Below, piece by piece: positions 1 to 64,000 of a stretch of 64,000 nucleotides of DNA. Numbering within the stretch: the first letter of the stretch is position 1; each line of letters opens with the position of its first letter. The notes under the pieces are model-generated. The model searched no databases, was not told the origin of the DNA, and was given only the letters and a program-made list of their open reading frames with translations. Made by a program: the position numbers and the translations under genes. This DNA comes from a bacterium (GTDB taxonomy: Bacteria; Bdellovibrionota_C; UBA2361; SZUA-149; JAQTWB01), in the NCBI GenBank assembly GCA_028689495.1, contig JAQTWB010000002.1, positions 1-64,000 on the forward strand. Direction: 5' to 3'.

Positions 1-64
1 GGAGTTTGGCAAGCGTAGCTTGCTCATAGCCTAAAATTTCTCAAATTTTAGGCAAAGATAACCA

Positions 65-144
65 ATACCATTTCAGCTCTGGAAAAAGAGTGAAAAATCT
101 TTGATTTTTTCAGCTAAAAATTAAGACCATTTTTGAAACGGTAT
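65..144. repeat. 80-bp element bounded by ATACCrTTTCA inverted ends
   Basis: The left end ATACCATTTCA (65-75) pairs with the right end TGAAACGGTAT (134-144) with one mismatch. Between them is an AT-rich hairpin of the form GAAAAATC/GATTTTTTC. The right end carries the GACCATTTTTGAAACGGTATA box, which recurs near 12590, 14092 and, inverted, 24227. It looks like a small non-coding repeat, possibly a MITE-like remnant; no transposase is nearby. Confidence 0.5.
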
Positions 145-359
145 AGCTCAAAACTCAAGTCCAGGCAAAAAGTGAAACACGCTACAGGCCGACCGCACCA
201 AAGTTGTTTCGATCATCAGAATCAACCGTATCGTTCAAATTATTGTTGTTACCGTAGAGCGCGGGCCTTGCGTCCGCCCGGCTGTGATGAGGTTGTCGCT
301 GATGCACAAATTGTTTGACAACGGTCGTTGTGAGATCGATCGGCAATAATAATGCGTAT

Positions 360-394
360 GTTGTTTGGGCAGACACAAGGCCTGCCCAAACAAC
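360..394 (-). terminator. 13-bp stem hairpin downstream of the PAS gene
   Basis: GTTGTTTGGGCAG (360-372) and CTGCCCAAACAAC (382-394) form a perfect 13-bp stem with a 9-nt loop. It lies 37 bp beyond the stop of the last gene of the minus-strand signalling operon, where a terminator is expected. No clear U-tract follows on that strand, so it may instead be an mRNA-stabilising hairpin or a repeat. Confidence 0.4.
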
Positions 395-431
395 TGCCGA
401 ATTTATGTAAAACTTCCAAATTAGGCACAGC

Positions 432-1502
432 TCACTCGAACGCTTGCAGGGCAATCTGAATGCGCAAAATATAACGTTGAAAGTTAGCCGATATATCCTT
501 GGAACTTGATGCACAACTTTCTACCAGCAAATCTATATTGTGCTGCAAATCTTTCTCGTTACCTGCCCCACCACCTGCGACCTCGTTAATGAAAAATTTT
601 GTCATTTCCACCTTCAATTTCGAAGCCTGCACCGCAAACATGATTTCATTGAGATATTTTTTTAAAATCCTGGTCCTCTTGGTCATATCAACGTTACGAC
701 CACCAACCTCACCGTTACCACCTTTCTCCTGGATGCCCACAAGATTAAGGGCTCCAAGTGACATCTCACGTACCGAATCTGCTGTTTCAAGAATAGAACC
801 GGCCTTTTCAATAATGTCATTGTTAATTGGATAATAGGCGCTGACTTTGTCGCACAGCAGTGCCAATTGCTCGTCCAGGTTATGACACTTGTCGTATAAC
901 TCTTTAAGCTTGCCACTTGTAGCTTTGCTTCCATGCGCCACTACCAGTGACAATTCGTCACGCGCTTTCATTTCAGCGACCAAAGCGGTCGTCATGAACT
1001 CATCATAGTCAGCAAACCCGACACTCGTCAGCACCTCCAATAATTTGTCAGTACTTGCCGCTATTGCATCCTTACGTGAAGCACCAGATGCCTCCAGATT
1101 ATTCTCAAGCTCAAGCAAACTTTTATAAACACCCTGAACAGTGGTGAACAATTCACTACTTGGTTTCAAACGTATTGAGAGATAACCATCTCTACATGGC
1201 ATAAGAATCGCCAGTACCCAGTAATAACTACCATCCTTGGCTTTATTTTTGACATATCCGGAAACTGTCTTTCCCGCTTCAAGATAATCCCAAACCAGTT
1301 TGAACACACATCTTGGCACATCGGAATGACGTATAATGTTATGTGGTTTACCGACGAGTTCGGAAAACTCATACCCGGCAATCCGAGTAAAGACCTCATT
1401 CCCGTAAAGTATGATGCCCTTGGTATCGGTTGTTGAAAAAAACAGTTCATCAACCTTGAATTCTCTTTCGACATCGCGCTCGCCAGCAGATTCGTTCGCC
1501 AT
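432..1502 (-). CDS. PAS-domain signalling protein (Aer-like PAS)
   Basis: A 356-residue protein whose N-terminal third is a PAS fold of the aerotaxis (Aer) kind. The segments GYEFSELVGKPHNIIRHSD and KDGSYYWV match the PAS core and PAC strand of that family. The remaining 230 residues are mostly helical and I see neither a methyl-accepting signalling hairpin nor a kinase domain, so output is probably by protein-protein contact. There is no signal peptide or membrane segment. I start at the ATG at 1502, preceded by GTGAG; an upstream TTG at 1535 has no ribosome binding site. It is the last gene of a minus-strand operon after two roadblock proteins, an OmpA-like protein and a Ser/Thr kinase. Whether it binds haem or FAD cannot be told from sequence. 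Confidence 0.75.
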   Translation of the reverse strand: MANESAGERDVEREFKVDELFFSTTDTKGIILYGNEVFTRIAGYEFSELVGKPHNIIRHSDVPRCVFKLVWDYLEAGKTVSGYVKNKAKDGSYYWVLAILMPCRDGYLSIRLKPSSELFTTVQGVYKSLLELENNLEASGASRKDAIAASTDKLLEVLTSVGFADYDEFMTTALVAEMKARDELSLVVAHGSKATSGKLKELYDKCHNLDEQLALLCDKVSAYYPINNDIIEKAGSILETADSVREMSLGALNLVGIQEKGGNGEVGGRNVDMTKRTRILKKYLNEIMFAVQASKLKVEMTKFFINEVAGGGAGNEKDLQHNIDLLVESCASSSKDISANFQRYILRIQIALQAFE

Positions 1503-1583
1503 AATATTTCTCACTTCGATAAAAGTTTTGCTCAACAGGCAAGATTACACAACCTATCTCAGCCCAAATTAGTCCTATAATTT

Positions 1584-2018
1584 TCAGGATAATGTCTTAC
1601 TTAAATTGGTATTGGTTAACGAAAGAATTCCCACCTCAACTTCACCGAGAGAAAATAGTGCCACTTTCTTCATCGAACCCACCACGATTGTCTGTTGTAA
1701 AGGACCAAGATTCAGCGAATCACAAATCTTTCCAGCAGAGTTAATCGCCAACTGGGACATGGCCGCAAGACCTTCCAAATCATCCTGCACACCATGACTC
1801 TCTACCAGCAACCCCTCGTTCGAGATGAAACAGGCTATAATTCCAGGCCTCTTGGAGATATCTTCTACAAGGCGGTGCAACGCCAAAAAGAACGCATCCT
1901 TTGACTCCTTGAGTAGCGGAGTAACGGATGCCCCTTCCTTCGCAACAACATAGGTATGCTGTTGATATTGGCCCTTGAGCTGATTAATAATTTCTAACTG
2001 TCCGGCAAGCCAATGCAT
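1584..2018 (-). CDS. Roadblock/LC7-like protein (first of pair)
   Basis: A 144-residue protein with the roadblock/LC7 pattern: a helix, then strand segments such as GIIACFISNEGLLVESHG, a long helix around LEGLAAMSQLAINSAGKI, and strands through TIVVGSMKKVALFSLGEVEVGIL. Family members (MglB and relatives) are dimeric regulators or scaffolds of small Ras-like GTPases. It has a strong GGAGG six bases before the ATG. It lies 72 bp after the second roadblock gene, which is a clearer family match. No MglA-like GTPase is encoded nearby, so the partner must be elsewhere or absent. Family assignment is by fold pattern only. Confidence 0.65.
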   Translation of the reverse strand: MHWLAGQLEIINQLKGQYQQHTYVVAKEGASVTPLLKESKDAFFLALHRLVEDISKRPGIIACFISNEGLLVESHGVQDDLEGLAAMSQLAINSAGKICDSLNLGPLQQTIVVGSMKKVALFSLGEVEVGILSLTNTNLSKTLS

Positions 2019-2090
2019 ATTGCCTCCATAGCGGCAGGTTCATCGTTTATCTCAGGTTGAAGATGAACATCACCTTTCTGTCTTTCTTGT

Positions 2091-2471
2091 CTACTGGAAT
2101 AATGGAATTAACTCCGCAATTGTTTGCTTCACTTCAAAACGCACAGCACCCAGCATGACGGAGCTGTCTGCCGTTACAGTAAGAATAAACCCGGCGCCGA
2201 AAGATGTCACGATGATCAAACCTTCTTTGTTCTCGGCAATCAGAATGTTGGTGTCGCCCTGTTTTAACTGCTTAGAACCCCGAACTGCTGAACCGTACAT
2301 GATTTGAACTGCCGCACCGAGCGCATCCACATCAATATCGAAGTCTCTTCTGACGTGAGTCACAAACCCGTCAGCATCAACAATTGCCGAAGATGTAACG
2401 CCTCGAAGCAATGTTAACCCAGCAAGCAACTCTTCAATCTTCTCGTTTTTTTCTGTTCTTGATAATGACAT
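2091..2471 (-). CDS. Roadblock/LC7 domain protein (MglB-like)
   Basis: A 126-residue single-domain protein. It shows the classic roadblock order: N-terminal helix with EELLAGLTLLRGVTSSAIVD, the strand and turn DADGFVTHV, a central helix rich in small residues, and the strand pair TNILIAENKEGLIIVTSFG followed by a C-terminal helix. In characterised systems such proteins regulate or bind small GTPases that set polarity or motility. The start is supported by GAGGAG eight bases upstream of the ATG. It lies between the OmpA-like gene and the second roadblock gene on the same strand, so co-transcription is likely. Confidence 0.8.
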   Translation of the reverse strand: MSLSRTEKNEKIEELLAGLTLLRGVTSSAIVDADGFVTHVRRDFDIDVDALGAAVQIMYGSAVRGSKQLKQGDTNILIAENKEGLIIVTSFGAGFILTVTADSSVMLGAVRFEVKQTIAELIPLFQ

Positions 2472-2511
2472 AGCGATTTCTCCTCATCCTTATTGTTAAA
2501 TCAACCAAATA

Positions 2512-3609
2512 CTAACCTCTACAATACACCGTTACCTTTCTCTCTTGTCTTCTATCTATTGCGCGATTCTCTCGGGCACGATGATGTTCGATTGCCGCCT
2601 TCTCTTCACCAGAACTCATCGTCACAATTTTCGATTCGGAAATCCCATGCTCCAACAATAGCTTGAGCACACTCTCGGCGCGTCCGGCACCCAGGCGCTT
2701 ATTATAAGAGCTTGGACCGATATCACAGGTCTGCCCTTCTATAATGATTTTCCCACTACAACTCTCTACCTTACCAAGCTGTTGCCGATAGTTCTCGGCA
2801 GATTGGCCCGTTAACTTAAACTGATTGAACGAGAAGAACACCTCAAACAATATTTTCTCATCGTTGCCCGGAAGATTACTATCTTGTACGACTTGATTAT
2901 CGAAACTTGGTTCCAGGGTGACTTCTCTTACACTATCAGTCACAGAAGCGACTTCTGCCTCTGATTCAATTGGCTCACTTTCACCAGTCGCTATTGGCGG
3001 GATAATTTCGAGTTTGCTTTTCATTTCCGTATCAACGAGTTCTGAAACAGGAAAATCTGAATCATCACTTTCGACGGCAATTGTTTTTGTTACAATTCCA
3101 TCTACCGCTTCTACTGAAGAATACTCCCCTGATGAGTCTTCCGTTGATGAATTTTCAGCAATTGGCAGCTTGTCAGAAGCTTTTGCCAAAATCTCTTCAG
3201 CATCTGCACCGTAAAGTTCAGTCAGGTCATTTTTCACTTCCGCCTCAACCCTCTGACGCAAATTCTCCCGATTTTTCTTATCACCGACTAGAACTTCTTC
3301 CCCTTGTTTCGATGTCTGCTCGCTTGGAGCATTGCTCTTAGCCAACAAATCATCGTTGAGAGCCGGCTTCGAACCGCTTGTGACATTTCTCCCATTTGCT
3401 AACAAGACAACCACAAAGACAAAAGATATCAATAGAATCAACCCACCAACAATTATGATTCGTGTTCTCGAACTTCCAGCAATGCCTGTTCTTTGCAAAG
3501 CAGGCGGAGACACAGGCGCTACCAGTGTTGCATCAGCACCACCCTCTAATTCCATCGGACTGGTAACAGTACCAATGCCATCCAGTGCATCGTGATCAAG
3601 GTAACTCAT
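2512..3609 (-). CDS. Membrane-anchored OmpA-like peptidoglycan-binding protein
   Basis: A 365-residue protein in three parts: about 48 soluble residues, one hydrophobic span around residues 50-72 (IIIVGGLILLISFVFVVVLL), a long acidic Ser/Glu-rich linker, and a C-terminal OmpA-like domain from about residue 250. That domain keeps the family pattern (IIIEGQTCD, the RAESVLKLLLEHGI helix, final ENRAIDRRQERKV), although the usual GHTD is replaced by EGQTCD. The single N-terminal span suggests an inner-membrane protein with its cytoplasmic tail near the kinase and its OmpA domain reaching toward murein, like MotB-type proteins. It follows the kinase gene by 11 bp, and GTGAG precedes the ATG. Such proteins are plausible kinase substrates; that is inference. 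Confidence 0.75.
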   Translation of the reverse strand: MSYLDHDALDGIGTVTSPMELEGGADATLVAPVSPPALQRTGIAGSSRTRIIIVGGLILLISFVFVVVLLANGRNVTSGSKPALNDDLLAKSNAPSEQTSKQGEEVLVGDKKNRENLRQRVEAEVKNDLTELYGADAEEILAKASDKLPIAENSSTEDSSGEYSSVEAVDGIVTKTIAVESDDSDFPVSELVDTEMKSKLEIIPPIATGESEPIESEAEVASVTDSVREVTLEPSFDNQVVQDSNLPGNDEKILFEVFFSFNQFKLTGQSAENYRQQLGKVESCSGKIIIEGQTCDIGPSSYNKRLGAGRAESVLKLLLEHGISESKIVTMSSGEEKAAIEHHRARENRAIDRRQERKVTVYCRG

Positions 3610-3620
3610 AACTCACAATT

Positions 3621-5996
3621 CTATTTAATGTCCTGCACGCAGCGGAAACCGATATACGGATAGGACTTCTTGTTCCACACAGCAATCCGAGCAATTTTTC
3701 CATCATCATCAACACATCTATGTTGAAACGAACCACCAAATACCCAAACATGATCCTTTTCACGCGGTGAATTTACCTCTGAAAGTTCAGTCCACTCCCA
3801 GACATTGCCTAGCAAATCCATACATCCCGCCTTGCTGGCACCGGTTGAATACTGACTTACCGGGCAGGTGCCCTTCACTCCCTCTCGCGGCTGATGACAT
3901 AAGCTCACATTGAATTCATTACCCCAAGGATAAGCCCGACCGTCCGGACTACGAGCAAGCAATTCCCATTCACTTGAAGTTGGCAATCGACAACCCTTCC
4001 AGTCAGCATATTTCCTGGCATTATCAATTGTCAGATCAACAATTGGATGTTTCTCCATTCCACGTGGTGGTTTGTTGGCAATCCACGAAGGAGGAGAAAT
4101 GCTTTTTGTTGCAGCGAGGTACTCGGCATACTGCGCGTTGGTCACCAGTGTAATATCAACCAGCAAATCAGGAATACTAATGAGTCCATTGTAATGAGAC
4201 TCAAACTCACAACCGGATACCAAAACCATACCACCAGGGATTTTTATATTGGCAAGTCGTTTTGCTCTTTTATCAGCTTCAACAATCTGCTCTATCTGCC
4301 GATGCAGCTCATCGGGAATAACAAATGATGTTTTTGTCTGCAGTATCTTGTTCGCCAAAGCAATCATCTGAGCACTGTCAGGCTTTCTATCGAGAACTTC
4401 GCGAAGCCCCTTAATTGCCGAAGCGATATCACCCTTGTCGACCAGCAATTCCAGTTGTTCAATCGTCGCATCAATCTGTTGAGTCTTTTCTTGTATGGAA
4501 GGTTTATCCTTGTATCGGGACTGAAAAGTTCTCTTATCCGCGGCACCAACTACATCTTTTGTCAGCCTAACTCTATCCTCACCGACATCTGTTTGCACTT
4601 TTACCTTACGTTCTGAGTCAGTGTTCCCCGCGTTCGGCGCGGCAGATTGAGGTTTTCCGGTCTCATTGTTTAGCGAATTAACATCTTTATCTTTCCCAAG
4701 AGCCGTTTTTGTTTTAGTCACTTCTTGACTATCGATCGACTTTCCTACCGAGACAGATATGTTCTCTTGATGCTGGATATCAATTGAAGCTGCATCAACG
4801 GACAGCGCTTCAACACTAACCTGTGGAGAAGGTTGCAACTCCGATTCCGACAGCTGTAAAATGCGATCAATCTCATCAATGACCAGGTACGCTGTTTTTG
4901 GGCGAACTTCCCGATCTTTGGAAAGCATTCGCATGATCAACGCTTCAACTACCTCCGGTATTTGCTTGTCTGGGACACGAACATTCAATGGTTCAGGTGT
5001 CTTGAAAAGATGAGAAATCAAACACTGCAAATCATGCACTGTCTCGAACAACGGGAATCCCGACAGCAACTCATAACCGATCGCACCGACGCTGTAGATA
5101 TCGCTTCGAGCGTCAAGGCAATCATCATTTATATGCTCCGGCGACATATACTGAGGTGAGCCCACGATAGCTCCGTGGAGCGTTATCGCGGTCATTGTGT
5201 TGTGCAAGGGATCGATAATCTTGGCAACACCAAAATCAAGCACTTTCACAAAATCACTATTAACACCGACTTTTGTTAAAAAGATGTTCCCAGGCTTTAT
5301 GTCGCGATGAATTATTCCAAGCTCATGAGCCTCTCCCAAAGACGCCAGTATCTGCCTTAGAATCTTTAAACATCTCCGCCAAGGGATTGGCCCATCACGG
5401 AGCAACTCTTCAAGAGTCACCCCATCAAGATATTCCATCACGAGGAACAGCAAACCCTCGCTGGCCTGACCAAAGTCATGCATCACGATAGTATTGGGGT
5501 GACGAAGGCGGCTAATCGCCTGTGCTTCCAGAGTGAAGCGATGGCGTAAATTCTGTCCGAACCCATCTACCTCTTGCATTACCTTAATCGCCACATGGCG
5601 ATTAACGACAATCTGCAGACCTTCATAGACCGAACCCATGCCGCCTTCACCGATCTTCCGCAAAATTTTGTAGCGCTCGAGAAACAGGGTTCCCGTTAAT
5701 GAATCATCTTTTAGCGAACCATTCAGTGGACGACGGACATGTGACTTGGGCAGAATCTGACTCTGATTCTGAAATAGTTCCTCAACTGCTCCTTCGTTCC
5801 TCGACAACAAGCTCTCTTTGACTTGTGCGTTGAGCTTGATTTCCCTGGTGTCATTACTTGGCCCACCTGTTACAGATATCTTGCTGCCTTTTACTTCAGG
5901 TATTTTATAGTCCTGGCTAGCAATGGGCGCACCTCTATCTGTTCGCCGTGTCTTTTGCGGCGATTTCTTAGCGGTGATTTTTTTCCAAATTGACAT
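3621..5996 (-). CDS. Ser/Thr protein kinase with C-terminal SUMF1/FGE-like domain
   Basis: A 791-residue protein. After a basic, disordered N-terminus comes a Hanks-type kinase: glycine loop GEGGMGSV (about 116-123), VAIK lysine at about 138, HRD aspartate at about 232 and DFG aspartate at about 254, all present. A long polar linker and a short TPR-like helical stretch lead to a formylglycine-generating-enzyme/sulfatase-modifying-factor fold from about residue 585 (GGMVLVSG, LPTSSEWELLAR, GNVWEWT, IGFRC). The first of the two FGE active-site cysteines appears absent (GGSFQHRC), so this domain is probably binding rather than catalytic. No membrane span is seen. I prefer the ATG at 5996; an in-frame TTG at 6047 lacks a good ribosome binding site. 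First gene of the operon. Confidence 0.85.
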   Translation of the reverse strand: MSIWKKITAKKSPQKTRRTDRGAPIASQDYKIPEVKGSKISVTGGPSNDTREIKLNAQVKESLLSRNEGAVEELFQNQSQILPKSHVRRPLNGSLKDDSLTGTLFLERYKILRKIGEGGMGSVYEGLQIVVNRHVAIKVMQEVDGFGQNLRHRFTLEAQAISRLRHPNTIVMHDFGQASEGLLFLVMEYLDGVTLEELLRDGPIPWRRCLKILRQILASLGEAHELGIIHRDIKPGNIFLTKVGVNSDFVKVLDFGVAKIIDPLHNTMTAITLHGAIVGSPQYMSPEHINDDCLDARSDIYSVGAIGYELLSGFPLFETVHDLQCLISHLFKTPEPLNVRVPDKQIPEVVEALIMRMLSKDREVRPKTAYLVIDEIDRILQLSESELQPSPQVSVEALSVDAASIDIQHQENISVSVGKSIDSQEVTKTKTALGKDKDVNSLNNETGKPQSAAPNAGNTDSERKVKVQTDVGEDRVRLTKDVVGAADKRTFQSRYKDKPSIQEKTQQIDATIEQLELLVDKGDIASAIKGLREVLDRKPDSAQMIALANKILQTKTSFVIPDELHRQIEQIVEADKRAKRLANIKIPGGMVLVSGCEFESHYNGLISIPDLLVDITLVTNAQYAEYLAATKSISPPSWIANKPPRGMEKHPIVDLTIDNARKYADWKGCRLPTSSEWELLARSPDGRAYPWGNEFNVSLCHQPREGVKGTCPVSQYSTGASKAGCMDLLGNVWEWTELSEVNSPREKDHVWVFGGSFQHRCVDDDGKIARIAVWNKKSYPYIGFRCVQDIK

Positions 5997-6329
5997 CGCC
6001 TGCCTAGAAACCCAAAACCTGTCATTAAGTGTCGCGAAACATCCCAACCAAAGGCATACGGAGTCCCCCTACTGCCACTGCCCAGTGAGTCCTTCGACCA
6101 AACCACAAATTATCTTGAGTCCTGAATACATCTCTTTATTCAGCTAGCTGCATGCATTAGTAACCATTTGATTTAATTGGATTAAAGGCCCAGTATATAC
6201 TGCTCACACTTTAATTTTTCCGGTCCAGAACACCTCAATCCCGAGCAGTATATTTGGAGCTGCGGAGCAGCGACCAGATAACCATTATTCCCCTCCCGCT
6301 AACGTTAGTGCCGATCAGAATCGGGAGGG
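5997..6329. other. Intergenic region between kinase and MFS genes
   Basis: It contains one copy of the ATACTGCTC/GAGCAGTAT repeat (6195-6310) and nothing else I can support. The upstream control region of the signalling operon should lie near 6000-6180; I see no strong promoter match there. Confidence 0.6.
6195..6310 (-). repeat. ATACTGCTC/GAGCAGTAT repeat, copy 1
   Basis: ATACTGCTC and GAGCAGTAT bracket about 35 bp, followed by a GCTGC/GCAGC hairpin and CCAGATAAC. The same order, inverted, is found at 24370-24459, and a shortened version at 13940-14003. Here an extra CATTATTCCCCTCCCGCT sits between GATAAC and AACGTTAGT, flanked by AAC on both sides; copy 2 reads straight through GATAACGTTAGT. 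Confidence 0.75.
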
Positions 6330-7628
6330 CTATATTGAACTTCCGACTGGCTTACGCATGTCGGAGCCTGTCGCCAAATCATCGTAATCCAAAATTCCTT
6401 CATCTCCCTCGACAAAGTTCAGATCCTTGCCAAAGGTTTCGCTCAAACACCAAAGTGCCAGCAATGAAGCTATTAGCACAATGAGACAAACAACTTCGGC
6501 ACTGCCGATTACACCAATTAAAGGCTTTAAATAATTAAATAGCAGCGTCATCAGCACAACTGTTCCACGGACAAAATTAGGCACCGTTGTTGTAACAGTC
6601 GCGCGCAAATTTGTACCGAACTGTTCCGCTGCTGCCGTAACAAACACCGCCCAATAGCCAGCAAAAAAACCAATCATCGCCAAGCCGCCATAAAATACTT
6701 CGGCAGAAATACCGCCAGCATTGAGTAACGCCAACGACAACCCGCAAGTAAGCAACATAAATGTCAAAATGGTTTTTTTCCGACTTCGCCAAATCTGGCT
6801 GACAAGGCCACTTGCGAAATCCCCTGTGGTAATTCCAAAGTAGCAAAACAGAACCGCCGTTGAGACTTTGATTTCTCCAACAACACCAAGCGCCAATGAT
6901 ATTTCCGGACTGAAGGTAACAATAATCCCAACGACGAACCATATGGGAATACCAATGACTATGCTGCTCAAATAACGCAAAAACCGCTCTCCTGAGCTAA
7001 ACAGAAGTCTGATGTCACCACATCTAACACCCTCCTGCCTCTGAATCGACTCAAATAAACCGCTCTCTGAAACTGAGACACGTAGTAAAAGCAATCCCAG
7101 ACCCATCACACCGCCAATGATATAAGCGGTAGACCATGAAAACATATCACCCACCAGACCAGCAACAACTGCCCCCGAGACACCAATAGTCGCGACTATT
7201 GTCGTGCCGTAACCTCGAGTCTCTTTCGGCATTAGCTCACTGACAAGTGTTATCCCGGCACCAATTTCTCCGGCAAGCCCCATCCCGGCCAGAAACCGCA
7301 GCACGGCATATTGAGGAACCGAAGTAACAAAAGCATTGGCGATATTGGCAAAGGAATATAAAAGGATCGAACCAAAAAGCACCTGGAGGCGGCCACGCTT
7401 ATCACCCCAAACACCCCAAAGTATCCCACCCACCAACATCCCGATCATCTGCATATTCAATAACAGCACACCATCGGAAAGCAGCTTATCACCAGTTACC
7501 CCAAGGGACTTCAAGCTTGCGACACGAAGAATACTGAAAAGCACAAGATCGTAGACATCAACAAAATACCCAAGGGCGGCGACCAGTATGGCGATATTTG
7601 TTTTCTGCCTGGTTGTAAGGTTAGACAT
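6330..7628 (-). CDS. Major facilitator superfamily transporter
   Basis: A 432-residue integral membrane protein with about 12 hydrophobic spans. The loop after span 2 reads GVWGDKRGR, the MFS signature (GxxxDxxGR). The first span carries DVYDLVLF, resembling the acidic first span of the metabolite:proton symporter branch (sugar, aromatic-acid and dicarboxylate carriers). RFLAGMGLAGEIGAG after span 4 and LMPKETRGYG fit the same group. Substrate cannot be assigned. I start at the ATG at 7628; a TTG at 7649 is in frame and neither has a clear ribosome binding site. Upstream sequence carries a 14-bp tandem repeat. It stands alone, with a tRNA gene upstream. Confidence 0.85.
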   Translation of the reverse strand: MSNLTTRQKTNIAILVAALGYFVDVYDLVLFSILRVASLKSLGVTGDKLLSDGVLLLNMQMIGMLVGGILWGVWGDKRGRLQVLFGSILLYSFANIANAFVTSVPQYAVLRFLAGMGLAGEIGAGITLVSELMPKETRGYGTTIVATIGVSGAVVAGLVGDMFSWSTAYIIGGVMGLGLLLLRVSVSESGLFESIQRQEGVRCGDIRLLFSSGERFLRYLSSIVIGIPIWFVVGIIVTFSPEISLALGVVGEIKVSTAVLFCYFGITTGDFASGLVSQIWRSRKKTILTFMLLTCGLSLALLNAGGISAEVFYGGLAMIGFFAGYWAVFVTAAAEQFGTNLRATVTTTVPNFVRGTVVLMTLLFNYLKPLIGVIGSAEVVCLIVLIASLLALWCLSETFGKDLNFVEGDEGILDYDDLATGSDMRKPVGSSI

Positions 7629-7662
7629 GATGGAATCAACTAAAATCAAAATTCACACAATA

Positions 7663-7690
7663 GAAATCACACGGAGGAAATCACACGGAG
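7663..7690. repeat. 14-bp exact tandem repeat upstream of the MFS gene
   Basis: GAAATCACACGGAG occurs twice back to back (7663-7676 and 7677-7690), followed by GAAA. It lies 35-62 bp upstream of the chosen start of the MFS gene, where a regulator binding site or promoter would be. Function unknown. Confidence 0.7.
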
Positions 7691-7847
7691 GAAAAATACA
7701 AATGTGATTCTACTAAACGTACGGGGAATTTACAGCCAACTCGTGTATTGCCACACATCAGGGCCGGCAGGATGAATAACATCAAACGAGATGAGGCGAA
7801 AAACCAATCCCGCCCAACATTTCGCAGCTATTGAATGGTGTTTTATA

Positions 7848-7933
7848 TGCCCAGAGCGAGACTCGAACTCGCACGTCGCTTTCGCAACTCAGGATTTTAA
7901 GTCCTGTGTGTCTACCGATTCCACCATCCGGGC
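7848..7933 (-). tRNA. tRNA-Leu (anticodon UAA)
   Basis: Read on the minus strand, the 86-nt gene has acceptor stem GCCCGGA pairing with TCTGGGC (one G-U), discriminator A, D-loop with GGTAGACAC, an anticodon stem AGGAC/GTCCT-type hairpin whose loop holds TAA, a long class II variable arm (TGCGAAAGCGACGTG) and the T-arm GAGTTCGAGTCTC. These features identify leucine. The CCA end is not encoded. A TATATT hexamer 24-29 bases before the 5' end could be the -10 box, but no good -35 is visible. Confidence 0.95.
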
Positions 7934-8005
7934 TAAAAAAGATGGAGAGAGTGGGAAATATACCGCTACCCCCTAGTGAGACCTCCCTATATCAGCTTCA
8001 CCTGT

Positions 8006-9814
8006 TCAGGTCGAGAATCGATCTTTGCTGCAGTTCCCCGGCCTTGGGGTCTCCGGCACGGAAGGAATCAAACGCTTTGGCCGGAAAACCGCCAAAGCAT
8101 CAAACGGCATTTCCAGCAGTAAGTAAATATCTTTTCCAACCGACAACCGCGAAACAACAGAATATCTAATCTGGCACTCTTCGAGCTGATTTACTCTCCA
8201 GCCTTCCTCAATGGCATCAAGCAAAATGTAGGCTACAGCATTGGGAGACATATCTCTCGATATCACCTCTTCAGTAAGACGCCGCACCTCGACACCATTT
8301 CGCCGCAGATAATAAGTAAGCCAGCGCTGAAACATATCCAGCTGGTAAATGCGAATGGACTGCTGTTCCTCTCCCCTCGCCCGAAGCGACAACTCGATCT
8401 GCGCCACTATCGGACGCACAGAGTATCTCTCAACCCGAAATGGTACATAAACATAAACGTAGATTAACCGCGCAAAAAGCATAACAAGAAAAACCACACC
8501 AAGCAGAAATGAGCTGGCACTGCAATTGCGGCAAAAAACCGAACTATCACCACATCCTCTAACAATCACCGGCCAGGAAACCTTTCGAAAAATATAACCG
8601 GCCAAGCTTCTTGTCGTGGAGCAAATTAACTCAGCACCTCCCGAATGAAGATAATCGGCCATCACTATCGAAAAAAATGGCAGCAGCATAAATATATAGC
8701 GGCTCGACTTGGCCTCAGCCAAAGAAAGGAATAGAAATCCAGACAGAATGGTCAACCAGGAGAAGGTTATCAACAATGGTTGCCGGTTAAAAGTCCGCAA
8801 ATATCCTCGCCATCTTTCACCAGATGTTTTACCTATACCGCGACTCCCGGACAACCTGGTTGATAAAGCTGCAACCGCCAATGGAAGAAAAAAAATAAAA
8901 CTCCACGGTAACATACTTGATAAAAGCGCATAGACGTAAAAAAACGAACCCCTGGCCCGACTGCCGTCACTCAAATAGCGATCAATAAATTCACTTTTTA
9001 TCACCTGATCCACCTGCTCAAATCCTGCATTGCCTGCAATCATCAGCAACCAAACAGTGTACGGTGCCAGTCCAAGAATCAGTGCCATTAAAAATCCGCG
9101 GAGACGAATTGAGAACAAATAACCTGACAAAGTATAACCAGCTCGTTCTCCCACAAGACTGCTGGTGAGTTCCAGCAAAAAAAACACTGCACAAAACAAC
9201 ACCAGCGCAAGTGGGCCCTTGACCAAAATCGCAAGCCCCAAAACGACACCAGCTATCAGGTAATAAAGCAGACACTCCCGCTGCATGGCCAAAAGCAATA
9301 AAAACAATGCCATCACGGAGAACAATGCATAGGTCATATCGATCTCGGCAAGCGTGGCAAGCAACATGGTCTGGCCAAAGGTCGCAAAGATCAGAGCGGC
9401 GGAACGAGCTCGCGCCCGACAACATTCCACCTTAAAATCCTGCTCAGTAAAAAAAAGAAAGGTAAAAACGTAAATACAAAGGGAAAGCAAGATGGCGGCA
9501 GTAACCGAACACAAACGGACGGTCGCTTCGTTATGGCCAAAAAAATCGATAAAGCCAGCCAACAGCCAATAGTAAACTGGTGGTTTGGTAAAAATCTCCG
9601 AGCCTAGCAAATGCGGGACAAGATAGTCTCCTGTCTCCAGCATCTCCCAAGCGATGAGGGTTCGATCAGCTTCAGTGTGGCGAAAAAATTCAAGCTGACC
9701 AAGGCCAGGAAGATAAAGCGCAATAGTAAATAGAACTATTAAGACAAGATCCGCAGCAAACAAAAAAACAGCACGCGCATTATTACTACTATGCGCATCA
9801 GATAGCCTCAACAT
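8006..9814 (-). CDS. ArnT/PMT-like membrane glycosyltransferase (GT39/GT83 type)
   Basis: A 602-residue polytopic protein with about 10-12 hydrophobic spans in its first 450 residues and a soluble C-terminus. The first periplasmic loop carries the family signature: an acidic pair in HTEADRTLIAWEMLETG, then LVPHLLGSEIFTKPPVYYW, matching the EARY...P...G...KPPLYYW pattern of ArnT and related enzymes. These move a sugar from a polyprenyl-phosphate donor onto a lipid or protein on the periplasmic face. The acceptor is unknown here; lipid A or protein are both possible. No arn or capsule operon accompanies it, although a family-4 glycosyltransferase lies about 1.3 kb upstream. ATG start; no strong ribosome binding site. 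Confidence 0.8.
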   Translation of the reverse strand: MLRLSDAHSSNNARAVFLFAADLVLIVLFTIALYLPGLGQLEFFRHTEADRTLIAWEMLETGDYLVPHLLGSEIFTKPPVYYWLLAGFIDFFGHNEATVRLCSVTAAILLSLCIYVFTFLFFTEQDFKVECCRARARSAALIFATFGQTMLLATLAEIDMTYALFSVMALFLLLLAMQRECLLYYLIAGVVLGLAILVKGPLALVLFCAVFFLLELTSSLVGERAGYTLSGYLFSIRLRGFLMALILGLAPYTVWLLMIAGNAGFEQVDQVIKSEFIDRYLSDGSRARGSFFYVYALLSSMLPWSFIFFLPLAVAALSTRLSGSRGIGKTSGERWRGYLRTFNRQPLLITFSWLTILSGFLFLSLAEAKSSRYIFMLLPFFSIVMADYLHSGGAELICSTTRSLAGYIFRKVSWPVIVRGCGDSSVFCRNCSASSFLLGVVFLVMLFARLIYVYVYVPFRVERYSVRPIVAQIELSLRARGEEQQSIRIYQLDMFQRWLTYYLRRNGVEVRRLTEEVISRDMSPNAVAYILLDAIEEGWRVNQLEECQIRYSVVSRLSVGKDIYLLLEMPFDALAVFRPKRLIPSVPETPRPGNCSKDRFST

Positions 9815-9932
9815 TTGTCACACAAGAAAATTACGATCGAGGATGCCGCAGTCCCTGATCTTGCCCTGTCGACTGTCCCCCGGACATCAAGACCCCCTCG
9901 GACAGCCAGGAGCTGCGGCAAAAAGCACCTTG

Positions 9933-10535
9933 CTACTCGGCCTTGAGGTAATCCTCCATCGCTTTTATGTCCAGACCAGAGGCCAGCGACTGCAATTGTT
10001 CTGAGGTCACCTTACCATTCGCTGCTTCGACAGTCAGAAGGTTCCCCTCTGAAAGTGTCAGCATCAACTTCTTTGAGCCACCCTCATCCTGAACGGTAGC
10101 TCTTTTCCCAGCGACACGAACAACCTCTGTTCCCGGCACATTGCCCATCATCGCTGCCATCTGCGCCATTCCGGCAAAAGAGCCAAGGCCAGACGCGGGG
10201 CCACCAGCCGAAGAACTCCCAACAAGAGTAATGTTGACCGAACCATCTGCGCCTGTATATCGGCTCTCAATATTCATAAGTCCCATAGCACTGCTGGACT
10301 CCACCTTCTCACGCTTATAACCCGCCAATTCTACCGGGAAGAACCCTTCAATCTTCTTCGTGTGCAACTTGCTGAGCTCCTGACTAACCCAATTCAGTTC
10401 GCCAAGTGCAGCGCTATAATTACCCTCTTCTTTCAATTGTTTGACGCGATCGAGCATTGCAGCAAAATCCTCCTCAGCCAAAACTGAAGCGGGTAACAAT
10501 CCAAGAAATATAAGTGTTAAAGTTTTTTTAAGCAT
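9933..10535 (-). CDS. Secreted protein of unknown function
   Basis: A 200-residue protein with a clear signal peptide (MLKKTLTLIFLGLLPASVLA, cleavage expected after ALA-type residues), then a helical stretch rich in Lys/Glu with one TPR-like repeat (EGNYSAALGELNWV), a middle beta-rich segment and a Gly/Met/Ala-rich patch around 117-133. I do not recognise a named family with confidence. The ATG at 10535 has AGGAG eight bases upstream, which decides the start. It lies 68 bp after pgpA on the same strand and may be read with it. Probably periplasmic. Confidence 0.7.
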   Translation of the reverse strand: MLKKTLTLIFLGLLPASVLAEEDFAAMLDRVKQLKEEGNYSAALGELNWVSQELSKLHTKKIEGFFPVELAGYKREKVESSSAMGLMNIESRYTGADGSVNITLVGSSSAGGPASGLGSFAGMAQMAAMMGNVPGTEVVRVAGKRATVQDEGGSKKLMLTLSEGNLLTVEAANGKVTSEQLQSLASGLDIKAMEDYLKAE

Positions 10536-10603
10536 ATCCAATTCTCCTACAAAGAAAAGTTACCCCATCGAAATTAAAATACCACGCGACAGTCCCGGAC
10601 CGC

Positions 10604-11110
10604 CTATGTCGGCAGCAGTCTAAGCAGGATGCCGGCAAAAACGCCAGCAATAATATCATCCGCCATAATCCCCCAGGCGCCTGGAAGCGCCTCAACTCGG
10701 GATATCGGGAAAGGCTTCCAAATATCGAACAGACGAAAAAACAGAAAAGCGATAACAATCGGCCACGCACCCTGCACGTCATACGAAGCTGAGCCAACAA
10801 AAGACAGTGCAACAAAATAGCCTGCCGCTTCATCGACAACAACCTCCTGCGGATCTTCCGCCGAGCTTAAATTACCACCTGTTTCCAGCAAATAAGAGGT
10901 CGCCAAAAATCCGAAGACAGAAAAGAACAAAGAAAATGTCAAAGACGGCACTTCGCCAATAAAAAAATAAGCCAGAACAGCAAGGATTGCCGCGACAGCA
11001 GTGCCCGCTGTGCCGGGAGCTTTTGGACTAAGCCCACTATAAGCCAACGTCACCAGAAAATATGAAACTCGAGTCCTTGTCATCGACAGATCGATATCGC
11101 GATCACTCAC
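10604..11110 (-). CDS. pgpA: Phosphatidylglycerophosphatase A
   Basis: A 168-residue membrane phosphatase that removes the phosphate from phosphatidylglycerophosphate, the last step of phosphatidylglycerol synthesis at the inner membrane. Signature segments are all present: SGLSPKAPGTAGT near the N-terminus, DPQEVVVDEAAGY, RLFDIWKPFPI and GIMADDIIAG, whose acidic residues bind metal. Length is normal. I choose a GTG start at 11110: AGGAG lies seven bases upstream and the GTG overlaps the stop of the glycosyltransferase gene in GTGAGTGA, a typical coupled junction. Upstream ATG codons in frame lie inside the preceding gene and are less well placed. Confidence 0.9.
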   Translation of the reverse strand: MSDRDIDLSMTRTRVSYFLVTLAYSGLSPKAPGTAGTAVAAILAVLAYFFIGEVPSLTFSLFFSVFGFLATSYLLETGGNLSSAEDPQEVVVDEAAGYFVALSFVGSASYDVQGAWPIVIAFLFFRLFDIWKPFPISRVEALPGAWGIMADDIIAGVFAGILLRLLPT

Positions 11111-12437
11111 CCGAAACTCCTGCATTCTCACCCGACAACACCCGGCCGGGGAGAGAAGTAAGAACAGCCAATTGCTTCCGCCCCAGGACCTGGGCATACA
11201 TTCGTCCTACCTGACTACGAAATTCGTTATAGTTATAACGTGTCTCAATCAACCGGGCGGAGTTTTCGGTCACCTTGCGAACGCGCATTGCACCAAATGG
11301 CGAGGTATCAAGAGCCCGGGCCAACTGCGCAGCGAAACTGTCAGCTGTAATGTCCGAGAGAAACGCTGTCTCAGAAGAAAGAACCTGGGTATGCGTTCCA
11401 ATTGCGGTAGCAACAATCGGGCGACCTGAAGCCATATAACTGTATATCTTGAGCGGAGTATTGTCTCCCTGCATCCGCGGTGAAACCAGAACATCGGCAA
11501 GCGCCATATAGGTCCCCATCTCGTCTGCTGGTCTGGTCCCGGTAAACACCACATTCTCCTCCACATTCAGACTGCGGACCAAGCGCGAGACGTTGTCAAA
11601 ACAACGCTCTCCTTTCTTGCCACCACCAACAAGAAACAATTTGAACGGGCCAATGTGGTGCTCTTTTTTGAGCAGAGCAATTGACTGCAACAATAACTCG
11701 ACACCCTGATAGGTCTCGAAGTTGCCCGTATAAACTATAACTTTCACCTCCTCCGACAAAGCATATTGCTCACGAAGAGACTCGAGCAGTTGCATCCTCG
11801 GAGCCGAACTACCTTCAACAGGGAAATCCTCGGCTTGAAATATCCTGTCAATAGTCGTGAACTCCGCAGCTTTTTCAGTCAATGCCCGACAGACAGTCAA
11901 AACAGCATCAGCTCGACGGATCAAAGTCGCCTCTGAGGCACGAGCAAAACGCCTTAACCAGGAAAATGGCAGCATACGCTTATCGCATAGCTGACGGACC
12001 ATGCAGGAATCCATATCGTAGACAAACGGCACACCTGAAATCCATGCCAGCACCGCCGCCATAAATCCGCCTTCCTCCACTCCATGAAGTGCCGCATAAC
12101 GATGAAAAACCACAAGACGAAGGGCAGTAAAAAAAAGAAATACATCAAGCAGAATTTTTGTCGCCGAAGGACCAATCGGCACCGACTTGACACCGGGAAG
12201 TCGCAAAGAGCGGTAGATACGAACACCGGGAATCGAAATTTTCTCACCCAGCGGATAAACCAACAGATCCGGACGATACCCCTCTTCAACCAACGCTCTG
12301 ACGAGTGCCCGAACATTAAGCGGAGTCCCTCTCGTCATAAAAAATGGCTGGGGAGCAATCACCAGAAGACGCGGAGCAACCCGTCCACCGGGAGTTCTCT
12401 CGTGACCCTGGGCCTTGCTGTCAATCTGCACCGTCAT
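11103..12437 (-). CDS. Glycosyltransferase family 4 (GT-B fold)
   Basis: A 444-residue cytoplasmic enzyme. The N-terminal domain has PFFMTRGTPLNVRALVRAL and DLLVYPLGE, typical of the acceptor-binding half. The C-terminal donor-binding half shows VIVYTGNFETYQGVELLL, LFLVGGGKKGE, VVFTGTRPADEMGTYMALA and the ending DNTPLKIYSYMASGRPIVAT, in the place of the family EX7E motif. It probably transfers a sugar from a nucleotide sugar to a lipid-linked or glycan acceptor. It overlaps pgpA by 8 bp, suggesting co-expression with phospholipid synthesis, though neighbours do not reveal its product. The start is uncertain: ATG at 12437 or GTG at 12443, neither with a strong ribosome binding site. Confidence 0.8.
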   Translation of the reverse strand: MTVQIDSKAQGHERTPGGRVAPRLLVIAPQPFFMTRGTPLNVRALVRALVEEGYRPDLLVYPLGEKISIPGVRIYRSLRLPGVKSVPIGPSATKILLDVFLFFTALRLVVFHRYAALHGVEEGGFMAAVLAWISGVPFVYDMDSCMVRQLCDKRMLPFSWLRRFARASEATLIRRADAVLTVCRALTEKAAEFTTIDRIFQAEDFPVEGSSAPRMQLLESLREQYALSEEVKVIVYTGNFETYQGVELLLQSIALLKKEHHIGPFKLFLVGGGKKGERCFDNVSRLVRSLNVEENVVFTGTRPADEMGTYMALADVLVSPRMQGDNTPLKIYSYMASGRPIVATAIGTHTQVLSSETAFLSDITADSFAAQLARALDTSPFGAMRVRKVTENSARLIETRYNYNEFRSQVGRMYAQVLGRKQLAVLTSLPGRVLSGENAGVSGE

Positions 12438-12754
12438 AAACACCGGGATAGAGGAAATGCTGTAAATTCAACTACTTACCTACGTGGCAGAGATGGGAAA
12501 AATCGACCTGCCATGAAATTGAGTTTTTCAGTATCACATCGCCCTCCCGTTGAAAAACAACCGCGAACCGACCTAGCTTTGCTGAAAGATAAGACCATTT
12601 TTTGAACCGGCATAAAACCGGTTCATTTTACGTAACTTTTCCTCTTTCGCATGAATCAAATTAGGCGTAGCCAGAAGACTTGCTCTGAACAGCCATTACG
12701 GTATTTGACACCTGCCAGGCTCCGAAATAAAGGCGCGATAAGGAAACACACTCA
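12438..12754. other. Divergent intergenic region with a CCGGTT palindrome
   Basis: It lies between the divergent glycosyltransferase and propeller genes. It contains a GACCATTTTTTGAACCGGCATA box related to the GAAACGGTATA boxes elsewhere, which here forms a hairpin, GAACCGG/CCGGTTC (about 12603-12625). A TTGACA at 12705-12710 is followed after 17 bp only by TAAAGG, so it is a weak promoter candidate for the propeller gene. Confidence 0.5.
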
Positions 12755-13723
12755 ATGTATCTACCTGAAAAGATTGCCGCATTAGTAGCTACCATCTGTC
12801 TCTTACCATCATTGATTGTGGCAGAACCGATCATGAAAGATGCAACCATCAGCGACCATGGCCGTGTAATCTTTGACTACAACTACCAAGGGACAAGCGA
12901 ACTCTACATTATCGACTTCGGCCTGAAACGAATGGAAAAGCTGCCAACCGGTTTCAAACGCTCCGGCTATCCTTCATGGTCTCCCGATGGCACCACGATC
13001 GCTTTCAGTTCAGACAACTCAGGTGACATTGAACTTTACTCGGCAAGCAGCGATGGGACCGGGATTCAGCGTCTGACATTTTCCAATGGGCGCGACATTT
13101 CACCAGACTGGTCACCAGATGGGAGAAAAATTGTTTTTGCCAGCGAACGTGACAAAGGAAGAAATATCTACGTCGTCAATGCCGATGGCAGTAAGCCTGT
13201 CGCTATTACCGACAGCAAGCGCAAAAACTCATCCCCTCAGTGGTCACCACGTGCCGATGCGATAATTTATGCCACCGATTCCTACTGGCCAGGACTTGAC
13301 ATCATGCTGCACACTGTCAGTGATGACAGCAAGCGCATCCTTTCACATGGCTTTGGTTCTTATTCCGATCCTACTTGGAGCTACCTCGCCACACATATCA
13401 TCTTCAGCTTTGGCACGGGAAAAGAAAAAGACCTCTACATGCTTGAAAAAGGCGGAACAAAGCCTGTACGCATCACAGGAGAAATCGGTTCTGAACAACA
13501 ACCAGTATTTGCCGACAAGGACCGCCTGATTTTTTACATCGGCGAAGGACCTGAAGAAGGAACCGGCACAGCACTCTACTGCCTCGATCGCTCCGGTGAT
13601 ACTATCGTGCTTATTGCTACAGGCCCGGGAAATATTCGCCACCCGGACTGGTCCCCATTCCCGGCACTCCCACGTTCCACCAATGCGGCTATACGTGGAG
13701 TTGAAGACATAAAGAAGAAATAG
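12755..13723 (+). CDS. Periplasmic TolB-like beta-propeller protein (PD40 repeats)
   Basis: A 322-residue secreted protein: signal peptide in the first 23 residues (LVATICLLPSLIVAEP), then WD40-like PD40 repeats. The repeats YPSWSPDGTTIAFSS, SPDWSPDGRKIVFAS and SPQWSPRADAIIYAT are clear, with two weaker ones and a closing HPDWSPF. This is the fold of the TolB C-terminal domain; the TolB N-terminal domain is missing, so it is not TolB itself. Such proteins often bind other periplasmic proteins. AAGGA lies about 10 bases before the ATG. No operon partner: downstream is a repeat-filled gap. Confidence 0.8.
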   Translation: MYLPEKIAALVATICLLPSLIVAEPIMKDATISDHGRVIFDYNYQGTSELYIIDFGLKRMEKLPTGFKRSGYPSWSPDGTTIAFSSDNSGDIELYSASSDGTGIQRLTFSNGRDISPDWSPDGRKIVFASERDKGRNIYVVNADGSKPVAITDSKRKNSSPQWSPRADAIIYATDSYWPGLDIMLHTVSDDSKRILSHGFGSYSDPTWSYLATHIIFSFGTGKEKDLYMLEKGGTKPVRITGEIGSEQQPVFADKDRLIFYIGEGPEEGTGTALYCLDRSGDTIVLIATGPGNIRHPDWSPFPALPRSTNAAIRGVEDIKKK

Positions 13724-13736
13724 TTTGGTCTCTGTC

Positions 13737-13756
13737 GGGCGCGTCGCGATGCGCCC
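13737..13756. repeat. GGGCGC palindrome, copy 1
   Basis: GGGCGCGTCGCGATGCGCCC, near-perfect palindrome 14 bp after the stop of the propeller gene. It belongs to a family of six intergenic copies sharing GGGCGC-N-GCGCCC, usually followed by CCTACA or flanked by its complement. Confidence 0.8.
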
Positions 13757-13859
13757 CCACAAAAAACAACATCAATCTGGAATGTCTACCCCGGAAAATT
13801 TAACGCCATTTACCACCATTGCGCACCGAGATTTTGATGACGTTTACAATAACATGTAG

Positions 13860-13879
13860 GGGCGCTTCGAGAAGCGCCC
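13860..13879. repeat. GGGCGC palindrome, copy 2
   Basis: GGGCGCTTCGAGAAGCGCCC, perfect 9-bp arms, preceded by TGTAGG, the complement of the CCTACA seen after other copies; so this copy is in the opposite orientation. Confidence 0.8.
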
Positions 13880-13900
13880 GCAGTACCCCCGGCACAGAAA

Positions 13901-13938
13901 ACGGGAGTGTTGCGAAATTAGCATTCTGCGGCACTCCC
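13901..13938. repeat. Shortened copy of the nested-hairpin element
   Basis: The segment GGGAGTGTTGCGAAATTAGC is nearly identical to the start of the large element at 43769, but the inner hairpins are deleted and the outer stem closes directly with CACTCCC. Confidence 0.65.
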
Positions 13939-13939
13939 A

Positions 13940-14003
13940 TTATCCGGTCGCTGCTCTAGATTAAGGTGTTTGGGCCGAGAGAACTAAAGTGAGAGTAATA
14001 TGA
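13940..14003 (+). repeat. ATACTGCTC-type repeat, copy 3 (internally deleted)
   Basis: It matches the copy at 24370-24459 over CGGTCGCTGCTC, GATTAAGGTGTT and AACTAAAGTGAGAG. The stretch between two CTGCT direct repeats of the full copy (about 22 bp) is missing, which looks like a slippage deletion. Confidence 0.65.
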
Positions 14004-14121
14004 CACAACACAATTTTTATCTTGCCCAATGATGATCAAATTGCACATTTGCGGTAAGAACTTTGTGATTCACGCGTCTTCTAAATTATTGTGAAGACCA
14101 TATTCTGAAACGGTATATATC

Positions 14122-15006
14122 ATGCGTATCTTTAGTCAGTTTAAGCTATCCTCAGTCACTCTTCCCCGCTTATTATTGCTGGGCATGATCGGCGCGACAT
14201 ATCTTTGGCAGCCCATGGAAGTTCAGGCCCAGACCACACCGGCAACCACACCACCTGCTCTCACCCCTGACGAAATAAAGAACATTCTTGCCGATTCCTA
14301 TGCCAATGACTTAAACGGTGATGGGAACATCAACATCATCGCCTTTGGTGATAGCATTACTCGTGGAGTTGGCGACTTCACCGATCCAGGTGATGAAGTA
14401 TTCTTCAGCAGCATCCCGACTGGAGAAGCAGGTTATCCACTAAGAGTGGAACAGCTAATTGGCGTTTCGATCACCAACCTCGGTGTTCCGGGAGAACGCC
14501 TGACGACTGATGGACTCGTGCGATTTGCCGCCGCAATCCCCAGAAGACGGCCCGATGTTGTCCTGCTCTCCGGCGGTTCAAACGACGTATTTGGTCACGT
14601 CTCGGATAACCAATATTTCCGCGCTGTACAGACAATGATCAACATCGCCAAAGCTGCCGGCAGCGAAGTTATCCTGATTGGCACTCCGCCCTCTTGCTGC
14701 CTGCACGATGGCTCGGCGTATTTCACCAACGGATACAACCAGCAAATGCAAGCCCTGGCCTTCACGAATGAAATTCCGTATGTCAATGCCCATCAGGCGT
14801 TCATCAACTCCTGCGGCCAAGCCGAAGACTGTTTTTTGCTAAACCTCCCCGATGGACTGCACCCGAATAGTGAAGGTTACGACATCCTAGGAGAAGCTAT
14901 AACTGGCGCTTTGCTGCGCCTCGACATCACGACGGCCTCGGGAATTGCACAAATGGAACAAGTGCTGAACGTCAAAGCAGGCTCTCTCTCCATTGAGCCA
15001 AATTGA
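14122..15006 (+). CDS. Secreted SGNH/GDSL hydrolase with dockerin-like calcium motif
   Basis: A 294-residue protein with a long signal peptide (about 36 residues, ending near VQAQ). The SGNH blocks are intact: GDSITRG with nucleophile Ser at about 78, GGSNDVFG, and DGLHPN with the catalytic Asp-His. It should hydrolyse ester bonds in lipids or acetylated polysaccharides outside the cytoplasm. Just before block I the segment DLNGDGNIN (63-71) looks like one calcium loop of a type I dockerin, here single and N-terminal. No ribosome binding site is visible; the GAAACGGTATA repeat box ends six bases before the ATG. The next gene starts five bases after its stop. Confidence 0.85.
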   Translation: MRIFSQFKLSSVTLPRLLLLGMIGATYLWQPMEVQAQTTPATTPPALTPDEIKNILADSYANDLNGDGNINIIAFGDSITRGVGDFTDPGDEVFFSSIPTGEAGYPLRVEQLIGVSITNLGVPGERLTTDGLVRFAAAIPRRRPDVVLLSGGSNDVFGHVSDNQYFRAVQTMINIAKAAGSEVILIGTPPSCCLHDGSAYFTNGYNQQMQALAFTNEIPYVNAHQAFINSCGQAEDCFLLNLPDGLHPNSEGYDILGEAITGALLRLDITTASGIAQMEQVLNVKAGSLSIEPN

Positions 15007-15011
15007 GCCCG

Positions 15012-16073
15012 ATGAAATCGGGCAGCCTTGTTTTACTGTTCAGCGTGGCGTCGATGTTATGCTTCACAAGTTCCTGCTCGCCAACCTACATCGCCCGGGC
15101 AGGCTGGGAAGAATTCAAAATCCTGCGCCGCCGGCAACCACTGGACGAAGCTATTGCCCACAGTGAAAATTCCGATATCTCCGCCAAGCTACAGCTTGTA
15201 AAAAAAGTTCGTTCCTTCGCCAAGGAACAAGGTCTGACTCCTGGAGGTAGTTTCAACAGTTACTCGAAAGTAGACCGAGATGTACTTGTGTGGGTTCTCT
15301 CAGCAGCAGAAAAACTTTCGTTCACGCCACTGACCTGGTGGTTTCCAATCGTCGGCCGAGTGCCCTACAAAGGTTTTTTCGAAAAGGATGACGGCCTGGA
15401 AGCAGCCCTGGCGCTCAAAGACAAAGGTTATGACATCCTGCTCCGTCCCAGCGCCGCATTTAGCACCCTGGGATGGTTTAACGACCCGATGCTTTCAACC
15501 TATATTAATTTCGACGACGTCGACCTGACTAACACGGTTATTCACGAACTTCTGCACAATACGCTTTGGGTGAAAAATCATGCAGAATTTAATGAGACAC
15601 TGGCAAATTTTGTCGGTCTCCAAGGCGCCGCTCTCTACTTTGACAGTATTGATATAAACAAAAAAGAAGCGGCACTTGCTGAATGCAACATCAATAAAAG
15701 CCTCATCTACAGCAAAATGTTGGCAGAGCTTAAAGCTGAACTAGACGTCGTTTATCAGAATAAGAAACTAAACAACGAGGATAAACTAGCTCAGCGAGAA
15801 ACAATCTTTTCCAACTTTATCGATCGACAGGAAAAGATTCAAACTCCTGGCTGCGAGCGAAAGCGTGAATCGACAGGCGGCAAGGCGAAAATTAATAACG
15901 CCCTTATTCTTGCCCACATTGTCTATCACGACCGTCTTTGGCTTTTTAATGACTACTTCGAAAAAAACTCGCGGCGAAACCTAAAAGTATTTATCTCCCA
16001 AATGAAGGAGCTTGCCGATAAAGCAAACTCCAGCGGCAAAGACCCATACGAACTTCTTCAGAACCAGTCATGA
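15012..16073 (+). CDS. Putative zinc aminopeptidase-like lipoprotein (PF10023 family)
   Basis: A 353-residue protein matching the 'predicted aminopeptidase' family. The N-terminus is a lipoprotein signal with lipobox-like TSSC (Cys about 22). The catalytic motif is HELLH (178-182) followed by FNETLANF, giving a third ligand Glu at about 195, the gluzincin-like arrangement. GWFNDPMLSTY before the motif is also typical. It should be anchored in the periplasm and cut N-terminal residues from peptides; activity in this family is mostly predicted. ATG at 15012 lies just after the esterase stop; its own stop overlaps the next gene in ATGA, so the three genes form an operon. Confidence 0.8.
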   Translation: MKSGSLVLLFSVASMLCFTSSCSPTYIARAGWEEFKILRRRQPLDEAIAHSENSDISAKLQLVKKVRSFAKEQGLTPGGSFNSYSKVDRDVLVWVLSAAEKLSFTPLTWWFPIVGRVPYKGFFEKDDGLEAALALKDKGYDILLRPSAAFSTLGWFNDPMLSTYINFDDVDLTNTVIHELLHNTLWVKNHAEFNETLANFVGLQGAALYFDSIDINKKEAALAECNINKSLIYSKMLAELKAELDVVYQNKKLNNEDKLAQRETIFSNFIDRQEKIQTPGCERKRESTGGKAKINNALILAHIVYHDRLWLFNDYFEKNSRRNLKVFISQMKELADKANSSGKDPYELLQNQS

Positions 16074-17869
16074 ATCAGTCGCTTCTTGTCAACCTGTCAG
16101 AGTCCGCCTTAGCCCTACTGACAGATTACAGGTTACTGCAGAGATTACCGGATAAATTCAACCTCGAAAGAATTGTCGAAACTCATATTTCACTGGTTCT
16201 AATAGGCGAACACGCGGTCCTTAAGCTTAAAAAACCGGTTCGTCTGGGGTTTCTCGACCATAGCCAGCTTGAAGCCAGATGGCGCTCCGCCCAAGCCGAG
16301 GTGATTCTCAACCGGCGACTGGCCGCTGATATATATCTAGGGCTTGTCGCACTTCCCAACCATTCAGAGTCAATAATTGACATCTCAAGTCTAGACGCCA
16401 GGCTCCTTGAGATATCCTCCGACTTCGCCACTGCAGAACCCTTAGTCGTAATGAAGAGATTACCTGAGCAGCGGACGCTTAAGGAGATTATTCGCCGTTC
16501 AATTGCCCTACTTAAACATAACCCTCCATGCCCAAATGATAAAATCTTCACCGCCGACAATGAACTTTCAGCAAGTAGCGAGATCATCGCCCGACTGCTC
16601 GGCAATTTCCACTTCGCGCTCATTAATTCCAATAACCGCCCGATAAAAGTTGCCTCTACTAATCCATCGGCGAACCATTCGGCTGATAAAATCAAAAACT
16701 TTGCCCAACTATTTCGCGATAACCTAAAAGACATCCAACAAAACAATCAGCTGCTTGCACCTGAAGCGCAGGTTCTACTGCCATTCATAGCAACAGCCGC
16801 TGAAAAGTTGCTCATTAGTTGCCTTGATACGCTCATCACACGCTCTGATCAGGGCTTCATCGTCAATGGCCACGGAGATCTTCGTTGTGAACATATCTTC
16901 TACATCGCCAGTAGCGCCTTGGCGATTGATTGCATAGAATTCGACTGGGACATGCGCCAGGTTGATGTCGTAAACGACATCTGCTTCCTCTTGATGGATA
17001 TTGATTTTCAATGCACAGAACAGGGAGCGCCAGTTGTTGCGAAATACCTAAATGACAGCTTTCTAAAAACGTATCTGGAATGTTTTTCGCCCTCATTTCG
17101 CCCAATTCTTTTCCCAGACGATAATCGAATTTCTGCGCTTTTTAAAACCTATCGGGCACTAGTCAGGGCCAAAGTTGATATTCTGCAAGCGAAAGCACAT
17201 GCAGCAAATTCGGAAGGACAGCTCGAGAAGGCCGAACAACATATATTCCTTGCCGCTCATTATCTAAAACTTATTCCTTCGACCACAATCATTGCTTTTT
17301 CTGGCCTGATGGGAACTGGAAAATCAACTCTGGCAAAACGCTTTGCTCGAGTTTTTTCTGCGCCGCACCTGCAAACAGATGCACTACGCCTTGCCCAAAA
17401 AGACACTCCATCTCTAGCGGCCAAAAGCAACTGGGCCCAAGCGAACTACAGCGAAGAATCTCGCCTAAAAGTCTATGACCAGATGTTCAATGAAGCTCTC
17501 TCTCCTCTGCTTTGTCGGCAAAGTATTATTTTTGACGCTTCATTTCACCGTTCTAGCCAGAGAAGACGGGTCGATCTACTGGGCGAAAAAACCAACACCC
17601 CGACAATTAAAATTCATTGCCTACTCGAACGAGAAGAAACGATTAGACGACTTGATGAAAGAAGCGCCTCCGGCAACTCCCTGTCAGAAGGCCGTGCGGA
17701 ACTTCTCGATCTTCAAGCGGCTGATTATGAACAGCTCAGCGACAACGAGCTGCAACAATATATTGTGATCGACACAGGTAAAACACTTGAGGAGCAGCTA
17801 GCCGAAATCTTTATGGCAATCATTAGCCAAAATGCGTCTCAGCCAGTCTTTTCTCAATCGCCGCCCTAA
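16070..17869 (+). CDS. Fused aminoglycoside-phosphotransferase-like and P-loop kinase protein
   Basis: A 599-residue two-domain protein. Residues 1-350 are an APH-like kinase fold: VLKLKKPVRLGF, a catalytic loop NGHGDLRCEHIF (about 266-277) and an IEFDWDMRQVD segment replacing the usual DFE/DWE. Residues about 405-590 are a P-loop NTPase of the gluconate/shikimate-kinase type, with GLMGTGKST (about 412-420). The fused architecture is widespread in bacteria (COG2187 plus COG0645), often annotated as aminoglycoside phosphotransferase, but the real substrate is unknown and resistance should not be assumed. It begins with ATGA overlap. Its 3' end overlaps the convergent ykgJ-like gene by 47 bp. 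Confidence 0.8.
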   Translation: MNQSLLVNLSESALALLTDYRLLQRLPDKFNLERIVETHISLVLIGEHAVLKLKKPVRLGFLDHSQLEARWRSAQAEVILNRRLAADIYLGLVALPNHSESIIDISSLDARLLEISSDFATAEPLVVMKRLPEQRTLKEIIRRSIALLKHNPPCPNDKIFTADNELSASSEIIARLLGNFHFALINSNNRPIKVASTNPSANHSADKIKNFAQLFRDNLKDIQQNNQLLAPEAQVLLPFIATAAEKLLISCLDTLITRSDQGFIVNGHGDLRCEHIFYIASSALAIDCIEFDWDMRQVDVVNDICFLLMDIDFQCTEQGAPVVAKYLNDSFLKTYLECFSPSFRPILFPDDNRISALFKTYRALVRAKVDILQAKAHAANSEGQLEKAEQHIFLAAHYLKLIPSTTIIAFSGLMGTGKSTLAKRFARVFSAPHLQTDALRLAQKDTPSLAAKSNWAQANYSEESRLKVYDQMFNEALSPLLCRQSIIFDASFHRSSQRRRVDLLGEKTNTPTIKIHCLLEREETIRRLDERSASGNSLSEGRAELLDLQAADYEQLSDNELQQYIVIDTGKTLEEQLAEIFMAIISQNASQPVFSQSPP

Positions 17870-18446
17870 CAAGAATTGATAATTCACCAAAAAGAACCGT
17901 AACTTCTGGATCGGGCAAAGCCTCGAGAACCTCTCGTCGCAATTGTTCGACCCGTGGCGGCAAGTGGTAGAGAGAATCGTCATCACAACAAGGCGCACAC
18001 AACTCAGGCGCTGATGAAACCATATGCAGACGACAGGCCCCGGGGCGATGTTCATAAGCGACACAACGTCCATCCTCAAGAAATGGGCATGGCGCAGCGA
18101 CTTCAGAAAAATACCGCGTAAAAACCCCCTGCGGTATATCAATATGAGCCGGATATGGAGTGATAAATTTCTGGGTAGCTCTCCGCGAAGAAAAAAACTC
18201 TCGCAACACTCCAGACTTTGAAATCAGGCGTTGCCAGACAAGCTGTTGCGTTTTTGCCGCCTGGCAAAAGAACCAATCAGCCAGTGCATCTGCCTCATCC
18301 TCACTTATTTCCACCAGCAAATGACAACAATAACTGCAACCAGGGCCACAGGATATTTTCTCCCCACCCTCCTGCATATCAACCAACGCCTGATCGACAT
18401 GCTCATTAATGATTCTGAAGTGTCGTTGATAAAGTTTTTCATTCAT
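17823..18446 (-). CDS. YkgJ family Cys-cluster metal-binding protein
   Basis: A 207-residue cytoplasmic protein of the YkgJ zinc/iron-chelating family. Cysteines are grouped as SCGPGCSYCCH near residue 32-41, CPFLEDGRCVAYEHRPGACR in the middle and CAPCC further on; the CxxxCxxCC and RPxxCR patterns define the family. Biochemical role is not established. Its ATG overlaps the stop of hemA by 8 bp (ATGAATGA-like junction), so it is the third gene of the hemX-hemA operon. Its 3' end overlaps the convergent kinase gene by 47 bp, which leaves no room for separate terminators. Confidence 0.85.
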   Translation of the reverse strand: MNEKLYQRHFRIINEHVDQALVDMQEGGEKISCGPGCSYCCHLLVEISEDEADALADWFFCQAAKTQQLVWQRLISKSGVLREFFSSRRATQKFITPYPAHIDIPQGVFTRYFSEVAAPCPFLEDGRCVAYEHRPGACRLHMVSSAPELCAPCCDDDSLYHLPPRVEQLRREVLEALPDPEVTVLFGELSILVRAAIEKRLAETHFG

Positions 18447-19827
18447 AATTCTTTCCCGCTTTTACTCTCGCAACATCGGCCGCGATATCGGAGAACGTTT
18501 CACTCCTTCCTCCCGCGAGAACCATTTTTCTCGCGACCTTCACCAATTCGGGATTATGAACCCCCTCCTCCTTCAACAACGAAAGAACAGGATGAAGAAA
18601 CCGAGAGACCAGGGCACTGTTATTATGCTGCAACTGAACACTAATCGATTGCAAAATGTCTTGGTCAATCCCCTGCCGACGAAGAAATTTTAACGTTCGC
18701 AACATTTCTCTATCTGCCTGTTCCATACAAGACTGCCGAATCCTGACGATCTCTGGATCAAGAGCCCTGACCTGTCGCCAGGAAAAAAACTCTTCGACAT
18801 AATCTTCAAGCATTGATGATGCCTTATCAATTTCCCCTAACCGCCCTGACATGTTCTTGGCAACTATTTCTTCCAAATGATCGATATTATAGAGGAACAC
18901 ATCCTCAACCACTGAAAGATCGGGAGAGAAATTCCTCGGCACCGCAAGATCAATAAAAAACTGTGGCTCATTGCGCCGCACACCTTGCGACGACCTCGTC
19001 ATTAATGCGTTAACCAGAGGCTCTGAACCGGAAGGTAAAGCAATAGCGCCGATAATGATATCCGCCTCGGCAAGAAATTCGGGAAGCTGCGCGACACTCA
19101 ACGCCACTGCACCATAACGCTCGGCAAGCATCAGAGCTTTTGAAACACTGCGATTACAAACAAAAATCTTTCGCACCCCGGACTTGAGAAAGTGCTTCAG
19201 CGCGAGTTCTCCTGTTTCTCCAGCGCCAAGAAGCATCACAGACGCCTCAGATAAATCGCCAAAAATATGCTCCGCGAGCTCGCGTGCTGCATAACACACA
19301 GATACTGCATTTTTGCCGATACCTGTACTCGAGCGCACATTCTTGGCCGCACGAAATGCCCGATGAAAAAGACCATTGATCAGCGGGCCAGCCGAACATG
19401 CTTCTCGCGCCCGCCGATATGCGTTTTTTACCTGCCCGAGGATCTGGGGTTCGCCGACAACCATTGAATCAAGCCCACAAGAGACGCGAAAAAGGTGACT
19501 CACTGCCTCTCTACCAGCAAAAAGATAAAATCCGGAAGAAAACCGCTCAGATGGCTCGTTGCTCATCCGCTCAAAAAATGCGACGAGCATAGATTTGACA
19601 GCGGACGGATCTTTATCACCATCGACAACCACCAGAAGCTCAACACGATTACAAGTGCTAATCACAGCAGCTTCGCATATGCCTTCCAGCATGCACAGGT
19701 CATTAATAACCGAAGAATGAGCGGAATCAGCTACAGAAAATTTTTCGCGCAGCTCAACAGGCGTAGACTTATAACTGACTCCAGCAATAAAAATCTGCGG
19801 TTCTTCCGGGGCCACCTCAGTGGACAT
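18439..19827 (-). CDS. hemA: Glutamyl-tRNA reductase
   Basis: A 462-residue enzyme that reduces glutamyl-tRNA(Glu) to glutamate-1-semialdehyde with NADPH, the first committed step of C5 haem synthesis. Landmarks: SYKSTPVELREKFSV, catalytic Cys at about 59 in STCNR, GLDSMVVGEPQILGQVK, the NADPH-binding loop LGAGETGELA and the C-terminal dimerisation helices. Length is normal. The start overlaps the end of hemX by 11 bp. Co-transcription with an HemX/CcsA-like protein is a common arrangement in deltaproteobacteria and Firmicutes, and is thought to balance enzyme level. Confidence 0.95.
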   Translation of the reverse strand: MSTEVAPEEPQIFIAGVSYKSTPVELREKFSVADSAHSSVINDLCMLEGICEAAVISTCNRVELLVVVDGDKDPSAVKSMLVAFFERMSNEPSERFSSGFYLFAGREAVSHLFRVSCGLDSMVVGEPQILGQVKNAYRRAREACSAGPLINGLFHRAFRAAKNVRSSTGIGKNAVSVCYAARELAEHIFGDLSEASVMLLGAGETGELALKHFLKSGVRKIFVCNRSVSKALMLAERYGAVALSVAQLPEFLAEADIIIGAIALPSGSEPLVNALMTRSSQGVRRNEPQFFIDLAVPRNFSPDLSVVEDVFLYNIDHLEEIVAKNMSGRLGEIDKASSMLEDYVEEFFSWRQVRALDPEIVRIRQSCMEQADREMLRTLKFLRRQGIDQDILQSISVQLQHNNSALVSRFLHPVLSLLKEEGVHNPELVKVARKMVLAGGRSETFSDIAADVARVKAGKNYE

Positions 19828-20662
19828 GAAATGTCCTCCCTAAAAACCCTACTGCGATAAAAGATGCGAGCACAAAAACAAAAGCTATACTCGACAAAGC
19901 GGCAATTCGACGCCCCTTCCAGCCAAAATAAAATCGAGCCAATAAAACAAGCGCATAAGCAATGAGCACGAGAAAGGAAGAAAGCAAACGCATATCGTTC
20001 ACCAGCATATCGATCTTCATACTGCCAACGAAACTGAGCCCGCTAATCACACCAAGCAGCATTAAGGAAAAACCTACAACCAGGCAGGCAATGTTGAATC
20101 GATCCATTGTCCGCAATGATGGCAAATGCCTGATAAGATAATTTATTTTTCTGCGCTTCAACAGATAATCCTGTAACAGGATGGAAAGACTTGCACCAAA
20201 AGCCAAAACAAAAGCGACATCGGCGCAAACAACACTCAGGATATGAAATGCCAGACCCGGGAAACGAGGGGCGGGAATGGATTCTCCCCGCTGAAGATGA
20301 AGTAGCACAGAAGACAAAAGAAAAAGAAATGTCACTGCTGGAGCTATAAATACAGCAAAGGCGCTCCACTGCAGTTTCCGCTCAGCGGCAAAAAACAAAG
20401 ACAATACAATAAAACTGACCAAAGACACGGTATGGGGCAAAGACATCACCAGACGATAGTCGTGGGAGATAAAAGCCTCCAGGTACAACTGAGCGATATA
20501 ACATCCATGAGCAAGAAACCCACCAAGAAGCATTTTCCGCCCACGTGCGAACTGTCGCTCTTCCGAGTCAGAAGTGCGCAGGGCTCGCAGGTAAAGAACT
20601 GATGCTCCGGCATAAAAAACTGTGGTCAGCACAGAAAACACATGGATTACGAACGAAAACAT
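19817..20662 (-). CDS. hemX: HemX/CcsA-like membrane protein
   Basis: A 281-residue polytopic protein with about eight hydrophobic spans, matching the cytochrome c assembly (CcsA/HemX) family. Histidines occur in or near spans (for example HGCYIAQLYLE, LPHTVSLVSF, HILSVVCADVAF), as expected for haem-handling members, but the WGxxWxWD tryptophan-rich signature of true CcsA/CcmC is not seen, so HemX is the better call. It sits directly before hemA with an 11-bp overlap; in such operons it lowers HemA amount. The ATG at 20662 has GGAGG five bases upstream. Confidence 0.8.
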   Translation of the reverse strand: MFSFVIHVFSVLTTVFYAGASVLYLRALRTSDSEERQFARGRKMLLGGFLAHGCYIAQLYLEAFISHDYRLVMSLPHTVSLVSFIVLSLFFAAERKLQWSAFAVFIAPAVTFLFLLSSVLLHLQRGESIPAPRFPGLAFHILSVVCADVAFVLAFGASLSILLQDYLLKRRKINYLIRHLPSLRTMDRFNIACLVVGFSLMLLGVISGLSFVGSMKIDMLVNDMRLLSSFLVLIAYALVLLARFYFGWKGRRIAALSSIAFVFVLASFIAVGFLGRTFHVH

Positions 20663-20686
20663 CACTGCCTCCAGCCACAGACATTA

Positions 20687-22549
20687 TTAATATTTTATTT
20701 TCTGTCCTGGCTTAATCATTCTGTCGACCCCAGGATTCCTGGCCTTTAATCTAGGCAAAGAGACGTTAAGTCGACGAGATATTGCATAAAGACTATCACC
20801 GGGCTTCACTGTGTAAGTTTTTTCGGCAGCAGGAGCTGTCGCTCTTTTCCCCTTACCCGAAACACTTGCCGGCAACTTGAGTTTCTGCCCAATCCGAAGT
20901 GTTGCCTGCCTGCTCAAGCCATTAGCATTTGCAAGAGCATCAATACCACTGCCATAACGTCGGGCTATCCCACCCAGCGTATCGCCAGACGCAACAACAT
21001 GGACTGCCCCTGATGATGAAATGTCACTGGTCGCACCAGCCTTGGCACCAGCAGATGTCGCTCGTGTCATTGCTGTCGGGGTAGAAACAGCAGGTGTTTT
21101 GGCGGCGACAGAGACCGGTGCCGCGGACTGTGCAGGCGAAGCTACAACATCACCGGGAAGTCTTAACTTCATGCCAATACGAATCTTATTTGCATTCTTT
21201 AGACCATTGGCCCTCATAATTTCCGCCGCACTTAGTCCATAGTGCCGAGCAATGCCCGAGAGCGACTCTCCCCGACTGACGACATGAACTGCCGAACTGG
21301 TACTTCTGATTTGACGGACATCACCAGCATAAACCTGACTCGCAGCATCCGGAGTAACCGTTCGACCGTGTCGCAAGGAGGCGATAACCGCACGTCCGTC
21401 ACCCGCCGGGACTTTAAGCATATAACCAGCGGGTATTGCCCCTCGTCCGCTGATAACTGGCTGTAAAAAAGCTGGATTCATCATTTGCAGATTACTTGCG
21501 CTTGCTCCACGATATTTGAGCAGCTGAGAAAAATAGGTTGCCTGCTCAAGACGCACTTCTTCAAATTGCAAAGGTCGCTCAAGCACAATCCCGGGGAAAT
21601 GTTGCTTCATCTCGGTATAAACTTCATTGGCCGCAAGTAACTCAATAAAAAAGTTACGTGAAGCAAAACCAAAAGCTCCACCTTTATAGGTACGAATCAC
21701 TTTTACCCAATCACGTTCACCCGTGGCTTTAATCGCTCGTAATACTCCTGTAACCCCATGATTGTACGAAGTCACTGCAAGCGGCCAACTCTTTATCGTG
21801 TTATAAGCGGAACCAAGGTAACGAGACGCTGAACGTGTAGCAATTATAGGGTCCAGCCGTTCATCGACGCTGGCGTTAATACGCATATAGCTCCGACCAG
21901 TTACCCGCATAAACTGCCATATACCAGCCGCGCCAACGACACTCCTCGCCTCATAATTGAATGAAGACTCAATCATCGGTAAGCGCGTCAACTCTATCGG
22001 CAACCCCTCACGACGAAAAATGTCTTCCATGAATTGCATATAACGTCCGGAACGAACAATCCCTTCACGGAATCTTTCGGCGATTCCAGTTTGACTGCGA
22101 ATCTGCTTATCCTCATAGGCTTCTCGATATTTCCGAACTCCGTTCAGCTTACGAAAGAGTGTAAAAATTCTTTGCTCCAGTTCATTGCTGGGGCGCCGGC
22201 CCTTGTCGAGGTTGGTCAAAGCTTTGCGAATTCGACCTTCTTCATCAAGCAGCGCCCTGTCTTTACGCCGACGAAATTCCCCTTCGGAAACCCCCTGACG
22301 CAAAGTAGTCAGATCAAGAATCGAATAAATAATGTCGAGATGGTCGCGGTGGTGGAAAATAACCTGATTCTCACCATAACGGGCAAATACCAGTTTCCAG
22401 AAATCAACATCCGCCCGGACTCTTGGGTCGACAACAAAGGCTGGATGTTTCTGTGCTTCCAGTGTGGGCACGAAAAGCGCCGCAATAAAAACAAAGCTGA
22501 CAAACGACAAAAAACAGCTACGGATCATCTGCACAAAATAGTCCCGCAT
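20687..22549 (-). CDS. MltD-like lytic transglycosylase with LysM repeats
   Basis: A 620-residue secreted murein hydrolase. After a signal peptide (SFVFIAALFVPTLEAQ) and a helical region comes an SLT domain with catalytic Glu at about 194 in MIESSFNYEARS, then GAAGIWQFM and TSYNHG, the family-1 signature. Three clear LysM modules follow (starting AVHVVSRGESL, AVHVVASGDTL and KTYTVKPGDSL), separated by Ala/Thr/Ser linkers; a weaker possible one starts at YMLKVPAGD. It cleaves glycan strands with formation of anhydro-muramic ends. Length and order match MltD. AAGGTG precedes the ATG. It is 24 bp upstream of hemX. Confidence 0.9.
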   Translation of the reverse strand: MRDYFVQMIRSCFLSFVSFVFIAALFVPTLEAQKHPAFVVDPRVRADVDFWKLVFARYGENQVIFHHRDHLDIIYSILDLTTLRQGVSEGEFRRRKDRALLDEEGRIRKALTNLDKGRRPSNELEQRIFTLFRKLNGVRKYREAYEDKQIRSQTGIAERFREGIVRSGRYMQFMEDIFRREGLPIELTRLPMIESSFNYEARSVVGAAGIWQFMRVTGRSYMRINASVDERLDPIIATRSASRYLGSAYNTIKSWPLAVTSYNHGVTGVLRAIKATGERDWVKVIRTYKGGAFGFASRNFFIELLAANEVYTEMKQHFPGIVLERPLQFEEVRLEQATYFSQLLKYRGASASNLQMMNPAFLQPVISGRGAIPAGYMLKVPAGDGRAVIASLRHGRTVTPDAASQVYAGDVRQIRSTSSAVHVVSRGESLSGIARHYGLSAAEIMRANGLKNANKIRIGMKLRLPGDVVASPAQSAAPVSVAAKTPAVSTPTAMTRATSAGAKAGATSDISSSGAVHVVASGDTLGGIARRYGSGIDALANANGLSRQATLRIGQKLKLPASVSGKGKRATAPAAEKTYTVKPGDSLYAISRRLNVSLPRLKARNPGVDRMIKPGQKIKY

Positions 22550-22623
22550 AAAAAAACACCTTGACTGTTTACTTGAATCTTTAGTCTGGCAATGACAGTT
22601 TATATTGAAATTCCGAAGTTATC

Positions 22624-22644
22624 GGGCGCCTCACGAGGCGACCC
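22624..22644. repeat. GGGCGC palindrome, copy 3
   Basis: GGGCGCCTCACGAGGCGACCC followed by TACATG, in the 155-bp gap between the carboxypeptidase and transglycosylase genes (75 bp upstream of the latter). Confidence 0.75.
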
Positions 22645-22704
22645 TACATGCACTCGTCGCTAACCCTGAAATTGCACTTTGGGCTGGCCCGTCATGAGAA
22701 AAAC

Positions 22705-24189
22705 TCAGATATCAGTACCGGCAAGAATTTGCAGCACCTGATCTTCAATTCGCACAGCCTCACTTTTACCTATTCCACCTGAAACAAGTACGACATACGC
22801 CACCTCACGACGATTATGTGAAAATCCATAACCGGCTATACCGCTTACACCCGTTAATGTTCCGGTCTTCCCCCGAAAAGCATCCCCTGGCTGCCATTCC
22901 ACGCCATCCCCTGCGGAATTACGCCCAATTCGCCTTTTCCTCACCGTCCCGCTACTGCCAAAGCGCCCCAAAGAAGCTTTGAAATGAGGCGCAATAATAC
23001 TGTTGCCAGAAGCATACTTCAGCACCGCAACAATCTGTCTCGGAGTTAACCTGTTACCCCGATCCAAGCCCGATCCATCGGCGATCTTGAACTGTTGATC
23101 GGCAAATCCCTGCCTTTTAACCACAGAACTCAATCGCGTCAGACCCAAAGTGCGATCAAACTGGCCTGCTGCATTTTGACCTAGTAGATTAAGAAGCTGC
23201 TCAGCAATAAAATTATTGCTGTAAAAGTTAAGCTCTTTAATGATCTCGGCAAGAGGCTTGGACTGATGGGTATGAATTAACTTTGCTCCTTGTGGAACAA
23301 CTGCCCGAAGCGGATTTGCTGCTTGAAAACTGACCCCACGCCGCTGCAACAGATTCATCAGAGCGACTCCCAAATACAAGCCGGGGTCCTTGACCGTACG
23401 ATATTCGGTCACAACTTCACCGCTCGCGACCAAAGGTGGCACTGTCCCACCGACTCTAAGACCAGTCACACCCAGAGCTCTTGCCGCTACCGAAGAAAAA
23501 TCACTGCCCTGCCGGCTGTCCCCGGCCAGTTGTATATTGGCGGCAGCCCCCTTCCTGACCGCAGGAACACCTCGCAGCAATCCATCAAAACCAGGCACAG
23601 TCCAGACGGAAAGTTGTGAATCAACCGGATTCTGCGCCACGGATACGGGTATACAATTGTGATTTAAAGATAAAGCACCACTGCCAGCCTCATATGGCCT
23701 TGGCCCGGAAGGACCGCGAGGAGTAAGAAAAAGACTGTCATCGACATACAGACCTGAAAATCCCTCAACTCGAGTACCTGCAATAACTTCAGCAATATCC
23801 CACAAATCGCGTGACACAAGGCCCGGATCACCGTATCCACGGATATATATGGAAACATTCTTTCCGGACCCGGACATGAAAACCTCAGTCGGGATCTGAA
23901 ACTCGCTGCCCAAAGTTTCCAAAGCCGCCGTAGCAGTCAATATTTTCATCAAAGAAGCTGGAGTAAAAGGTTTGTCAGCATTTCTGGCATACAGAGACTG
24001 CCCACCTTCAAGAGCGACAAACTGTATGCCTATATCAACCTTGTTATAGCCGGAAATCACACGCTCGATCTTGCTTCCCAAAACCGAAGCTGCTGGCTGT
24101 GCAACAGAATTACCCGGATGGCAGATTGGGCATACCAAGAGCGATAGACACAAAATAACCCAAAAGGGTGCTTTTCTTAAGGTTCTCAT
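22705..24189 (-). CDS. dacB: D-alanyl-D-alanine carboxypeptidase/endopeptidase (PBP4, peptidase S13)
   Basis: A 494-residue periplasmic penicillin-binding protein. A signal peptide ends near NSVAQ. The three active-site motifs are present: SLMK with Ser at about 79 and Lys at about 82, SNN in YSNNFIAEQLL, and KTG in FRGKTGTLTG. The large insertion between motifs 1 and 2 marks the S13 (DacB) family. It trims or cuts peptide crosslinks in murein and fits the neighbouring lytic transglycosylase gene. Its upstream region contains an inverted GAAACGGTATA box at about 24227-24240. Confidence 0.92.
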   Translation of the reverse strand: MRTLRKAPFWVILCLSLLVCPICHPGNSVAQPAASVLGSKIERVISGYNKVDIGIQFVALEGGQSLYARNADKPFTPASLMKILTATAALETLGSEFQIPTEVFMSGSGKNVSIYIRGYGDPGLVSRDLWDIAEVIAGTRVEGFSGLYVDDSLFLTPRGPSGPRPYEAGSGALSLNHNCIPVSVAQNPVDSQLSVWTVPGFDGLLRGVPAVRKGAAANIQLAGDSRQGSDFSSVAARALGVTGLRVGGTVPPLVASGEVVTEYRTVKDPGLYLGVALMNLLQRRGVSFQAANPLRAVVPQGAKLIHTHQSKPLAEIIKELNFYSNNFIAEQLLNLLGQNAAGQFDRTLGLTRLSSVVKRQGFADQQFKIADGSGLDRGNRLTPRQIVAVLKYASGNSIIAPHFKASLGRFGSSGTVRKRRIGRNSAGDGVEWQPGDAFRGKTGTLTGVSGIAGYGFSHNRREVAYVVLVSGGIGKSEAVRIEDQVLQILAGTDI

Positions 24190-24226
24190 ATCGACCTGGG
24201 CGAATGAATCAATTTTCTCTGGCTGT

Positions 24227-24242
24227 TTTTATACCGTTTCAA
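24227..24242 (-). repeat. GAAACGGTATA box, inverted copy
   Basis: ATACCGTTTCAATGATATAC on the plus strand, i.e. TTGAAACGGTATAA on the minus strand, 38 bp before the start of the dacB-like gene. Related boxes occur at 124-144, about 12590 and 14092-14116; three of the four stand upstream of a start codon. Confidence 0.55.
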
Positions 24243-24369
24243 TGATATACATCCCCTACTCCATAACTCACCTTGAATGAGCTTGGAAGAGAGATCCCGA
24301 GAGTCTTGAAAAACTCTCTTGTGATACCTAATCAATAATCTCCGTTAAACAGCAGAACAATGAGCAATA

Positions 24370-24459
24370 CTAACGTTATCTGGTCGCTGCTTGCGCAGCT
24401 CCAATATACTGCTCGAGATTGAGGTGTTATGGATCGGAAAACTAAAGTGCGAGCAGTAT
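24370..24459 (+). repeat. ATACTGCTC/GAGCAGTAT repeat, copy 2
   Basis: Full copy: TAACGTTATCTGGTCGCTGC, then a GCTGC/GCAGC hairpin, ATACTGCTCG, 34 bp and CGAGCAGTAT. The last bases of the repeat supply the ATG used as the start of cutA (AGTATG). Inverted relative to copy 1. Confidence 0.8.
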
Positions 24460-24781
24460 GACCATGGATAACATCTTTCTCGGTATCGTCAGCGCACCGT
24501 CTCTGGAAGAAGCGCAAGTTATCGCCAGAATTCTCGTCGGCGAAAAACTCTGCGCCTGCGTCAACATCATACCCGCCGTTTCTTCAATATTTCAGTGGGA
24601 AAATGAGGTACAGGAATCGTCTGAAACAATAATGCTTATCAAGACTTCGTCTTGTAAAGCGGCTCCAATGGCACAAAAAGTTAAAGAACTCCACAGCTAT
24701 GAAGTGCCAGAAATTATCTTGCTTGAAATCAAAGATGGAGACCGCGATTACCTAAACTGGGCACAGCAGGTTCTCGCATAA
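24458..24781 (+). CDS. cutA: CutA-like divalent cation tolerance protein
   Basis: A 107-residue protein of the CutA family, small trimeric ferredoxin-like proteins linked to copper tolerance in E. coli though the true role is unsettled. Family marks: VSAPSLEEAQVIARILVGEKLCACVNI, FQWENEVQESSETIMLIKT, and LHSYEVPEIILLEI, with Cys and His residues in the usual places. Length is normal. Two ATG codons two apart (24458 and 24464) are possible starts; neither has a clear ribosome binding site, and the first lies at the edge of a repeat. A strong terminator follows. Confidence 0.88.
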   Translation: MTMDNIFLGIVSAPSLEEAQVIARILVGEKLCACVNIIPAVSSIFQWENEVQESSETIMLIKTSSCKAAPMAQKVKELHSYEVPEIILLEIKDGDRDYLNWAQQVLA

Positions 24782-24783
24782 AA

Positions 24784-24817
24784 AAGCCCCGCCGGGCATA
24801 ACTGCCAAGCGGGGCTT
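24784..24817 (+). terminator. Terminator-like hairpin after cutA
   Basis: AAGCCCCGC (24784-24792) pairs perfectly with GCGGGGCTT (24809-24817), 3 bp after the cutA stop. Preceded by an A-tract; the trailing T-run is short, so it could also serve the converging minus-strand gene. Confidence 0.75.
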
Positions 24818-24866
24818 ATCTGCAACATCCGGCATGCAAATGTCGCTACAAGAATAACTGTATGAA

Positions 24867-25736
24867 CTACAGATCAAACTTGAAAATAAGGTCAGAAGTC
24901 ACACGCCAGTCAAATACGTCTTCGCGATCGGTAAGGGCAAATTCGTAAGCGACACCAGCGTCAAGTGAATCTTCACATATGCGATAACGGGCACCAACAC
25001 CAGCTACCACAACTGTTCCACCGTTAGATTCAGATGCACCAAAATTGATAACATCAAAACCCTCTGAAGGAATTGGCAAACGATCCCCTGCTTCTGTTAC
25101 ATGAACAAGGTTAAGTTCAACCAGGGGATAGAAATCACCCACTGGTACGTCCGCATGCAAACTCACATCCCAAAAAGCGGAATCACTATTGTCGAGCGGC
25201 AGACGAAGTTGCGTATGTCCAAGAAGGTTCACTGCATCAAGATTGATTCCAGCTGACAATGACGGAATAATCAGCCCGTCGCCTATTCCCTGGAATACTC
25301 GTGGATGACCACTCGCCAACTCATAACGCAAACCAGCCGTTGCAATGACACCGTCAGTGTCGTCACGAACAAAAGCGTATTTCAAACCACCAGCAAGATT
25401 CATCGACCCTTCTTCATCCGGCAGAACAGCGTCATGGTTCAGCTGCAGATACCCGTCCTTTGTAGCAATAATACCAAGGCGATCATTAACCTTGAATCTT
25501 GCCTGCACCGCCCAAAGTTGCGCATCTCCGCTACCAGTCAGAAATTCGGCAGGTAACTTGTGATATACAAAAATTGGTCGAATTTCAGTCGATGGACGTG
25601 GGTCTTCAAAAATAGTCGGATTGGTGACCGGAGAAATCATATGGTCAAGGGCATTGCCATGCTCGGCATTGGCAGCCAGAGGCGAAAGCGCCGCCATCAA
25701 TCCGACTGCGGTTACGAACATTTTCTTTATTGCCAT
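24867..25736 (-). CDS. Outer-membrane beta-barrel-like protein, unknown function
   Basis: A 289-residue protein with a signal peptide (VTAVGLMAALSPLAANA). The rest alternates short amphipathic strands (AVQARFKVNDRLGIIATKDG, GLKYAFVR, AGLRYELASG, VAGVGARYRI, WRVTSDLIFKFDL) and ends in an aromatic-containing FKFDL, the pattern of a small outer-membrane barrel. No specific family recognised. AGGAAG precedes the ATG. It is a single gene that converges on cutA. Confidence 0.65.
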   Translation of the reverse strand: MAIKKMFVTAVGLMAALSPLAANAEHGNALDHMISPVTNPTIFEDPRPSTEIRPIFVYHKLPAEFLTGSGDAQLWAVQARFKVNDRLGIIATKDGYLQLNHDAVLPDEEGSMNLAGGLKYAFVRDDTDGVIATAGLRYELASGHPRVFQGIGDGLIIPSLSAGINLDAVNLLGHTQLRLPLDNSDSAFWDVSLHADVPVGDFYPLVELNLVHVTEAGDRLPIPSEGFDVINFGASESNGGTVVVAGVGARYRICEDSLDAGVAYEFALTDREDVFDWRVTSDLIFKFDL

Positions 25737-26188
25737 AGTTGTTACTTCCTATCGCTAAGGAACAATCACCAGGTTATCAAAGCCGAATATTTTCAAAGCA
25801 TGTTGAATATTCTCCAAACCTGAACCGACGAAGCTTTGTTACAATTCTCGTCGAAATTCAGGCCCGGCCCTTCAAGCAAACCCGGTATTCCCTGTAGGTT
25901 ATTATAAAAAACCAGGAAACTTACTGATTTCAATCCCCTTTTCTACAGACTGCCGCAACACCCGGCAAGTAAATAAACTGTAATAACACTGTTTTCATGG
26001 CAGTTCCCCGCTCCTGCCACTCCTTCTCCTCTCCCCAAAAGCACTTCACGCTTTAGTCTCTCGCCGAAAATCCCGATACTAATCATTGGCATAAGGAAAT
26101 ATCCGGGGATGCTTTATTTCGACAACGCCCCCTTACATTGCTGACGAACAAATAAAAATAGTGCAAGAAAACGCGGCAAAAAGGAGAC
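25737..26188. other. Divergent intergenic region, nothing clear
   Basis: It separates the barrel gene (minus) and the histidine kinase gene (plus) and must hold both promoters. I see paired GAATATT motifs near 25790-25812 and a CGACGA/TCGTCG inverted pair near 25827-25854, but no convincing -10/-35 pair, repeat family member or RNA gene. Confidence 0.5.
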
Positions 26189-27604
26189 ATGAAGAGGACA
26201 GTCAATCACAGTGCACTGTTTATCTACCTCGACAGCAAGGAAGGCAAAACGCCATCCCCAATATCGATCGGCCTGTTTTTTTTCGCATGCCTTTTAATCT
26301 GTAGCACTTTAACCGTTTCAACGCTGAACTACATAAAAGAGGACATCAACACTTCTACGTTATTGGTCATCAGCTTCCCTTGCCTGCTGACCGCTGTTTT
26401 CATGACAATAGCCTACTTCCAGCAACGGACCATCAAAGCAATTATCGACATTCATTTAGAGCAATGCACCGAACTGGAGCACGTCTTTTCTATTAACCCT
26501 CTGGCTATATTACTGCTAAATCGCAGCGGACAAATTACCGCCCTCAACGAGCTTGCCGCCAAAATACTGACAGCAAAAGCAAATGACAATATACGCCAAT
26601 CAATAAGTCGAGAAATCATCTCGTTCCCTTCCACAAATAGTATTGAGATAATCCTGCAAGCAAACGAACGAGGGAAATGCCCTATCGTCGTGCATTCCGT
26701 TGAGCGAAAGCTCTCTGGGACACTCCATTTCTGGCCGAGCAAACTCGGAGGAGCCGACAACCTGACGTTGGTCATAGAAGACAATTCAGCTCTTCATGAG
26801 GCAAGCAATAAAAGTGTCGAATTACAACACAGGCTGCATCGGGCACAAAAAATTGAGGCCATTGGCATGCTCGCTGATGGCATTGCCCACGATTTTAATA
26901 ATATCCTCCAACCTATCCTGGGCCTCAGTGAAATGGGGATGGAGGATGTTGAACCAGACAGTCCGATATACAAAAGCCTGGCGAGGATTCATCGTGCCGG
27001 CACTAGAGCGAAACAACTTGTTAAACAAATCCTGTCTCACGGACACAAAAGCAAATTCAAAACTGTCGAATTAAACATCAATGAATCAATCAACGAGGCG
27101 TTAGAACTCTACCACAGCATTATCCCTCCACGAATCAGTATTTCCAGAAGTCTCAGTCCCCACCTTTCGCCGATTCTGGCGGATCCAATAGTTATTCAGC
27201 AGATTATCTTCAATATCCTGAAAAACGCTTTTGACGCGATGGAAGGTAGCGGTGGCTCAATTGTCATATCGACAATCAATCTGGACGTCACTAACGTCAC
27301 TCCTCTATTCAACACCGAACTAGCTCCCGGACAATACGTAAAACTCTCTATTGAAGACAATGGACCCGGTATCCCGGCAAAAATAATCGAAAAGATTTTC
27401 GATCCTTTTTTCACGACCAAAGCGGTTGACAAAGGAACAGGTCTTGGCCTGTCCAGTGTTCTGAAGATATTACAGGAGATGGGAGCCGGTGTTTCTGTGC
27501 GCAGTCAACCAGCACAAGGAGCATCTTTCTCGTTCTATTTTCGCTCCTGCGAAAACCCAAACACGACCAAGGCCCCGTCTGACCGTGGCGGAGTTATTCC
27601 ATGA
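26189..27604 (+). CDS. Membrane histidine kinase with PAS domain
   Basis: A 471-residue sensor kinase. Two hydrophobic spans (about 28-52 and 60-78) are separated by only a few residues, so there is almost no periplasmic sensor. A PAS-like segment follows ([21 protein letters not shown]). The dimerisation helix has the phospho-acceptor His at about 234 in AHDFNN, the variant common in two-component kinases acting on receiver proteins such as the one downstream. The ATPase domain has N box NILKNAFDA (about 342), DNGPGIP and GTGLGL. AAGGAG lies just upstream of the ATG. The stop overlaps the next gene (ATGA), a Ser/Thr kinase. Confidence 0.9.
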
Positions 27605-28635
27605 GTCTGGAGAATACCCTCAGCGAAATGACACATCTCGATCGCGGTGCCACGCTGGCACCTGGCGAACGAATCGCCGATCGATACGAAGTCATCCGGC
27701 ACCTCGGAACTGGCGGCAGCAGTGAAGTGTACCTTTGCTCTGACCTGGAGCAACCACAACGAGAAAAAATTGCCGTTAAACTGATGTCACACAGTGAAGA
27801 AGAGCTTTTCGGCCCCGGCGTTCATGAAGTCAATGTTGCAAGATTCCTTGATGAAGTAAAAATCTCCCGCATCTTGTCCCACCCAAATATTATTCAGGTA
27901 CATGAATTAATTCGTACAGAGTGCTCTCTAGCTTTTACGATGGAACATATTGAGGGAGATAATCTCGCTGAACTGATCGCAAGCAACTCCTCCATGCCAA
28001 TCGCAAATTCTCTCTATATATTCCGTGAAGTTGCCAAAGCAGTCTCTTTCATGCACTCGCTGGGCATTATTCACCGCGACATCAAACCGGACAATATCCT
28101 CAGAGCCCACGACGGACGAGTCAAAGTAATTGATTTTGGCACTGCCAGAATGGAGGGTAGTCTGGGGATACAAGGTGAAATCGCCGGAACTCTTTCATAT
28201 CTCAGCCCTGAATATCTCAAGGATGGACAACTGGATAATCGCTCGGATATATATTCACTGGGAATGGTGGCCTACGAAATTGTTACAGGAAGCCTCCCAT
28301 TCACCTGTGGTGGCGTAATTCAGACACTACAAATGAGACTCTCATCAGATCCTCCGGCACCAAACAAAAAGAACTGCCTCTGCCCGCCGGAACTGAGCAA
28401 CATAATCCTTAAAACCCTGGAGCGCGATCCGGAACAACGATACCAAAACGCAGCCCAGGTCATCGAAGAGCTTGATAGATATTTCCCGGAAGTGCCTGTG
28501 AAATCTGAAGCCACATCAATCAGCAGGAAAAACAGTTCCAAGTCACAGGAATCGACCGCACTTCCGACTGAAAAAGCAAACCAGGGATTTCTCCAACGAG
28601 TAAGTAATAAATTGCGATTAATATTTGCCGAATAA
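27601..28635 (+). CDS. Ser/Thr protein kinase (Hanks type)
   Basis: A 344-residue soluble kinase. Residues about 26-295 form the kinase fold: LGTGGSSEVYL glycine loop, IAVK with Lys at about 60, HRDIKPDN with Asp at about 160, DFGTAR with Asp at about 178, and YLSPEY as the P+1 region. All catalytic residues are present. The C-terminal 50 residues are polar and end in a basic amphipathic stretch (FLQRVSNKLRLIF) that might touch the membrane. It is translationally coupled to the histidine kinase before it (ATGA), and the receiver gene follows after 16 bp, suggesting linked signalling. Confidence 0.9.
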   Translation: MSLENTLSEMTHLDRGATLAPGERIADRYEVIRHLGTGGSSEVYLCSDLEQPQREKIAVKLMSHSEEELFGPGVHEVNVARFLDEVKISRILSHPNIIQVHELIRTECSLAFTMEHIEGDNLAELIASNSSMPIANSLYIFREVAKAVSFMHSLGIIHRDIKPDNILRAHDGRVKVIDFGTARMEGSLGIQGEIAGTLSYLSPEYLKDGQLDNRSDIYSLGMVAYEIVTGSLPFTCGGVIQTLQMRLSSDPPAPNKKNCLCPPELSNIILKTLERDPEQRYQNAAQVIEELDRYFPEVPVKSEATSISRKNSSKSQESTALPTEKANQGFLQRVSNKLRLIFAE

Positions 28636-28651
28636 CCAAAGAAGGGAATAT

Positions 28652-29041
28652 ATGAACGACGCACAAAAAATACTTTTAATCGACGATGATTCTGATGCCC
28701 GAGAAACAATTGCCATGATGCTCGAACGGGACTCGTTTACGGTATCCCAGGCGAACAGCGCTGAAGAGGCCATGCAGTTTCTGGCGACTGAGCGCCCGGC
28801 GCTTGTAATAACAGACATAGTCATGCCGGGTATCGATGGCATAGAACTAATCACAACTTTACGGGAAAAATATCCGCTGATGAAAGTAATTGCCATATCC
28901 GGGGGGCTACGTGGATTTGATAATTCAGCAAATATACTTTTACCGCTGGCACTGAAGTCCGGAGCTCTGAAAATTGTGCGGAAACCATTTACCCGAGCAG
29001 AGTTACTCGAAGCAGTTACCGCAATAATCAACGGACAATAA
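28652..29041 (+). CDS. Single-domain response regulator (CheY-like receiver)
   Basis: A 129-residue receiver domain without output domain. The acidic pocket is D11-D13 (LLIDDDSDA), phospho-acceptor Asp at about 55 in TDIVMPG, and the conserved Lys at about 111 in VRKPF. I start at the ATG at 28652 with GAAGGGA upstream; a TTG at 28625 lies in the end of the kinase gene. As the third gene of a histidine kinase, Ser/Thr kinase and receiver operon, it is the likely phosphotransfer target of the histidine kinase; it has no DNA-binding part, so it must act through protein contact. Confidence 0.9.
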   Translation: MNDAQKILLIDDDSDARETIAMMLERDSFTVSQANSAEEAMQFLATERPALVITDIVMPGIDGIELITTLREKYPLMKVIAISGGLRGFDNSANILLPLALKSGALKIVRKPFTRAELLEAVTAIINGQ

Positions 29042-29081
29042 GCTGCGACAAAACCAATGCCCAACAATCGGAGAATTTATC

Positions 29082-29429
29082 ATGGGTGAAATATTCAATC
29101 CGCTTACAAACCAGAAAAAAGAATTCCGTCTCGATTCGACAAAACACAAAAGCCAGGTCGAGGAAGACCAGCAGAGGCAAAGGGAGCTCAAAAAGGCCCA
29201 AAGAATCGTTGTCTGTTTCGCAGTTTTCGCAGCTGGAATGGTTTTGCTGCTCCTCTGGAAAGTATACGAAAAAGCTACCGCAGAAATGGAAAAACCTGGA
29301 CTGACCGTTCTTCGTGAAAGCATGTCTGAACAGGAATTTCGCAGCATCTCCCCCGAACGCCTGCGGGCAATTGAACGCAGAGACAAAAATCTGATCAATT
29401 CTTTATATTGTCGCGGCAATGACTGCTGA
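29082..29429 (+). CDS. Small single-span membrane protein, unknown
   Basis: A 115-residue protein: a charged cytoplasmic N-terminus (rich in Lys, Glu, Gln, likely helical), one hydrophobic span at about 42-60 (RIVVCFAVFAAGMVLLLLW), and a charged C-terminus ending in CRGNDC. No family recognised. GGAG lies upstream of the ATG. It follows the receiver gene by 40 bp and overlaps the Lnt gene by 11 bp, so it may link signalling and lipoprotein genes in one transcript. Confidence 0.6.
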   Translation: MGEIFNPLTNQKKEFRLDSTKHKSQVEEDQQRQRELKKAQRIVVCFAVFAAGMVLLLLWKVYEKATAEMEKPGLTVLRESMSEQEFRSISPERLRAIERRDKNLINSLYCRGNDC

Positions 29430-30993
29430 TGAAGTATCCCTGCCGCACATTATCCTCTCCCCAACCAATAGTTTCCTGCGAACGCATCGTTACTTTATTG
29501 TCTCCGCTTTACTCTTCGTCTGTAGTTTTCATATTTTTTCCGATAATCTACAGCCAATTATTTCCCTCGGCGCTTTCTTTTCCTTCAATCGAGCACTAAA
29601 AAAAGAACTCTTCAGCCTCACTAGCCTGCTCCTTATTGCACTGCCGGCAACTTTCCTGATTCATCCTTGGCTACCGGAAACTCTTCACAATTTCGGCGGC
29701 TATAATCTGGCGATCTGCGGATTGATGACACTTGCTTACTGCCTGCGAACTGTATTCCTGATCGGGATCATTATCTCTATTCATCGCATTCTCAAGAAAA
29801 CCATTCTTGGGCCCCTGCACCTGGCCACCGGAATCTCGGTATTCCTCGCAGAAATAATCATCCCGAATATCTTCCCCTGGTCATTTGCCAGCACTTCAAT
29901 CGGCTGGTCATCATCCGCATCCTGGGCCTCAATAATTGGAGTCAACGGGCTTGTCATACCTTTATTTTTGCTAATGTCGTTGCTCGATCAAACTTTAGAG
30001 CTATGGCAACACAAGCTCAGGCGAGCCTCCCTCTTACCTGCATCAATCCTCCTGTCTCTGACAGTTGTCTACCATGCAGGCGGACACTTGATGAACAAAA
30101 ATACCCTGTCGCAGGAAAATGGCCATATCAGTATCTCTGCTGTGCAAGGCAACCTCGATCATCAAAAAAAAGGTAATACCCAATTTAATTCCATCAATCT
30201 ATCTCTCTACCGCGATCTAAGCAGAGGGTCCCCAAAAAGCGACTTGCTCGTCTGGCCCGAAACGACCTTCCCCTATCCGATCCCCGAAACAATAACTTCC
30301 GTCGAGCAGACTGAACATGATCCCCTTCCTGAAGCGACCACGAACCTTTTATTTGGTGCCATTATCTCCACTGACAATGGAATGTTCTACAACGCAGCCC
30401 TGCTCCGCTCCCCTATGGGGAATATTTCAGGCCGTTATTACAAAAGAGGGTTAATGCCGTTTGGAGAATTTATACCACTTGCCGATTATCTCCCTTGGCT
30501 TGAGCAATATTTTAAAAAATCAATGCCGCTACTCACTGGTCAAACACCGGGCATTATTACGCTACAAACGAAAGACTCCCTTGCCAAAATGGCGATCCTT
30601 ATCTGTTATGAGGACCTGCTCCCGGAGATCTCCAACAAACGCATTGTGGAAGAAGAAGCCAACCTTTTGCTGGCAATCTCCAACGACGGCTGGTTCTCCG
30701 ACAGCAGTGCTCTTCAGCAACATAATCTTCTTGCCCGCTGGCGCGCGATTGAAACACGAAAGTCTCTGGTGCGCGTCACAAATACCGGAATCAGCTCAGT
30801 GAGTGACCCCACAGGACGACAGATAAAATGGATTCCGGAAAACTCCGTCAATATAATGCGAAGCAATGTTTATCTTTATCCTGGGCTCACCTTCTTCGCT
30901 ACCTGGGGCAATCTGCCAACCCTGCTGACATCCTGCCTCCTGGCGATAGTGGCTCTAGCTCATTCATGGTGGAGTAGCAGGAGAGACAGCTGA
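29419..30993 (+). CDS. lnt: Apolipoprotein N-acyltransferase
   Basis: A 524-residue inner-membrane enzyme that adds the third acyl chain to the N-terminal Cys of lipoproteins. About six to seven hydrophobic spans precede a periplasmic carbon-nitrogen hydrolase domain with the catalytic triad Glu281 (VWPETTFPYP), Lys342 (YYKRGLMPFGEF) and Cys396 (ILICYEDLLPE), and the usual NDGWFSDSSALQQH segment. A final span closes the protein. Length and order match Lnt. Its start lies inside the preceding small membrane protein gene. Its presence shows a Gram-negative lipoprotein pathway, in line with the many lipobox proteins in the window. Confidence 0.93.
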   Translation: MTADEVSLPHIILSPTNSFLRTHRYFIVSALLFVCSFHIFSDNLQPIISLGAFFSFNRALKKELFSLTSLLLIALPATFLIHPWLPETLHNFGGYNLAICGLMTLAYCLRTVFLIGIIISIHRILKKTILGPLHLATGISVFLAEIIIPNIFPWSFASTSIGWSSSASWASIIGVNGLVIPLFLLMSLLDQTLELWQHKLRRASLLPASILLSLTVVYHAGGHLMNKNTLSQENGHISISAVQGNLDHQKKGNTQFNSINLSLYRDLSRGSPKSDLLVWPETTFPYPIPETITSVEQTEHDPLPEATTNLLFGAIISTDNGMFYNAALLRSPMGNISGRYYKRGLMPFGEFIPLADYLPWLEQYFKKSMPLLTGQTPGIITLQTKDSLAKMAILICYEDLLPEISNKRIVEEEANLLLAISNDGWFSDSSALQQHNLLARWRAIETRKSLVRVTNTGISSVSDPTGRQIKWIPENSVNIMRSNVYLYPGLTFFATWGNLPTLLTSCLLAIVALAHSWWSSRRDS

Positions 30994-31001
30994 AAATCTG
31001 C

Positions 31002-31020
31002 GGGCGCGTCACGACGCGCC
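31002..31020. repeat. GGGCGC palindrome, copy 4
   Basis: GGGCGCGTCACGACGCGCC then TCTACA, 9 bp after the lnt stop. Confidence 0.75.
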
Positions 31021-31215
31021 TCTACAAGGACCCACCGTAATTCCGACGACATTTGCAATGCCATCACAACCTCACGACGGGCTTAAGTGCGACATCCGGG
31101 TTAAATCCATCAACAGAATCCTAAAGTTTTCCATATTTCCTGTCGACACAAACCCCGGGGAATGGCAGATTCTGCAACATACAAGCTACCAATATCGCAG
31201 GTTAATCTAAAAATA

Positions 31216-31767
31216 ATGGGCAACAGAAAAGAAAAAGGCTCGATCATGACCGAGTTTGCGGTGACCATGCCGCTGCTTATCGCCTTTTTAATGGGCATGA
31301 CCGACCTTTCGCGTGCGATCAATGCCTACTTTATTATTTCACAAATCAGCAGAGAAGCGGCCAGAGTCGGTTCCAGCATGGAAGACCTTGAACTTGGCAC
31401 TTACACCCATATTCCACGAGCCATAGACGAACTTCATTGCAACCCGACATCAGGCGGCACTACCAATTCCTGCCTCAATCACCTAATCCTGCAAAGAAGA
31501 GTCCTGCAGATGCTAAGCTGGCACAATTTACCGTTAACTCCCGGCCAGACTTTTATCCAGACACAGTTGATTGGAGAAACCGGAGGATCGACCGAAAACT
31601 CCGTTCAATTCCTCATCAGCTCCAGATTCGATGCGATATTTCCAATTTTTGATGGGCTGACCATCAGCACATCGGTTCGCGCCCCTTATCTCTATACAAC
31701 TTCTGGTATTTCGAATAATTATGGCTGCCCCACTGGCTCTCTCCATGTTAACTGCAGGGGGTTGTAA
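31216..31767 (+). CDS. TadE-like pseudopilin
   Basis: A 183-residue protein beginning with a short basic segment and the class signature GSIMTEFAVTMPLLIAFLMGM, a hydrophobic N-terminal helix with Glu at position 5 of the mature-like region, as in TadE/TadF pseudopilins of the Tad (Flp) system. The rest is a predicted extracytoplasmic domain with two Cys. I prefer the ATG at 31216; one at 31162 is in frame but would put a long extension before the signature. First of three related genes. The Tad ATPase, TadB/C platform, prepilin peptidase and Flp pilin are not in the window. Confidence 0.75.
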   Translation: MGNRKEKGSIMTEFAVTMPLLIAFLMGMTDLSRAINAYFIISQISREAARVGSSMEDLELGTYTHIPRAIDELHCNPTSGGTTNSCLNHLILQRRVLQMLSWHNLPLTPGQTFIQTQLIGETGGSTENSVQFLISSRFDAIFPIFDGLTISTSVRAPYLYTTSGISNNYGCPTGSLHVNCRGL

Positions 31768-31769
31768 CT

Positions 31770-32867
31770 ATGCATAACTTGTTTACCGCCAAGCACGTCC
31801 CTCTGGCAGCCAGACAAAACCTGACAGCCAGACAAAAAAAGCAACATGGGGCTGTGATGGTCGAATTCGCCATAAGTGGCCTTTTGCTGATCACAACCAT
31901 TCTGGCGCTAATCGATCTCGGCCGAATTTTTTATATCCAAAATACCCTCAACAAAGCGGCCGATAACGCCCTGTCTCTGGCCCAGAAAATCGAAAACCTG
32001 CAAACTGAAACCAGGACTCTGAATCCATCAGTGGCCGCACAGCAGGCACAATTAAACGACTTTACCGCCGCACTGGATGCGGTAGAAGCTGAAGCAAATC
32101 AACTGCTCTCCGCCTCACTGGTCTCGCCACCGGGGACAGATAGCGCAGCAAGATTATTACCAATCACCATCTACGACAAAAACGCCTCCGGCAATATGAT
32201 TCTGACCCGTGACATTGGAATTCTCCGCCCGGGAGCCAGCGTGAAGTACACCGATAGTTATGGTCGTACTCAATGGTTCGCTCACCCCACTCACTGCAAT
32301 AACGCGGCACCAAACTGCACAGTACCACTGGCAGCATCCGCCAACTGGGACAGCACAATTAAAAACGAACCGCTGGTTGTCGAAATCAAGGCGCAAGTCA
32401 GCACAATTGTCGGAGGAATTATCCCCTTCCTTGATAACGCGACTCTCACCGGTCGAGCAATTGGCTACAGAGAAGTATTGCCAAAAGGTGCTTATGCCGA
32501 AAGTTACGCCCTGCCAAGTGCATCGACGACTGTTGTCACGACCAGTGTCACCACCACCACCAGCACTTCGACCTCAGTAACAACATCAGTGGCAACTTCA
32601 GCAACATCAGTGCCGTCTTCATCCGTAACAACCGCGCCGCCATCTACGTCAACAACAACTTCTAGCGCGGCAAGCACCGGCCCATCAACCTCGACTACCA
32701 CAACCGTCGTTGCGACTTCCGTAACAAGTGTATCCAGCAGCTCAACTGTAACAACGTCAACTACAACAACTTCTATCTCCTGCGCATCAATTCGCCGCAG
32801 CTGCTACTTTGCCGGAGGCTCATATCATTATAATGGTGGCGCATGTTATTGCGCCTACAGCGGATAA
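31770..32867 (+). CDS. TadE/TadG-like pseudopilin with Thr/Ser-rich linker and Cys-rich tail
   Basis: A 365-residue protein. Near residue 30 is the pseudopilin signature HGAVMVEFAISGLLLITTI. Residues up to about 245 form a globular extracytoplasmic region. Residues about 250-335 consist almost only of Thr, Ser, Val, Ala and Pro, a mucin-like linker. The last 29 residues hold four Cys (CASIRRSC and GGACYCAYSG), likely disulfide-bonded. The linker could be O-glycosylated; that is inference. It starts 3 bp after the TadE-like gene and ends 9 bp before the next one. Confidence 0.75.
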   Translation: MHNLFTAKHVPLAARQNLTARQKKQHGAVMVEFAISGLLLITTILALIDLGRIFYIQNTLNKAADNALSLAQKIENLQTETRTLNPSVAAQQAQLNDFTAALDAVEAEANQLLSASLVSPPGTDSAARLLPITIYDKNASGNMILTRDIGILRPGASVKYTDSYGRTQWFAHPTHCNNAAPNCTVPLAASANWDSTIKNEPLVVEIKAQVSTIVGGIIPFLDNATLTGRAIGYREVLPKGAYAESYALPSASTTVVTTSVTTTTSTSTSVTTSVATSATSVPSSSVTTAPPSTSTTTSSAASTGPSTSTTTTVVATSVTSVSSSSTVTTSTTTTSISCASIRRSCYFAGGSYHYNGGACYCAYSG

Positions 32868-32875
32868 GGCACCTT

Positions 32876-34972
32876 ATGATTACAAACACAGCCAACACCC
32901 ATCAAACCCACCCGAATGAAAAAGGCTCAATCATTGCGCTGGTGGCCATCGTGATGACGGTACTTGTGCTCTTCGCTGCCTTGTCAATTGATACAGCACG
33001 ACTCTTCACCAGCGACTCGGAACACCGGCATAATGCCGAGTTTATTGCCCTGTCGGCAATCGAAGGATACTATACCGCCGACTTTGATCCATCTGATTCA
33101 GCTGAAACCCGTCACCAAAAACGCTTGCAAAGTGCAATTGAGAAAGCCGAAACCGTTGGCGGTTATGCGACTTACATGACACTTGACTCCGGAGAGATCG
33201 TCAAATCTGGCTCTTTGTCCTACCCAAATGGCTACACAGTCGATGGCGTACATAACGGCAATTCCGGAGTTATCATCCCCGGACGGTGGTGGTCCGAGGA
33301 ACCGACAGAAACATGCGCTGTCTATACGGAAGGTAGCTCTACCTGCCCTTGTCTGGACGGTGCCTGGAGAGGGGCTTGTTTTGAAGAGGTTGATCCTGAA
33401 GATTCAGCAATCAGCGCATTTCAGGTTGACCTTAAAACTCCAGACGAATCGCCATTGACACTTTTGTTCGCCAAGGCCGGAGGAACCGACGCGGAATCTA
33501 TCGGCCTTAATGCCCGCGCCATCGGTTCCCTCACCCCACGACGGGGGATGTTCCTTGTTGACCTTTCCAAATCTGTTGTTGCCGAAACCCATTTGGCGAA
33601 AGCACTAAACATTGCTGACCCCGGAACACAGCGGGGCTTCGTTGGCTATGAACTGGACACATCTTCCTCTAGCTGCCCCTTTGACGGCGCCAACAACGTC
33701 TGTCCAAACGATTTATCCTGCACCTTCCTCCATACCGAAGAAGATGATACTTATAACAACTTCTTCGCCTCTCCTCCTGCGTATGCCCGTTCACTGGATG
33801 ACATTCGAGGAATTATCACTGGCCCCCCAACTCGTCACTTCAAAGATGACTACCGCTGCTACAGTGTAGATTACCTCGATAAATCAACAGCTACTGAACA
33901 AAATATTCATCGCGAATTCCTCGTTGATGTGAATTGGCAAAATACTTCCAACACATCTGACTACTATGTAGGTCCGCAACCGCTAACCAATATCCTCGGC
34001 GGCATTCACACCGCCTTCAGCCTGTTTGAGCAACGTTCCGTTCGCTCCGACCTCGCCGGAGTTCTCGGCTATGACCGTTCTTCCAATATCGACATCAGAA
34101 CTCTTGAACCCTCAATTCCCGGCAGCGATGAGTTCACTGACATGAAAGAAATGTTCGATGTCTCAAACCCTGGTGATTTAACCGCAAAGGCACTTCGCGC
34201 CCAGGCAATGTTTTTCCCGCGACCTGACAATGACCCCGTAGTTGGCGGAGGAGCTAACAATACCGATATCCGGGGAGCAATTGAGGTCGCCTTAAGCAAA
34301 CTGGCCAACGAAAGCAGCTCCGCCACAGCGGAAAACTTCATTGTCCTGTTCACAGACGGAATTACAAACTGTGTCCGTAGCAACACTTTTGGCGCTCGCG
34401 GAGTCGACGGCAAATACTGCCAGAATAACGAGCCCGTCTATAACGCTTCAGTGACAGAGGTCCTGAATTACGCCGATCAACAGCTCGTTCCCAGAAAAAT
34501 TCCGATTCATCTTTTTATGTTCGGCAACGACGTCTCACCGCATACCTTTCTCACCACGAGTGTCGACAAGCCAACCGTCTGTATGGGAGAACTTGAAGCA
34601 CGAGTTCGCGGCGTCGCTTATTACAAAACTGGCGGGACACTCGCCTCGGCAAGCAGCGCTACACCGTTTTATACAGCCAATCAGATTTCCGACCTGGCGA
34701 AAAAAACAAATGGCTTTTTCCTGCCAATTCGCCCGCCATGCAAAGTCAGCGGAGTTAATACAGATGTTACTGCCACACTGGATGCCGCCTGCGCGACCAA
34801 GGGCGTCGGATATGTCAAAGGAGTTTATACGCCAACCGCCGTAGTCGTCCCCAATTTCACTGATGGCAGTGGACGGCTTATCTGCGACCCCAAAGGGCGA
34901 ACCCAGGATCAGCAAATCACCGAATATATGGAACAGATACTGGGCGATAACCCATTTTCGCTGGTTAGATAA
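32876..34972 (+). CDS. TadG-like protein with von Willebrand A domain
   Basis: A 698-residue protein. It begins with a charged segment and NEKGSIIALVAIVMTVLVLF, the TadG/TadE_N-type anchor helix. The extracytoplasmic part has a VWA-like domain from about residue 222: MFLVDLSKSV gives a MIDAS-like DxSxS, and FIVLFTDGITN near residue 487 supplies the later Asp. Several Cys pairs (CAVYTEGSSTCPC, CPFDGANNVCPNDLSC) suggest disulfides. The start is set by AAGG before the ATG at 32876, just after the stop of the previous gene. Such proteins are surface-exposed adhesive parts of Tad systems. Confidence 0.78.
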   Translation: MITNTANTHQTHPNEKGSIIALVAIVMTVLVLFAALSIDTARLFTSDSEHRHNAEFIALSAIEGYYTADFDPSDSAETRHQKRLQSAIEKAETVGGYATYMTLDSGEIVKSGSLSYPNGYTVDGVHNGNSGVIIPGRWWSEEPTETCAVYTEGSSTCPCLDGAWRGACFEEVDPEDSAISAFQVDLKTPDESPLTLLFAKAGGTDAESIGLNARAIGSLTPRRGMFLVDLSKSVVAETHLAKALNIADPGTQRGFVGYELDTSSSSCPFDGANNVCPNDLSCTFLHTEEDDTYNNFFASPPAYARSLDDIRGIITGPPTRHFKDDYRCYSVDYLDKSTATEQNIHREFLVDVNWQNTSNTSDYYVGPQPLTNILGGIHTAFSLFEQRSVRSDLAGVLGYDRSSNIDIRTLEPSIPGSDEFTDMKEMFDVSNPGDLTAKALRAQAMFFPRPDNDPVVGGGANNTDIRGAIEVALSKLANESSSATAENFIVLFTDGITNCVRSNTFGARGVDGKYCQNNEPVYNASVTEVLNYADQQLVPRKIPIHLFMFGNDVSPHTFLTTSVDKPTVCMGELEARVRGVAYYKTGGTLASASSATPFYTANQISDLAKKTNGFFLPIRPPCKVSGVNTDVTATLDAACATKGVGYVKGVYTPTAVVVPNFTDGSGRLICDPKGRTQDQQITEYMEQILGDNPFSLVR

Positions 34973-35098
34973 TTAGGCGATTAGCGATAACAATTGTTCT
35001 GGTCATTCGCTGCAGTTAAACCTTCCTTAACGAAGCATACACTGGCTTGCGAGTTAAGTGTGCCGACAGGCAACCCTAATCACAAGCCAGACTTTTAC

Positions 35099-35623
35099 TT
35101 ACACCCCACAATAATAACGGCGTGTCACCAAGTACGCATATCGGCGTAGCAAGTCGTCTAGTTTGCTGTCAGAAATCACACAGTTGGGAACAAAGCAATT
35201 GTTCCAATTGACATCACCACCCTCCAAATCACTGCAATTCAAATATTCGTAAACTCTCCGCATTGCCGGAATCATATCTTCAGAAGACTGTATGTCACGA
35301 AGCGCTGTGAGCAACATAAACAAAACGACAGGACGTTCATCCTGATATAGACGCTCAAGCATCCATTTTCTTGTTGGTTGATGTTCGCGAAAGCAGCAGG
35401 CAAATGCGAAGCCAATATTGCGCAACGTTGTAGGGAGATAACGTCCCGTCCCCAGATGTTCAAGAAGTTGATCTCGCACTTCCGATGATTGCTTCAGCAA
35501 TTCCTGTGAACGCTTCCTCATGTAACAATTGGGACTACCGCTTGTCTCCTCAAGAAAATACAGCAGCGACTGCATGAGAAACGAACGTTCAGCCGTAGAT
35601 GAATCAAGTGCAGAATCAAACAT
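35099..35623 (-). CDS. Hypothetical helical protein
   Basis: A 174-residue soluble protein, predicted largely helical, with seven Cys scattered along it (for example FAFACCFREH, NNCFVPNC, YYCGV). No signal peptide and no recognised family; the pattern of paired helices is HEAT-like but weak. The ATG at 35623 has GGAGG six bases upstream, so the start is secure. It stands alone between the pseudopilin genes and mscL, with no neighbour on the same strand close enough for an operon. Confidence 0.6.
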   Translation of the reverse strand: MFDSALDSSTAERSFLMQSLLYFLEETSGSPNCYMRKRSQELLKQSSEVRDQLLEHLGTGRYLPTTLRNIGFAFACCFREHQPTRKWMLERLYQDERPVVLFMLLTALRDIQSSEDMIPAMRRVYEYLNCSDLEGGDVNWNNCFVPNCVISDSKLDDLLRRYAYLVTRRYYCGV

Positions 35624-36081
35624 AAAAACCTCCAAAATTTAACCTAAAACAGTCGAATGACCCAGGGCAGACCGGACAGCAATAACTGCAACCAGGCCGG
35701 CTCCGGGCCAGCAGGTCAATCATCTACTCATATACAAAGTGGCAGCCCTGCCCAAGCCTACTATTTTCAGGGCGCACATTCATGGTCGATCTGGTGGGCG
35801 CCTCTCGAGGCGCCCCTACAAATCTTTTGCAGCCTACCTAGAGTTCGGCTGCCCAACGGTGATACTTCGCCGGGGTGCCGAGCTCCAGCTCGGCGCCTTT
35901 CCACTATCACCCTACTCTTCTTAGCCCTTGCGGCTTGACAGCAAATACACTCGCTACCTACGCCCTACATCTCATCGCAGACTTCACAACCTACCCTTCG
36001 ATTTAATATTCAGGGGGGCCTATGTGAATATTCGGGATAACCCGAACAACCGGGGCCCTACAATAAAACAGGAAAAACATC
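35624..36081. other. Intergenic region with palindromes
   Basis: No gene supported. It holds a GGGCGC palindrome (35796-35815), a GGTGCCGAGCT/AGCTCGGCGCC hairpin near 35875-35898 and, near 36051, a CCCTACA like the one that trails the palindromes. The rest looks like eroded repeat sequence. Confidence 0.6.
35796..35815. repeat. GGGCGC palindrome, copy 5
   Basis: GGGCGCCTCTCGAGGCGCCC followed by CTACA; perfect except for the centre. Confidence 0.8.
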
Positions 36082-36113
36082 AAGAAGGGCAGGTGCATTT
36101 GCCTGCCCTTCTT
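36082..36113 (-). terminator. Bidirectional terminator after mscL
   Basis: AAGAAGGGCAGG (36082-36093) pairs with CCTGCCCTTCTT (36102-36113), a perfect 12-bp stem with an 8-nt loop, 5 bp past the mscL stop. On the minus strand TTTTTCC follows a few bases later; on the plus strand the stem ends in a T-run. Confidence 0.85.
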
Positions 36114-36118
36114 TTGAA

Positions 36119-36526
36119 CTAGCGCGATTTTAAGAGATCGCGAATCTCGGCAAGCAAAACCTGCTCAGCCGATGGAGCCGGAGCATCGGCTTTAACTTCT
36201 TGCTTCTGCTCCTGTCGCTTTAAAGCATTAATTCCCTTAACAAGTATAAAAATTGCAAAAGCAACAATAATAAAGTCGATTCCATTCTGAATGAAGGCCC
36301 CGTATTTCAAGCTCACCGCCGCCTGGCCATCGGCCGCATCCTTAAGAATCAGGGCAAAATCACCAAAGTCCATCCCCCCGAGCAGCATACCAATCGGTGG
36401 CATCAACACATCATTCACCAAGGACGAAACAATCTTGCCAAAAGCCCCACCAACAATAATACCGACTGCCATGTCAACCATATTGCCTTTGATGGCGAAC
36501 TCTTTGAACTCCTTTATAATGCCCAT
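36119..36526 (-). CDS. mscL: Large-conductance mechanosensitive channel
   Basis: A 135-residue channel that opens under membrane tension to release solutes on hypo-osmotic shock. It starts with the canonical [15 protein letters not shown], then TM1 ([21 protein letters not shown]), a periplasmic loop, TM2 ([19 protein letters not shown]) and a charged C-terminal helix ([12 protein letters not shown]). The start at 36526 matches the family N-terminus; two in-frame ATGs upstream would add residues that no MscL has. Single gene followed by a strong terminator. Confidence 0.96.
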
Positions 36527-36645
36527 AAATCTCATGCTCCATGTCAGTGATTTGGCACAAAATAAAAAAGCCAAATCTTGTTATTTAAAAATTTTAAAGT
36601 AGTCTCCGCGCACCATAAATAACCTTTCATTTAGAGGTAAGGCAA

Positions 36646-37623
36646 ATGAACAAGATATCAAACAAACTCTCCCTCGGTCTGCTGACTGCAGGGCTGCTCG
36701 TATCAAGCATGACTTCACTGGCAACAGCTGAAGGTTTTAAAAAAGGACAAATGGAAGTAGGCACCCAGATTGGTGGCATGCTGATTGAAGGAGACTCCAA
36801 AGTCGATGCACCGCACATTGCAGCTGGCGCCCGTTTTGGTTACTTCGTCAGCGATCAGACCGCTGTCGAAGCTGGCATACTTTCTTCCGAACTCGATGTA
36901 AAAAACAATGACGAAAGTAGCGACATGCTCCTGCCAACAGTTGAAGCGCAATATCACCTGCCAGTGACTGGCTCAATTGTTCCTTTCGTTGCCGCGGGCC
37001 TTGGCGCTATTGCCGAAGATGGTCCTTCTCCAGCAAACACTGGTAGCGTTGTTCTGCCAGTCGGTGGTGGCTTGAAGTGGCTTATCAGCAAAGATCTGCT
37101 CGTTCGCACTGATGCCCGCTGGATCGTCGACACAGATGGCGGAAATGAATCACACAAGGGAAGCTACACAGCAGGCGTTTCTTGGCTCTTCGGTGGACCA
37201 CGCACCTGCCACAAGGCGGTAGAACCTGTAGCTGAGCCAGTTGTCATGCCAGAAGCTGCTGCAGCTCTCGAAAGAGACAACCAGGTCAGCATCAACCTCG
37301 AAGTTCAATTTGACTTCGACAAGGTTGCAATCAAGCCACAATTTGAAGCGCGTCTGCAGGAATTTGCCGCTTTCATGAAGCAGCACCCGGAAACAAATGC
37401 TGAAATTGAAGGTCACACTGACAACATCGGCAGCAAAACATACAACGACAAACTGTCAATGCGTCGCGCCAACTCTGTCAAGGCATACCTGATCAGCAAA
37501 GGCGGCATCGATTCATCCCGTCTTCGCGCTTCTGGTTACGGATTCTCCCGTCCAGTAGCGACAAACGCTACAGACGCTGGACGCGCCCAAAACCGTCGCG
37601 TAATCGGCACTGTCAGAAAGTAG
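36646..37623 (+). CDS. OmpA family outer-membrane protein
   Basis: A 325-residue protein: signal peptide (SLGLLTAGLLVSSMTSLATA), an N-terminal eight-strand-type barrel to about residue 185 (ending VSWLFGGPRTC), a short Glu/Pro/Ala linker and a C-terminal OmpA-like domain. That domain has FDFDKVAIKPQ, IEGHTDNIGSKTYNDKLS, RANSVKAYL and NRRV, including the Asp and Arg that bind meso-diaminopimelate. It fixes the outer membrane to murein and is probably abundant. AGAGGTAAGG precedes the ATG and a strong terminator follows. This is a classical member, unlike the divergent OmpA-like protein at 2512-3609. Confidence 0.92.
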   Translation: MNKISNKLSLGLLTAGLLVSSMTSLATAEGFKKGQMEVGTQIGGMLIEGDSKVDAPHIAAGARFGYFVSDQTAVEAGILSSELDVKNNDESSDMLLPTVEAQYHLPVTGSIVPFVAAGLGAIAEDGPSPANTGSVVLPVGGGLKWLISKDLLVRTDARWIVDTDGGNESHKGSYTAGVSWLFGGPRTCHKAVEPVAEPVVMPEAAAALERDNQVSINLEVQFDFDKVAIKPQFEARLQEFAAFMKQHPETNAEIEGHTDNIGSKTYNDKLSMRRANSVKAYLISKGGIDSSRLRASGYGFSRPVATNATDAGRAQNRRVIGTVRK

Positions 37624-37671
37624 TCGCCGAGATGACTAAAAAATAGGCGGCTCCGCTGGAGCTGGTTGTTC

Positions 37672-37699
37672 CGGGGCAGGCAACTGCCCCGTTTTTTTT
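37672..37699 (+). terminator. Rho-independent terminator after the ompA-like gene
   Basis: CGGGGCAG (37672-37679), loop of four, CTGCCCCG (37684-37691) and eight T residues. Textbook form. Confidence 0.95.
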
Positions 37700-37703
37700 C
37701 TGT

Positions 37704-40700
37704 TCACCTCTCGCCTTCCGCTGCGTTCAAGACCACAAGCCGGGTTGCGACGTCATCTTCTGCTATCTTCCACATCTGACTTACGGCATTGCGATAAGCT
37801 GAAAGCTGCGACTGATAACGCTGAAAAAGAACTCCCTGGTCTGTCTCTCCGGAAACCTTGAAATCAAAAACCTCCGCTTTTAGATGCCCGCCAACCCGAT
37901 AAACAACCAGCCGATCAATAACTCCCCGAACCAGGGAATTGCCTTGACGGAGCACCCAGGGCAATTCGCGGAAAAGCTGCGGTTGCTCCCCTGCAAAACC
38001 GGAGGCAAGAAAACAGCGGCGCAACTCCGGAGACTTCCAGGCCGAAAACAGTAGATTGCGAATCTCACCCGAAGAATTCTTAATTGCCAATCGCCACTCA
38101 GACGACTGCTCCATCAACGACAATTCCTGGATAACTGTTGATTGCCACTCAGTCTCATCTTCGACCCAGGACAATCGTGAAAGCAACAGATGAACCACAG
38201 AGCCAAACTCGGTTTCTTGCCTGGCCTCCCCGGAGACAATCCGCGCCAAGGACACCTTCTCTGAAGAAGCATCAGACGCAGCCTTATGCTGTAGCCCCCT
38301 CTGCCGCAGCACAACCGGAGCTGAAAAAACAAATGGCAAAACTGGTGGCTCTTCGACCAACACCCGCACCTCAGCTGAAAAAGTGTCATACCAACGTGGA
38401 TCGCCACTGGCATAAATTACTGCCGATCCCTGCCCCTCCTCATTTTCCACTGCTCCGGAAGCCAGGATCTCCCGAAGAATCCCGGCATAAGTCGTCCCTC
38501 TCAAACCAGTGTCAGGAATCAACATATAAAGTGCTTCTGCGGCGCGAGTTACCCCGACATAAAGAACACTCAAAGAATCAGACAGCTGTTTCTTCCTCGC
38601 TTCTTCAACCACATTTTTAAGGCGAGGATCGAGTAACTGCTGCTCCTTGGTCGGCCGCACAACAACTCTGTCGTAAAAACCGCTGACACTGTCAGCCACG
38701 GCTATCAATGCATCTCCTGCTCCCTGCGTCAGTGGTTGGGAAAGTTCAGGCAGAATAACCGCATCAAACTCAAGGCCCTTGGATTTGTGAATCGTCATCA
38801 CCCGCACCGACGCCGGTTTCGCGCTCTCGACAGTTGTAGATTCTATATAACGGACAAAATCATCCAGCCGTTCACCCGCCGGCTGCCGCTCGTAAATATA
38901 AGCCTTCTCAATCAGACTGGCTGCACGCTGACGATCGTGTGCAGAATAAAGCGGACTACCTGAATCATCGCGACTTAAAAGTCGTCGTAGAATAACTGAG
39001 GTAGCCCGGCCAATTCCCTGCTCACATATCTGATCCCGTATCTGCTCCATGAACAAGGAAACCTCCGTACAAGCCGAACCAAGATACAACTCCGACAAAG
39101 GTGAAGAGAGAAAATACTGACGCGCGAGGCTGTCGTCGGGATGCTCTGCCGCCCGAAGAAGGGCAACATATCCTTGCACCAACCTGGAATCCATCAACGA
39201 TGCCCCACCCTCACCACTTGCTTCAATTGATTCCCCCCCTGCGGGAGGATTCTGAAAGGCATAAAGAAAACGGTTAATCAGTTTGTTGCGGCGCAACAAA
39301 ATTGCCACAGAAAGATCCGGATTCTCCCGCAGCAAGGAACGAACCAAAGATACGGTCTCTGCTACCAGCCCCGCCTCCTTGTCATCACCGCATTGCACCT
39401 GACGAAGCTCGACATAACCCGTCGAAGTCTTGGCCGTCTCATGAGTGATAAAGCCTTTTGTCCACTCAGCGACAACTCTGGCAAAGACATCGTCAGACTC
39501 GGCAATTGTGTCAACCTGCGGTAAGCGTGTGAAGATTTCATTCACCGCAGAAATCACCGCCTGGGAGGAACGATAACTGCGCTGCATGTCAACAGAGTGC
39601 AGATACGGCCAGAGGTCACACACTTCATCAAACAACCGGGACTCTCCTCCCCTCCAGCCATAGATCGCCTGCTTAACATCACCGACACAAAAAAATGAAT
39701 GCGACTTGTCAGCGTGAGCGACTGTTTCCTCCACTAATGGCCTCAACACCCGCCATTGCTCGCTCGAAGTATCCTGAAATTCATCAAAAAGTACATGCCG
39801 AGCCTGAGCATCGAGCCGATAATAAACCTCCGGCATGCTCTGCATTATATCCTTGCTGGATATCAAGCGCCCAACGTCACTAAAACGCACGGCAGCGTTT
39901 CTGCGCAAGGCCCTGTCCAGCATCAGACAATATGCACTGAGAAAATCTCTCATCGATTGTGTGGATGTAACAAGTCGCGAAAGAAGGACTGCTCGAGCCT
40001 GTTCGACAAACGGCAGCAGCACCGCGAGCACTTCTTCATTTATCTCCTGCTTCGAGTAGCTATCTTTTCCTTCCAGCATTGCCCGGACAAACCCGTGCCG
40101 ACAGAAAGCCTCCCAGTTTGCCTCTTTGACGATGGCCTGCAGCTGATCAAACGCCTTGCGCCAGAGAGCATTCTCACTGCCGTTTTTGTTTCTCGGCAAT
40201 GGAATTCGCAGCAGCGCTTCATAACACTCGGTCGAACTGCTCTCTGACAAAAGGTTCACCGGTGCTTTATACCAATTCCAGGCCGAAGGCCTACTAGCCG
40301 AAAACACCTCGCAAAATCTCGAGATATCACCGAGCAACTTCCTGACAACCATTGCCGAAGCTTCTCCCGGAAACAACAAACGAAGAAAATCAGCGCGAGT
40401 GCCCTCATCAAGCTGGCCAAACAATGAACTCAAGACCTCACTGTGCAAACGCTGCTCCAACAATGGGTCGAGCAGTGACCAGCCGGGAGGCAATTCAAGC
40501 TCAAGTGAAAAACTCCGCGCAATCGATGCAAAAAGCCCATCAATCGTCACCACAGAGAAGCGATGCTGGGTATCAACAACACGTGCCAGCAAACGCTGAA
40601 AATCTTCCTTCGACAACCCTCGACGGAATATTTCATTGCCAAGCCGCTCAGCGGCCACGTCTGAAAGCGCCGCATCTGCCAGCCGTCGATAAACCCGATC

Positions 40701-40865
40701 GCGAATCTCTCCGGCAGCCTTCCTGGTAAAAGTCGTTGCCAGACACCTTTCGGGCGACTCTCCATCGACAAGAAGACGAATCAGGCGATTACTCAGCTGC
40801 CATGTTTTTCCAGTCCCAGCACTGGCGCGAATCAGGAGATGAATATTCTGTTCAAGCGTTGACAC
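37704..40865 (-). CDS. addA: AddA-like UvrD/Rep helicase with C-terminal nuclease domain
   Basis: A 1053-residue helicase-nuclease for double-strand break processing. Walker A is ASAGTGKTW (Lys about 20); the Walker B/motif II is DEFQDTS near residue 361; further helicase motifs include GDVKQAIYGWRGG and TIHKSKGLEFDAVILPE and VGVTRAAEALY. The C-terminal RecB-like nuclease shows FGSVVHLLLSRL (His), VFDFKVSG (Asp and Lys) and QSQLSAYRNAV (QxxxY). I choose the GTG at 40865: AAGGAGG lies nine bases upstream. It overlaps the end of the AddB-like gene by 14 bp. It could equally be called a RecB-like exonuclease, but there is no RecD or RecC. Confidence 0.88.
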   Translation of the reverse strand: MSTLEQNIHLLIRASAGTGKTWQLSNRLIRLLVDGESPERCLATTFTRKAAGEIRDRVYRRLADAALSDVAAERLGNEIFRRGLSKEDFQRLLARVVDTQHRFSVVTIDGLFASIARSFSLELELPPGWSLLDPLLEQRLHSEVLSSLFGQLDEGTRADFLRLLFPGEASAMVVRKLLGDISRFCEVFSASRPSAWNWYKAPVNLLSESSSTECYEALLRIPLPRNKNGSENALWRKAFDQLQAIVKEANWEAFCRHGFVRAMLEGKDSYSKQEINEEVLAVLLPFVEQARAVLLSRLVTSTQSMRDFLSAYCLMLDRALRRNAAVRFSDVGRLISSKDIMQSMPEVYYRLDAQARHVLFDEFQDTSSEQWRVLRPLVEETVAHADKSHSFFCVGDVKQAIYGWRGGESRLFDEVCDLWPYLHSVDMQRSYRSSQAVISAVNEIFTRLPQVDTIAESDDVFARVVAEWTKGFITHETAKTSTGYVELRQVQCGDDKEAGLVAETVSLVRSLLRENPDLSVAILLRRNKLINRFLYAFQNPPAGGESIEASGEGGASLMDSRLVQGYVALLRAAEHPDDSLARQYFLSSPLSELYLGSACTEVSLFMEQIRDQICEQGIGRATSVILRRLLSRDDSGSPLYSAHDRQRAASLIEKAYIYERQPAGERLDDFVRYIESTTVESAKPASVRVMTIHKSKGLEFDAVILPELSQPLTQGAGDALIAVADSVSGFYDRVVVRPTKEQQLLDPRLKNVVEEARKKQLSDSLSVLYVGVTRAAEALYMLIPDTGLRGTTYAGILREILASGAVENEEGQGSAVIYASGDPRWYDTFSAEVRVLVEEPPVLPFVFSAPVVLRQRGLQHKAASDASSEKVSLARIVSGEARQETEFGSVVHLLLSRLSWVEDETEWQSTVIQELSLMEQSSEWRLAIKNSSGEIRNLLFSAWKSPELRRCFLASGFAGEQPQLFRELPWVLRQGNSLVRGVIDRLVVYRVGGHLKAEVFDFKVSGETDQGVLFQRYQSQLSAYRNAVSQMWKIAEDDVATRLVVLNAAEGER

Positions 40866-43749
40866 TTGCTTCACCCTCCTTATCAACCTCTGTCACAGAC
40901 GCTTCCTCGACGATGCCTTTGCCATAAAAAAATGACATCCGTCCATATAGAACAGTGGTGGGTGAGGGAGGCCAGAACTCTCCACGCAGGATTTTGGCAC
41001 CGACCGTCCTGGCAAGCTCCAGGGCTTCAAGTAATTCATCTTCACTCCACTCCGCCCGAACAAGTTTAATGCCTTCCTCCGCACCTGGGATGGAGAGCAA
41101 CCCAAGCCCTGCATCAAAACCTGTCGTCCGGGCATAATGCCAATAGAGCGGAAGCTGCAGGTCCTTCCATTGAAGAGAACTCCCGCTTTCAGATTTTTTC
41201 CTCCTGACCGCATCAAGGGGAGAAACTGCTTTGTCGCCAATTTTGTAATCGATGATCAAACGCTCACCACTTCGCAAATTACGATCGATCCGGTCAATGC
41301 GACCGCGAACCTGCAGTGCTCCGGCATCGGTATCAAGAATACAGCCGGCATTGCGAAACTCATGCTCCACCTGCTCAATCACCCAGCCGTCCTGCTGCCA
41401 CTCGACCTGCCAGTTGGCAAACCAGTGCAAGCGCCGCACAAGCTGCTCAACCTGGAGATAAACCCCCGGCTCAACATGACGGCCAAAACGCTTTTCCACA
41501 AGTTCTCGCAGATAACTCACAAGACAGACTGACAACCACTGAGTATTGGCTGTATCCTTTGCGGATAACTGCGGTAGAATCGCCAAAACTTCGTGCGCCA
41601 GGGTACCAAACGCGGCAAGGTCGAGCTCCTTTGCCCCTTCCCTTGATTCTTCCAGCCGCAAAACATGGCGCAAATAAAATTTGTATGGGCAATCAAGGTA
41701 ATCGCGAAAAGCCGTTACCGACACCACAGCAGGTCCTTGTTCCACCTCCGGCTTGCAGGGCTGCCAGTGGTATGAAGACTGCGCCCGAACGAGAGACTCG
41801 TCTGGACAAGGTTCAATTTGCCATGGCACCCGTAGCGAAGAATCGGCGGAGAACATCCGCACCCGCTCCGAGGTCTCCTGATCGGTCTCGCCCCGCACAA
41901 TAATCCGCCCGGGCAGCAGCGGGTCACCGGCAATCGACTGTTTTGCTGCAATGAAATAAACATCACGGCTAAAACTAAGGGCAGTGGCAATATATACGTC
42001 CCGCGCCAAACGAGAGTCGTTGTCAGTCATTCCCGCCAACCGTCGTATGCTGTCCGGAAAAAATTCGTCACTGCTCAGTGACTCAGGCACCTTTCCTTCA
42101 TTCACCCCGGTCACAACAAGACGCGGATTGTCATCAAGAAGAAGCTCAAGCCAACCGAGGATTTCGATTGCCTCAATATCCGCTTCGGGTGGCAAGATGG
42201 CCATAGAAGCTTCGCCAAGCAAAAGTCCGAGCACCTGAAAACCATTAAAAGCTATATTTTCCGTGCAATTTGCCGCAACCGGAACTTCCCGATCTGGCAA
42301 ACTCTGACCGAAGTGAAATATCGCACTCAGGGAATTTTCCAAAGCCTCAAGATAAGCAATTGTCTGCCTGCCGAGCACAGAAGACGTCTCAACCTGACTT
42401 TCCCCGAGAGCACGACAAAGAAAGCTTCTCACATCAGCCTCCCAAAGCGACAGCGGCCGTGAACTTGAAAGCCCCTGACATAAATCATCAACTCGTCGTA
42501 CAAGTCGCCTGACAAATGGAAAGTCCGAAGGAATACCATGCAGCAACATCGGCAAGAGTCGCTCGGAGAACTTGTCCGTCTCGGAAATCAATTGTCCTCG
42601 AGCAACAGACCCTCCTTCCTCCGCCTCAAGCAATGCCGCGACAAAAGGACTTCTGACTAGGCGCGAAAAGTCCTGATAAAGTCTCTGCTCGGCAAAACGC
42701 AGCAAGCAAGAAAAAAACTTGTGAATTTCCACCCCGGCAAGTGGCTTTCCACGGGCGATACGAAATGCTACCTCACGCTCAGTCAGCATCTCGGCCAGAT
42801 AGAACTCCACTTCATCGTCACAAATGGCAATCGCACATTCGTCAGCCCGGCAATTTCGAGCCCAATCGGCAATCAACTTCACTGCCACCGCCGCTTCGGA
42901 CGCCGGGTCCTGTACAGCGATAATTCGCTCCCGAGATAATGGCACCGCACGATCAATCCAGCTTTCAGAAACAAGACAACCAAGGTCATCAAAAACGGAT
43001 GCACAACTCTGCGGTGCAAAGACAAAACTGCGCAAGTTCACAGCGGCAGTTTCAAGACTGCGCCTCAACAATCGTCTGGTAATTTCCGGCATGTCGATTG
43101 TCGCAAGCAAAAAAATTTCCTGCGGCGGACGAACTTCAGCTTCAGTGACCGATACTTCTCTCTCTAGAAAAGTGATTCGCTCGTGGTGAATATCACTGCG
43201 ACCAATCTGTTCGAGCTCTTGCCTCATCCGCTCGGATAACACAGAAAGCACCTCCCAGCGCACGTCCTCTGCCCGATCGCAGTTTTCCCTGATAAGCTCG
43301 GCGACATCTGAAAAACGAAGTCCGGCCCCACTAACTTCCGCATAAAGACGCTCGGCCATTGCGGCATAACGCGGCAGAGCCGCGGCATCTATCTTGCCCC
43401 CTTCTCCTCCTCCCCAGATGCCCGCACAATCCTCGAAGTCAAGCGCGGCAATCCAGGCCATACGTCTTTCAAGCTGATTGGCCGCGGGGAACTGATGTCG
43501 CCCTTCAAGGATAATTTCAGGAAGTTCTCCGACAGAAATTATTCGCGGCGGCAAAAGGCGCAGACCTTTTTCAGAGGCAATTTTAGTGAGTATTTCAAGC
43601 AGTCTTCTCCCGGCTCGACTGGTTGAGAGCACCAGCTTCAGACCCGAAAGATCGAACTCGTCTTCCCGGGTGTAATTGACAAACAACCAGGATGCTACCT
43701 GAGGCAAAAATGGGTTGTCCCAGTTAATGAAAACTCTTTGCGGCTGCAT
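40852..43749 (-). CDS. addB: AddB-like PD-(D/E)XK nuclease subunit
   Basis: A 965-residue partner of the AddA-like protein. The N-terminal half resembles the inactivated helicase of AddB (LVLSTSRAGRRLLEIL, VVTGVNEGKVPES), with no usable Walker A. The C-terminal nuclease has SVTAFRDYLDCPYKFYLRHVL, AFGTLAHEVLA (His), LIIDYKIGDK (Asp and Lys near 830) and QLPLYWHYAR (QxxxY). Only one of the four Cys that hold the iron-sulfur cluster in AddB seems present; the C-terminal GEFWPPSPTTVLYGRMSF region has none. It recognises and cuts one strand at DNA ends before RecA loading. ATG start; poor ribosome binding site. Confidence 0.82.
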   Translation of the reverse strand: MQPQRVFINWDNPFLPQVASWLFVNYTREDEFDLSGLKLVLSTSRAGRRLLEILTKIASEKGLRLLPPRIISVGELPEIILEGRHQFPAANQLERRMAWIAALDFEDCAGIWGGGEGGKIDAAALPRYAAMAERLYAEVSGAGLRFSDVAELIRENCDRAEDVRWEVLSVLSERMRQELEQIGRSDIHHERITFLEREVSVTEAEVRPPQEIFLLATIDMPEITRRLLRRSLETAAVNLRSFVFAPQSCASVFDDLGCLVSESWIDRAVPLSRERIIAVQDPASEAAVAVKLIADWARNCRADECAIAICDDEVEFYLAEMLTEREVAFRIARGKPLAGVEIHKFFSCLLRFAEQRLYQDFSRLVRSPFVAALLEAEEGGSVARGQLISETDKFSERLLPMLLHGIPSDFPFVRRLVRRVDDLCQGLSSSRPLSLWEADVRSFLCRALGESQVETSSVLGRQTIAYLEALENSLSAIFHFGQSLPDREVPVAANCTENIAFNGFQVLGLLLGEASMAILPPEADIEAIEILGWLELLLDDNPRLVVTGVNEGKVPESLSSDEFFPDSIRRLAGMTDNDSRLARDVYIATALSFSRDVYFIAAKQSIAGDPLLPGRIIVRGETDQETSERVRMFSADSSLRVPWQIEPCPDESLVRAQSSYHWQPCKPEVEQGPAVVSVTAFRDYLDCPYKFYLRHVLRLEESREGAKELDLAAFGTLAHEVLAILPQLSAKDTANTQWLSVCLVSYLRELVEKRFGRHVEPGVYLQVEQLVRRLHWFANWQVEWQQDGWVIEQVEHEFRNAGCILDTDAGALQVRGRIDRIDRNLRSGERLIIDYKIGDKAVSPLDAVRRKKSESGSSLQWKDLQLPLYWHYARTTGFDAGLGLLSIPGAEEGIKLVRAEWSEDELLEALELARTVGAKILRGEFWPPSPTTVLYGRMSFFYGKGIVEEASVTEVDKEGEASVNA

Positions 43750-44160
43750 TTTAATGAATATTCCTAAACGGGGAGTATTGCGAAATTAGCATTTCGCCAG
43801 GATTGACTTCCGTCAATCCACTTTTTCGTATCGGAGATACGAAAAAGTCTCCCCTCCATTAGTTTTTCTTTTGTAGGGCCAAAATGGCCCTACATTTCCT
43901 GCGCTTAATATTCTTTTTAGCGCGCAGGCATCCAGCCTGCGCTGTCTGCACTTAGGGTGTGTTTTTCAACAAACCCTAAAGTTACTTACCTTCCCAACTC
44001 ATAGCATGACATTATAGAAGCAAGCGACAACCTTCCAGCCAAAGAAAGTTTTTCTGGTGCCAGGTCACGAAATGTATAATCATTGGCACCAATCGTCGAT
44101 AACTCCCGATCGGGGGTTGCTAAATCTTTTTCATCAGCAAACATCATTACGGTTATTACC
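43750..44160. other. Intergenic region dominated by the nested-hairpin element
   Basis: It separates the divergent addB-like and TRL-like genes. The first 230 bp are the composite hairpin element; the rest (43981-44160) shows no clear promoter, RNA gene or frame with a ribosome binding site. Confidence 0.7.
43769..43980 (+). repeat. Nested-hairpin composite repeat, copy A
   Basis: About 210 bp. An outer stem (GGGGAG/CTCCCC) encloses three hairpins: CGAAAT/ATTTCG, GGATTGAC/GTCAATCC and CTTTTTCGTATC/GATACGAAAAAG. Then follow TGTAGGGCC/GGCCCTACA, GCGCAGGC/GCCTGCGC and TTAGGGT/ACCCTAA stems. A second copy lies inverted at 50470-50679, about 80 percent alike by eye, and a shortened one at 13901-13938. 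No reading frame; no transposase. Confidence 0.85.
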
Positions 44161-44469
44161 ATGAAAAAATCACTTCTTATTGCCCCCATCCTCCTGCTCT
44201 CCGCCTGCGCAACTCCATTACCTGGAGTCGGACCTGGCGCAATCTTTACAGAGACAACTGAAGCGGTATCGGCAAATAACAATATCCCTTCCACCCGACG
44301 TGGAGAAGCGTGCGCAACAAACATTCTCGGTATCGTATCGACTGGAGACAGCACAGTAGACACCGCCAAGCGACAAGGGGGAATTACACGCGTTTCTTCA
44401 ATCGACAGAAGTTTCTATTCTATCCTCGGTGTATACGCCAAGGCCTGCACTATCATCTCTGGCAACTAG
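44161..44469 (+). CDS. TRL-like lipoprotein, first copy
   Basis: A 102-residue lipoprotein: lipobox LSAC at about residues 13-16, then the TRL-like family pattern GEACATNILGIVSTGDSTVDTAK, GGITRVSSIDRSFYSI and a closing CTIISG. The family is known from many proteobacteria and spirochaetes, without a biochemical function. I start at the ATG at 44161, which gives the compact signal MKKSLLIAPILLLSAC; the ribosome binding site is weak. The second copy follows after 15 bp. Confidence 0.82.
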   Translation: MKKSLLIAPILLLSACATPLPGVGPGAIFTETTEAVSANNNIPSTRRGEACATNILGIVSTGDSTVDTAKRQGGITRVSSIDRSFYSILGVYAKACTIISGN

Positions 44470-44484
44470 CTCCAGGTGCACAAC

Positions 44485-44805
44485 ATGAATAAAATAGTTA
44501 TCTTTTCGGGCCTCGCTGCATTCTTCTTGCTCACCGGTTGCGCTTCTGGACTGCCTGAATCAGGTCCAGCGATCGTGGAGCTCGTCAAAGAAGGCATGCC
44601 AAGCCCCGATGGTCCAACAAATCGTCAGGGAGAAGCCTGTAACATGAGCGTTCTCGGACTCGTTGCTGTTGGTGATGCCAGTGTTGATGCCGCCAAAAGA
44701 AATGCTGGTATAACCAATGTCACATCCCTGGAACGTGATATTTTTGGCATTAACTTCTACTTCATCAAGTTTGCCAAGAGCTGCACCATTGTCAGGGGAA
44801 CCTGA
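44485..44805 (+). CDS. TRL-like lipoprotein, second copy
   Basis: A 106-residue paralogue of the gene just before it. Lipobox LTGC at about 16-19, then GEACNMSVLGLVAVGDASVDAAK, AGITNVTSLERDIFGI and CTIVRG in the same order. The two mature proteins keep the two Cys and the GDxSVDxAK core but differ elsewhere, so the duplication is old. AGGTG is eight bases before the ATG at 44485. A 12-bp stem hairpin follows. Confidence 0.82.
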   Translation: MNKIVIFSGLAAFFLLTGCASGLPESGPAIVELVKEGMPSPDGPTNRQGEACNMSVLGLVAVGDASVDAAKRNAGITNVTSLERDIFGINFYFIKFAKSCTIVRGT

Positions 44806-44888
44806 GATATCTGTGCGAGGTTTAACCAGATAGGGTAGTCTCGGACAATAATACAGTACAAGCAAAGAAGTTAAGTCACTCCAAACAT

Positions 44889-44917
44889 AAGCGCACCCAT
44901 GAATTATGGGTGCGCTT
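44889..44917 (+). terminator. Terminator-like hairpin after the TRL pair
   Basis: AAGCGCACCCAT (44889-44900) and ATGGGTGCGCTT (44906-44917), perfect 12-bp stem with loop GAATT, followed by T and then non-T bases. Confidence 0.75.
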
Positions 44918-45087
44918 TACCCCTCCATTACGCCTGCACTTTCCCCTTTCATTTCCCCCTCCGATATGATTATCTTCCAGTCCTGCGGCCGCCATACATG
45001 CGGTCTCGTATGCACAATGGTCGACGATGACACAATGATAATTATAATCCAACGTGCCATCTTCGACTCAACCCTTGAGGAGATCTT

Positions 45088-45570
45088 ATGAAAAAGTTGT
45101 TAATTGCTTCTGCGGTTTTCATTCTTCCTGCCATCGCCAGCGCCCAGAATGTTGGTCGTTGCGGATGGGGCTCAAAACTGTTTGACGGACAGCGCGGCAT
45201 TGCTCCACAGGTTCTCGCCGTCACAACCAACGGCACAAGCGGAAACCAGACTTTCGGAATTTCTTCCGGAACATCTGGCTGTACTCAAGACGGTGTAGTG
45301 CGCACCAACTGGAGAACCGCAATGTTTGTCGGCTCCAACATGAACAAGCTAGCTCGTGACATGTCAGCCGGCCAGGGCGAAACAATGGAATCTCTCGCCA
45401 GCCTGCTTGAAATCAAGGACGCTGACAAAGCGACTTTCTTTTCTGTAAGCCGCGAAAACTTTGCTTCTATCTTCAGCAGCCCATCGGCAAGCTCTGAAGA
45501 AGTACTCGCAGCATTGCGCGTCACCATGGAAGCAAACAGCGACCTGGCAAAATATTCGGCGAACCTGTAA
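45088..45570 (+). CDS. DUF3015 family secreted protein
   Basis: A 160-residue protein with signal peptide (LLIASAVFILPAIASAQ). The mature start NVGRCGWGSKLFDGQRG, then QVLAVTTNGTSGNQTFGISSGTSGC and DMSAGQGETMESLASLL, is the pattern of DUF3015 proteins. Members are small periplasmic or outer-membrane proteins of unknown role, often next to DUF4105 genes, as here. GAGGAG precedes the ATG. A 12-bp stem hairpin (45591-45618) stands between it and the next gene. Confidence 0.85.
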   Translation: MKKLLIASAVFILPAIASAQNVGRCGWGSKLFDGQRGIAPQVLAVTTNGTSGNQTFGISSGTSGCTQDGVVRTNWRTAMFVGSNMNKLARDMSAGQGETMESLASLLEIKDADKATFFSVSRENFASIFSSPSASSEEVLAALRVTMEANSDLAKYSANL

Positions 45571-45590
45571 AGCAAATAGCACCGAATAAC

Positions 45591-45618
45591 TCAGGGGCAG
45601 GCAATTGCCTGCCCCTGA
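45591..45618 (+). terminator. Hairpin between DUF3015 and DUF4105 genes
   Basis: TCAGGGGCAGGC and GCCTGCCCCTGA, perfect 12-bp stem with AATT loop, without a T-run. It could attenuate read-through or stabilise the upstream mRNA. Confidence 0.6.
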
Positions 45619-45666
45619 ACATAGCGGCCAAAACCCCTCCTGGAACATTTCCCTGAATCAGTTGTC

Positions 45667-47571
45667 TTGAAATCATTCTACGTCATAATCTTCCTCTGCT
45701 TTTCCTCATTCTGCCCGGCCCCTCTGGCCGCCCAATCAGAATACATCACTCTTCTGATTGACAAGAGCAAAGCCCTGAATCTTGCCGACGAGCCTCAATG
45801 GCTGACACTTGGACATTATAAAAAGGAACTGGGAATTTTTGACTGGAAGAGCCTGGTCGATGATCCGGAATTTTTTCTCGCCAAAGCTGGCAAAACTGAC
45901 CCACAGGCGGAACTTGACGCCAGTATCAAGGCAATATTTTCTCCGCCATCAACCGACAAAACACATGCCAGTTGTCTGTTTCCAGCACGCGCTCACTGGT
46001 TGGCCAAAAAACTCGGCACCACAATTCCAACAATCCATGACAAAATCTGCCAGGACTTCCTCAGCTGGAAAGAGGCAATCAACGCTTCCCGACTCACACT
46101 GATTTTTCCAACTGCCTATTTGAACAATCCGGCTTCGATGTTTGGCCACACTTTGTTACGACTGGATCAAGAAGGGCAAACCGAATCAACCAGGCTGCTC
46201 GCCTACGGAGCCAATTTTGGCGCCGCAACTGACGATCTTAACGGCTTTATCTTTGCCGTCAAAGGTTTGTCTGGCGGCTACCGCGGTGCCTTTACCGTCA
46301 AACCCTATTACGATCTGGTAAATCTCTACAGCGATATGGAGAACCGCGATATCTGGGAATACGAACTGAATTTCACAAAAAGTGAAGTCGAAATGATTGT
46401 TCGCCATCTTTGGGAGATGCGTAACTTTTATTTTGACTATTATTTTTTTGACGAAAACTGCTCTTACCAACTACTGGGCCTGCTCGAAGCGGGACGCCCC
46501 GGTTTATCGCTGACCGACAAATTTACCTTCTGGGCAATTCCCAACGACACAGTCAGGGCGTTAATCAATGATTCCGGCACAGTTGAAAAAGTAACCTTCC
46601 GCCCGGCCCAGGCGACGACATTAAAGGGATTAACGAAGCTGACCGACGCAAATGGTCGCCAAATGGCCCGGGGAATCTACGAAAAAAAAGTCTCGGTGAA
46701 AGAACTTGAACATTCGACACTAAGCACACAACAGAAGGCTGAAATTTACGATATCGCCTACAGTTACCTAACTTACCAAAGAAATATCGGAAAAGAAGTG
46801 AGCAATGAACTGGCTTTTGACCTGCTGAAGGCACGCAGCCAGTTGCATGAGTCGATCACGCCTGAGGTATCTCCCAATGCCGGACGGCCGGAACTGGGTC
46901 ATTTATCTTCCCGTCTCGCTATTGGCGGAGGTAGCCAAAAAACAACAAAAGATGGCTGGCGCGATTTCGCCTCTTTTAAAATTCGCCCCGCCTTCCATGA
47001 TATTCTCTCGCCCGCCGAAGCCTTTGTGCACGGTGCCGGAATACGGTTTCTCGACACAGAAATACGGCACTACGAAAACTCCAGACCGGAGCTGGAAAAT
47101 CTGGCGTTGGTAGACATTACATCGCTTACCGCACGAGATATTTTTTTCAAACCTCTTTCCTGGCACCTGGCGACCGGCCTGAAAAGAACCTATGAGGACC
47201 TGAAACAACGTCCCCTGGTGTCGTATTTCTCGGGCAGCAGTGGTCTGAGTTACCAGCTTTACGACCGCCTGCTTATTTCCTCATTACTTCACGGCGAAAT
47301 CGCCTGGTCCAATAAACTCCCCGGATCAACGTCGTTTTATTCCGGTCCAGAATTTATCATCCTCGCCGACCTCGAACCGTTTGCCTTACTCGCTACTTCC
47401 CGAGCGCTGTACAACATCGACGAGCAACGCTGGAGCCTTGTTTCAAGCCTGACGCCACGCTTCCAGATTAATGTCAACAATGAACTGCGCCTTGATTTCA
47501 ACGTCCAGCAAACCAATCTCGGTGGCGAACGCACCCGGGAAATCCGACTTGAGTGGTGTTCCTTCTTTTAA
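45667..47571 (+). CDS. DUF4105 protein (Lnb-like N-terminal domain)
   Basis: A 634-residue secreted protein with signal peptide (VIIFLCFSSFCPAPLAAQ). The DUF4105 region (about 130-290) has the expected FPTAYLNNPASMFGHTLLR, LLAYGANFGA, GLSGGYRGAF, IWEYELNF and FFDENCSYQLLGLLEA, the last containing the Cys that is conserved in this cysteine-protease-like fold. The C-terminal 230 residues alternate in hydrophobic strands (RFQINVNNELRLDFNVQQ) and end in EWCSFF, so they may form a barrel. It starts with TTG; no ATG is available before the signal peptide. It follows DUF3015, a frequent pairing. Confidence 0.82.
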   Translation: MKSFYVIIFLCFSSFCPAPLAAQSEYITLLIDKSKALNLADEPQWLTLGHYKKELGIFDWKSLVDDPEFFLAKAGKTDPQAELDASIKAIFSPPSTDKTHASCLFPARAHWLAKKLGTTIPTIHDKICQDFLSWKEAINASRLTLIFPTAYLNNPASMFGHTLLRLDQEGQTESTRLLAYGANFGAATDDLNGFIFAVKGLSGGYRGAFTVKPYYDLVNLYSDMENRDIWEYELNFTKSEVEMIVRHLWEMRNFYFDYYFFDENCSYQLLGLLEAGRPGLSLTDKFTFWAIPNDTVRALINDSGTVEKVTFRPAQATTLKGLTKLTDANGRQMARGIYEKKVSVKELEHSTLSTQQKAEIYDIAYSYLTYQRNIGKEVSNELAFDLLKARSQLHESITPEVSPNAGRPELGHLSSRLAIGGGSQKTTKDGWRDFASFKIRPAFHDILSPAEAFVHGAGIRFLDTEIRHYENSRPELENLALVDITSLTARDIFFKPLSWHLATGLKRTYEDLKQRPLVSYFSGSSGLSYQLYDRLLISSLLHGEIAWSNKLPGSTSFYSGPEFIILADLEPFALLATSRALYNIDEQRWSLVSSLTPRFQINVNNELRLDFNVQQTNLGGERTREIRLEWCSFF

Positions 47572-47702
47572 CTGGCTATTCCCCTGGCGAATGAGATAGA
47601 AACGGATCAGACGACTGCAACCAATAAGCCACCTCCATTCACAGACCGCTGGTCTATAAAAAGTCTCCTTTTTTCAAAAAGCATCTATTTTTCAAAGAAA
47701 CC

Positions 47703-50444
47703 ATGAGCAAGCTGAAACTCCCTGAAAACGTACCATCAGAGAATCACACACTAATAAACGACCAACCTTGGCACTCGCTCCCTGCTGACTTAATACTTTC
47801 ACAGCAGGATGTTGAAAAAACACAGGGGCTGACCGAAGAAGATGCGCAAAAACGCATTCTTGTTTGGGGTGAAAATCGTCTGATTAGCAAACCGAGCAAA
47901 ACAACTTTCGAACTCTGGCTTTCACAATTCAACCAACCACTTGTCTACTTGCTGATCCTTGCCGGAACGATCACCCTCTTCCTCAATGAACTGATTGACT
48001 CAGCTGTCATCTTTGGCGTTGTCATGATGAATGCCGTTATCGGCTACATGCAGGAAGCAAATGCAATCAAAGCCATCGAATCCTTGGCGCGCATTCTGAA
48101 CATCAACGCCACAGTGCTGCGCAACAATCGCAAGCGTTCCCTGCCCGCCGCAGAACTTGTGCCGGGCGACATAGTTTTTCTGCTCTCCGGCGACAAGGTT
48201 CCAGCTGATCTGCGCCTGATTACAACAAAAGAACTACGTATCGACGAATCCACGCTGACCGGAGAATCTCTTCCGGTCGAGAAAAACAGTGCACCCCTAC
48301 CCGGCGACACCCCCCTCGCGGAAAGAACCAACATTGCTTACTCATCGACCCTCGTCACCTATGGCGCGGCTGTCGGAGTTGTCGTCGCCACGGGTGCACG
48401 AAGCGAAATTGGCCGCATCCAGACAATGCTCGCCGGAGCCAATATTCTTGACACGCCGCTGACCCGAAAAATCGATCGCTTCAGTAATCAACTACTCTGG
48501 GCAATCATTGCTGTAGCGGCTGGCACTTTTGCTTTTGGCTGGTGGAAAGGAGAATCACTGCTCAACATGTTCATGGCCTCTGTCGCCCTTGCTGTCGGAG
48601 CAATACCGGAAGGACTGCCCGCAGCAATGAGCATCACACTGGCAATTGGCGTTTCACGCATGGCCAAACGCCACGCAATTATCCGCAAACTTCCTGCAGT
48701 TGAAACTCTCGGCAGCACAACTGTCATCTGTTCCGATAAAACCGGAACGCTGACCCAGAACCAGATGACCGTACAGTCAATATTCTGTGGAGACAAAACC
48801 TGGACTCTTAGTGGCGAGGGCTATCGGCCCGTTGGAGAATTCGCCTCTGAAGGGCAGCGCATCAATCCCCTTGATGCACCGTTACTGACAGAATGCCTTA
48901 AAGCAGGGCTTCTTTGTAATGACGCTCGGCTGCTTGAGGATAACGGACGCTGGCGCATCGAAGGTGATCCGACCGAAGCCGCTCTGCTGGTTTCTGCTCA
49001 AAAAGCCGGACTTTACTATGACGAAATTGCCGGCTCGTTTCCACGTCTCGATGCCTTGCCTTTTGAAAGTGAGAAACAATTCATGGCGACTCTGCACGGT
49101 GATAACGGTGATAATTCACCAACTGTCTACCTCAAAGGGTCTATCGAGGCCATCTTGAAACAATGCACTGAGTGCCTTGATGACAACCTGATAGTATCTC
49201 CTCTTGATAAAGAAGAGATACATCGTCAGGTCGATGTCCTGACATCGCGAGGTCTGCGCGTCCTTGCACTGGCAAGAACTACACTGCCTGCAGACTCAAG
49301 GTATCTTGAGCATGAACACATTAGTGACAACCTGACATTTATTGGGCTTCAGGCAATGAGCGATCCGGTGCGCCCCGAAGCAATTGATGCTGTTGCCGCC
49401 TGCCAATCAGCTGGCATTTGCGTCAAAATGATCACAGGCGATCACCCCGGAACAGCTCTGGCCATCGCCGCTCAACTAAATCTTTTCCCGGCTCAAAATG
49501 AACAGCAACGTGTAATAAGCGGTAGCGAACTGACTAAAACACCTCCGGAGAAGTATGCTGAGCTGGTTGAGAAATATAATGTTTTTGCCCGAATCAGCCC
49601 GGAGCAAAAACTTAACCTAATCCAATCACTACAAGGTCGTGGTCATATCGTGGCGATGACTGGAGATGGGGTTAACGATGCGCCGGCGCTGCGTCAGGCG
49701 AATATCGGCATTGCCATGGGAATTAACGGCACCGAAGTGGCAAAAGAAGCTTCGGCGATGCTGCTCACTGACGATAACTTTGCGACTATTGCCGCAGCCG
49801 TCGAGGAAGGACGTGGTGTGTTCGACAATCTGATTAAGTTCATCGCCTGGACACTGCCGACCAATATCGGTGAAGGCCTGATCATCTGTGTAGCTGTTTT
49901 TAGCGGCGCACTGCTGCCAATTACCCCACTGCAAATTCTCTGGATTAACATGAGCACAGCGGTATTCCTCGGCCTGATGCTGGCCTTTGAGCCGAAAGAA
50001 CCGGATCTGATGCTCCGTTCTCCCAGGCCCCCAGATCAGCCGATCTTGACTGGCGAAATCCTCAGGCGCATCGTCATTGCCGGCGTGTTGATGCTCATCG
50101 CCGCATTTTCCCTATTCTCGCGCGAGCTCGATCAGGGAGAATCAATTGAAGCGGCAAGAACTGTTGCCGTCAATGTCTTTGTCTTTTGCGAAATTTTTTA
50201 CCTGTTTAATTGTCGCTCACTGACCAAACCATTTGCCCGAATCGGATTGTTCTCAAACCTCTGGCTTGTCTCAGGTGTCACCCTGATGATCTTCCTGCAA
50301 TTGCTGATTACCTACTGGGGGCCAATGCAACAGGCTTTCGGCTGCACCGCAATTGGCCTCGACGAGTGGGTTCTGATTATTACTAGCGGCGCACTGCTTT
50401 TTCTGCTGATTGAACTGGAGAAGTGGGTCTTTCGGGGAAAATGA
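47703..50444 (+). CDS. P-type cation-transporting ATPase (P2 type)
   Basis: A 913-residue pump with N-terminal cation-ATPase domain, actuator motif TGESLPVEK, span-4 motif AIPEGLPAA, phosphorylation site DKTGTLTQNQ (Asp about 345), hinge TGDGVNDAPALRQA and C-terminal cation-ATPase domain. The PEGLP motif places it with Ca2+/Na+/H+-type pumps. In span 6 the site NMSTAVFLG keeps Asn749 and Thr752 but has Ala753 where SERCA has the Asp that binds calcium; this form is shared by a bacterial/archaeal subgroup of unsettled specificity. Single gene, ATG start with weak ribosome binding site, preceded by a 131-bp gap. Confidence 0.9.
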   Translation: MSKLKLPENVPSENHTLINDQPWHSLPADLILSQQDVEKTQGLTEEDAQKRILVWGENRLISKPSKTTFELWLSQFNQPLVYLLILAGTITLFLNELIDSAVIFGVVMMNAVIGYMQEANAIKAIESLARILNINATVLRNNRKRSLPAAELVPGDIVFLLSGDKVPADLRLITTKELRIDESTLTGESLPVEKNSAPLPGDTPLAERTNIAYSSTLVTYGAAVGVVVATGARSEIGRIQTMLAGANILDTPLTRKIDRFSNQLLWAIIAVAAGTFAFGWWKGESLLNMFMASVALAVGAIPEGLPAAMSITLAIGVSRMAKRHAIIRKLPAVETLGSTTVICSDKTGTLTQNQMTVQSIFCGDKTWTLSGEGYRPVGEFASEGQRINPLDAPLLTECLKAGLLCNDARLLEDNGRWRIEGDPTEAALLVSAQKAGLYYDEIAGSFPRLDALPFESEKQFMATLHGDNGDNSPTVYLKGSIEAILKQCTECLDDNLIVSPLDKEEIHRQVDVLTSRGLRVLALARTTLPADSRYLEHEHISDNLTFIGLQAMSDPVRPEAIDAVAACQSAGICVKMITGDHPGTALAIAAQLNLFPAQNEQQRVISGSELTKTPPEKYAELVEKYNVFARISPEQKLNLIQSLQGRGHIVAMTGDGVNDAPALRQANIGIAMGINGTEVAKEASAMLLTDDNFATIAAAVEEGRGVFDNLIKFIAWTLPTNIGEGLIICVAVFSGALLPITPLQILWINMSTAVFLGLMLAFEPKEPDLMLRSPRPPDQPILTGEILRRIVIAGVLMLIAAFSLFSRELDQGESIEAARTVAVNVFVFCEIFYLFNCRSLTKPFARIGLFSNLWLVSGVTLMIFLQLLITYWGPMQQAFGCTAIGLDEWVLIITSGALLFLLIELEKWVFRGK

Positions 50445-50469
50445 GGACGTGACCGCCGAACCATCTTAT

Positions 50470-50679
50470 GGGCGTGTTGAAAAACACGCCCATAATGCAG
50501 ACAGCGAAAGCCGGATGCCTGCGCGCGCTAAAAAAACACCAAGCGCAGCAGATGTAGGGCCTGCAAGGTCCTACAAAAGAAAAAATCATAGAGGGGAGAC
50601 TTTTTCGTGTCGAAGATGCGAAAAAGTGGATTGACGGTAGTCAATCCTGGCGAAATGTTAATTTCGCAACACTCCCCTA
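50470..50679 (-). repeat. Nested-hairpin composite repeat, copy B (inverted)
   Basis: The reverse complement matches copy A from GGGGAGTGTTGCGAAATT to the terminal stem. The last hairpin reads TTATGGGCGTGTT/AACACGCCCATAA here and TTAGGGTGTGTT/AACAAACCCTAA in copy A: the arms differ but both pair. The third and sixth hairpins carry mismatches. Confidence 0.85.
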
Positions 50680-50782
50680 ATCGGGAAGTTGCATGTAGGT
50701 TCGCCGGCAAAACCTGTTCCACCCTTAATCTACATTGTCACTGGGGGCTGGGGGATATGGACGGAAGCTAGGGTGAACAATT

Positions 50783-51059
50783 CCCCTCCTTCGGAGCTTG
50801 CTATAACCCACAAGTCTGCAGGAACGAAAATAGTGGCTTCAGTGGGGCAGCAGAGCTCCAGTATTGCCGTCTTCTGAGAGTGATTTTAAATACGCCCACT
50901 TTGCAAGAACTTTAACTCTGTTCGATCTCCAATCGCAACAAGGTAATCTGGTCGGGAGCTTGTGGGTAATAGCAAGTCTTCGGAGGGGTGGCAGGCGTAG
51001 CCTGACGGGGTGGTGAGAATGCGTAATTTTTGCAGCTAAGCTGGAGCTCCGCTGCCCCA
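50783..51059. repeat. Two interleaved inverted repeats
   Basis: Arm X (50783-50814, containing CTTGCTATAACCCACAAG) is inverted at 50959-50988 (CTTGTGGGTAATAGCAAG). Arm Y (50843-50861, TGGGGCAGCAGAGCTCCAG) is inverted at 51041-51059 with one mismatch. The order X-Y-X'-Y' is crossed, not nested. Confidence 0.75.
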
Positions 51060-51077
51060 ATACACCATTCCCCAGCT

Positions 51078-53357
51078 TCACCCCTGCTCAATTTTCAAAA
51101 TGACACGAGAAGCATTACCTAATCCGTCCACCGCGACGACCAGATACTCTCCTGGCCGGGCGGGCCAGTGAATACTGGCCCCCTCACCGACGTAAGTATC
51201 GTCGACAAACCAAAATATTTTTTCTCCGCTGGTAGCAACAGCAGCAAACTCTACTGCACTGCCTTCAGCACTGACAAATGGATAACTAACACCCTCCTGA
51301 GGCGAAGTGATTTTTGGCCCGCCAACTTCTTCACCAGCTGACATCTCATCTGAACACTGCTTTTCAAAGGCCGGTAGCGGCGCCCGACTTAGCCCGGCGT
51401 CTCGAAATGCTTGCAATTCATCGCTATCCCAAAATTCAGCAACTCGCATCGTGGCTTTCTCTCGATCCTCTCGACAAACTCTGAGACCGGTTTCCGGATT
51501 GACGTAAATTGCTCGATGCAACCGGCAAGTCGCAATCGGCGAAACTCCCGGGACAATCCATCCTTCCTTGTGGTGCGGGCACCATTTTGAAACCGGCTTA
51601 CCGGAAAGCGGACAGACATCTATCTTCTTCAAATTAGTAGGTCTTGCCCCTGCGGCAACTCCTGCATACTCAACTGCAATCGCATCAAAAACATCAAACA
51701 ACAAAGGCCCGGCAAGCTCGCGCCCAACAAAATGTCGGTTGGCGCTGCCATCAAAGTTACCCACCCAAACTCCCAACAACCATTCACCCATCATGCCAAT
51801 TGCCCAGGCATCGCGAAGCCCATTAGACGTCCCTGTCTTCCAGGCAATCTGATCATCGGCGGAAAAACTCCGCCCACCGTAACGCCTCTGCACTCGAGGG
51901 TTATGGGTCAACATTTCACGGACCAGATAGGCCGCCTCCGGCAAGAGATACGGCGCAACCTCGTCTGTCCTATCAAATATCTCTTCCCCTTTTAGCCAGT
52001 GCAACGACAACAGCCTGCCGTTATTGGCCAGCATCCCGTAAAGCTTCAGCAGATCCTCCAGCGAGATATCAGCGCTGCCTATCGCCAGACTTAAGCCATA
52101 ATTAATCTCTTTCCTTGGAAGGGAGATCCCTGCACCTTCAAGGAACTGATGAAAAGTCGGTTCACGCAACCTGGCCAAAAGACTGATTGCCGGTATGTTG
52201 CGGCTGCGCACCAAAGCCTCGGTTGCCGACAATGGGCCGTAAAAGTTGCGTTCGTAGTTTTCTGGCTGATAATACCCAACACGAAGCGGTGTATCCTTCA
52301 AGCGGCTGTCGGGTGTAATTAATCCTTGAGCAATCGCCTCGGCATAAATAAACGGCTTGAGTGTCGAACCGGGAGAGCGCCCCGCCTTCAAACCATTGAC
52401 GAACCCATGAATCTGCCGATCAAAATAGTCCGCAGAACCAACATAAGCACGCACACTCATTGTCGGTGCGTGAACAATCATCAAACTGGCATTACGCACG
52501 CCCTTCATTTTATGCTGCGCCAAATACCCGCGTAGTAGCTCCTGCCCAAGGCTCTGCAAATTTCCGTCAAGAGCAGATTTCAAAGTGGAAGCTTCAGGAT
52601 AAAGCTCATGCAGGCGTTCGGCAAAATGCGGAGCGCGAAACGGCAGATCTTTTCGCCCGCGAAACCAGAGGCGATCAAAACCCCGCTCATCGCCGTAAAC
52701 CCGCAGCCAAACCTGCCGCAAACTATCGCGAGAAACTTTATTCCTCGGGGCCCGAGCATTAGGATTCTGAGGAATAAGCGCCAGAAAACGCGCCTCATCC
52801 TGAGAAAGCCCGGATAAAGGCTTTTGAAAATAGATCCACGCCGCCGCTCCTGCACCTTCGATATTCAAGCCGTAAGGTGCAAGATTAAGGTAAGCCTCAA
52901 GTAGCTCGTCTTTGCTGAAATGCCACTCAAGCCACATGGCATAAGCTATCTGCCTGACCTTACCAGTGAGCGAAGAAGTTTTTAAACGCCATCGCTGCCG
53001 GGCAAGCTGCATCGTCAGCGTCGACGCCCCAATCCATCGCGCACGACTGATTATGCTGCTCCAGCTTGCCCGAACAAGCGAAAACGGATTAACCCCTGGA
53101 TGTCGATAAAACCAGCGGTCCTCATAATTAAGTGTGGCCTCAAGCAAAGACTGCGGCATCTGATCCAGAGGCTCCCAGAGTCGATACTTCTCATCGGAAG
53201 TGAGGCTGAGCCGAAGCAAATTCCCCTCACGATCGGTAACTGCGTATGAACCATTTGCCCGATTGACAAGAAGTGGTCGGCTACTTGAAAACAATGCCAC
53301 AAGCAGCATGACACAAATAACGACAAGCAAAAAAAGCAGATACCTGACGTTTTGCAA
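51078..53357 (-). CDS. pbpC: Penicillin-binding protein 1C
   Basis: A 759-residue bifunctional murein synthase. An N-terminal membrane anchor (LLFLLVVICVMLLVALF) precedes the GT51 glycosyltransferase (catalytic Glu about 79 in NYEDRWFYRHPG; GASTLTMQLAR). The transpeptidase has SxxK in PGSTLKPF (Ser about 331), SRN in the SxN place and KTGTSNG near 507. A C-terminal BiPBP_C domain (from about 680) closes the protein. It starts with TTG, with AAGGAG about 11 bases upstream; no ATG fits. It follows the alpha-2-macroglobulin gene, the same pairing as yfhM-pbpC in E. coli. Confidence 0.93.
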   Translation of the reverse strand: MQNVRYLLFLLVVICVMLLVALFSSSRPLLVNRANGSYAVTDREGNLLRLSLTSDEKYRLWEPLDQMPQSLLEATLNYEDRWFYRHPGVNPFSLVRASWSSIISRARWIGASTLTMQLARQRWRLKTSSLTGKVRQIAYAMWLEWHFSKDELLEAYLNLAPYGLNIEGAGAAAWIYFQKPLSGLSQDEARFLALIPQNPNARAPRNKVSRDSLRQVWLRVYGDERGFDRLWFRGRKDLPFRAPHFAERLHELYPEASTLKSALDGNLQSLGQELLRGYLAQHKMKGVRNASLMIVHAPTMSVRAYVGSADYFDRQIHGFVNGLKAGRSPGSTLKPFIYAEAIAQGLITPDSRLKDTPLRVGYYQPENYERNFYGPLSATEALVRSRNIPAISLLARLREPTFHQFLEGAGISLPRKEINYGLSLAIGSADISLEDLLKLYGMLANNGRLLSLHWLKGEEIFDRTDEVAPYLLPEAAYLVREMLTHNPRVQRRYGGRSFSADDQIAWKTGTSNGLRDAWAIGMMGEWLLGVWVGNFDGSANRHFVGRELAGPLLFDVFDAIAVEYAGVAAGARPTNLKKIDVCPLSGKPVSKWCPHHKEGWIVPGVSPIATCRLHRAIYVNPETGLRVCREDREKATMRVAEFWDSDELQAFRDAGLSRAPLPAFEKQCSDEMSAGEEVGGPKITSPQEGVSYPFVSAEGSAVEFAAVATSGEKIFWFVDDTYVGEGASIHWPARPGEYLVVAVDGLGNASRVILKIEQG

Positions 53358-53405
53358 AGCTAGGCGCTCTCCTTCATTCTGCTGCTATCCCGGCCCTGAA
53401 GCATA

Positions 53406-56400
53406 TCACTGCATAACGCGAACAACATCGGCCAGACCGCGATAAAGGACTTCACTGTCATACATCCCTTCGGCAAAGAGAGACGGCACCTGATAAGTCC
53501 CCGCGTTAAGCGGCTTCAAGCGAAACTCGAAATACTTTTCACTGCCATCAAACGCACCGAACATTACAATACGGTCTTCCTGAACATCGATATAATCAGG
53601 TTGCCACAAAGGTTTGTCTTTAATCGGCAGAGATTTTCTCTGTGCCAATCCCTGGTCTGTAATATCGATTTCAAAACCTCCAGGAACAAGAACGACCACC
53701 GCGATATTGTTCATCGCCTTATCAGGATGAAGGGCCAGGCGAATATGCAGTTTGTCTTCAAGACCGATCTGCTGAACTTCATTACCCTTCTCATCAAGCA
53801 ACTGACGTCCAATCGTCAGCTGTTGATTGATGATTTTTTCAGGTGAGGTCTTATCGTATCCGGATTCAGTCAACTGATAATAAAGGTTCCACTTTCCTGA
53901 GCCATCAAGCTCAAGTGGACTGATAGAAGGGCTCAACTGAGCAGTTTTGACGCTCTTCCCGGCAAGTTCTATCGGAAGCAAAGGATTCCCGCCAGCAACA
54001 GTAAACCCACTGTCTTTTTCTTGAGCAAACCTGTCCCAGTAATTACCAAGACCGATTAACGCCATCGACCCGCGAAAGGAGTTCATTCGCTGCTTGACAA
54101 GGTCCTGGCCAAGTTCCTGCAAATAACGCCCAAACTTTTCATCTGCACCACTCAGCACTTCCGGTAAGTGCTTGCCAACAAGATAGAGATACAAACTCAA
54201 ATCCTCCGGATTATTCTGCATGTCCGACGGCAAAAGACCTGTTTTCAGCCATCGCTGCTGGAACTCGGCAAAATAACCATCGGCATCGCTATCAAGATGG
54301 TGCAGCTTGAACACTGCGCCGAGAAAAAATCGCGTCCTGCTACTGACAGGCTGGCCGCTCAACCGACTCTGCCGCCCAAGCTCGGCTTCGAACGCTCGAA
54401 GTCTTTCCGCCACATTGCGACCACTACGCGCCAGAAGATAAAAGGCGTAAGCCTGGGATTGATGTGAATAAGAATCATACTGTGTAGACCTGGCATAGCT
54501 ATCAGCATAGGCCAAAGCCCTCGCCAATGTTGTACCCGGAATTTCATAACCGCGCTCGGAAGCCTCAAGCAACAAATGAGTGGCATACATCGAATAAAAT
54601 GGTTGCCCAACATCGGATGCCGTCCAATAACCGAAACTTCCGTCATGTTTCTGTCGTGTCTGCAATATGGCAATACTTCTCTCAAGCAGCTTCTTCACAT
54701 CCGTCTCGGAAAGTCCAAGCTCGGTATTAGCTCCAAGCACGACTCCGGGGAACGCCTGACTTGTAATCTGCTCCGTGCAACCGTATGGATAATTCTTCAG
54801 ATACTCAACCATGCCCCGAAGGTAAGCCGCCGGAGTCACCGAGACAGCGACCTCTGTATACCGCTGCTCATCAAACATCTCTCGCGCTTGAGATATCTTA
54901 TGGCCTTTACCCTTCCTCTGCTCTTCGATAGTCAATACGCCTGACTGCAGAGTCGTAAGTAACGGTTGGGCTGGTCGAACACTCATCTCCTCCGACAATT
55001 CCGCCGTGTCCTCCGAACCGTGGACCTGATATTGAAGAGCGACCGGGCCCAACACGTCTTTCGCCCGGGCTTTAAATCGCACCGTGCCATCAGCTCCATC
55101 CGCCAAGGTCAGAATCTGCGTTCCTTCGCTGAGCAACTCCAAAGCAGCGCCAGCTTCCAAACTGACCTTCAAATCCTCGACAATTTTACTTCCGCTGTTA
55201 TTGGCGACAAGCACCCCGACCTCAAACTCATCTCCAGGAGCCACAACCCAAGGCTGTTGCGCCTGAATCACGTAAGCCTGACTCGCCACAGTCTGCGACA
55301 CCGGTGTAGCAAGTTTGCCCTGATTAACCGCCACGGCGATAACGCGAATCTTCCCGTTAAAATAATCGGGGACCGGAATCTGCACAGTGCCTTCTCCCGG
55401 AGTCGCTTCAATAAGCCCGGACCAGAACGCCATTGGCGGCTTGTTGCGGCGAGCAAAAGGATTTTTGTATTTGCCGAGCATCAGCGAATCTCCATCGCCG
55501 CCGGGTGCAGAAATCTTCTGTACCAGAGCGAAGTCCGGAAGAATCATGTCGAGGATCTGATGATTGACAACCCGCAACGCCCGCTTGCGGAAAAAATAGT
55601 CCAGAGGCGCCGGATTCTGATACTGGGCAAACTGAAGGATGCCCTCATCTACAGCATAAATCACAAGGCGCGTATCTTCAGCAACCTGATACTTCACCTC
55701 CAGCACCTTACCAGGCTGAACTTTTTCTGGAACTTCAAGTTTCACAGGCTGGACGTAACGCGCTTTGGAAATATTAAACGGCACCACTCCATAACTGAGC
55801 GGGCTCATATAAATCTCTTGCGACTCAAGTGATCTGACAAAAGCCACGGAAAGATAAGCATTGCCGCTGATATTCTCAGGCAGCCTGACACGGTGAGTCG
55901 TCGCTGTCGTTTCCGCCTTGAACCACTGACTCGTCAATACTCCATTTTGTTCAACTGTGATCAATCCCCCCCCTTGGTATGGGGCGACTATCTGCACTTC
56001 AAGTGTATCTCCTGGTTCATACTCCGGCTTATCGAGTGTAAGATTTAGTTCGGCATTTCTCTCAAGGCTGCGGGAGACATTGCCATCGCCAGCTACCGTG
56101 TAGACAAGTCTATTAAGCTCCTCGCCCAAAGAATCTTTGAATACCAGAACGAACTGGCCCGGCGTCTCGGTGGATAGAGAAACAACCTGAAGCCCTGACT
56201 GCAACGTCACCGGGAAAGTCTGGCGAAGCTCCTGACGCTTGACCGACTGATATTGGAACAAACCGTCATCTCGCTTGACCAATGTCGAAACATAGCGATT
56301 CTCATAAAGCTCGGCTGAAATAGTCTCTCGGACTTCTTCTCCTTTGCGCACCTTGAAATCAGGACCAATGGCAACAAGTTTGACTGAGCGTTTACTGCCC

Positions 56401-59400
56401 TTGCCAATATAATCAAGAGGCCCATCTGCACGATAACCCAACTGGTATGGCTGACGTGATACCAAAGCCGATGTAACACCGACAACCGAACGACCAGATC
56501 CTTTCTCAAACCCCTCACCGGCCAAAGTGATCTCATAAACAGGTTCGGCGATCGCCCCAAGAGGCAGTTCAAAAATGGCCTCTCCCTTTTCATCGGTTAT
56601 CACTTCACCCAACGGCTGAGGAGAATCAGGAATGTTTTCCGGGATCGAACGACGGAAATTATACTCCTTGTAACCCGGCACCTGCCCCAACCAGGGACGG
56701 GCCGTAAGCTCAAGTTTCGCCACGTTGCCAGAAGCGACAGTGCCGAACAAATTACGCACGGTAACAACTGCTTTTGCCGAATCCGGCATCAACCAGCCTG
56801 TCAGCGGAGCGCCGACAATATCCGTTTTGACCTGAAGCCTGTCGGGCTGAAATTCCTCAACCCTCACCTTTGTGCTGCCCAAAAGCTTTTTGCTTTTATC
56901 GGCGACAATAAGTTCCATGTGGTAAGTGCCGGTCTTCCCTGAAGCCGAACTCATCCACGAAACTTCTTCAAATCCGGTATTGGAGAAATTAAGCACCTTA
57001 CCCCAAATCTCCTGGTACTCAGGATCGCGAATGATCAGCTTGAGCGGCAACCCCTCGGGCAAGGCTGACCAGTCGCGTCGACGAAGGATCATGCCCAGAT
57101 TAACCCGATCTCCTGGCCGATAAACACCGCGATCAGAAAAGAGGAATGCCTGAAGACTATCAGGCTCGTCGTATTGCCCCCCTATATCAAAGCGCGAAAT
57201 ATCTATCTGCCGATTGCTTCGATTAAATGGCAGGAACGACATATCGCCGTTTTTTTCGGCGATATATACTGTCGGGGTTTTTCCGCCGAGCAGTCCTGTT
57301 GTTGTTGGGAACTTTGCTTGCCCCTGACCATCCGTTTCAGCAGAAAAAACAGCGACCCCGTTCTTACCTTGCAAAGAAACCTTTACTCCGGGCACCGGTA
57401 GCCCACTGCGAAATGACATGACAAAAATATTCTGCTGCCCATCCGAAGCCGTCTTCACCAGAATTCCAAGGTCCGTCAGCAACACCAGACGCTTGTCTTG
57501 CACCACTGTCTGCTCTTCTTCCTCAGGCGAACAATCGCTCCCTGATTCATTTCCTGAATCAGCCTCACAGTTCAAATCCTTCTTGGGTTTAATCTCGGCA
57601 ACTGTCAGGACAAACAGCCCCTGAGGCATCTCCTCACTTTTGCTGAATCTGGTGAAATCAACTGCAAAAAACTGCCGCTGCATCTCAGCTTCAGCAGGAA
57701 GATTTTCGTCGTAGGTAAAGTGTTCGGCGAAATGCTCTATCGGCCAGGTAAAATAGGGATTGGCAAAATTACCATAAGTGAAATTGGCGAAGTGATGAAT
57801 GTTGTGGGGCAAAACCCTTTGTAATTCGACATGCACCTTGTTTACGCCTCTTGTAGTCACACCGAGTTTTTTGTCTCCACTCAAACTCAGCAATGCGCCT
57901 TCATGCAGAATCTTCACCTCACGCTTGTTCTCTCCCAGCTCTCGCAGAAATCGCGCATCCTTCCCTAATGTGAAGCCATCAACACTCGAAACTCCATGAA
58001 GCACTCTGACAAATAACTGCCGTTTCTCTGGAGCAGAAAAAGCAAAATGCTGGATTGTTTTATCCTCGCTTCCCGAATCGCGCCAGGTGACCGGAAGCGA
58101 AACTGATGCCTTGAGAATCTCGTCATCGACCTGATCGGGACTCTGCCATTCGATGATACCTTTGGTCAGGCAAAACTTCAGCCTCTCCTCACTTTTGACC
58201 CGACAATCAGGCAAAACATACACCTGCACCGAACTTCCGAGTCTCTCGGGGTTATTCAGCGCAACATTTGATTGCATAATCAAAATTCGCTCAAGCGAAT
58301 CGTTCTCCTTGATGACTGTATTTACAGTCAGGTCGGTAATCTGCAGATAATCAAGCGCACTGGGAATCAATTGGGTAGTCCAAACCTTTTCAGCCAGCGG
58401 TTCGCCACCAACTGCCGCCAGGAGTCCTTTGGCGACTTCCAGCCTAATTTCACTTGGCTCATTACCAATCCTCAGGGGCGATGACTTGACATAAGCCAAA
58501 TCCGGCTTCTTTTCATCATAGCCAATCTCAAATGGCAGGGGCTCGGCAAATGAGTTAGCGGGCAAACGACGAATTTTTAAGCTCAAGCCGGCGTTTAATT
58601 TGTCACGATCGACGGGATAACTAAACTGCAATGTAGCTGTGATCCGCTTGACACCCGGTTGCTTTGGGTCCCCCCAAATTCCAGTTTCAGTAAATAACGC
58701 CGTCATCGGCGGTATCTGCAACTCGGCCGCAAGCTGTTTTTTTATAAAAGCAATCTTAGGAAAAGCCGTCTCGGAAAGTGTAATATCATAGCTGATACCA
58801 GGCTTAAGCGGATCAGATGATTCAGGCGTAAATATCAGCGCCAAAGACTCGTCTTCGGGAGTAGTAGCGTCACAGGTTTCATCGCCGCCGTTATATTCTC
58901 CACAGCCATCCTCTTCACGGGCATATTCTTCACGGTCAAATTCTTCACAACTATCACCCTCACAAGAACCATTATCCCCGTAATCAGAGTTCCCCTCACT
59001 ATCCGTGGTCGCGGACTCGGCATAAGACCAGACTCCTTTTACTGGAGGAGTTATTGTCACTCCGTCAGTCAGAACCTGGCCAGCATTTACTCGCATTGCC
59101 GACTCAAGCAGGGACTTGCCCTTTAGCGACAGATAGATTTTGCCTTCCTTCACACTCAAAGAAATATCGCTGGCGGTTGGAGCCTGATTATTTCGTGCAT
59201 CAAATTTGTCCCAGTCCGCTCTATTTAACTTCAGCTGGCACTGAGCCCCTTGACCCAGCTTCACTTCTGGCCAGGACTTGTCAAGTGACACAAGGCGCAC
59301 TGTCCCTGACTTGAATGAGGCATTAACCTGCATATCTTTTGCCGGACGAACAAACTGCTCGCTGGTCCCGCGAACAAGCGTCGTCCCACTAGCATGAATA

Positions 59401-59951
59401 CTTACGGCAGTGCCATTGTCCATACTGGCATTGAACGGCACTTGAGCGTTTGGATAATTAAGTTCTAGCGGATAATTGAACTCCAGAGCGAAATCCATCG
59501 CCCGTCTGAGCGGAGCATCCTGGCTATCAATCCAGCGACAATCCTGGCGTACGATTTGTAACTTCGGTGTATGAAATTTGAATGTCCGATGCTGAATCTT
59601 GGCATTGGGATGAAACTTCACTCCAGCCAACGAGATCTTGAGATCGATATCGGGTGAAATTGTCTTCTTTGACGGAAAGAACACCAGGCGTGATGGGTCC
59701 TGCCAGCGCCATACCCCGTCAAAAGCAGGCTGTAACTGAGGCGCGCCTTCAACGATATTCCGCCCCCGATCTTCTACCGGAGCGACAGCCGTATCAAAAT
59801 TCAAGACAAGAACAGTTGTCCAATGTTTGTGATTAAGCAAATATATTGTTGGACCAACATTCTCCTGCGAGCGACAACCAGCCAAAGCAAACGTAAAAAC
59901 GACTGATATAAAAAACAAAAGTTGGAAAGCGTGACGAGGAGGTTTGCGCAT
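53406..59951 (-). CDS. yfhM: Bacterial alpha-2-macroglobulin lipoprotein
   Basis: A 2181-residue protease trap. The N-terminus is a lipoprotein signal with ALAGC. Macroglobulin (MG) domains follow, then the bait region, the ANPMNP-like alpha-2-macroglobulin core (GDRVNLGMILRRRDW; LEVKYQVAEDTRLVIYAVD) and the thioester domain with CTEQ (Cys about 1725 in YPYGCTEQ), so covalent trapping should be possible. It is larger than typical members (about 1650 residues), partly from two acidic insertions with Cys (about 311-375 and 788-817). The ATG at 59951 has AGGTG seven bases upstream, inside a hairpin. It pairs with pbpC: the trap protects murein when proteases breach the outer membrane. Confidence 0.93.
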   Translation of the reverse strand: MRKPPRHAFQLLFFISVVFTFALAGCRSQENVGPTIYLLNHKHWTTVLVLNFDTAVAPVEDRGRNIVEGAPQLQPAFDGVWRWQDPSRLVFFPSKKTISPDIDLKISLAGVKFHPNAKIQHRTFKFHTPKLQIVRQDCRWIDSQDAPLRRAMDFALEFNYPLELNYPNAQVPFNASMDNGTAVSIHASGTTLVRGTSEQFVRPAKDMQVNASFKSGTVRLVSLDKSWPEVKLGQGAQCQLKLNRADWDKFDARNNQAPTASDISLSVKEGKIYLSLKGKSLLESAMRVNAGQVLTDGVTITPPVKGVWSYAESATTDSEGNSDYGDNGSCEGDSCEEFDREEYAREEDGCGEYNGGDETCDATTPEDESLALIFTPESSDPLKPGISYDITLSETAFPKIAFIKKQLAAELQIPPMTALFTETGIWGDPKQPGVKRITATLQFSYPVDRDKLNAGLSLKIRRLPANSFAEPLPFEIGYDEKKPDLAYVKSSPLRIGNEPSEIRLEVAKGLLAAVGGEPLAEKVWTTQLIPSALDYLQITDLTVNTVIKENDSLERILIMQSNVALNNPERLGSSVQVYVLPDCRVKSEERLKFCLTKGIIEWQSPDQVDDEILKASVSLPVTWRDSGSEDKTIQHFAFSAPEKRQLFVRVLHGVSSVDGFTLGKDARFLRELGENKREVKILHEGALLSLSGDKKLGVTTRGVNKVHVELQRVLPHNIHHFANFTYGNFANPYFTWPIEHFAEHFTYDENLPAEAEMQRQFFAVDFTRFSKSEEMPQGLFVLTVAEIKPKKDLNCEADSGNESGSDCSPEEEEQTVVQDKRLVLLTDLGILVKTASDGQQNIFVMSFRSGLPVPGVKVSLQGKNGVAVFSAETDGQGQAKFPTTTGLLGGKTPTVYIAEKNGDMSFLPFNRSNRQIDISRFDIGGQYDEPDSLQAFLFSDRGVYRPGDRVNLGMILRRRDWSALPEGLPLKLIIRDPEYQEIWGKVLNFSNTGFEEVSWMSSASGKTGTYHMELIVADKSKKLLGSTKVRVEEFQPDRLQVKTDIVGAPLTGWLMPDSAKAVVTVRNLFGTVASGNVAKLELTARPWLGQVPGYKEYNFRRSIPENIPDSPQPLGEVITDEKGEAIFELPLGAIAEPVYEITLAGEGFEKGSGRSVVGVTSALVSRQPYQLGYRADGPLDYIGKGSKRSVKLVAIGPDFKVRKGEEVRETISAELYENRYVSTLVKRDDGLFQYQSVKRQELRQTFPVTLQSGLQVVSLSTETPGQFVLVFKDSLGEELNRLVYTVAGDGNVSRSLERNAELNLTLDKPEYEPGDTLEVQIVAPYQGGGLITVEQNGVLTSQWFKAETTATTHRVRLPENISGNAYLSVAFVRSLESQEIYMSPLSYGVVPFNISKARYVQPVKLEVPEKVQPGKVLEVKYQVAEDTRLVIYAVDEGILQFAQYQNPAPLDYFFRKRALRVVNHQILDMILPDFALVQKISAPGGDGDSLMLGKYKNPFARRNKPPMAFWSGLIEATPGEGTVQIPVPDYFNGKIRVIAVAVNQGKLATPVSQTVASQAYVIQAQQPWVVAPGDEFEVGVLVANNSGSKIVEDLKVSLEAGAALELLSEGTQILTLADGADGTVRFKARAKDVLGPVALQYQVHGSEDTAELSEEMSVRPAQPLLTTLQSGVLTIEEQRKGKGHKISQAREMFDEQRYTEVAVSVTPAAYLRGMVEYLKNYPYGCTEQITSQAFPGVVLGANTELGLSETDVKKLLERSIAILQTRQKHDGSFGYWTASDVGQPFYSMYATHLLLEASERGYEIPGTTLARALAYADSYARSTQYDSYSHQSQAYAFYLLARSGRNVAERLRAFEAELGRQSRLSGQPVSSRTRFFLGAVFKLHHLDSDADGYFAEFQQRWLKTGLLPSDMQNNPEDLSLYLYLVGKHLPEVLSGADEKFGRYLQELGQDLVKQRMNSFRGSMALIGLGNYWDRFAQEKDSGFTVAGGNPLLPIELAGKSVKTAQLSPSISPLELDGSGKWNLYYQLTESGYDKTSPEKIINQQLTIGRQLLDEKGNEVQQIGLEDKLHIRLALHPDKAMNNIAVVVLVPGGFEIDITDQGLAQRKSLPIKDKPLWQPDYIDVQEDRIVMFGAFDGSEKYFEFRLKPLNAGTYQVPSLFAEGMYDSEVLYRGLADVVRVMQ

Positions 59952-59956
59952 TGGGA

Positions 59957-59981
59957 CACCTGAAGGAATTTGGTTCAGGTG
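59957..59981 (-). promoter_or_regulatory. Hairpin covering the ribosome binding site of the macroglobulin gene
   Basis: CACCTGAA (59957-59964) and TTCAGGTG (59974-59981) are perfect 8-bp inverted arms with a 9-nt loop. On the minus strand the second arm contains the AGGTG that serves the ATG at 59951, so folding would hide it. Confidence 0.5.
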
Positions 59982-60132
59982 GCGCAAAGTAGCACAACAG
60001 CTATTTAGAAACTAGCACGAATGTCGAACGTAATTGAAACTGCAGGCATCACCGACAACATCTACACACTAACCGGGGAATAACGAGGGAGGACACACTA
60101 CACAATGGAGAGGTGTATTATGTAAATTGTAT

Positions 60133-60152
60133 GGGCGCCTCGAGAAGCGCCC
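60133..60152. repeat. GGGCGC palindrome, copy 6
   Basis: GGGCGCCTCGAGAAGCGCCC, one mismatched pair, in the gap before the macroglobulin gene. Confidence 0.75.
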
Positions 60153-60173
60153 GCCCTACCCCCACCTAGTCGA

Positions 60174-60386
60174 TTATTTACCGCAGCAGGATTTACCCTC
60201 ATCATCAAGACCGAGCTTGCGCAACAACTTCTCCGGCGGACAGAACCCGGTAAAAGCAGATTGAATCAAATTAAATCCAATGAAAATCGTCAGGACAACC
60301 CAATACGGATGTACAAACTCCCGTAAGACGACACTGAGCAAAACCATAGAGCCCGCCAAAACACGCACACCATTATTTACTGTCAT
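60174..60386 (-). CDS. DUF2892 small membrane protein
   Basis: A 70-residue inner-membrane protein with the DUF2892 pattern: MTVNNGVRVLAGSMVLLSV, a second hydrophobic stretch (YWVVLTIFIGFNLIQSAFTGF) and the family C-terminus CPPEKLLRKLG. The last residues KSCCGK add a Cys pair. GGGAGGAG lies five bases before the ATG at 60386, clearly fixing the start. Related domains occur in YgaP-like rhodanese proteins. It follows the barrel gene by 16 bp as the last gene of the RND cluster. Confidence 0.85.
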   Translation of the reverse strand: MTVNNGVRVLAGSMVLLSVVLREFVHPYWVVLTIFIGFNLIQSAFTGFCPPEKLLRKLGLDDEGKSCCGK

Positions 60387-60402
60387 ATCTCCTCCCAGAT
60401 CA

Positions 60403-61722
60403 CTAAAAACTATACCGCGCACCGGTATAAACATTGTCATTCAAATCAAATTGCCCGAAAAATGTGTTCTGATCCCGACCACCAAAGATATTACCACCAG
60501 CAAAAAGCAGCCACTCATCACTTGCCTTGTAAGAAACATACGGCCGCGCATAAACATCAGAATCAGTCGGTGAAAAATAGACAAAAAAGCTGAGCATCAG
60601 ATTCTGTTGCAGCGCCATTTGCGTTACCCGCCATGTCAGAAGATGCCTCATCTCGTCACGCTCGGGCATACCAGACGGCAAAGAAACTCTATAACTTGTA
60701 TAATCGAGCATCTGCTCAATGTAATATTGCAATCCGACTGACAAGTCGCTGACTACTTCCTGCGAATATCCGGCCAGAAAGCGAAACTCACTGTTGTTAA
60801 CCAGTGGGTCAGTCCCCGAAGTGTCTTCCCGCGAATGATAATAACCTGTCTCCAGATTAGCTATCCCCTGATACAACGGGCCCCGCAAACTGGCCCCAAC
60901 TACCGAGAGTTTCGGAAAAATCGCCTGGCCACTATTTAAATCAAAACCACCAGGGCTCTTCCAGAAACCATCATACCCGTAAACGGCCAGTTCATAAGAA
61001 CCGATAGTCCGCGCCAGGCGGGCAAAATACTCTGCATCAGCAAACCATTCATCCGGAGCAGATGCCCGCAGCGAATTATCCTCGCCAGTCAATCCCCCTT
61101 GAAGCGGACTATAAAAAGAAAATCGCTCGCCGTTGATAAACCTGTCGGCATCAAAGCGCGGAGTCATTCCCAAATCCACAGTCCACTCACCGGGGAACAA
61201 ACTTACCAGTAAAGCATCACTCGGGGCTTTCAGGTACTCCTGATCCCGTCCTGAAAAAAACGAATTCCAGTCTTTGGGAAAAAGATCGTTGATAAAAACC
61301 AGATCACCCGTACCCCAGGTAAGTATCTGGCGACCAAATTTGATATCAAGTGCGTCTGTCGGACTTCCTTGAAGATAGGCTTCACGTAGGTCAAATACTC
61401 CGCGCCCGGTCTCAAGATTCAGATTACTTCGGTTCTGATCCACCGCATCGAACAGAAGATCTCCTTTCACCACCCCCGTCAACTGATCAGTATAAACAGT
61501 AGCGCCAAGTTGCAACCGCGATTCCCCCAGAGACAAAGTATCCGAATAAGGATCATCGACAGTGCGGGCACCAAGACGAGAATCAAGGAAACCACCAAAT
61601 TCAGTGCTGACCTCTGCTACTGCAGAAGCGCTGCCAAACGCCGCCATGGCCGAAGCAAAAGACAGAACCAACAACCGTGGTTTTATAAAAATGGAGCAAA
61701 AAGTAGATTCTCTCACGCTCAT
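60403..61722 (-). CDS. Outer-membrane barrel protein linked to an RND exporter
   Basis: A 439-residue protein with an N-terminal signal (SFASAMAAFGSASAVA). The mature part is strand-rich throughout: FGGFLDSRLGAR, LQLGATVYTD, DIKFGRQILTWGTGD, LGLTPRFD-like segments, and a final YTGARYSF ending in Phe, as in outer-membrane porins. GRQxLxWGxGD and FPxDW are features of the DUF1302-like/alginate-export-like barrel group. Overlaps the LolA-like gene in ATGA and has GGAGGTGA upstream. Its place after an RND pump and a LolA-like protein suggests it forms the outer-membrane end of an export path; that is inference. Confidence 0.75.
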   Translation of the reverse strand: MSVRESTFCSIFIKPRLLVLSFASAMAAFGSASAVAEVSTEFGGFLDSRLGARTVDDPYSDTLSLGESRLQLGATVYTDQLTGVVKGDLLFDAVDQNRSNLNLETGRGVFDLREAYLQGSPTDALDIKFGRQILTWGTGDLVFINDLFPKDWNSFFSGRDQEYLKAPSDALLVSLFPGEWTVDLGMTPRFDADRFINGERFSFYSPLQGGLTGEDNSLRASAPDEWFADAEYFARLARTIGSYELAVYGYDGFWKSPGGFDLNSGQAIFPKLSVVGASLRGPLYQGIANLETGYYHSREDTSGTDPLVNNSEFRFLAGYSQEVVSDLSVGLQYYIEQMLDYTSYRVSLPSGMPERDEMRHLLTWRVTQMALQQNLMLSFFVYFSPTDSDVYARPYVSYKASDEWLLFAGGNIFGGRDQNTFFGQFDLNDNVYTGARYSF

Positions 61723-62510
61723 TTCGTCACCTCCCGAGGAGGACGTCTGAGAAAACGCTCTGTGAAAATATTATCCTTGAGCCCGATATCATATTCGACA
61801 TTTTCAAACGTATTAACTGTATTACTGCCTACCAGAAGATCGCTTGCCTGCGAACGAATGACTGTGGGATGTCCGGAAATATCTTTCACTTCCAAAGCTT
61901 CGACCTGACGATAAAGCTTCTCATGCTTGTCATAGTATTCAGCTTTTATCGGTAGAAAATTCTTCTTGTCGATGCGCACATTATACCAGGCAAACTCCAC
62001 TTCTCCCGGATTGACCGGTGTGTTTTTTACCAGCCATGAGCTTTCATCTTCTGAAACAAGTTCATGCCGATCCGCTTTTAAGCTGCGACCAGAAACATCC
62101 TCATAGAAAAAATCCGAACCGACAAAACTAGTCCTTTTATCTCCCGGGGCAATACGTCGGACCAGGTTAAGAGCGGGTAAATACATCCATCTGTCGTCAT
62201 CCTTTCCTTCCGCAGTATTCTTCCAGACGAGAAATGCCATTTTACGCACATCTGATGGCTCCTTGAAATAAACATAGAATTTCTGGTCTGAACCCTCAGT
62301 GGTAAGCCTGATAATCGAAAACCGTCGTTCTCGCTTCCCTCCCTGAGAATCGACAATCTCCATCTTCACATCCGACCGACCATCCTTGCCAGTGTAATAA
62401 GCCGCCTGATTGGCCCTCTCGACAATTTCATCTGCCGTAAGTGCAAAGCTGGTAGAGGGCAGGACCGCACATAAGAACAACAAAACAAATAGACTCTTAA
62501 TTGCTTTCAT
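61719..62510 (-). CDS. Periplasmic LolA-like outer-membrane lipoprotein-sorting protein
   Basis: A 263-residue protein with signal peptide (LFVLLFLCAVLPSTSFA). The mature part is the LolA-like family usually annotated 'outer membrane lipoprotein-sorting protein': LTADEIVERAN, SIIRLTTEGSDQKFYVYFKEP, DDRWMYLPALNLVRRI, FVGSDFFYEDVSGR and YPIKAEYYD-like strands. These half-barrels carry a hydrophobic ligand through the periplasm. It lies between an RND/MMPL gene (16 bp upstream) and a barrel gene (ATGA overlap). It is not the housekeeping LolA. Confidence 0.88.
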   Translation of the reverse strand: MKAIKSLFVLLFLCAVLPSTSFALTADEIVERANQAAYYTGKDGRSDVKMEIVDSQGGKRERRFSIIRLTTEGSDQKFYVYFKEPSDVRKMAFLVWKNTAEGKDDDRWMYLPALNLVRRIAPGDKRTSFVGSDFFYEDVSGRSLKADRHELVSEDESSWLVKNTPVNPGEVEFAWYNVRIDKKNFLPIKAEYYDKHEKLYRQVEALEVKDISGHPTVIRSQASDLLVGSNTVNTFENVEYDIGLKDNIFTERFLRRPPREVTK

Positions 62511-62526
62511 ATCATCCTCTGTTATT

Positions 62527-64000
62527 TCACTTATTTTTCCAAAACAAATTGGGCCACACAGTCAGAACGGCAGTAAGCAGCACAAGTGTCGCAATCCAGC
62601 TCACCGCCATGATTGCCGCGATAAAGAAACCTACCGTCTTGTAAGGAACAAGTGGCGCGGCGAGGAGCGGCAGAAATCCGACTGAAATCGTCACCGCATT
62701 CCTACTAATCGCCAAAGCCGGTTCACCAAACATCTGCTCGACAACCTTTGACCAGTCACCAAGTGATTTTTGCAACTCCCGCGCCCGCTCCAAAAAGTGA
62801 ATCGCAAAGTCCACACTGAGCCCCAAAGTCAAGGCTGAAAGCACCGCGACCGGCATGTCATAGTCTTTCCCGACCAAACCGATAATGCCATAGATAAGTG
62901 CGATCGTTAGAGTCAAAGGCACCATCGACAATACCCCAAAAGACAGCGAGCGGAAGAGAAATATCATCATCAAGGCAACTGTGACGAAACTTCCGGCGAG
63001 AGACCACGACATGCCAGTAACCATCTTGTCCTGCCAGACAACGTTGATGTAGGTCAGACCAGCCCAATCCGCCTTAATTGCAAAAGGTGGTTTATTAGCT
63101 TTGATATACTCGGCTACAGACTCCTCGACAGCCAGCATATCTTTGTTATCACCACTTTTAAGCTGAACCCAAAGATTGACACCATCGTAGTCTCTAGTGA
63201 CAAGGTGAAAAAGACTATCTTTCTTCTTCATTCCCTCAAGCTGGGTATAAACCTGACCTATCGCCTGAGAGGAAGCGGGTATCGCATAGTTAAGCTCATT
63301 TTTGCGGATCTGCTCATCAAGTGCGTCACCGGTAAGCCCTGTCGCATCGCCCTGATACATCAACTCATAATTGGCTTTTTTCAACGCATCAAGAGAACTA
63401 CTAACCTTCCCAACAAGCGACAATGACTCAAGGTGTTTTTCCAACCCATCGACATAGGCGAGCATAGCCGGCTTCTTGAACAGAGGTGCCTGGAGATCGC
63501 CAATTACAGAGCGAAATCTTTCCTCAAGTGACTGCGCCAGACGTGAGTCGACATAGGCCAAAGCCTGTTCAACAACATCTCCTTCAACAGTTATACCTGA
63601 TTCAATCTGCTTTGCCGTATCAAGAGCAATCCGGCTGTCACTCTCAAGCGCTTTAAATAGCTCCTCTCTGCCCGTTATTTCAGCATCGTAACCAAGAAGT
63701 GCCTCCTCAGCCGACTGCCATGAAGCAAGAACCGATTTGTCCAGCTCTGCAACTGTACCCAGAAAATTCTCATAGCAGTCCCCAACTGAACAAAGTTTAG
63801 CCTCGGTCTTGAGGTTCTTCAACATCCCGCGCAACTTTGACAACTCAGACTTGCCATAGCCCTCTCCAGCCGTATTTAGCACAACATTTAAAGGAGTAAG
63901 ATCGGAAAAACAACGACAATTGCCACTATCATCCACTCCCGTAAGCTCAAAATAAGCTGTATAAGTTCCGCCAAAATGCTGATTCAATACCCGATCGGCA
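62527..64000 (-). CDS. RND superfamily (MMPL) exporter, 3' part
   Basis: The gene runs out of the window at its 5' end; the 490 or so C-terminal codons are present. It starts mid-protein at DRVLNQHFGGTYTAYFEL, a segment found in the first periplasmic domain of RND pumps. A large periplasmic loop follows, then six spans with GLSVDFAIHFLERAREL, the family's proton-relay span, and a final LLTAVLTVWP span. The family exports lipids or other hydrophobic compounds. Together with the LolA-like, barrel and DUF2892 genes it forms a likely envelope lipid transport unit. Confidence 0.88.
   Translation of the reverse strand, partial: ADRVLNQHFGGTYTAYFELTGVDDSGNCRCFSDLTPLNVVLNTAGEGYGKSELSKLRGMLKNLKTEAKLCSVGDCYENFLGTVAELDKSVLASWQSAEEALLGYDAEITGREELFKALESDSRIALDTAKQIESGITVEGDVVEQALAYVDSRLAQSLEERFRSVIGDLQAPLFKKPAMLAYVDGLEKHLESLSLVGKVSSSLDALKKANYELMYQGDATGLTGDALDEQIRKNELNYAIPASSQAIGQVYTQLEGMKKKDSLFHLVTRDYDGVNLWVQLKSGDNKDMLAVEESVAEYIKANKPPFAIKADWAGLTYINVVWQDKMVTGMSWSLAGSFVTVALMMIFLFRSLSFGVLSMVPLTLTIALIYGIIGLVGKDYDMPVAVLSALTLGLSVDFAIHFLERARELQKSLGDWSKVVEQMFGEPALAISRNAVTISVGFLPLLAAPLVPYKTVGFFIAAIMAVSWIATLVLLTAVLTVWPNLFWKNK

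Follow-up and report, generated by a model that had tools for sequence, protein, structure and literature searches.

Bacterial roadblock proteins are mainly known as partners of MglA-type GTPases. We asked what two such proteins might do where their genes stand beside those of a Hanks-type kinase, a membrane anchor and a PAS protein, and whether these five genes form a signalling unit. They lie at the beginning of the window, by which we mean the whole 64,000-nucleotide stretch analysed here, which opens contig C149 in the 3.4-Mb, 216-contig genome of an uncultured host.

A five-gene set at a contig start

The five genes claimed by an earlier note on this DNA are all present, as co-directional open reading frames on the minus strand (432-5996) in the order P0005, P0004, P0003, P0002, P0001 (Table 1), and the intergenic gaps, from P0005 towards P0001, measure 11, 40, 72 and 81 bp. 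By eye, GGAG stretches resembling ribosome-binding sites lie 5' of P0003 and of P0002. Promoter-like sites (8 versus 10.1 in shuffles) and terminator-like sites (7 versus 6.4) are no more frequent than chance, and the contig begins 431 bp past the end of P0001, the last gene of the set. The five genes would be co-transcribed.

Table 1. Features of the five-gene region, with positions in the window and the evidence for each
Feature	Position	Strand	Evidence
P0005, 791 aa, Hanks-type Ser/Thr kinase with C-terminal SUMF1-like domain, predicted soluble	3621..5996	-	Pfam, hydropathy
P0005 kinase domain, residues 109-369	4890..5672	-	Pfam Pkinase, motifs
P0005 FGE-sulfatase/SUMF1-like domain, residues 586-787	3636..4241	-	Pfam, structure-database match
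P0004, 365 aa, predicted bitopic membrane protein with OmpA-type peptidoglycan-binding domain	2512..3609	-	Pfam, hydropathy
P0004 transmembrane segment, residues 51-69	3403..3459	-	hydropathy
P0004 OmpA domain, residues 258-346	2572..2838	-	Pfam
P0003, 126 aa, short (MglC-like) roadblock/LC7, alpha-3 present	2091..2471	-	Pfam, profile comparison
P0002, 144 aa, divergent roadblock/LC7, extra N-terminal helix, without alpha-3	1584..2018	-	Pfam, profiles, alignment, model
P0001, 356 aa, Aer-type PAS with shortened helical tail	432..1502	-	Pfam, profile search, model
P0001 Aer-type flavin-PAS domain, about residues 21-112	1167..1442	-	Pfam PAS_3, model

The genome holds three roadblock genes, two of which are adjacent here; on a rough estimate the chance of two adjacent genes among three is about 0.2%, which suggests more than coincidence. 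Conservation lends no support to the whole five-gene set as one unit. Single-sequence searches of 44 other genomes of the phylum returned no match to P0002 or P0003 at E 0.001, and across 382 genomes nothing convincing emerged for P0002 (best other E 7e-4). None of 42 loci of P0001 relatives (38 from genome_contigs plus L126-L129, several of them ending at contig edges) holds a relative of P0002, P0003 or P0005 at E 0.01, and no second copy of the set was found in the genomes examined. The earlier note had held that scattered relatives would mark the gene order as accidental, and in large part this is what we see: relatives of P0001 and of the roadblock are scattered without the other genes. 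The note knew of no described system with exactly this gene set, and the open-licence literature on roadblock proteins with kinases, OmpA or operons, judged by titles and the starts of abstracts, showed no paper on one.

The region also differs in composition. Its GC content is 45.0%, against 49.0% in the remaining window, and of the 11 chunks of the window the first is both the poorest in GC (44.7%) and the least correlated with the rest in tetranucleotide usage (0.79, compared with 0.84 for the next). Origin of the region by transfer is possible; plain contamination is disfavoured because the P0001 family is also present within the phylum. A composition outlier sitting at a contig end is an observation that runs against a joint module. 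One could accordingly read the set as a recent, accidental or loose cluster, joined by transfer and with a shared function for the roadblock pair at most, which would fit the outlying composition, the scattered relatives and the single copy. We regard this as quite improbable, since the genes are closely spaced on one strand, two of the three roadblock genes of the genome are neighbours, and a kinase and a roadblock domain are fused elsewhere (see below).

A predicted cytoplasmic kinase and two unlike roadblock proteins

Both P0003 and P0002 pass the cut-off of Robl_LC7 (Pfam PF03259; 38.0 and 25.6 bits, cut-off 23). The earlier note had called them MglB-type, an assignment that we rejected. 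Profiles of short roadblocks and of long MglB proteins, built from loci elsewhere, separate the two types, a long MglB being recognised by a better match to the long profile and by a C-terminal tail with an LDxLF-like motif at its end. P0003 scores 69.8 and 80.9 bits with the short-roadblock profiles against 29.2 with the long one, and only 18.4 bits with the NCBIfam MglB equivalog, whose cut-off is 200; P0002 matches the short profiles weakly (24.5 and 31.8 bits) and the long profile not at all. Neither protein has the long-MglB tail. Judged by the profiles of short roadblocks, which lack N- and C-terminal extensions, P0003 is MglC-like; P0002 may be. P0003 also scores 17.5 bits with MAPKK1_Int, below the cut-off of 25, and has no match in plasmids.

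P0002 departs from the short type by an extra N-terminal helix and the lack of alpha-3: judged by eye, it is the only member of a 37-sequence alignment to end before the alpha-3 columns. A frameshift as the cause was considered and rejected, as no downstream frame continues a roadblock-like helix (by eye). The single-chain model of P0002 is poor (mean pLDDT 49), and we therefore took from it only the order of helices and strands.

P0005 was described in the earlier note as a kinase with a SUMF1-like sensor domain. The two domains are borne out, both exceeding their curated Pfam cut-offs (Pkinase, 155.9 bits). The kinase domain is accompanied by the catalytic motifs that mark Hanks-type Ser/Thr kinases, with a glycine loop, AIK, HRDIKPGN and SPE, and with DFG read from the translation within LDFGVAK. 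P0005 thus carries the motifs of an active kinase and may be predicted to be one. The role of the SUMF1-like domain as an envelope sensor fared less well: nowhere in the whole protein does a 19-residue segment exceed a mean hydropathy of 1.21, and in the absence of a segment of transmembrane strength this domain is predicted to be cytoplasmic. On the same maximum we rejected P0005 as a transmembrane sensor kinase. Among solved structures in the matches listed, human SUMF2 is the only one to match the SUMF1-like domain over its full span. The C-terminus, examined for the active-site cysteine pair of FGE, reads GGSFQHRCVDDDGKIARIAV, and we take the cysteine pair of active FGE/SUMF1 to be seemingly absent from it. 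Searches of plasmids with P0005 gave 130 records, none spanning 80% of the protein; the 15 records listed match its kinase part.

In the distant genome G161, the relative closest to P0003 outside the host (34% identity, E 1.6e-25) forms the C-terminal domain of a protein of 494 aa. Kinase and roadblock domains of this protein each exceed their cut-offs (Pkinase 51-288, Robl_LC7 381-468). This gene fusion links the kinase and roadblock families and, together with the operon, supports a kinase-roadblock unit. In the fused kinase HGCLD replaces HRD, so that it is probably a pseudokinase and need not phosphorylate. No neighbours of the window's kinds surround the fusion gene, and MglA went undetected in both genomes examined from the phylum of G161, namely G161 itself (84% complete) and G298. 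The roadblock query A2 gave no confirmed match in viral contigs, one match in these 2 genomes, already known, and matches in 8 of 396 genomes of the phylum of G288, all one family with frames of 230-262 aa; no kinase lies near them in the 5 contexts examined, of 8.

The fusion would also suit roadblocks that merely scaffold or tether the kinase, with no GTPase involved, in keeping with the undetected MglA of G161. That explanation strikes us as unlikely: it draws on a single, 84% complete genome whose fused kinase has lost HRD, and the host genome does have an MglA.

An Aer-type PAS protein and a predicted membrane anchor

The earlier description of P0001 as an Aer-like PAS protein without an output domain was confirmed. 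PAS_3 is found over its curated Pfam cut-off, a profile search hits E. coli-type Aer with E-values of 1.2e-39 and 3.4e-38 (the latter to the Aer PAS structure 8dik_A), and the model (mean pLDDT 76, about 90 in the PAS domain) superimposes on 8dik_A with a TM-score of 0.89 over the target and an rmsd of 1.2 A. In Aer, R57 and W70 contact FAD (PMC9668731); their equivalents in P0001, R58 and W71, do not vary across the 18 aligned family members. By modelled fold and contact residues P0001 is an Aer-type flavin PAS, and it presumably binds FAD. No output domain was found: P0001 gives no match to MCPsignal, the mark of methyl-accepting chemotaxis proteins, and one of the 18 family members does (best E 5e-4). 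P0001 falls some 50 to 160 residues short of its 17 aligned relatives, whose starts were chosen by script, and by eye it has no region corresponding to a weak MCP-tip likeness. The family, a PAS domain followed by a helical tail, is found in 38 loci in genome_contigs, mostly from Rhodobacterales, and its best member in the host phylum (G041) is 44% identical over residues 11-320.

P0004 likewise matches its earlier description as a transmembrane OmpA-like protein with a long acidic, Ser-rich linker. It has one strong hydrophobic segment (mean hydropathy 3.3), a linker of 183 residues (23% D+E, 17% S+T) and an OmpA domain over the Pfam cut-off that resembles Pal/OmpA. Inner-membrane proteins that extend into the peptidoglycan are laid out in this way. 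Matches occur in 43 of the 44 other phylum genomes, those listed spanning the OmpA part and sometimes some of the linker. Any envelope sensing by the set would depend on P0004.

The MglA switch and a tentative module

An unlinked MglA-like GTPase, predicted by the earlier note, was found: contig C61 of the host genome encodes one MglA adjoining its own long MglB, the third roadblock of the genome (92.0 bits with the long profile). The pair occurs in 6 of 45 phylum genomes, host included, the other five belonging to the same order and having an MglA 76-81% identical to the host's; a weaker MglA-like match in G003 (28%) is left out of this count. Among the 44 other genomes, Robl_LC7 exceeds its cut-off in four (G010, G011, G013 and G014) and stays below it in G031 and G040. 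The roadblock of those four is an MglB adjoining MglA, a pair that G005 shares, so that roadblocks of the P0002/P0003 type occur in one of the six MglA/MglB genomes, the host's alone. Outside these, and in addition to the G161 locus, we examined 25 loci around P0003-like matches (L120-L124 and L146-L165); they represent 21 of the 59 genomes, other than the host's, in which P0003 has a match. A strong MglA lies in 10, nine of which also hold a long MglB, which makes a role of short roadblocks on the MglA switch plausible; two of the stretches include a kinase, which adjoins the roadblock in neither. The proposal that the roadblocks regulate an unlinked GTPase is thus favoured by the presence of MglA and by the shared loci elsewhere, but it is strained by the one-in-six distribution, and the lack of a detected MglA in G161 weakens an MglA output.

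The same observations bear on whether the roadblock pair is a dedicated MglC-like co-regulator of the unlinked MglA/MglB, controlled upstream by the kinase and the PAS protein, a reading close to that of the earlier note. The single MglA and long MglB on C61 and the nine loci with all three proteins would agree with this, as would Myxococcus xanthus MglC, which has neither the N- nor the C-terminal region of MglB and binds that protein 2:4 (PMC7949163). We nevertheless hold it to be somewhat unlikely, because relatives of P0002 and P0003 are missing from five of the six MglA/MglB genomes of the order and because a kinase-fused relative of P0003 occurs in a genome with no detected MglA.

We tentatively prefer, at rather less than even confidence, to read the operon as a kinase-roadblock signalling module, redox-informed and membrane-associated, that possibly feeds the MglA switch. 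In such a module the unlike short roadblocks P0003 and P0002 would act as an adaptor for P0005, the Hanks kinase predicted to be cytoplasmic. P0001, with its Aer-type PAS, would feed in redox state by way of the helical tail, while P0004 would tie the assembly to the inner membrane and peptidoglycan. The output would probably be the MglA/MglB polarity switch encoded on the other contig, with the roadblock pair, or its phosphorylation, shifting the action of MglB on MglA, a role like that proposed for MglC in Myxococcus. We infer all protein contacts, the kinase activity and the output. The PAS protein and the anchor are placed in the module by the operon alone, and the MglA output would follow, by analogy, from the behaviour of short roadblocks elsewhere.

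Several known systems share parts of this arrangement. The M. xanthus polarity module of MglA, MglB, MglC and RomR with Frz chemosensory input has in common MglA, a long MglB and a short MglC-like roadblock, to which a signal-protein helix binds, there the C-terminus of RomR (PMC12719032); here, in contrast, the short roadblocks accompany a Ser/Thr kinase, a transmembrane OmpA protein and an Aer-like PAS protein. Actinobacterial conservons (CvnA-D) likewise combine a kinase and a roadblock in one operon for membrane signalling, but with a histidine kinase and a GTPase of their own (PMC4316618); neither is among our five genes, and MglA lies on C61. Near Group 1 Rup GTPases, the same study (Wuichet and Sogaard-Andersen 2014) places a cytoplasmic coiled-coil protein as well as one with an inner-membrane helix and a C-terminal OmpA domain, and describes those GTPases as uncoupled from roadblocks, whereas here there are roadblocks and no linked GTPase. 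HGbRL of Methylacidiphilum couples a haem or redox-type sensor to a roadblock, albeit as a fusion and with a globin in place of the PAS (PMC4476040).

The eukaryotic Ragulator (p18, p14-MP1, p10-HBXIP) offers a structural parallel, not homology: it joins a membrane anchor to unlike roadblocks, four there and two here, and its p10 and HBXIP lack alpha-3, as P0002 does, with p18 helices using the groove (PMC5696360). In a far more speculative reading, which we think very unlikely, the set would be laid out as a bacterial counterpart of Ragulator: P0002 would take a helix from P0004 or from the P0001 tail, and a platform tied to both wall and membrane would hold the Hanks kinase and MglA and pass redox state to polarity or motility.

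Returning to the kinase-roadblock module, the five-gene set, found in one copy and with a function that we infer, looks like a signalling module not previously described. If this is true, the pairing of roadblocks with a Ser/Thr kinase, in an operon here and in a fusion elsewhere, would represent a second signalling use of the fold, and the set would provide a small bacterial model for the eukaryotic kinase-and-GTPase scaffolds that are built from it.

Composition and a second kinase gene in the window

Tetranucleotide correlation with the rest of the window is lowest in its first two 5.6-kb chunks, a stretch that may be a genomic island. Further along, the gene for a second Ser/Thr kinase comes immediately after a histidine kinase gene and shares its strand.

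Features and their coordinates
Feature	Location	Positions
Lowest tetranucleotide correlation	window	1-11130
Histidine kinase and second Ser/Thr kinase genes	window	26189-28632
TPR-roadblock-like fusion	L159	4963-6342
TPR-roadblock-like fusion	L160	7198-8457
PAS-only paralogue of P0001 (174 aa)	L189 (G000:C130)	3989-4510
DUF4388, hybrid histidine kinase and FIST-domain group	L005 (G000:C61:10000-26000)	3667-8383

Roadblock architectures in other genomes

In two genomes, a roadblock-like domain is fused to TPR repeats, and each fusion gene adjoins a separate short roadblock gene; the roadblock-like part at L160 was represented only by MAPKK1_Int, below its cut-off, among the best 25 families listed. 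The roadblock frames of loci L182-L186, from one family within the phylum of genome G288, comprise the domain plus additional sequence (228-259 aa), and no kinase was found close to them.

Related genes on other contigs of the genome

The genome holds a PAS-only paralogue of the Aer-type PAS protein P0001, with 42% identity to it over residues 9-173. Close to the MglB-MglA pair on contig C61, on the other strand, are genes for a DUF4388 (PATAN-like) protein, for a hybrid histidine kinase and for a FIST-domain protein, and it is possible that this group provides input to MglA.

Follow-up and report, generated by a model that had tools for sequence, protein, structure and literature searches.

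A MITE-like element family in a Bdellovibrionota_C genome with a last stem that reaches into host target DNA

Prokaryotic MITEs, of which Chunjie and QMITE2 are examples, have been reviewed (PMC10969869). The element described in this study resembles them in being short, non-coding, mostly intergenic and strongly folding, with terminal inverted repeats and direct repeats of the target. However, its terminal repeat is imperfect and only about 10 bp long, the right one forms part of a hairpin that becomes matched anew to the target, and no parent IS was found. Ends starting with GGG and 5-bp duplications in A/T-rich targets are known from Tn3. The element has them in common with the TIMEs, miniature elements derived from Tn3 (PMC4133298), although it lacks the 38-bp Tn3 terminal repeat and no Tn3 transposase was found in the genome. 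REP/REPIN sequences with RAYT are likewise palindromic, intergenic and present in many copies, and Y1 genes exist in this genome. Unlike them, the element has 5-bp target duplications, carries no terminal tag and does not lie beside the Y1 genes.

Template switching between the arms of an inverted repeat has two outcomes, arm homogenisation and spacer inversion (PMC8604942), and it can create and maintain hairpins and imitate compensatory change (PMC8794818). With such quasipalindrome mutation (PMC7202029; PMC8604942; PMC8794818) the element shares arm homogenisation, loop inversion and small slips. In contrast to the known cases, one arm is supplied here by the insertion site, and the other target copy and the empty sites reveal the original state of that arm.

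Copies, ends and target duplications

The window analysed is a stretch of 64,000 nucleotides of contig JAQTWB010000002.1. Both of the mutually inverted copies that had been predicted in it are present, with the exact limits given in Table 1. The outer stem was found together with the three hairpins that it encloses and the other stems, and folding is strong on both strands (fold energy z-score of −10.3 for the + strand and −10.7 for the − strand). The arms are 84% and 79% complementary. After a shift of one base, the two flanks of copy 1 have TAAA in common.

Table 1. Coordinates of the element copies and their parts in the window
Feature	Position	Strand	Remarks
Full copy 1, subfamily A	43771..43976	+	GGGAGTATTG...CAACAAACCC; covariance-model match E 1.4e-32
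Copy 1, left flank AAACG	43766..43770	+	Left half of degraded target duplication
Copy 1, cloverleaf-like 5' domain	43771..43853	+	Outer stem GGGAG/CTCCC around three hairpins
Copy 1, three hairpins inside 5' domain	43780-43797, 43800-43819, 43820-43848	+	
Copy 1, hairpin 4, GTAGGGCCAAAATGGCCCTAC	43873..43893	+	Loop AAAAT; inverted form ATTTT in five copies
Copy 1, hairpin 5, CTGCGC...GCGCAG	43899..43927	+	Loop length varies between copies
Copy 1, hairpin 6, CAGC...GCTG	43933..43944	+	Subfamily B form CGGC...GCCG
Copy 1, internal arm ACTTA	43950..43954	+	Pairs with right flank, 3 contiguous bases
Copy 1, right terminal hairpin GGGTGTGTT-TTTC-AACAAACCC	43955..43976	+	Contains right terminal inverted repeat
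Copy 1, right flank TAAAG	43977..43981	+	Host target DNA, outer 3' arm of last stem
Full copy 2, subfamily B	50470..50676	-	GGGAGTGTTG...CAACACGCCC; covariance-model match E 7.5e-32
Copy 2, left flank ATTAG	50677..50681	-	Target duplication partner, 4/5 same as ATAAG
Copy 2, internal arm ATTAT	50492..50496	-	
Copy 2, right flank ATAAG	50465..50469	-	4/5 complementary to internal arm ATTAT
36-bp solo palindrome GGGAGTGTTGCGAAAT-TAGC-ATTCTGCGGCACTCCC	13903..13938	+	Made from left end

The genome was searched with BLAST, end patterns and a covariance model built on the cloverleaf-like 5' domain. The further copies on which the original prediction depended are spread over the 3.4-Mb MAG, with 39 sequences matching the 5' domain strongly as well as degenerate and short forms. 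Full-length copies number 34, each 186-207 bp long (about 192 or 206 bp) and with pairwise identities of 80-99% in the alignment of the 34; copy number and identity far exceed chance. The copies fall into two subfamilies, with GGGTGTG...CACACCC in A and GGGCRTG...CACGCCC in B, and hybrids also occur. Most copies lie between ORFs, in either orientation relative to the neighbouring genes. No consistent ORF was found within the copies, in agreement with the predicted lack of coding capacity in these many, dispersed and short sequences. A search with the 5'-domain covariance model found no copy in 45 further genomes from the phylum, and none was found in plasmid and phage collections, in the genome of the closest protein relative, or, with the exact left-end pattern only, in viral contigs and named genome contigs. 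The copies make up a new family of non-autonomous, MITE-like elements, and none of the collections searched yielded a sequence match.

The element ends are GGGAGTGTTG...CAACACRCCC and form imperfect 10-bp terminal inverted repeats, with one mismatch between the left end GGGAGTGTTG and the reverse complement of the right end, GGGTGTGTTG. Target-site duplications exist and are 5 bp long: 18/34 copies are flanked by exact 5-bp direct repeats, where permuted flanks gave 1.8 on average and at most 9 in 20,000 permutations. The targets are A/T-rich. Since two copies were inserted into other repeats, their empty sites could be read, which fixes the limits of the element. ATCCG stands on both sides of the C41 copy and is single in C153, C3, C38 and one C9 copy; AAAAT stands on both sides of the C106 copy and once in C57, C199 and window positions 50-145. 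In C17, two tandem copies are separated by exactly one duplication, TTAAT; a separate mechanism was not adopted for this arrangement, as the spacing fits unequal recombination. Terminal inverted repeats, 5-bp duplications, empty sites and dispersed copies with no consistent ORF show that, of the two possibilities raised in the original prediction, the mobile non-autonomous element is correct.

Shorter forms were also observed. The supposed shortened copy in the window, described as an outer stem plus first hairpin, is actually a 36-bp near-palindrome (Table 1), and similar solos occur at C73:3549, C119:342 and C17:4154. As their flanks are not direct repeats (GAAAT/ATTTG in C73, ATTTA/ATAAT in C119), these solos were rejected as the basic mobile unit and look like products of internal deletion or snap-back. 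Solos of 22 bp (GGGAGTGTTTTTCAACACACCC) are found at C30:41697-41718 and on C91; the one in C30 is flanked by AAAAT direct repeats and is consistent with an internal deletion between the GTGTT repeats of both ends. In C181:1-3000, a 5'-truncated copy lies between 14-bp direct repeats (ACAATGTCATAACG / ACAATGTCAGAACG) instead of a 5-bp duplication, and at C57:17271 a solo terminal hairpin is centred in a longer inverted repeat formed by the flanking sequences (AGCTGATTCGTA / TACGAATCAGCT).

The window contains other repeats as well. A second family, at about 50740-50900, adjoins copy 2, contains CAGACTTGTGGGTWATAGCAAGCTCC and GTGATTTTAAATACGCCC and has at least eight copies in the genome; it also flanks a gene for an IS4/IS50-like transposase of 467 aa (C150:1517-4813), and CTGCATGYTGGGAGTGATTTYAAATACGCCC, which forms its right part, is similar to the right end of the element studied here. 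Copies of a third dispersed repeat, CTGCTCRCACTTTAATTTTTCCGRTCCAGAACACCTCAATC...GAGCAGTATATTGG, which has a near-palindrome inside it, lie at 6211-6254 and 24403-24446, and the C41 copy of this repeat contains an insertion of the present element. REP-like palindromes of the type GTAGGGGCGCCTCGCGAGGCGCC, tagged with GTAG, occur at 13856, 35797, 60129, 31003 and 22625.

Coupling of the last stem to the insertion site

The last stem has the order internal arm, GGGTGTGTT-TTTC-AACACACCC, right flank. The 5' arm is internal, but the outer 3' arm consists of target DNA of the host, beyond the element. The original prediction was right that both arms of this stem differ between the two window copies; the outer bases, however, belong to the target and not to the element. 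In 27 of the 34 full copies, the two internal bases beside the hairpin can pair with the first two bases of the flank, against 6.6 expected and a maximum of 16 in 20,000 permutations. Ten truncated copies outside this test gave 8/10 matches, including GT, AC and GT. A plain bias towards A/T-rich targets was rejected as the cause by the permutation and by matches that contain G or C (GG in C37, GT in C38, C86 and C75, AC in C181, AG in C150). In subfamily A, the dinucleotide matches its own flank in 18/21 copies and that of the nearest body relative in only 3/21, and these relatives diverge by only a few per cent. The dinucleotide therefore tracks the insertion site and not descent, and is rewritten instead of being inherited with the body.

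Between target copies that differ from each other, the internal arm sides with the right one 12 times and with the left one once (nine copies versus one; shifted and degenerate copies were excluded from this count), so that the right flank must sometimes have been rewritten to fit the element. In copies that combine a perfect duplication with matched arms (C106, with its empty site, C37, C147 and C17), it was likely the internal arm that changed. The rewritten tract is mostly two bases only, but longer ones occur: exact reverse complementarity between flank and internal sequence extends over 12 bases in C188 and over 9 in C215. Matches can also be slipped, by −1 in C111 and by +1 in C83, and one-base slips restore pairing. 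Over the whole set of copies, outer homology and matching are associated no more than suggestively (Fisher p = 0.058). C102 and C172 are unmatched despite outer homology, and these insertions may be young.

We consider it probable that this is a MITE-like family moved in trans, in which changes on both arms arise by template-switch correction at the DNA level and not by selection on RNA. We infer a DDE-type transposase acting in trans and, from the footprints, template switching as the cause of the rewriting. The putative transposase would make 5-bp staggered cuts at A/T-rich sites. The stem of the hairpin that holds the right terminal repeat runs on into target DNA and, during or after insertion, a polymerase switching templates at this quasipalindrome would copy one arm onto the other. 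Usually the two internal bases would be rewritten to match the flank, sometimes the flank or a longer stretch, and the same process would invert hairpin loops elsewhere in the element.

It is doubtful that the insertion reaction itself, by snap-back gap repair or a pairing-guided transposase, writes two target bases into the element at a point 22 bp inward from the right end; if it did, the site at which each copy landed would be recorded within that copy. The broader idea of pairing-guided or target-copying transposition, modelled on the guide sequences at IS200/IS605 ends, holds that the internal arm pairs with the target and either selects the site or is rewritten by transposition or gap repair. 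This we regard as unlikely. It would suit the very strong coupling of the internal dinucleotide to the flank, as well as the rewritten tract of mostly two bases. Targets starting with AT are found in 4/8 of the subfamily B copies in which the ancestral internal AT is retained and in 2/25 elsewhere (p = 0.02), which hints at some pairing-guided target choice as a small contribution. However, pairing is dispensable for insertion, because perfect 5-bp duplications occur without it in C29 (CACTG), C131 (ACCAG), C25 (TAATC) and C172 (TAAAT); in C29, C131 and C25, the flanks do not have the outer A/T bases needed for re-pairing, and the arms are unmatched. Furthermore, the dinucleotides differ between close relatives and so are no inherited fixed guide, the right flank was sometimes changed to suit the internal arm, and loops distant from the target are inverted too.

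Loop inversions, RNA structure and candidate transposases

Exact reverse-complement loop states were observed in four hairpins: hairpin 2 (TTCC/GGAA), hairpin 3 (GGA/TCC, TTC/GAA and AGA/TCT), hairpin 4 (AAAAT/ATTTT) and the terminal hairpin 7 (TTTTTCAA/TTGAAAAA). All four combinations of the GGA/TCC states of hairpin 3 with the states of hairpin 4 were seen, and therefore the loop flips recurred or were shuffled.

The compensatory change in the last stem had been taken to point to selection for structure. This conclusion is not supported, as the covarying arm is target DNA and the internal arm follows the site. Because the 3' arm lies outside the element, changes in the last stem do not testify to a selected RNA. 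Despite the strong folding on both strands, a structured RNA or an array of regulatory hairpins under selection, with true compensatory changes, is very unlikely. Covariation was judged against shuffled and slid controls and exceeds both, and in the body double changes at 170/179 and 195/211 distinguish subfamilies A and B. The covariation is real, yet its clearest source is the stem reaching into host DNA, and the best covarying pairs include host flank outside the element. Half-changed pairs (G.T 14, A.C 20, p = 0.39), with no significant strand bias, show on neither strand the tolerance of G.U pairs that selection on an RNA would lead one to expect, and three A.C mismatches are fixed in hairpins 3 and 4 of subfamily B. 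The inverted loops and the orientation of copies either way to neighbouring genes also argue against such an RNA, and an Rfam scan of the window matched only a tRNA and not the element.

Mobilisation as a REP/BIME-type element by a RAYT (Y1) transposase, as the original prediction had suggested, is scarcely credible: the genome has seven Y1_Tnp genes, hairpin 4 starts with GTAG and the window has GTAG-tagged palindromes elsewhere, but exact 5-bp duplications and empty sites indicate a staggered-cut transposase, no copy or end adjoins any of the seven genes, and the element ends carry no GTAG or CGTC tag.

The two DDE_Tnp_1 genes in the genome appear from their sequences to be an IS1380-like fragment (C77) and an IS4/IS50-like gene (C150), and no element ends were found near them. 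No Tn3 or IS6-type transposase domain was found in the genome. RAYT, DDE_Tnp_1, Tn3 and IS6-type enzymes were each examined as the mover, and none fits. Among the PF01609, PF01526 and PF13610 families, no transposase with matching ends was found in this fragmented MAG of 216 contigs, and the parent IS may be missing from the assembly.

Covariation without an ancestral RNA helix

Covariation between the arms of a stem is usually taken as strong evidence for a functional RNA. In the present family, no ancestral RNA helix exists to be conserved, because one arm consists of host DNA from whatever site the element happened to enter. That the arms covary strongly all the same turns the family into an experiment of nature in many copies, and it indicates that clean 'compensatory' changes can result from template switching alone. 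Target duplications and empty sites show how each stem began, and the direction of correction can thus be followed. The coupling between internal arm and host flank is unusual and well documented. It provides a warning for the discovery of structured RNAs in repeats as well as a clean test system for quasipalindrome correction. In summary, the changes in the end hairpin of this element probably record DNA copying errors and not a working RNA.
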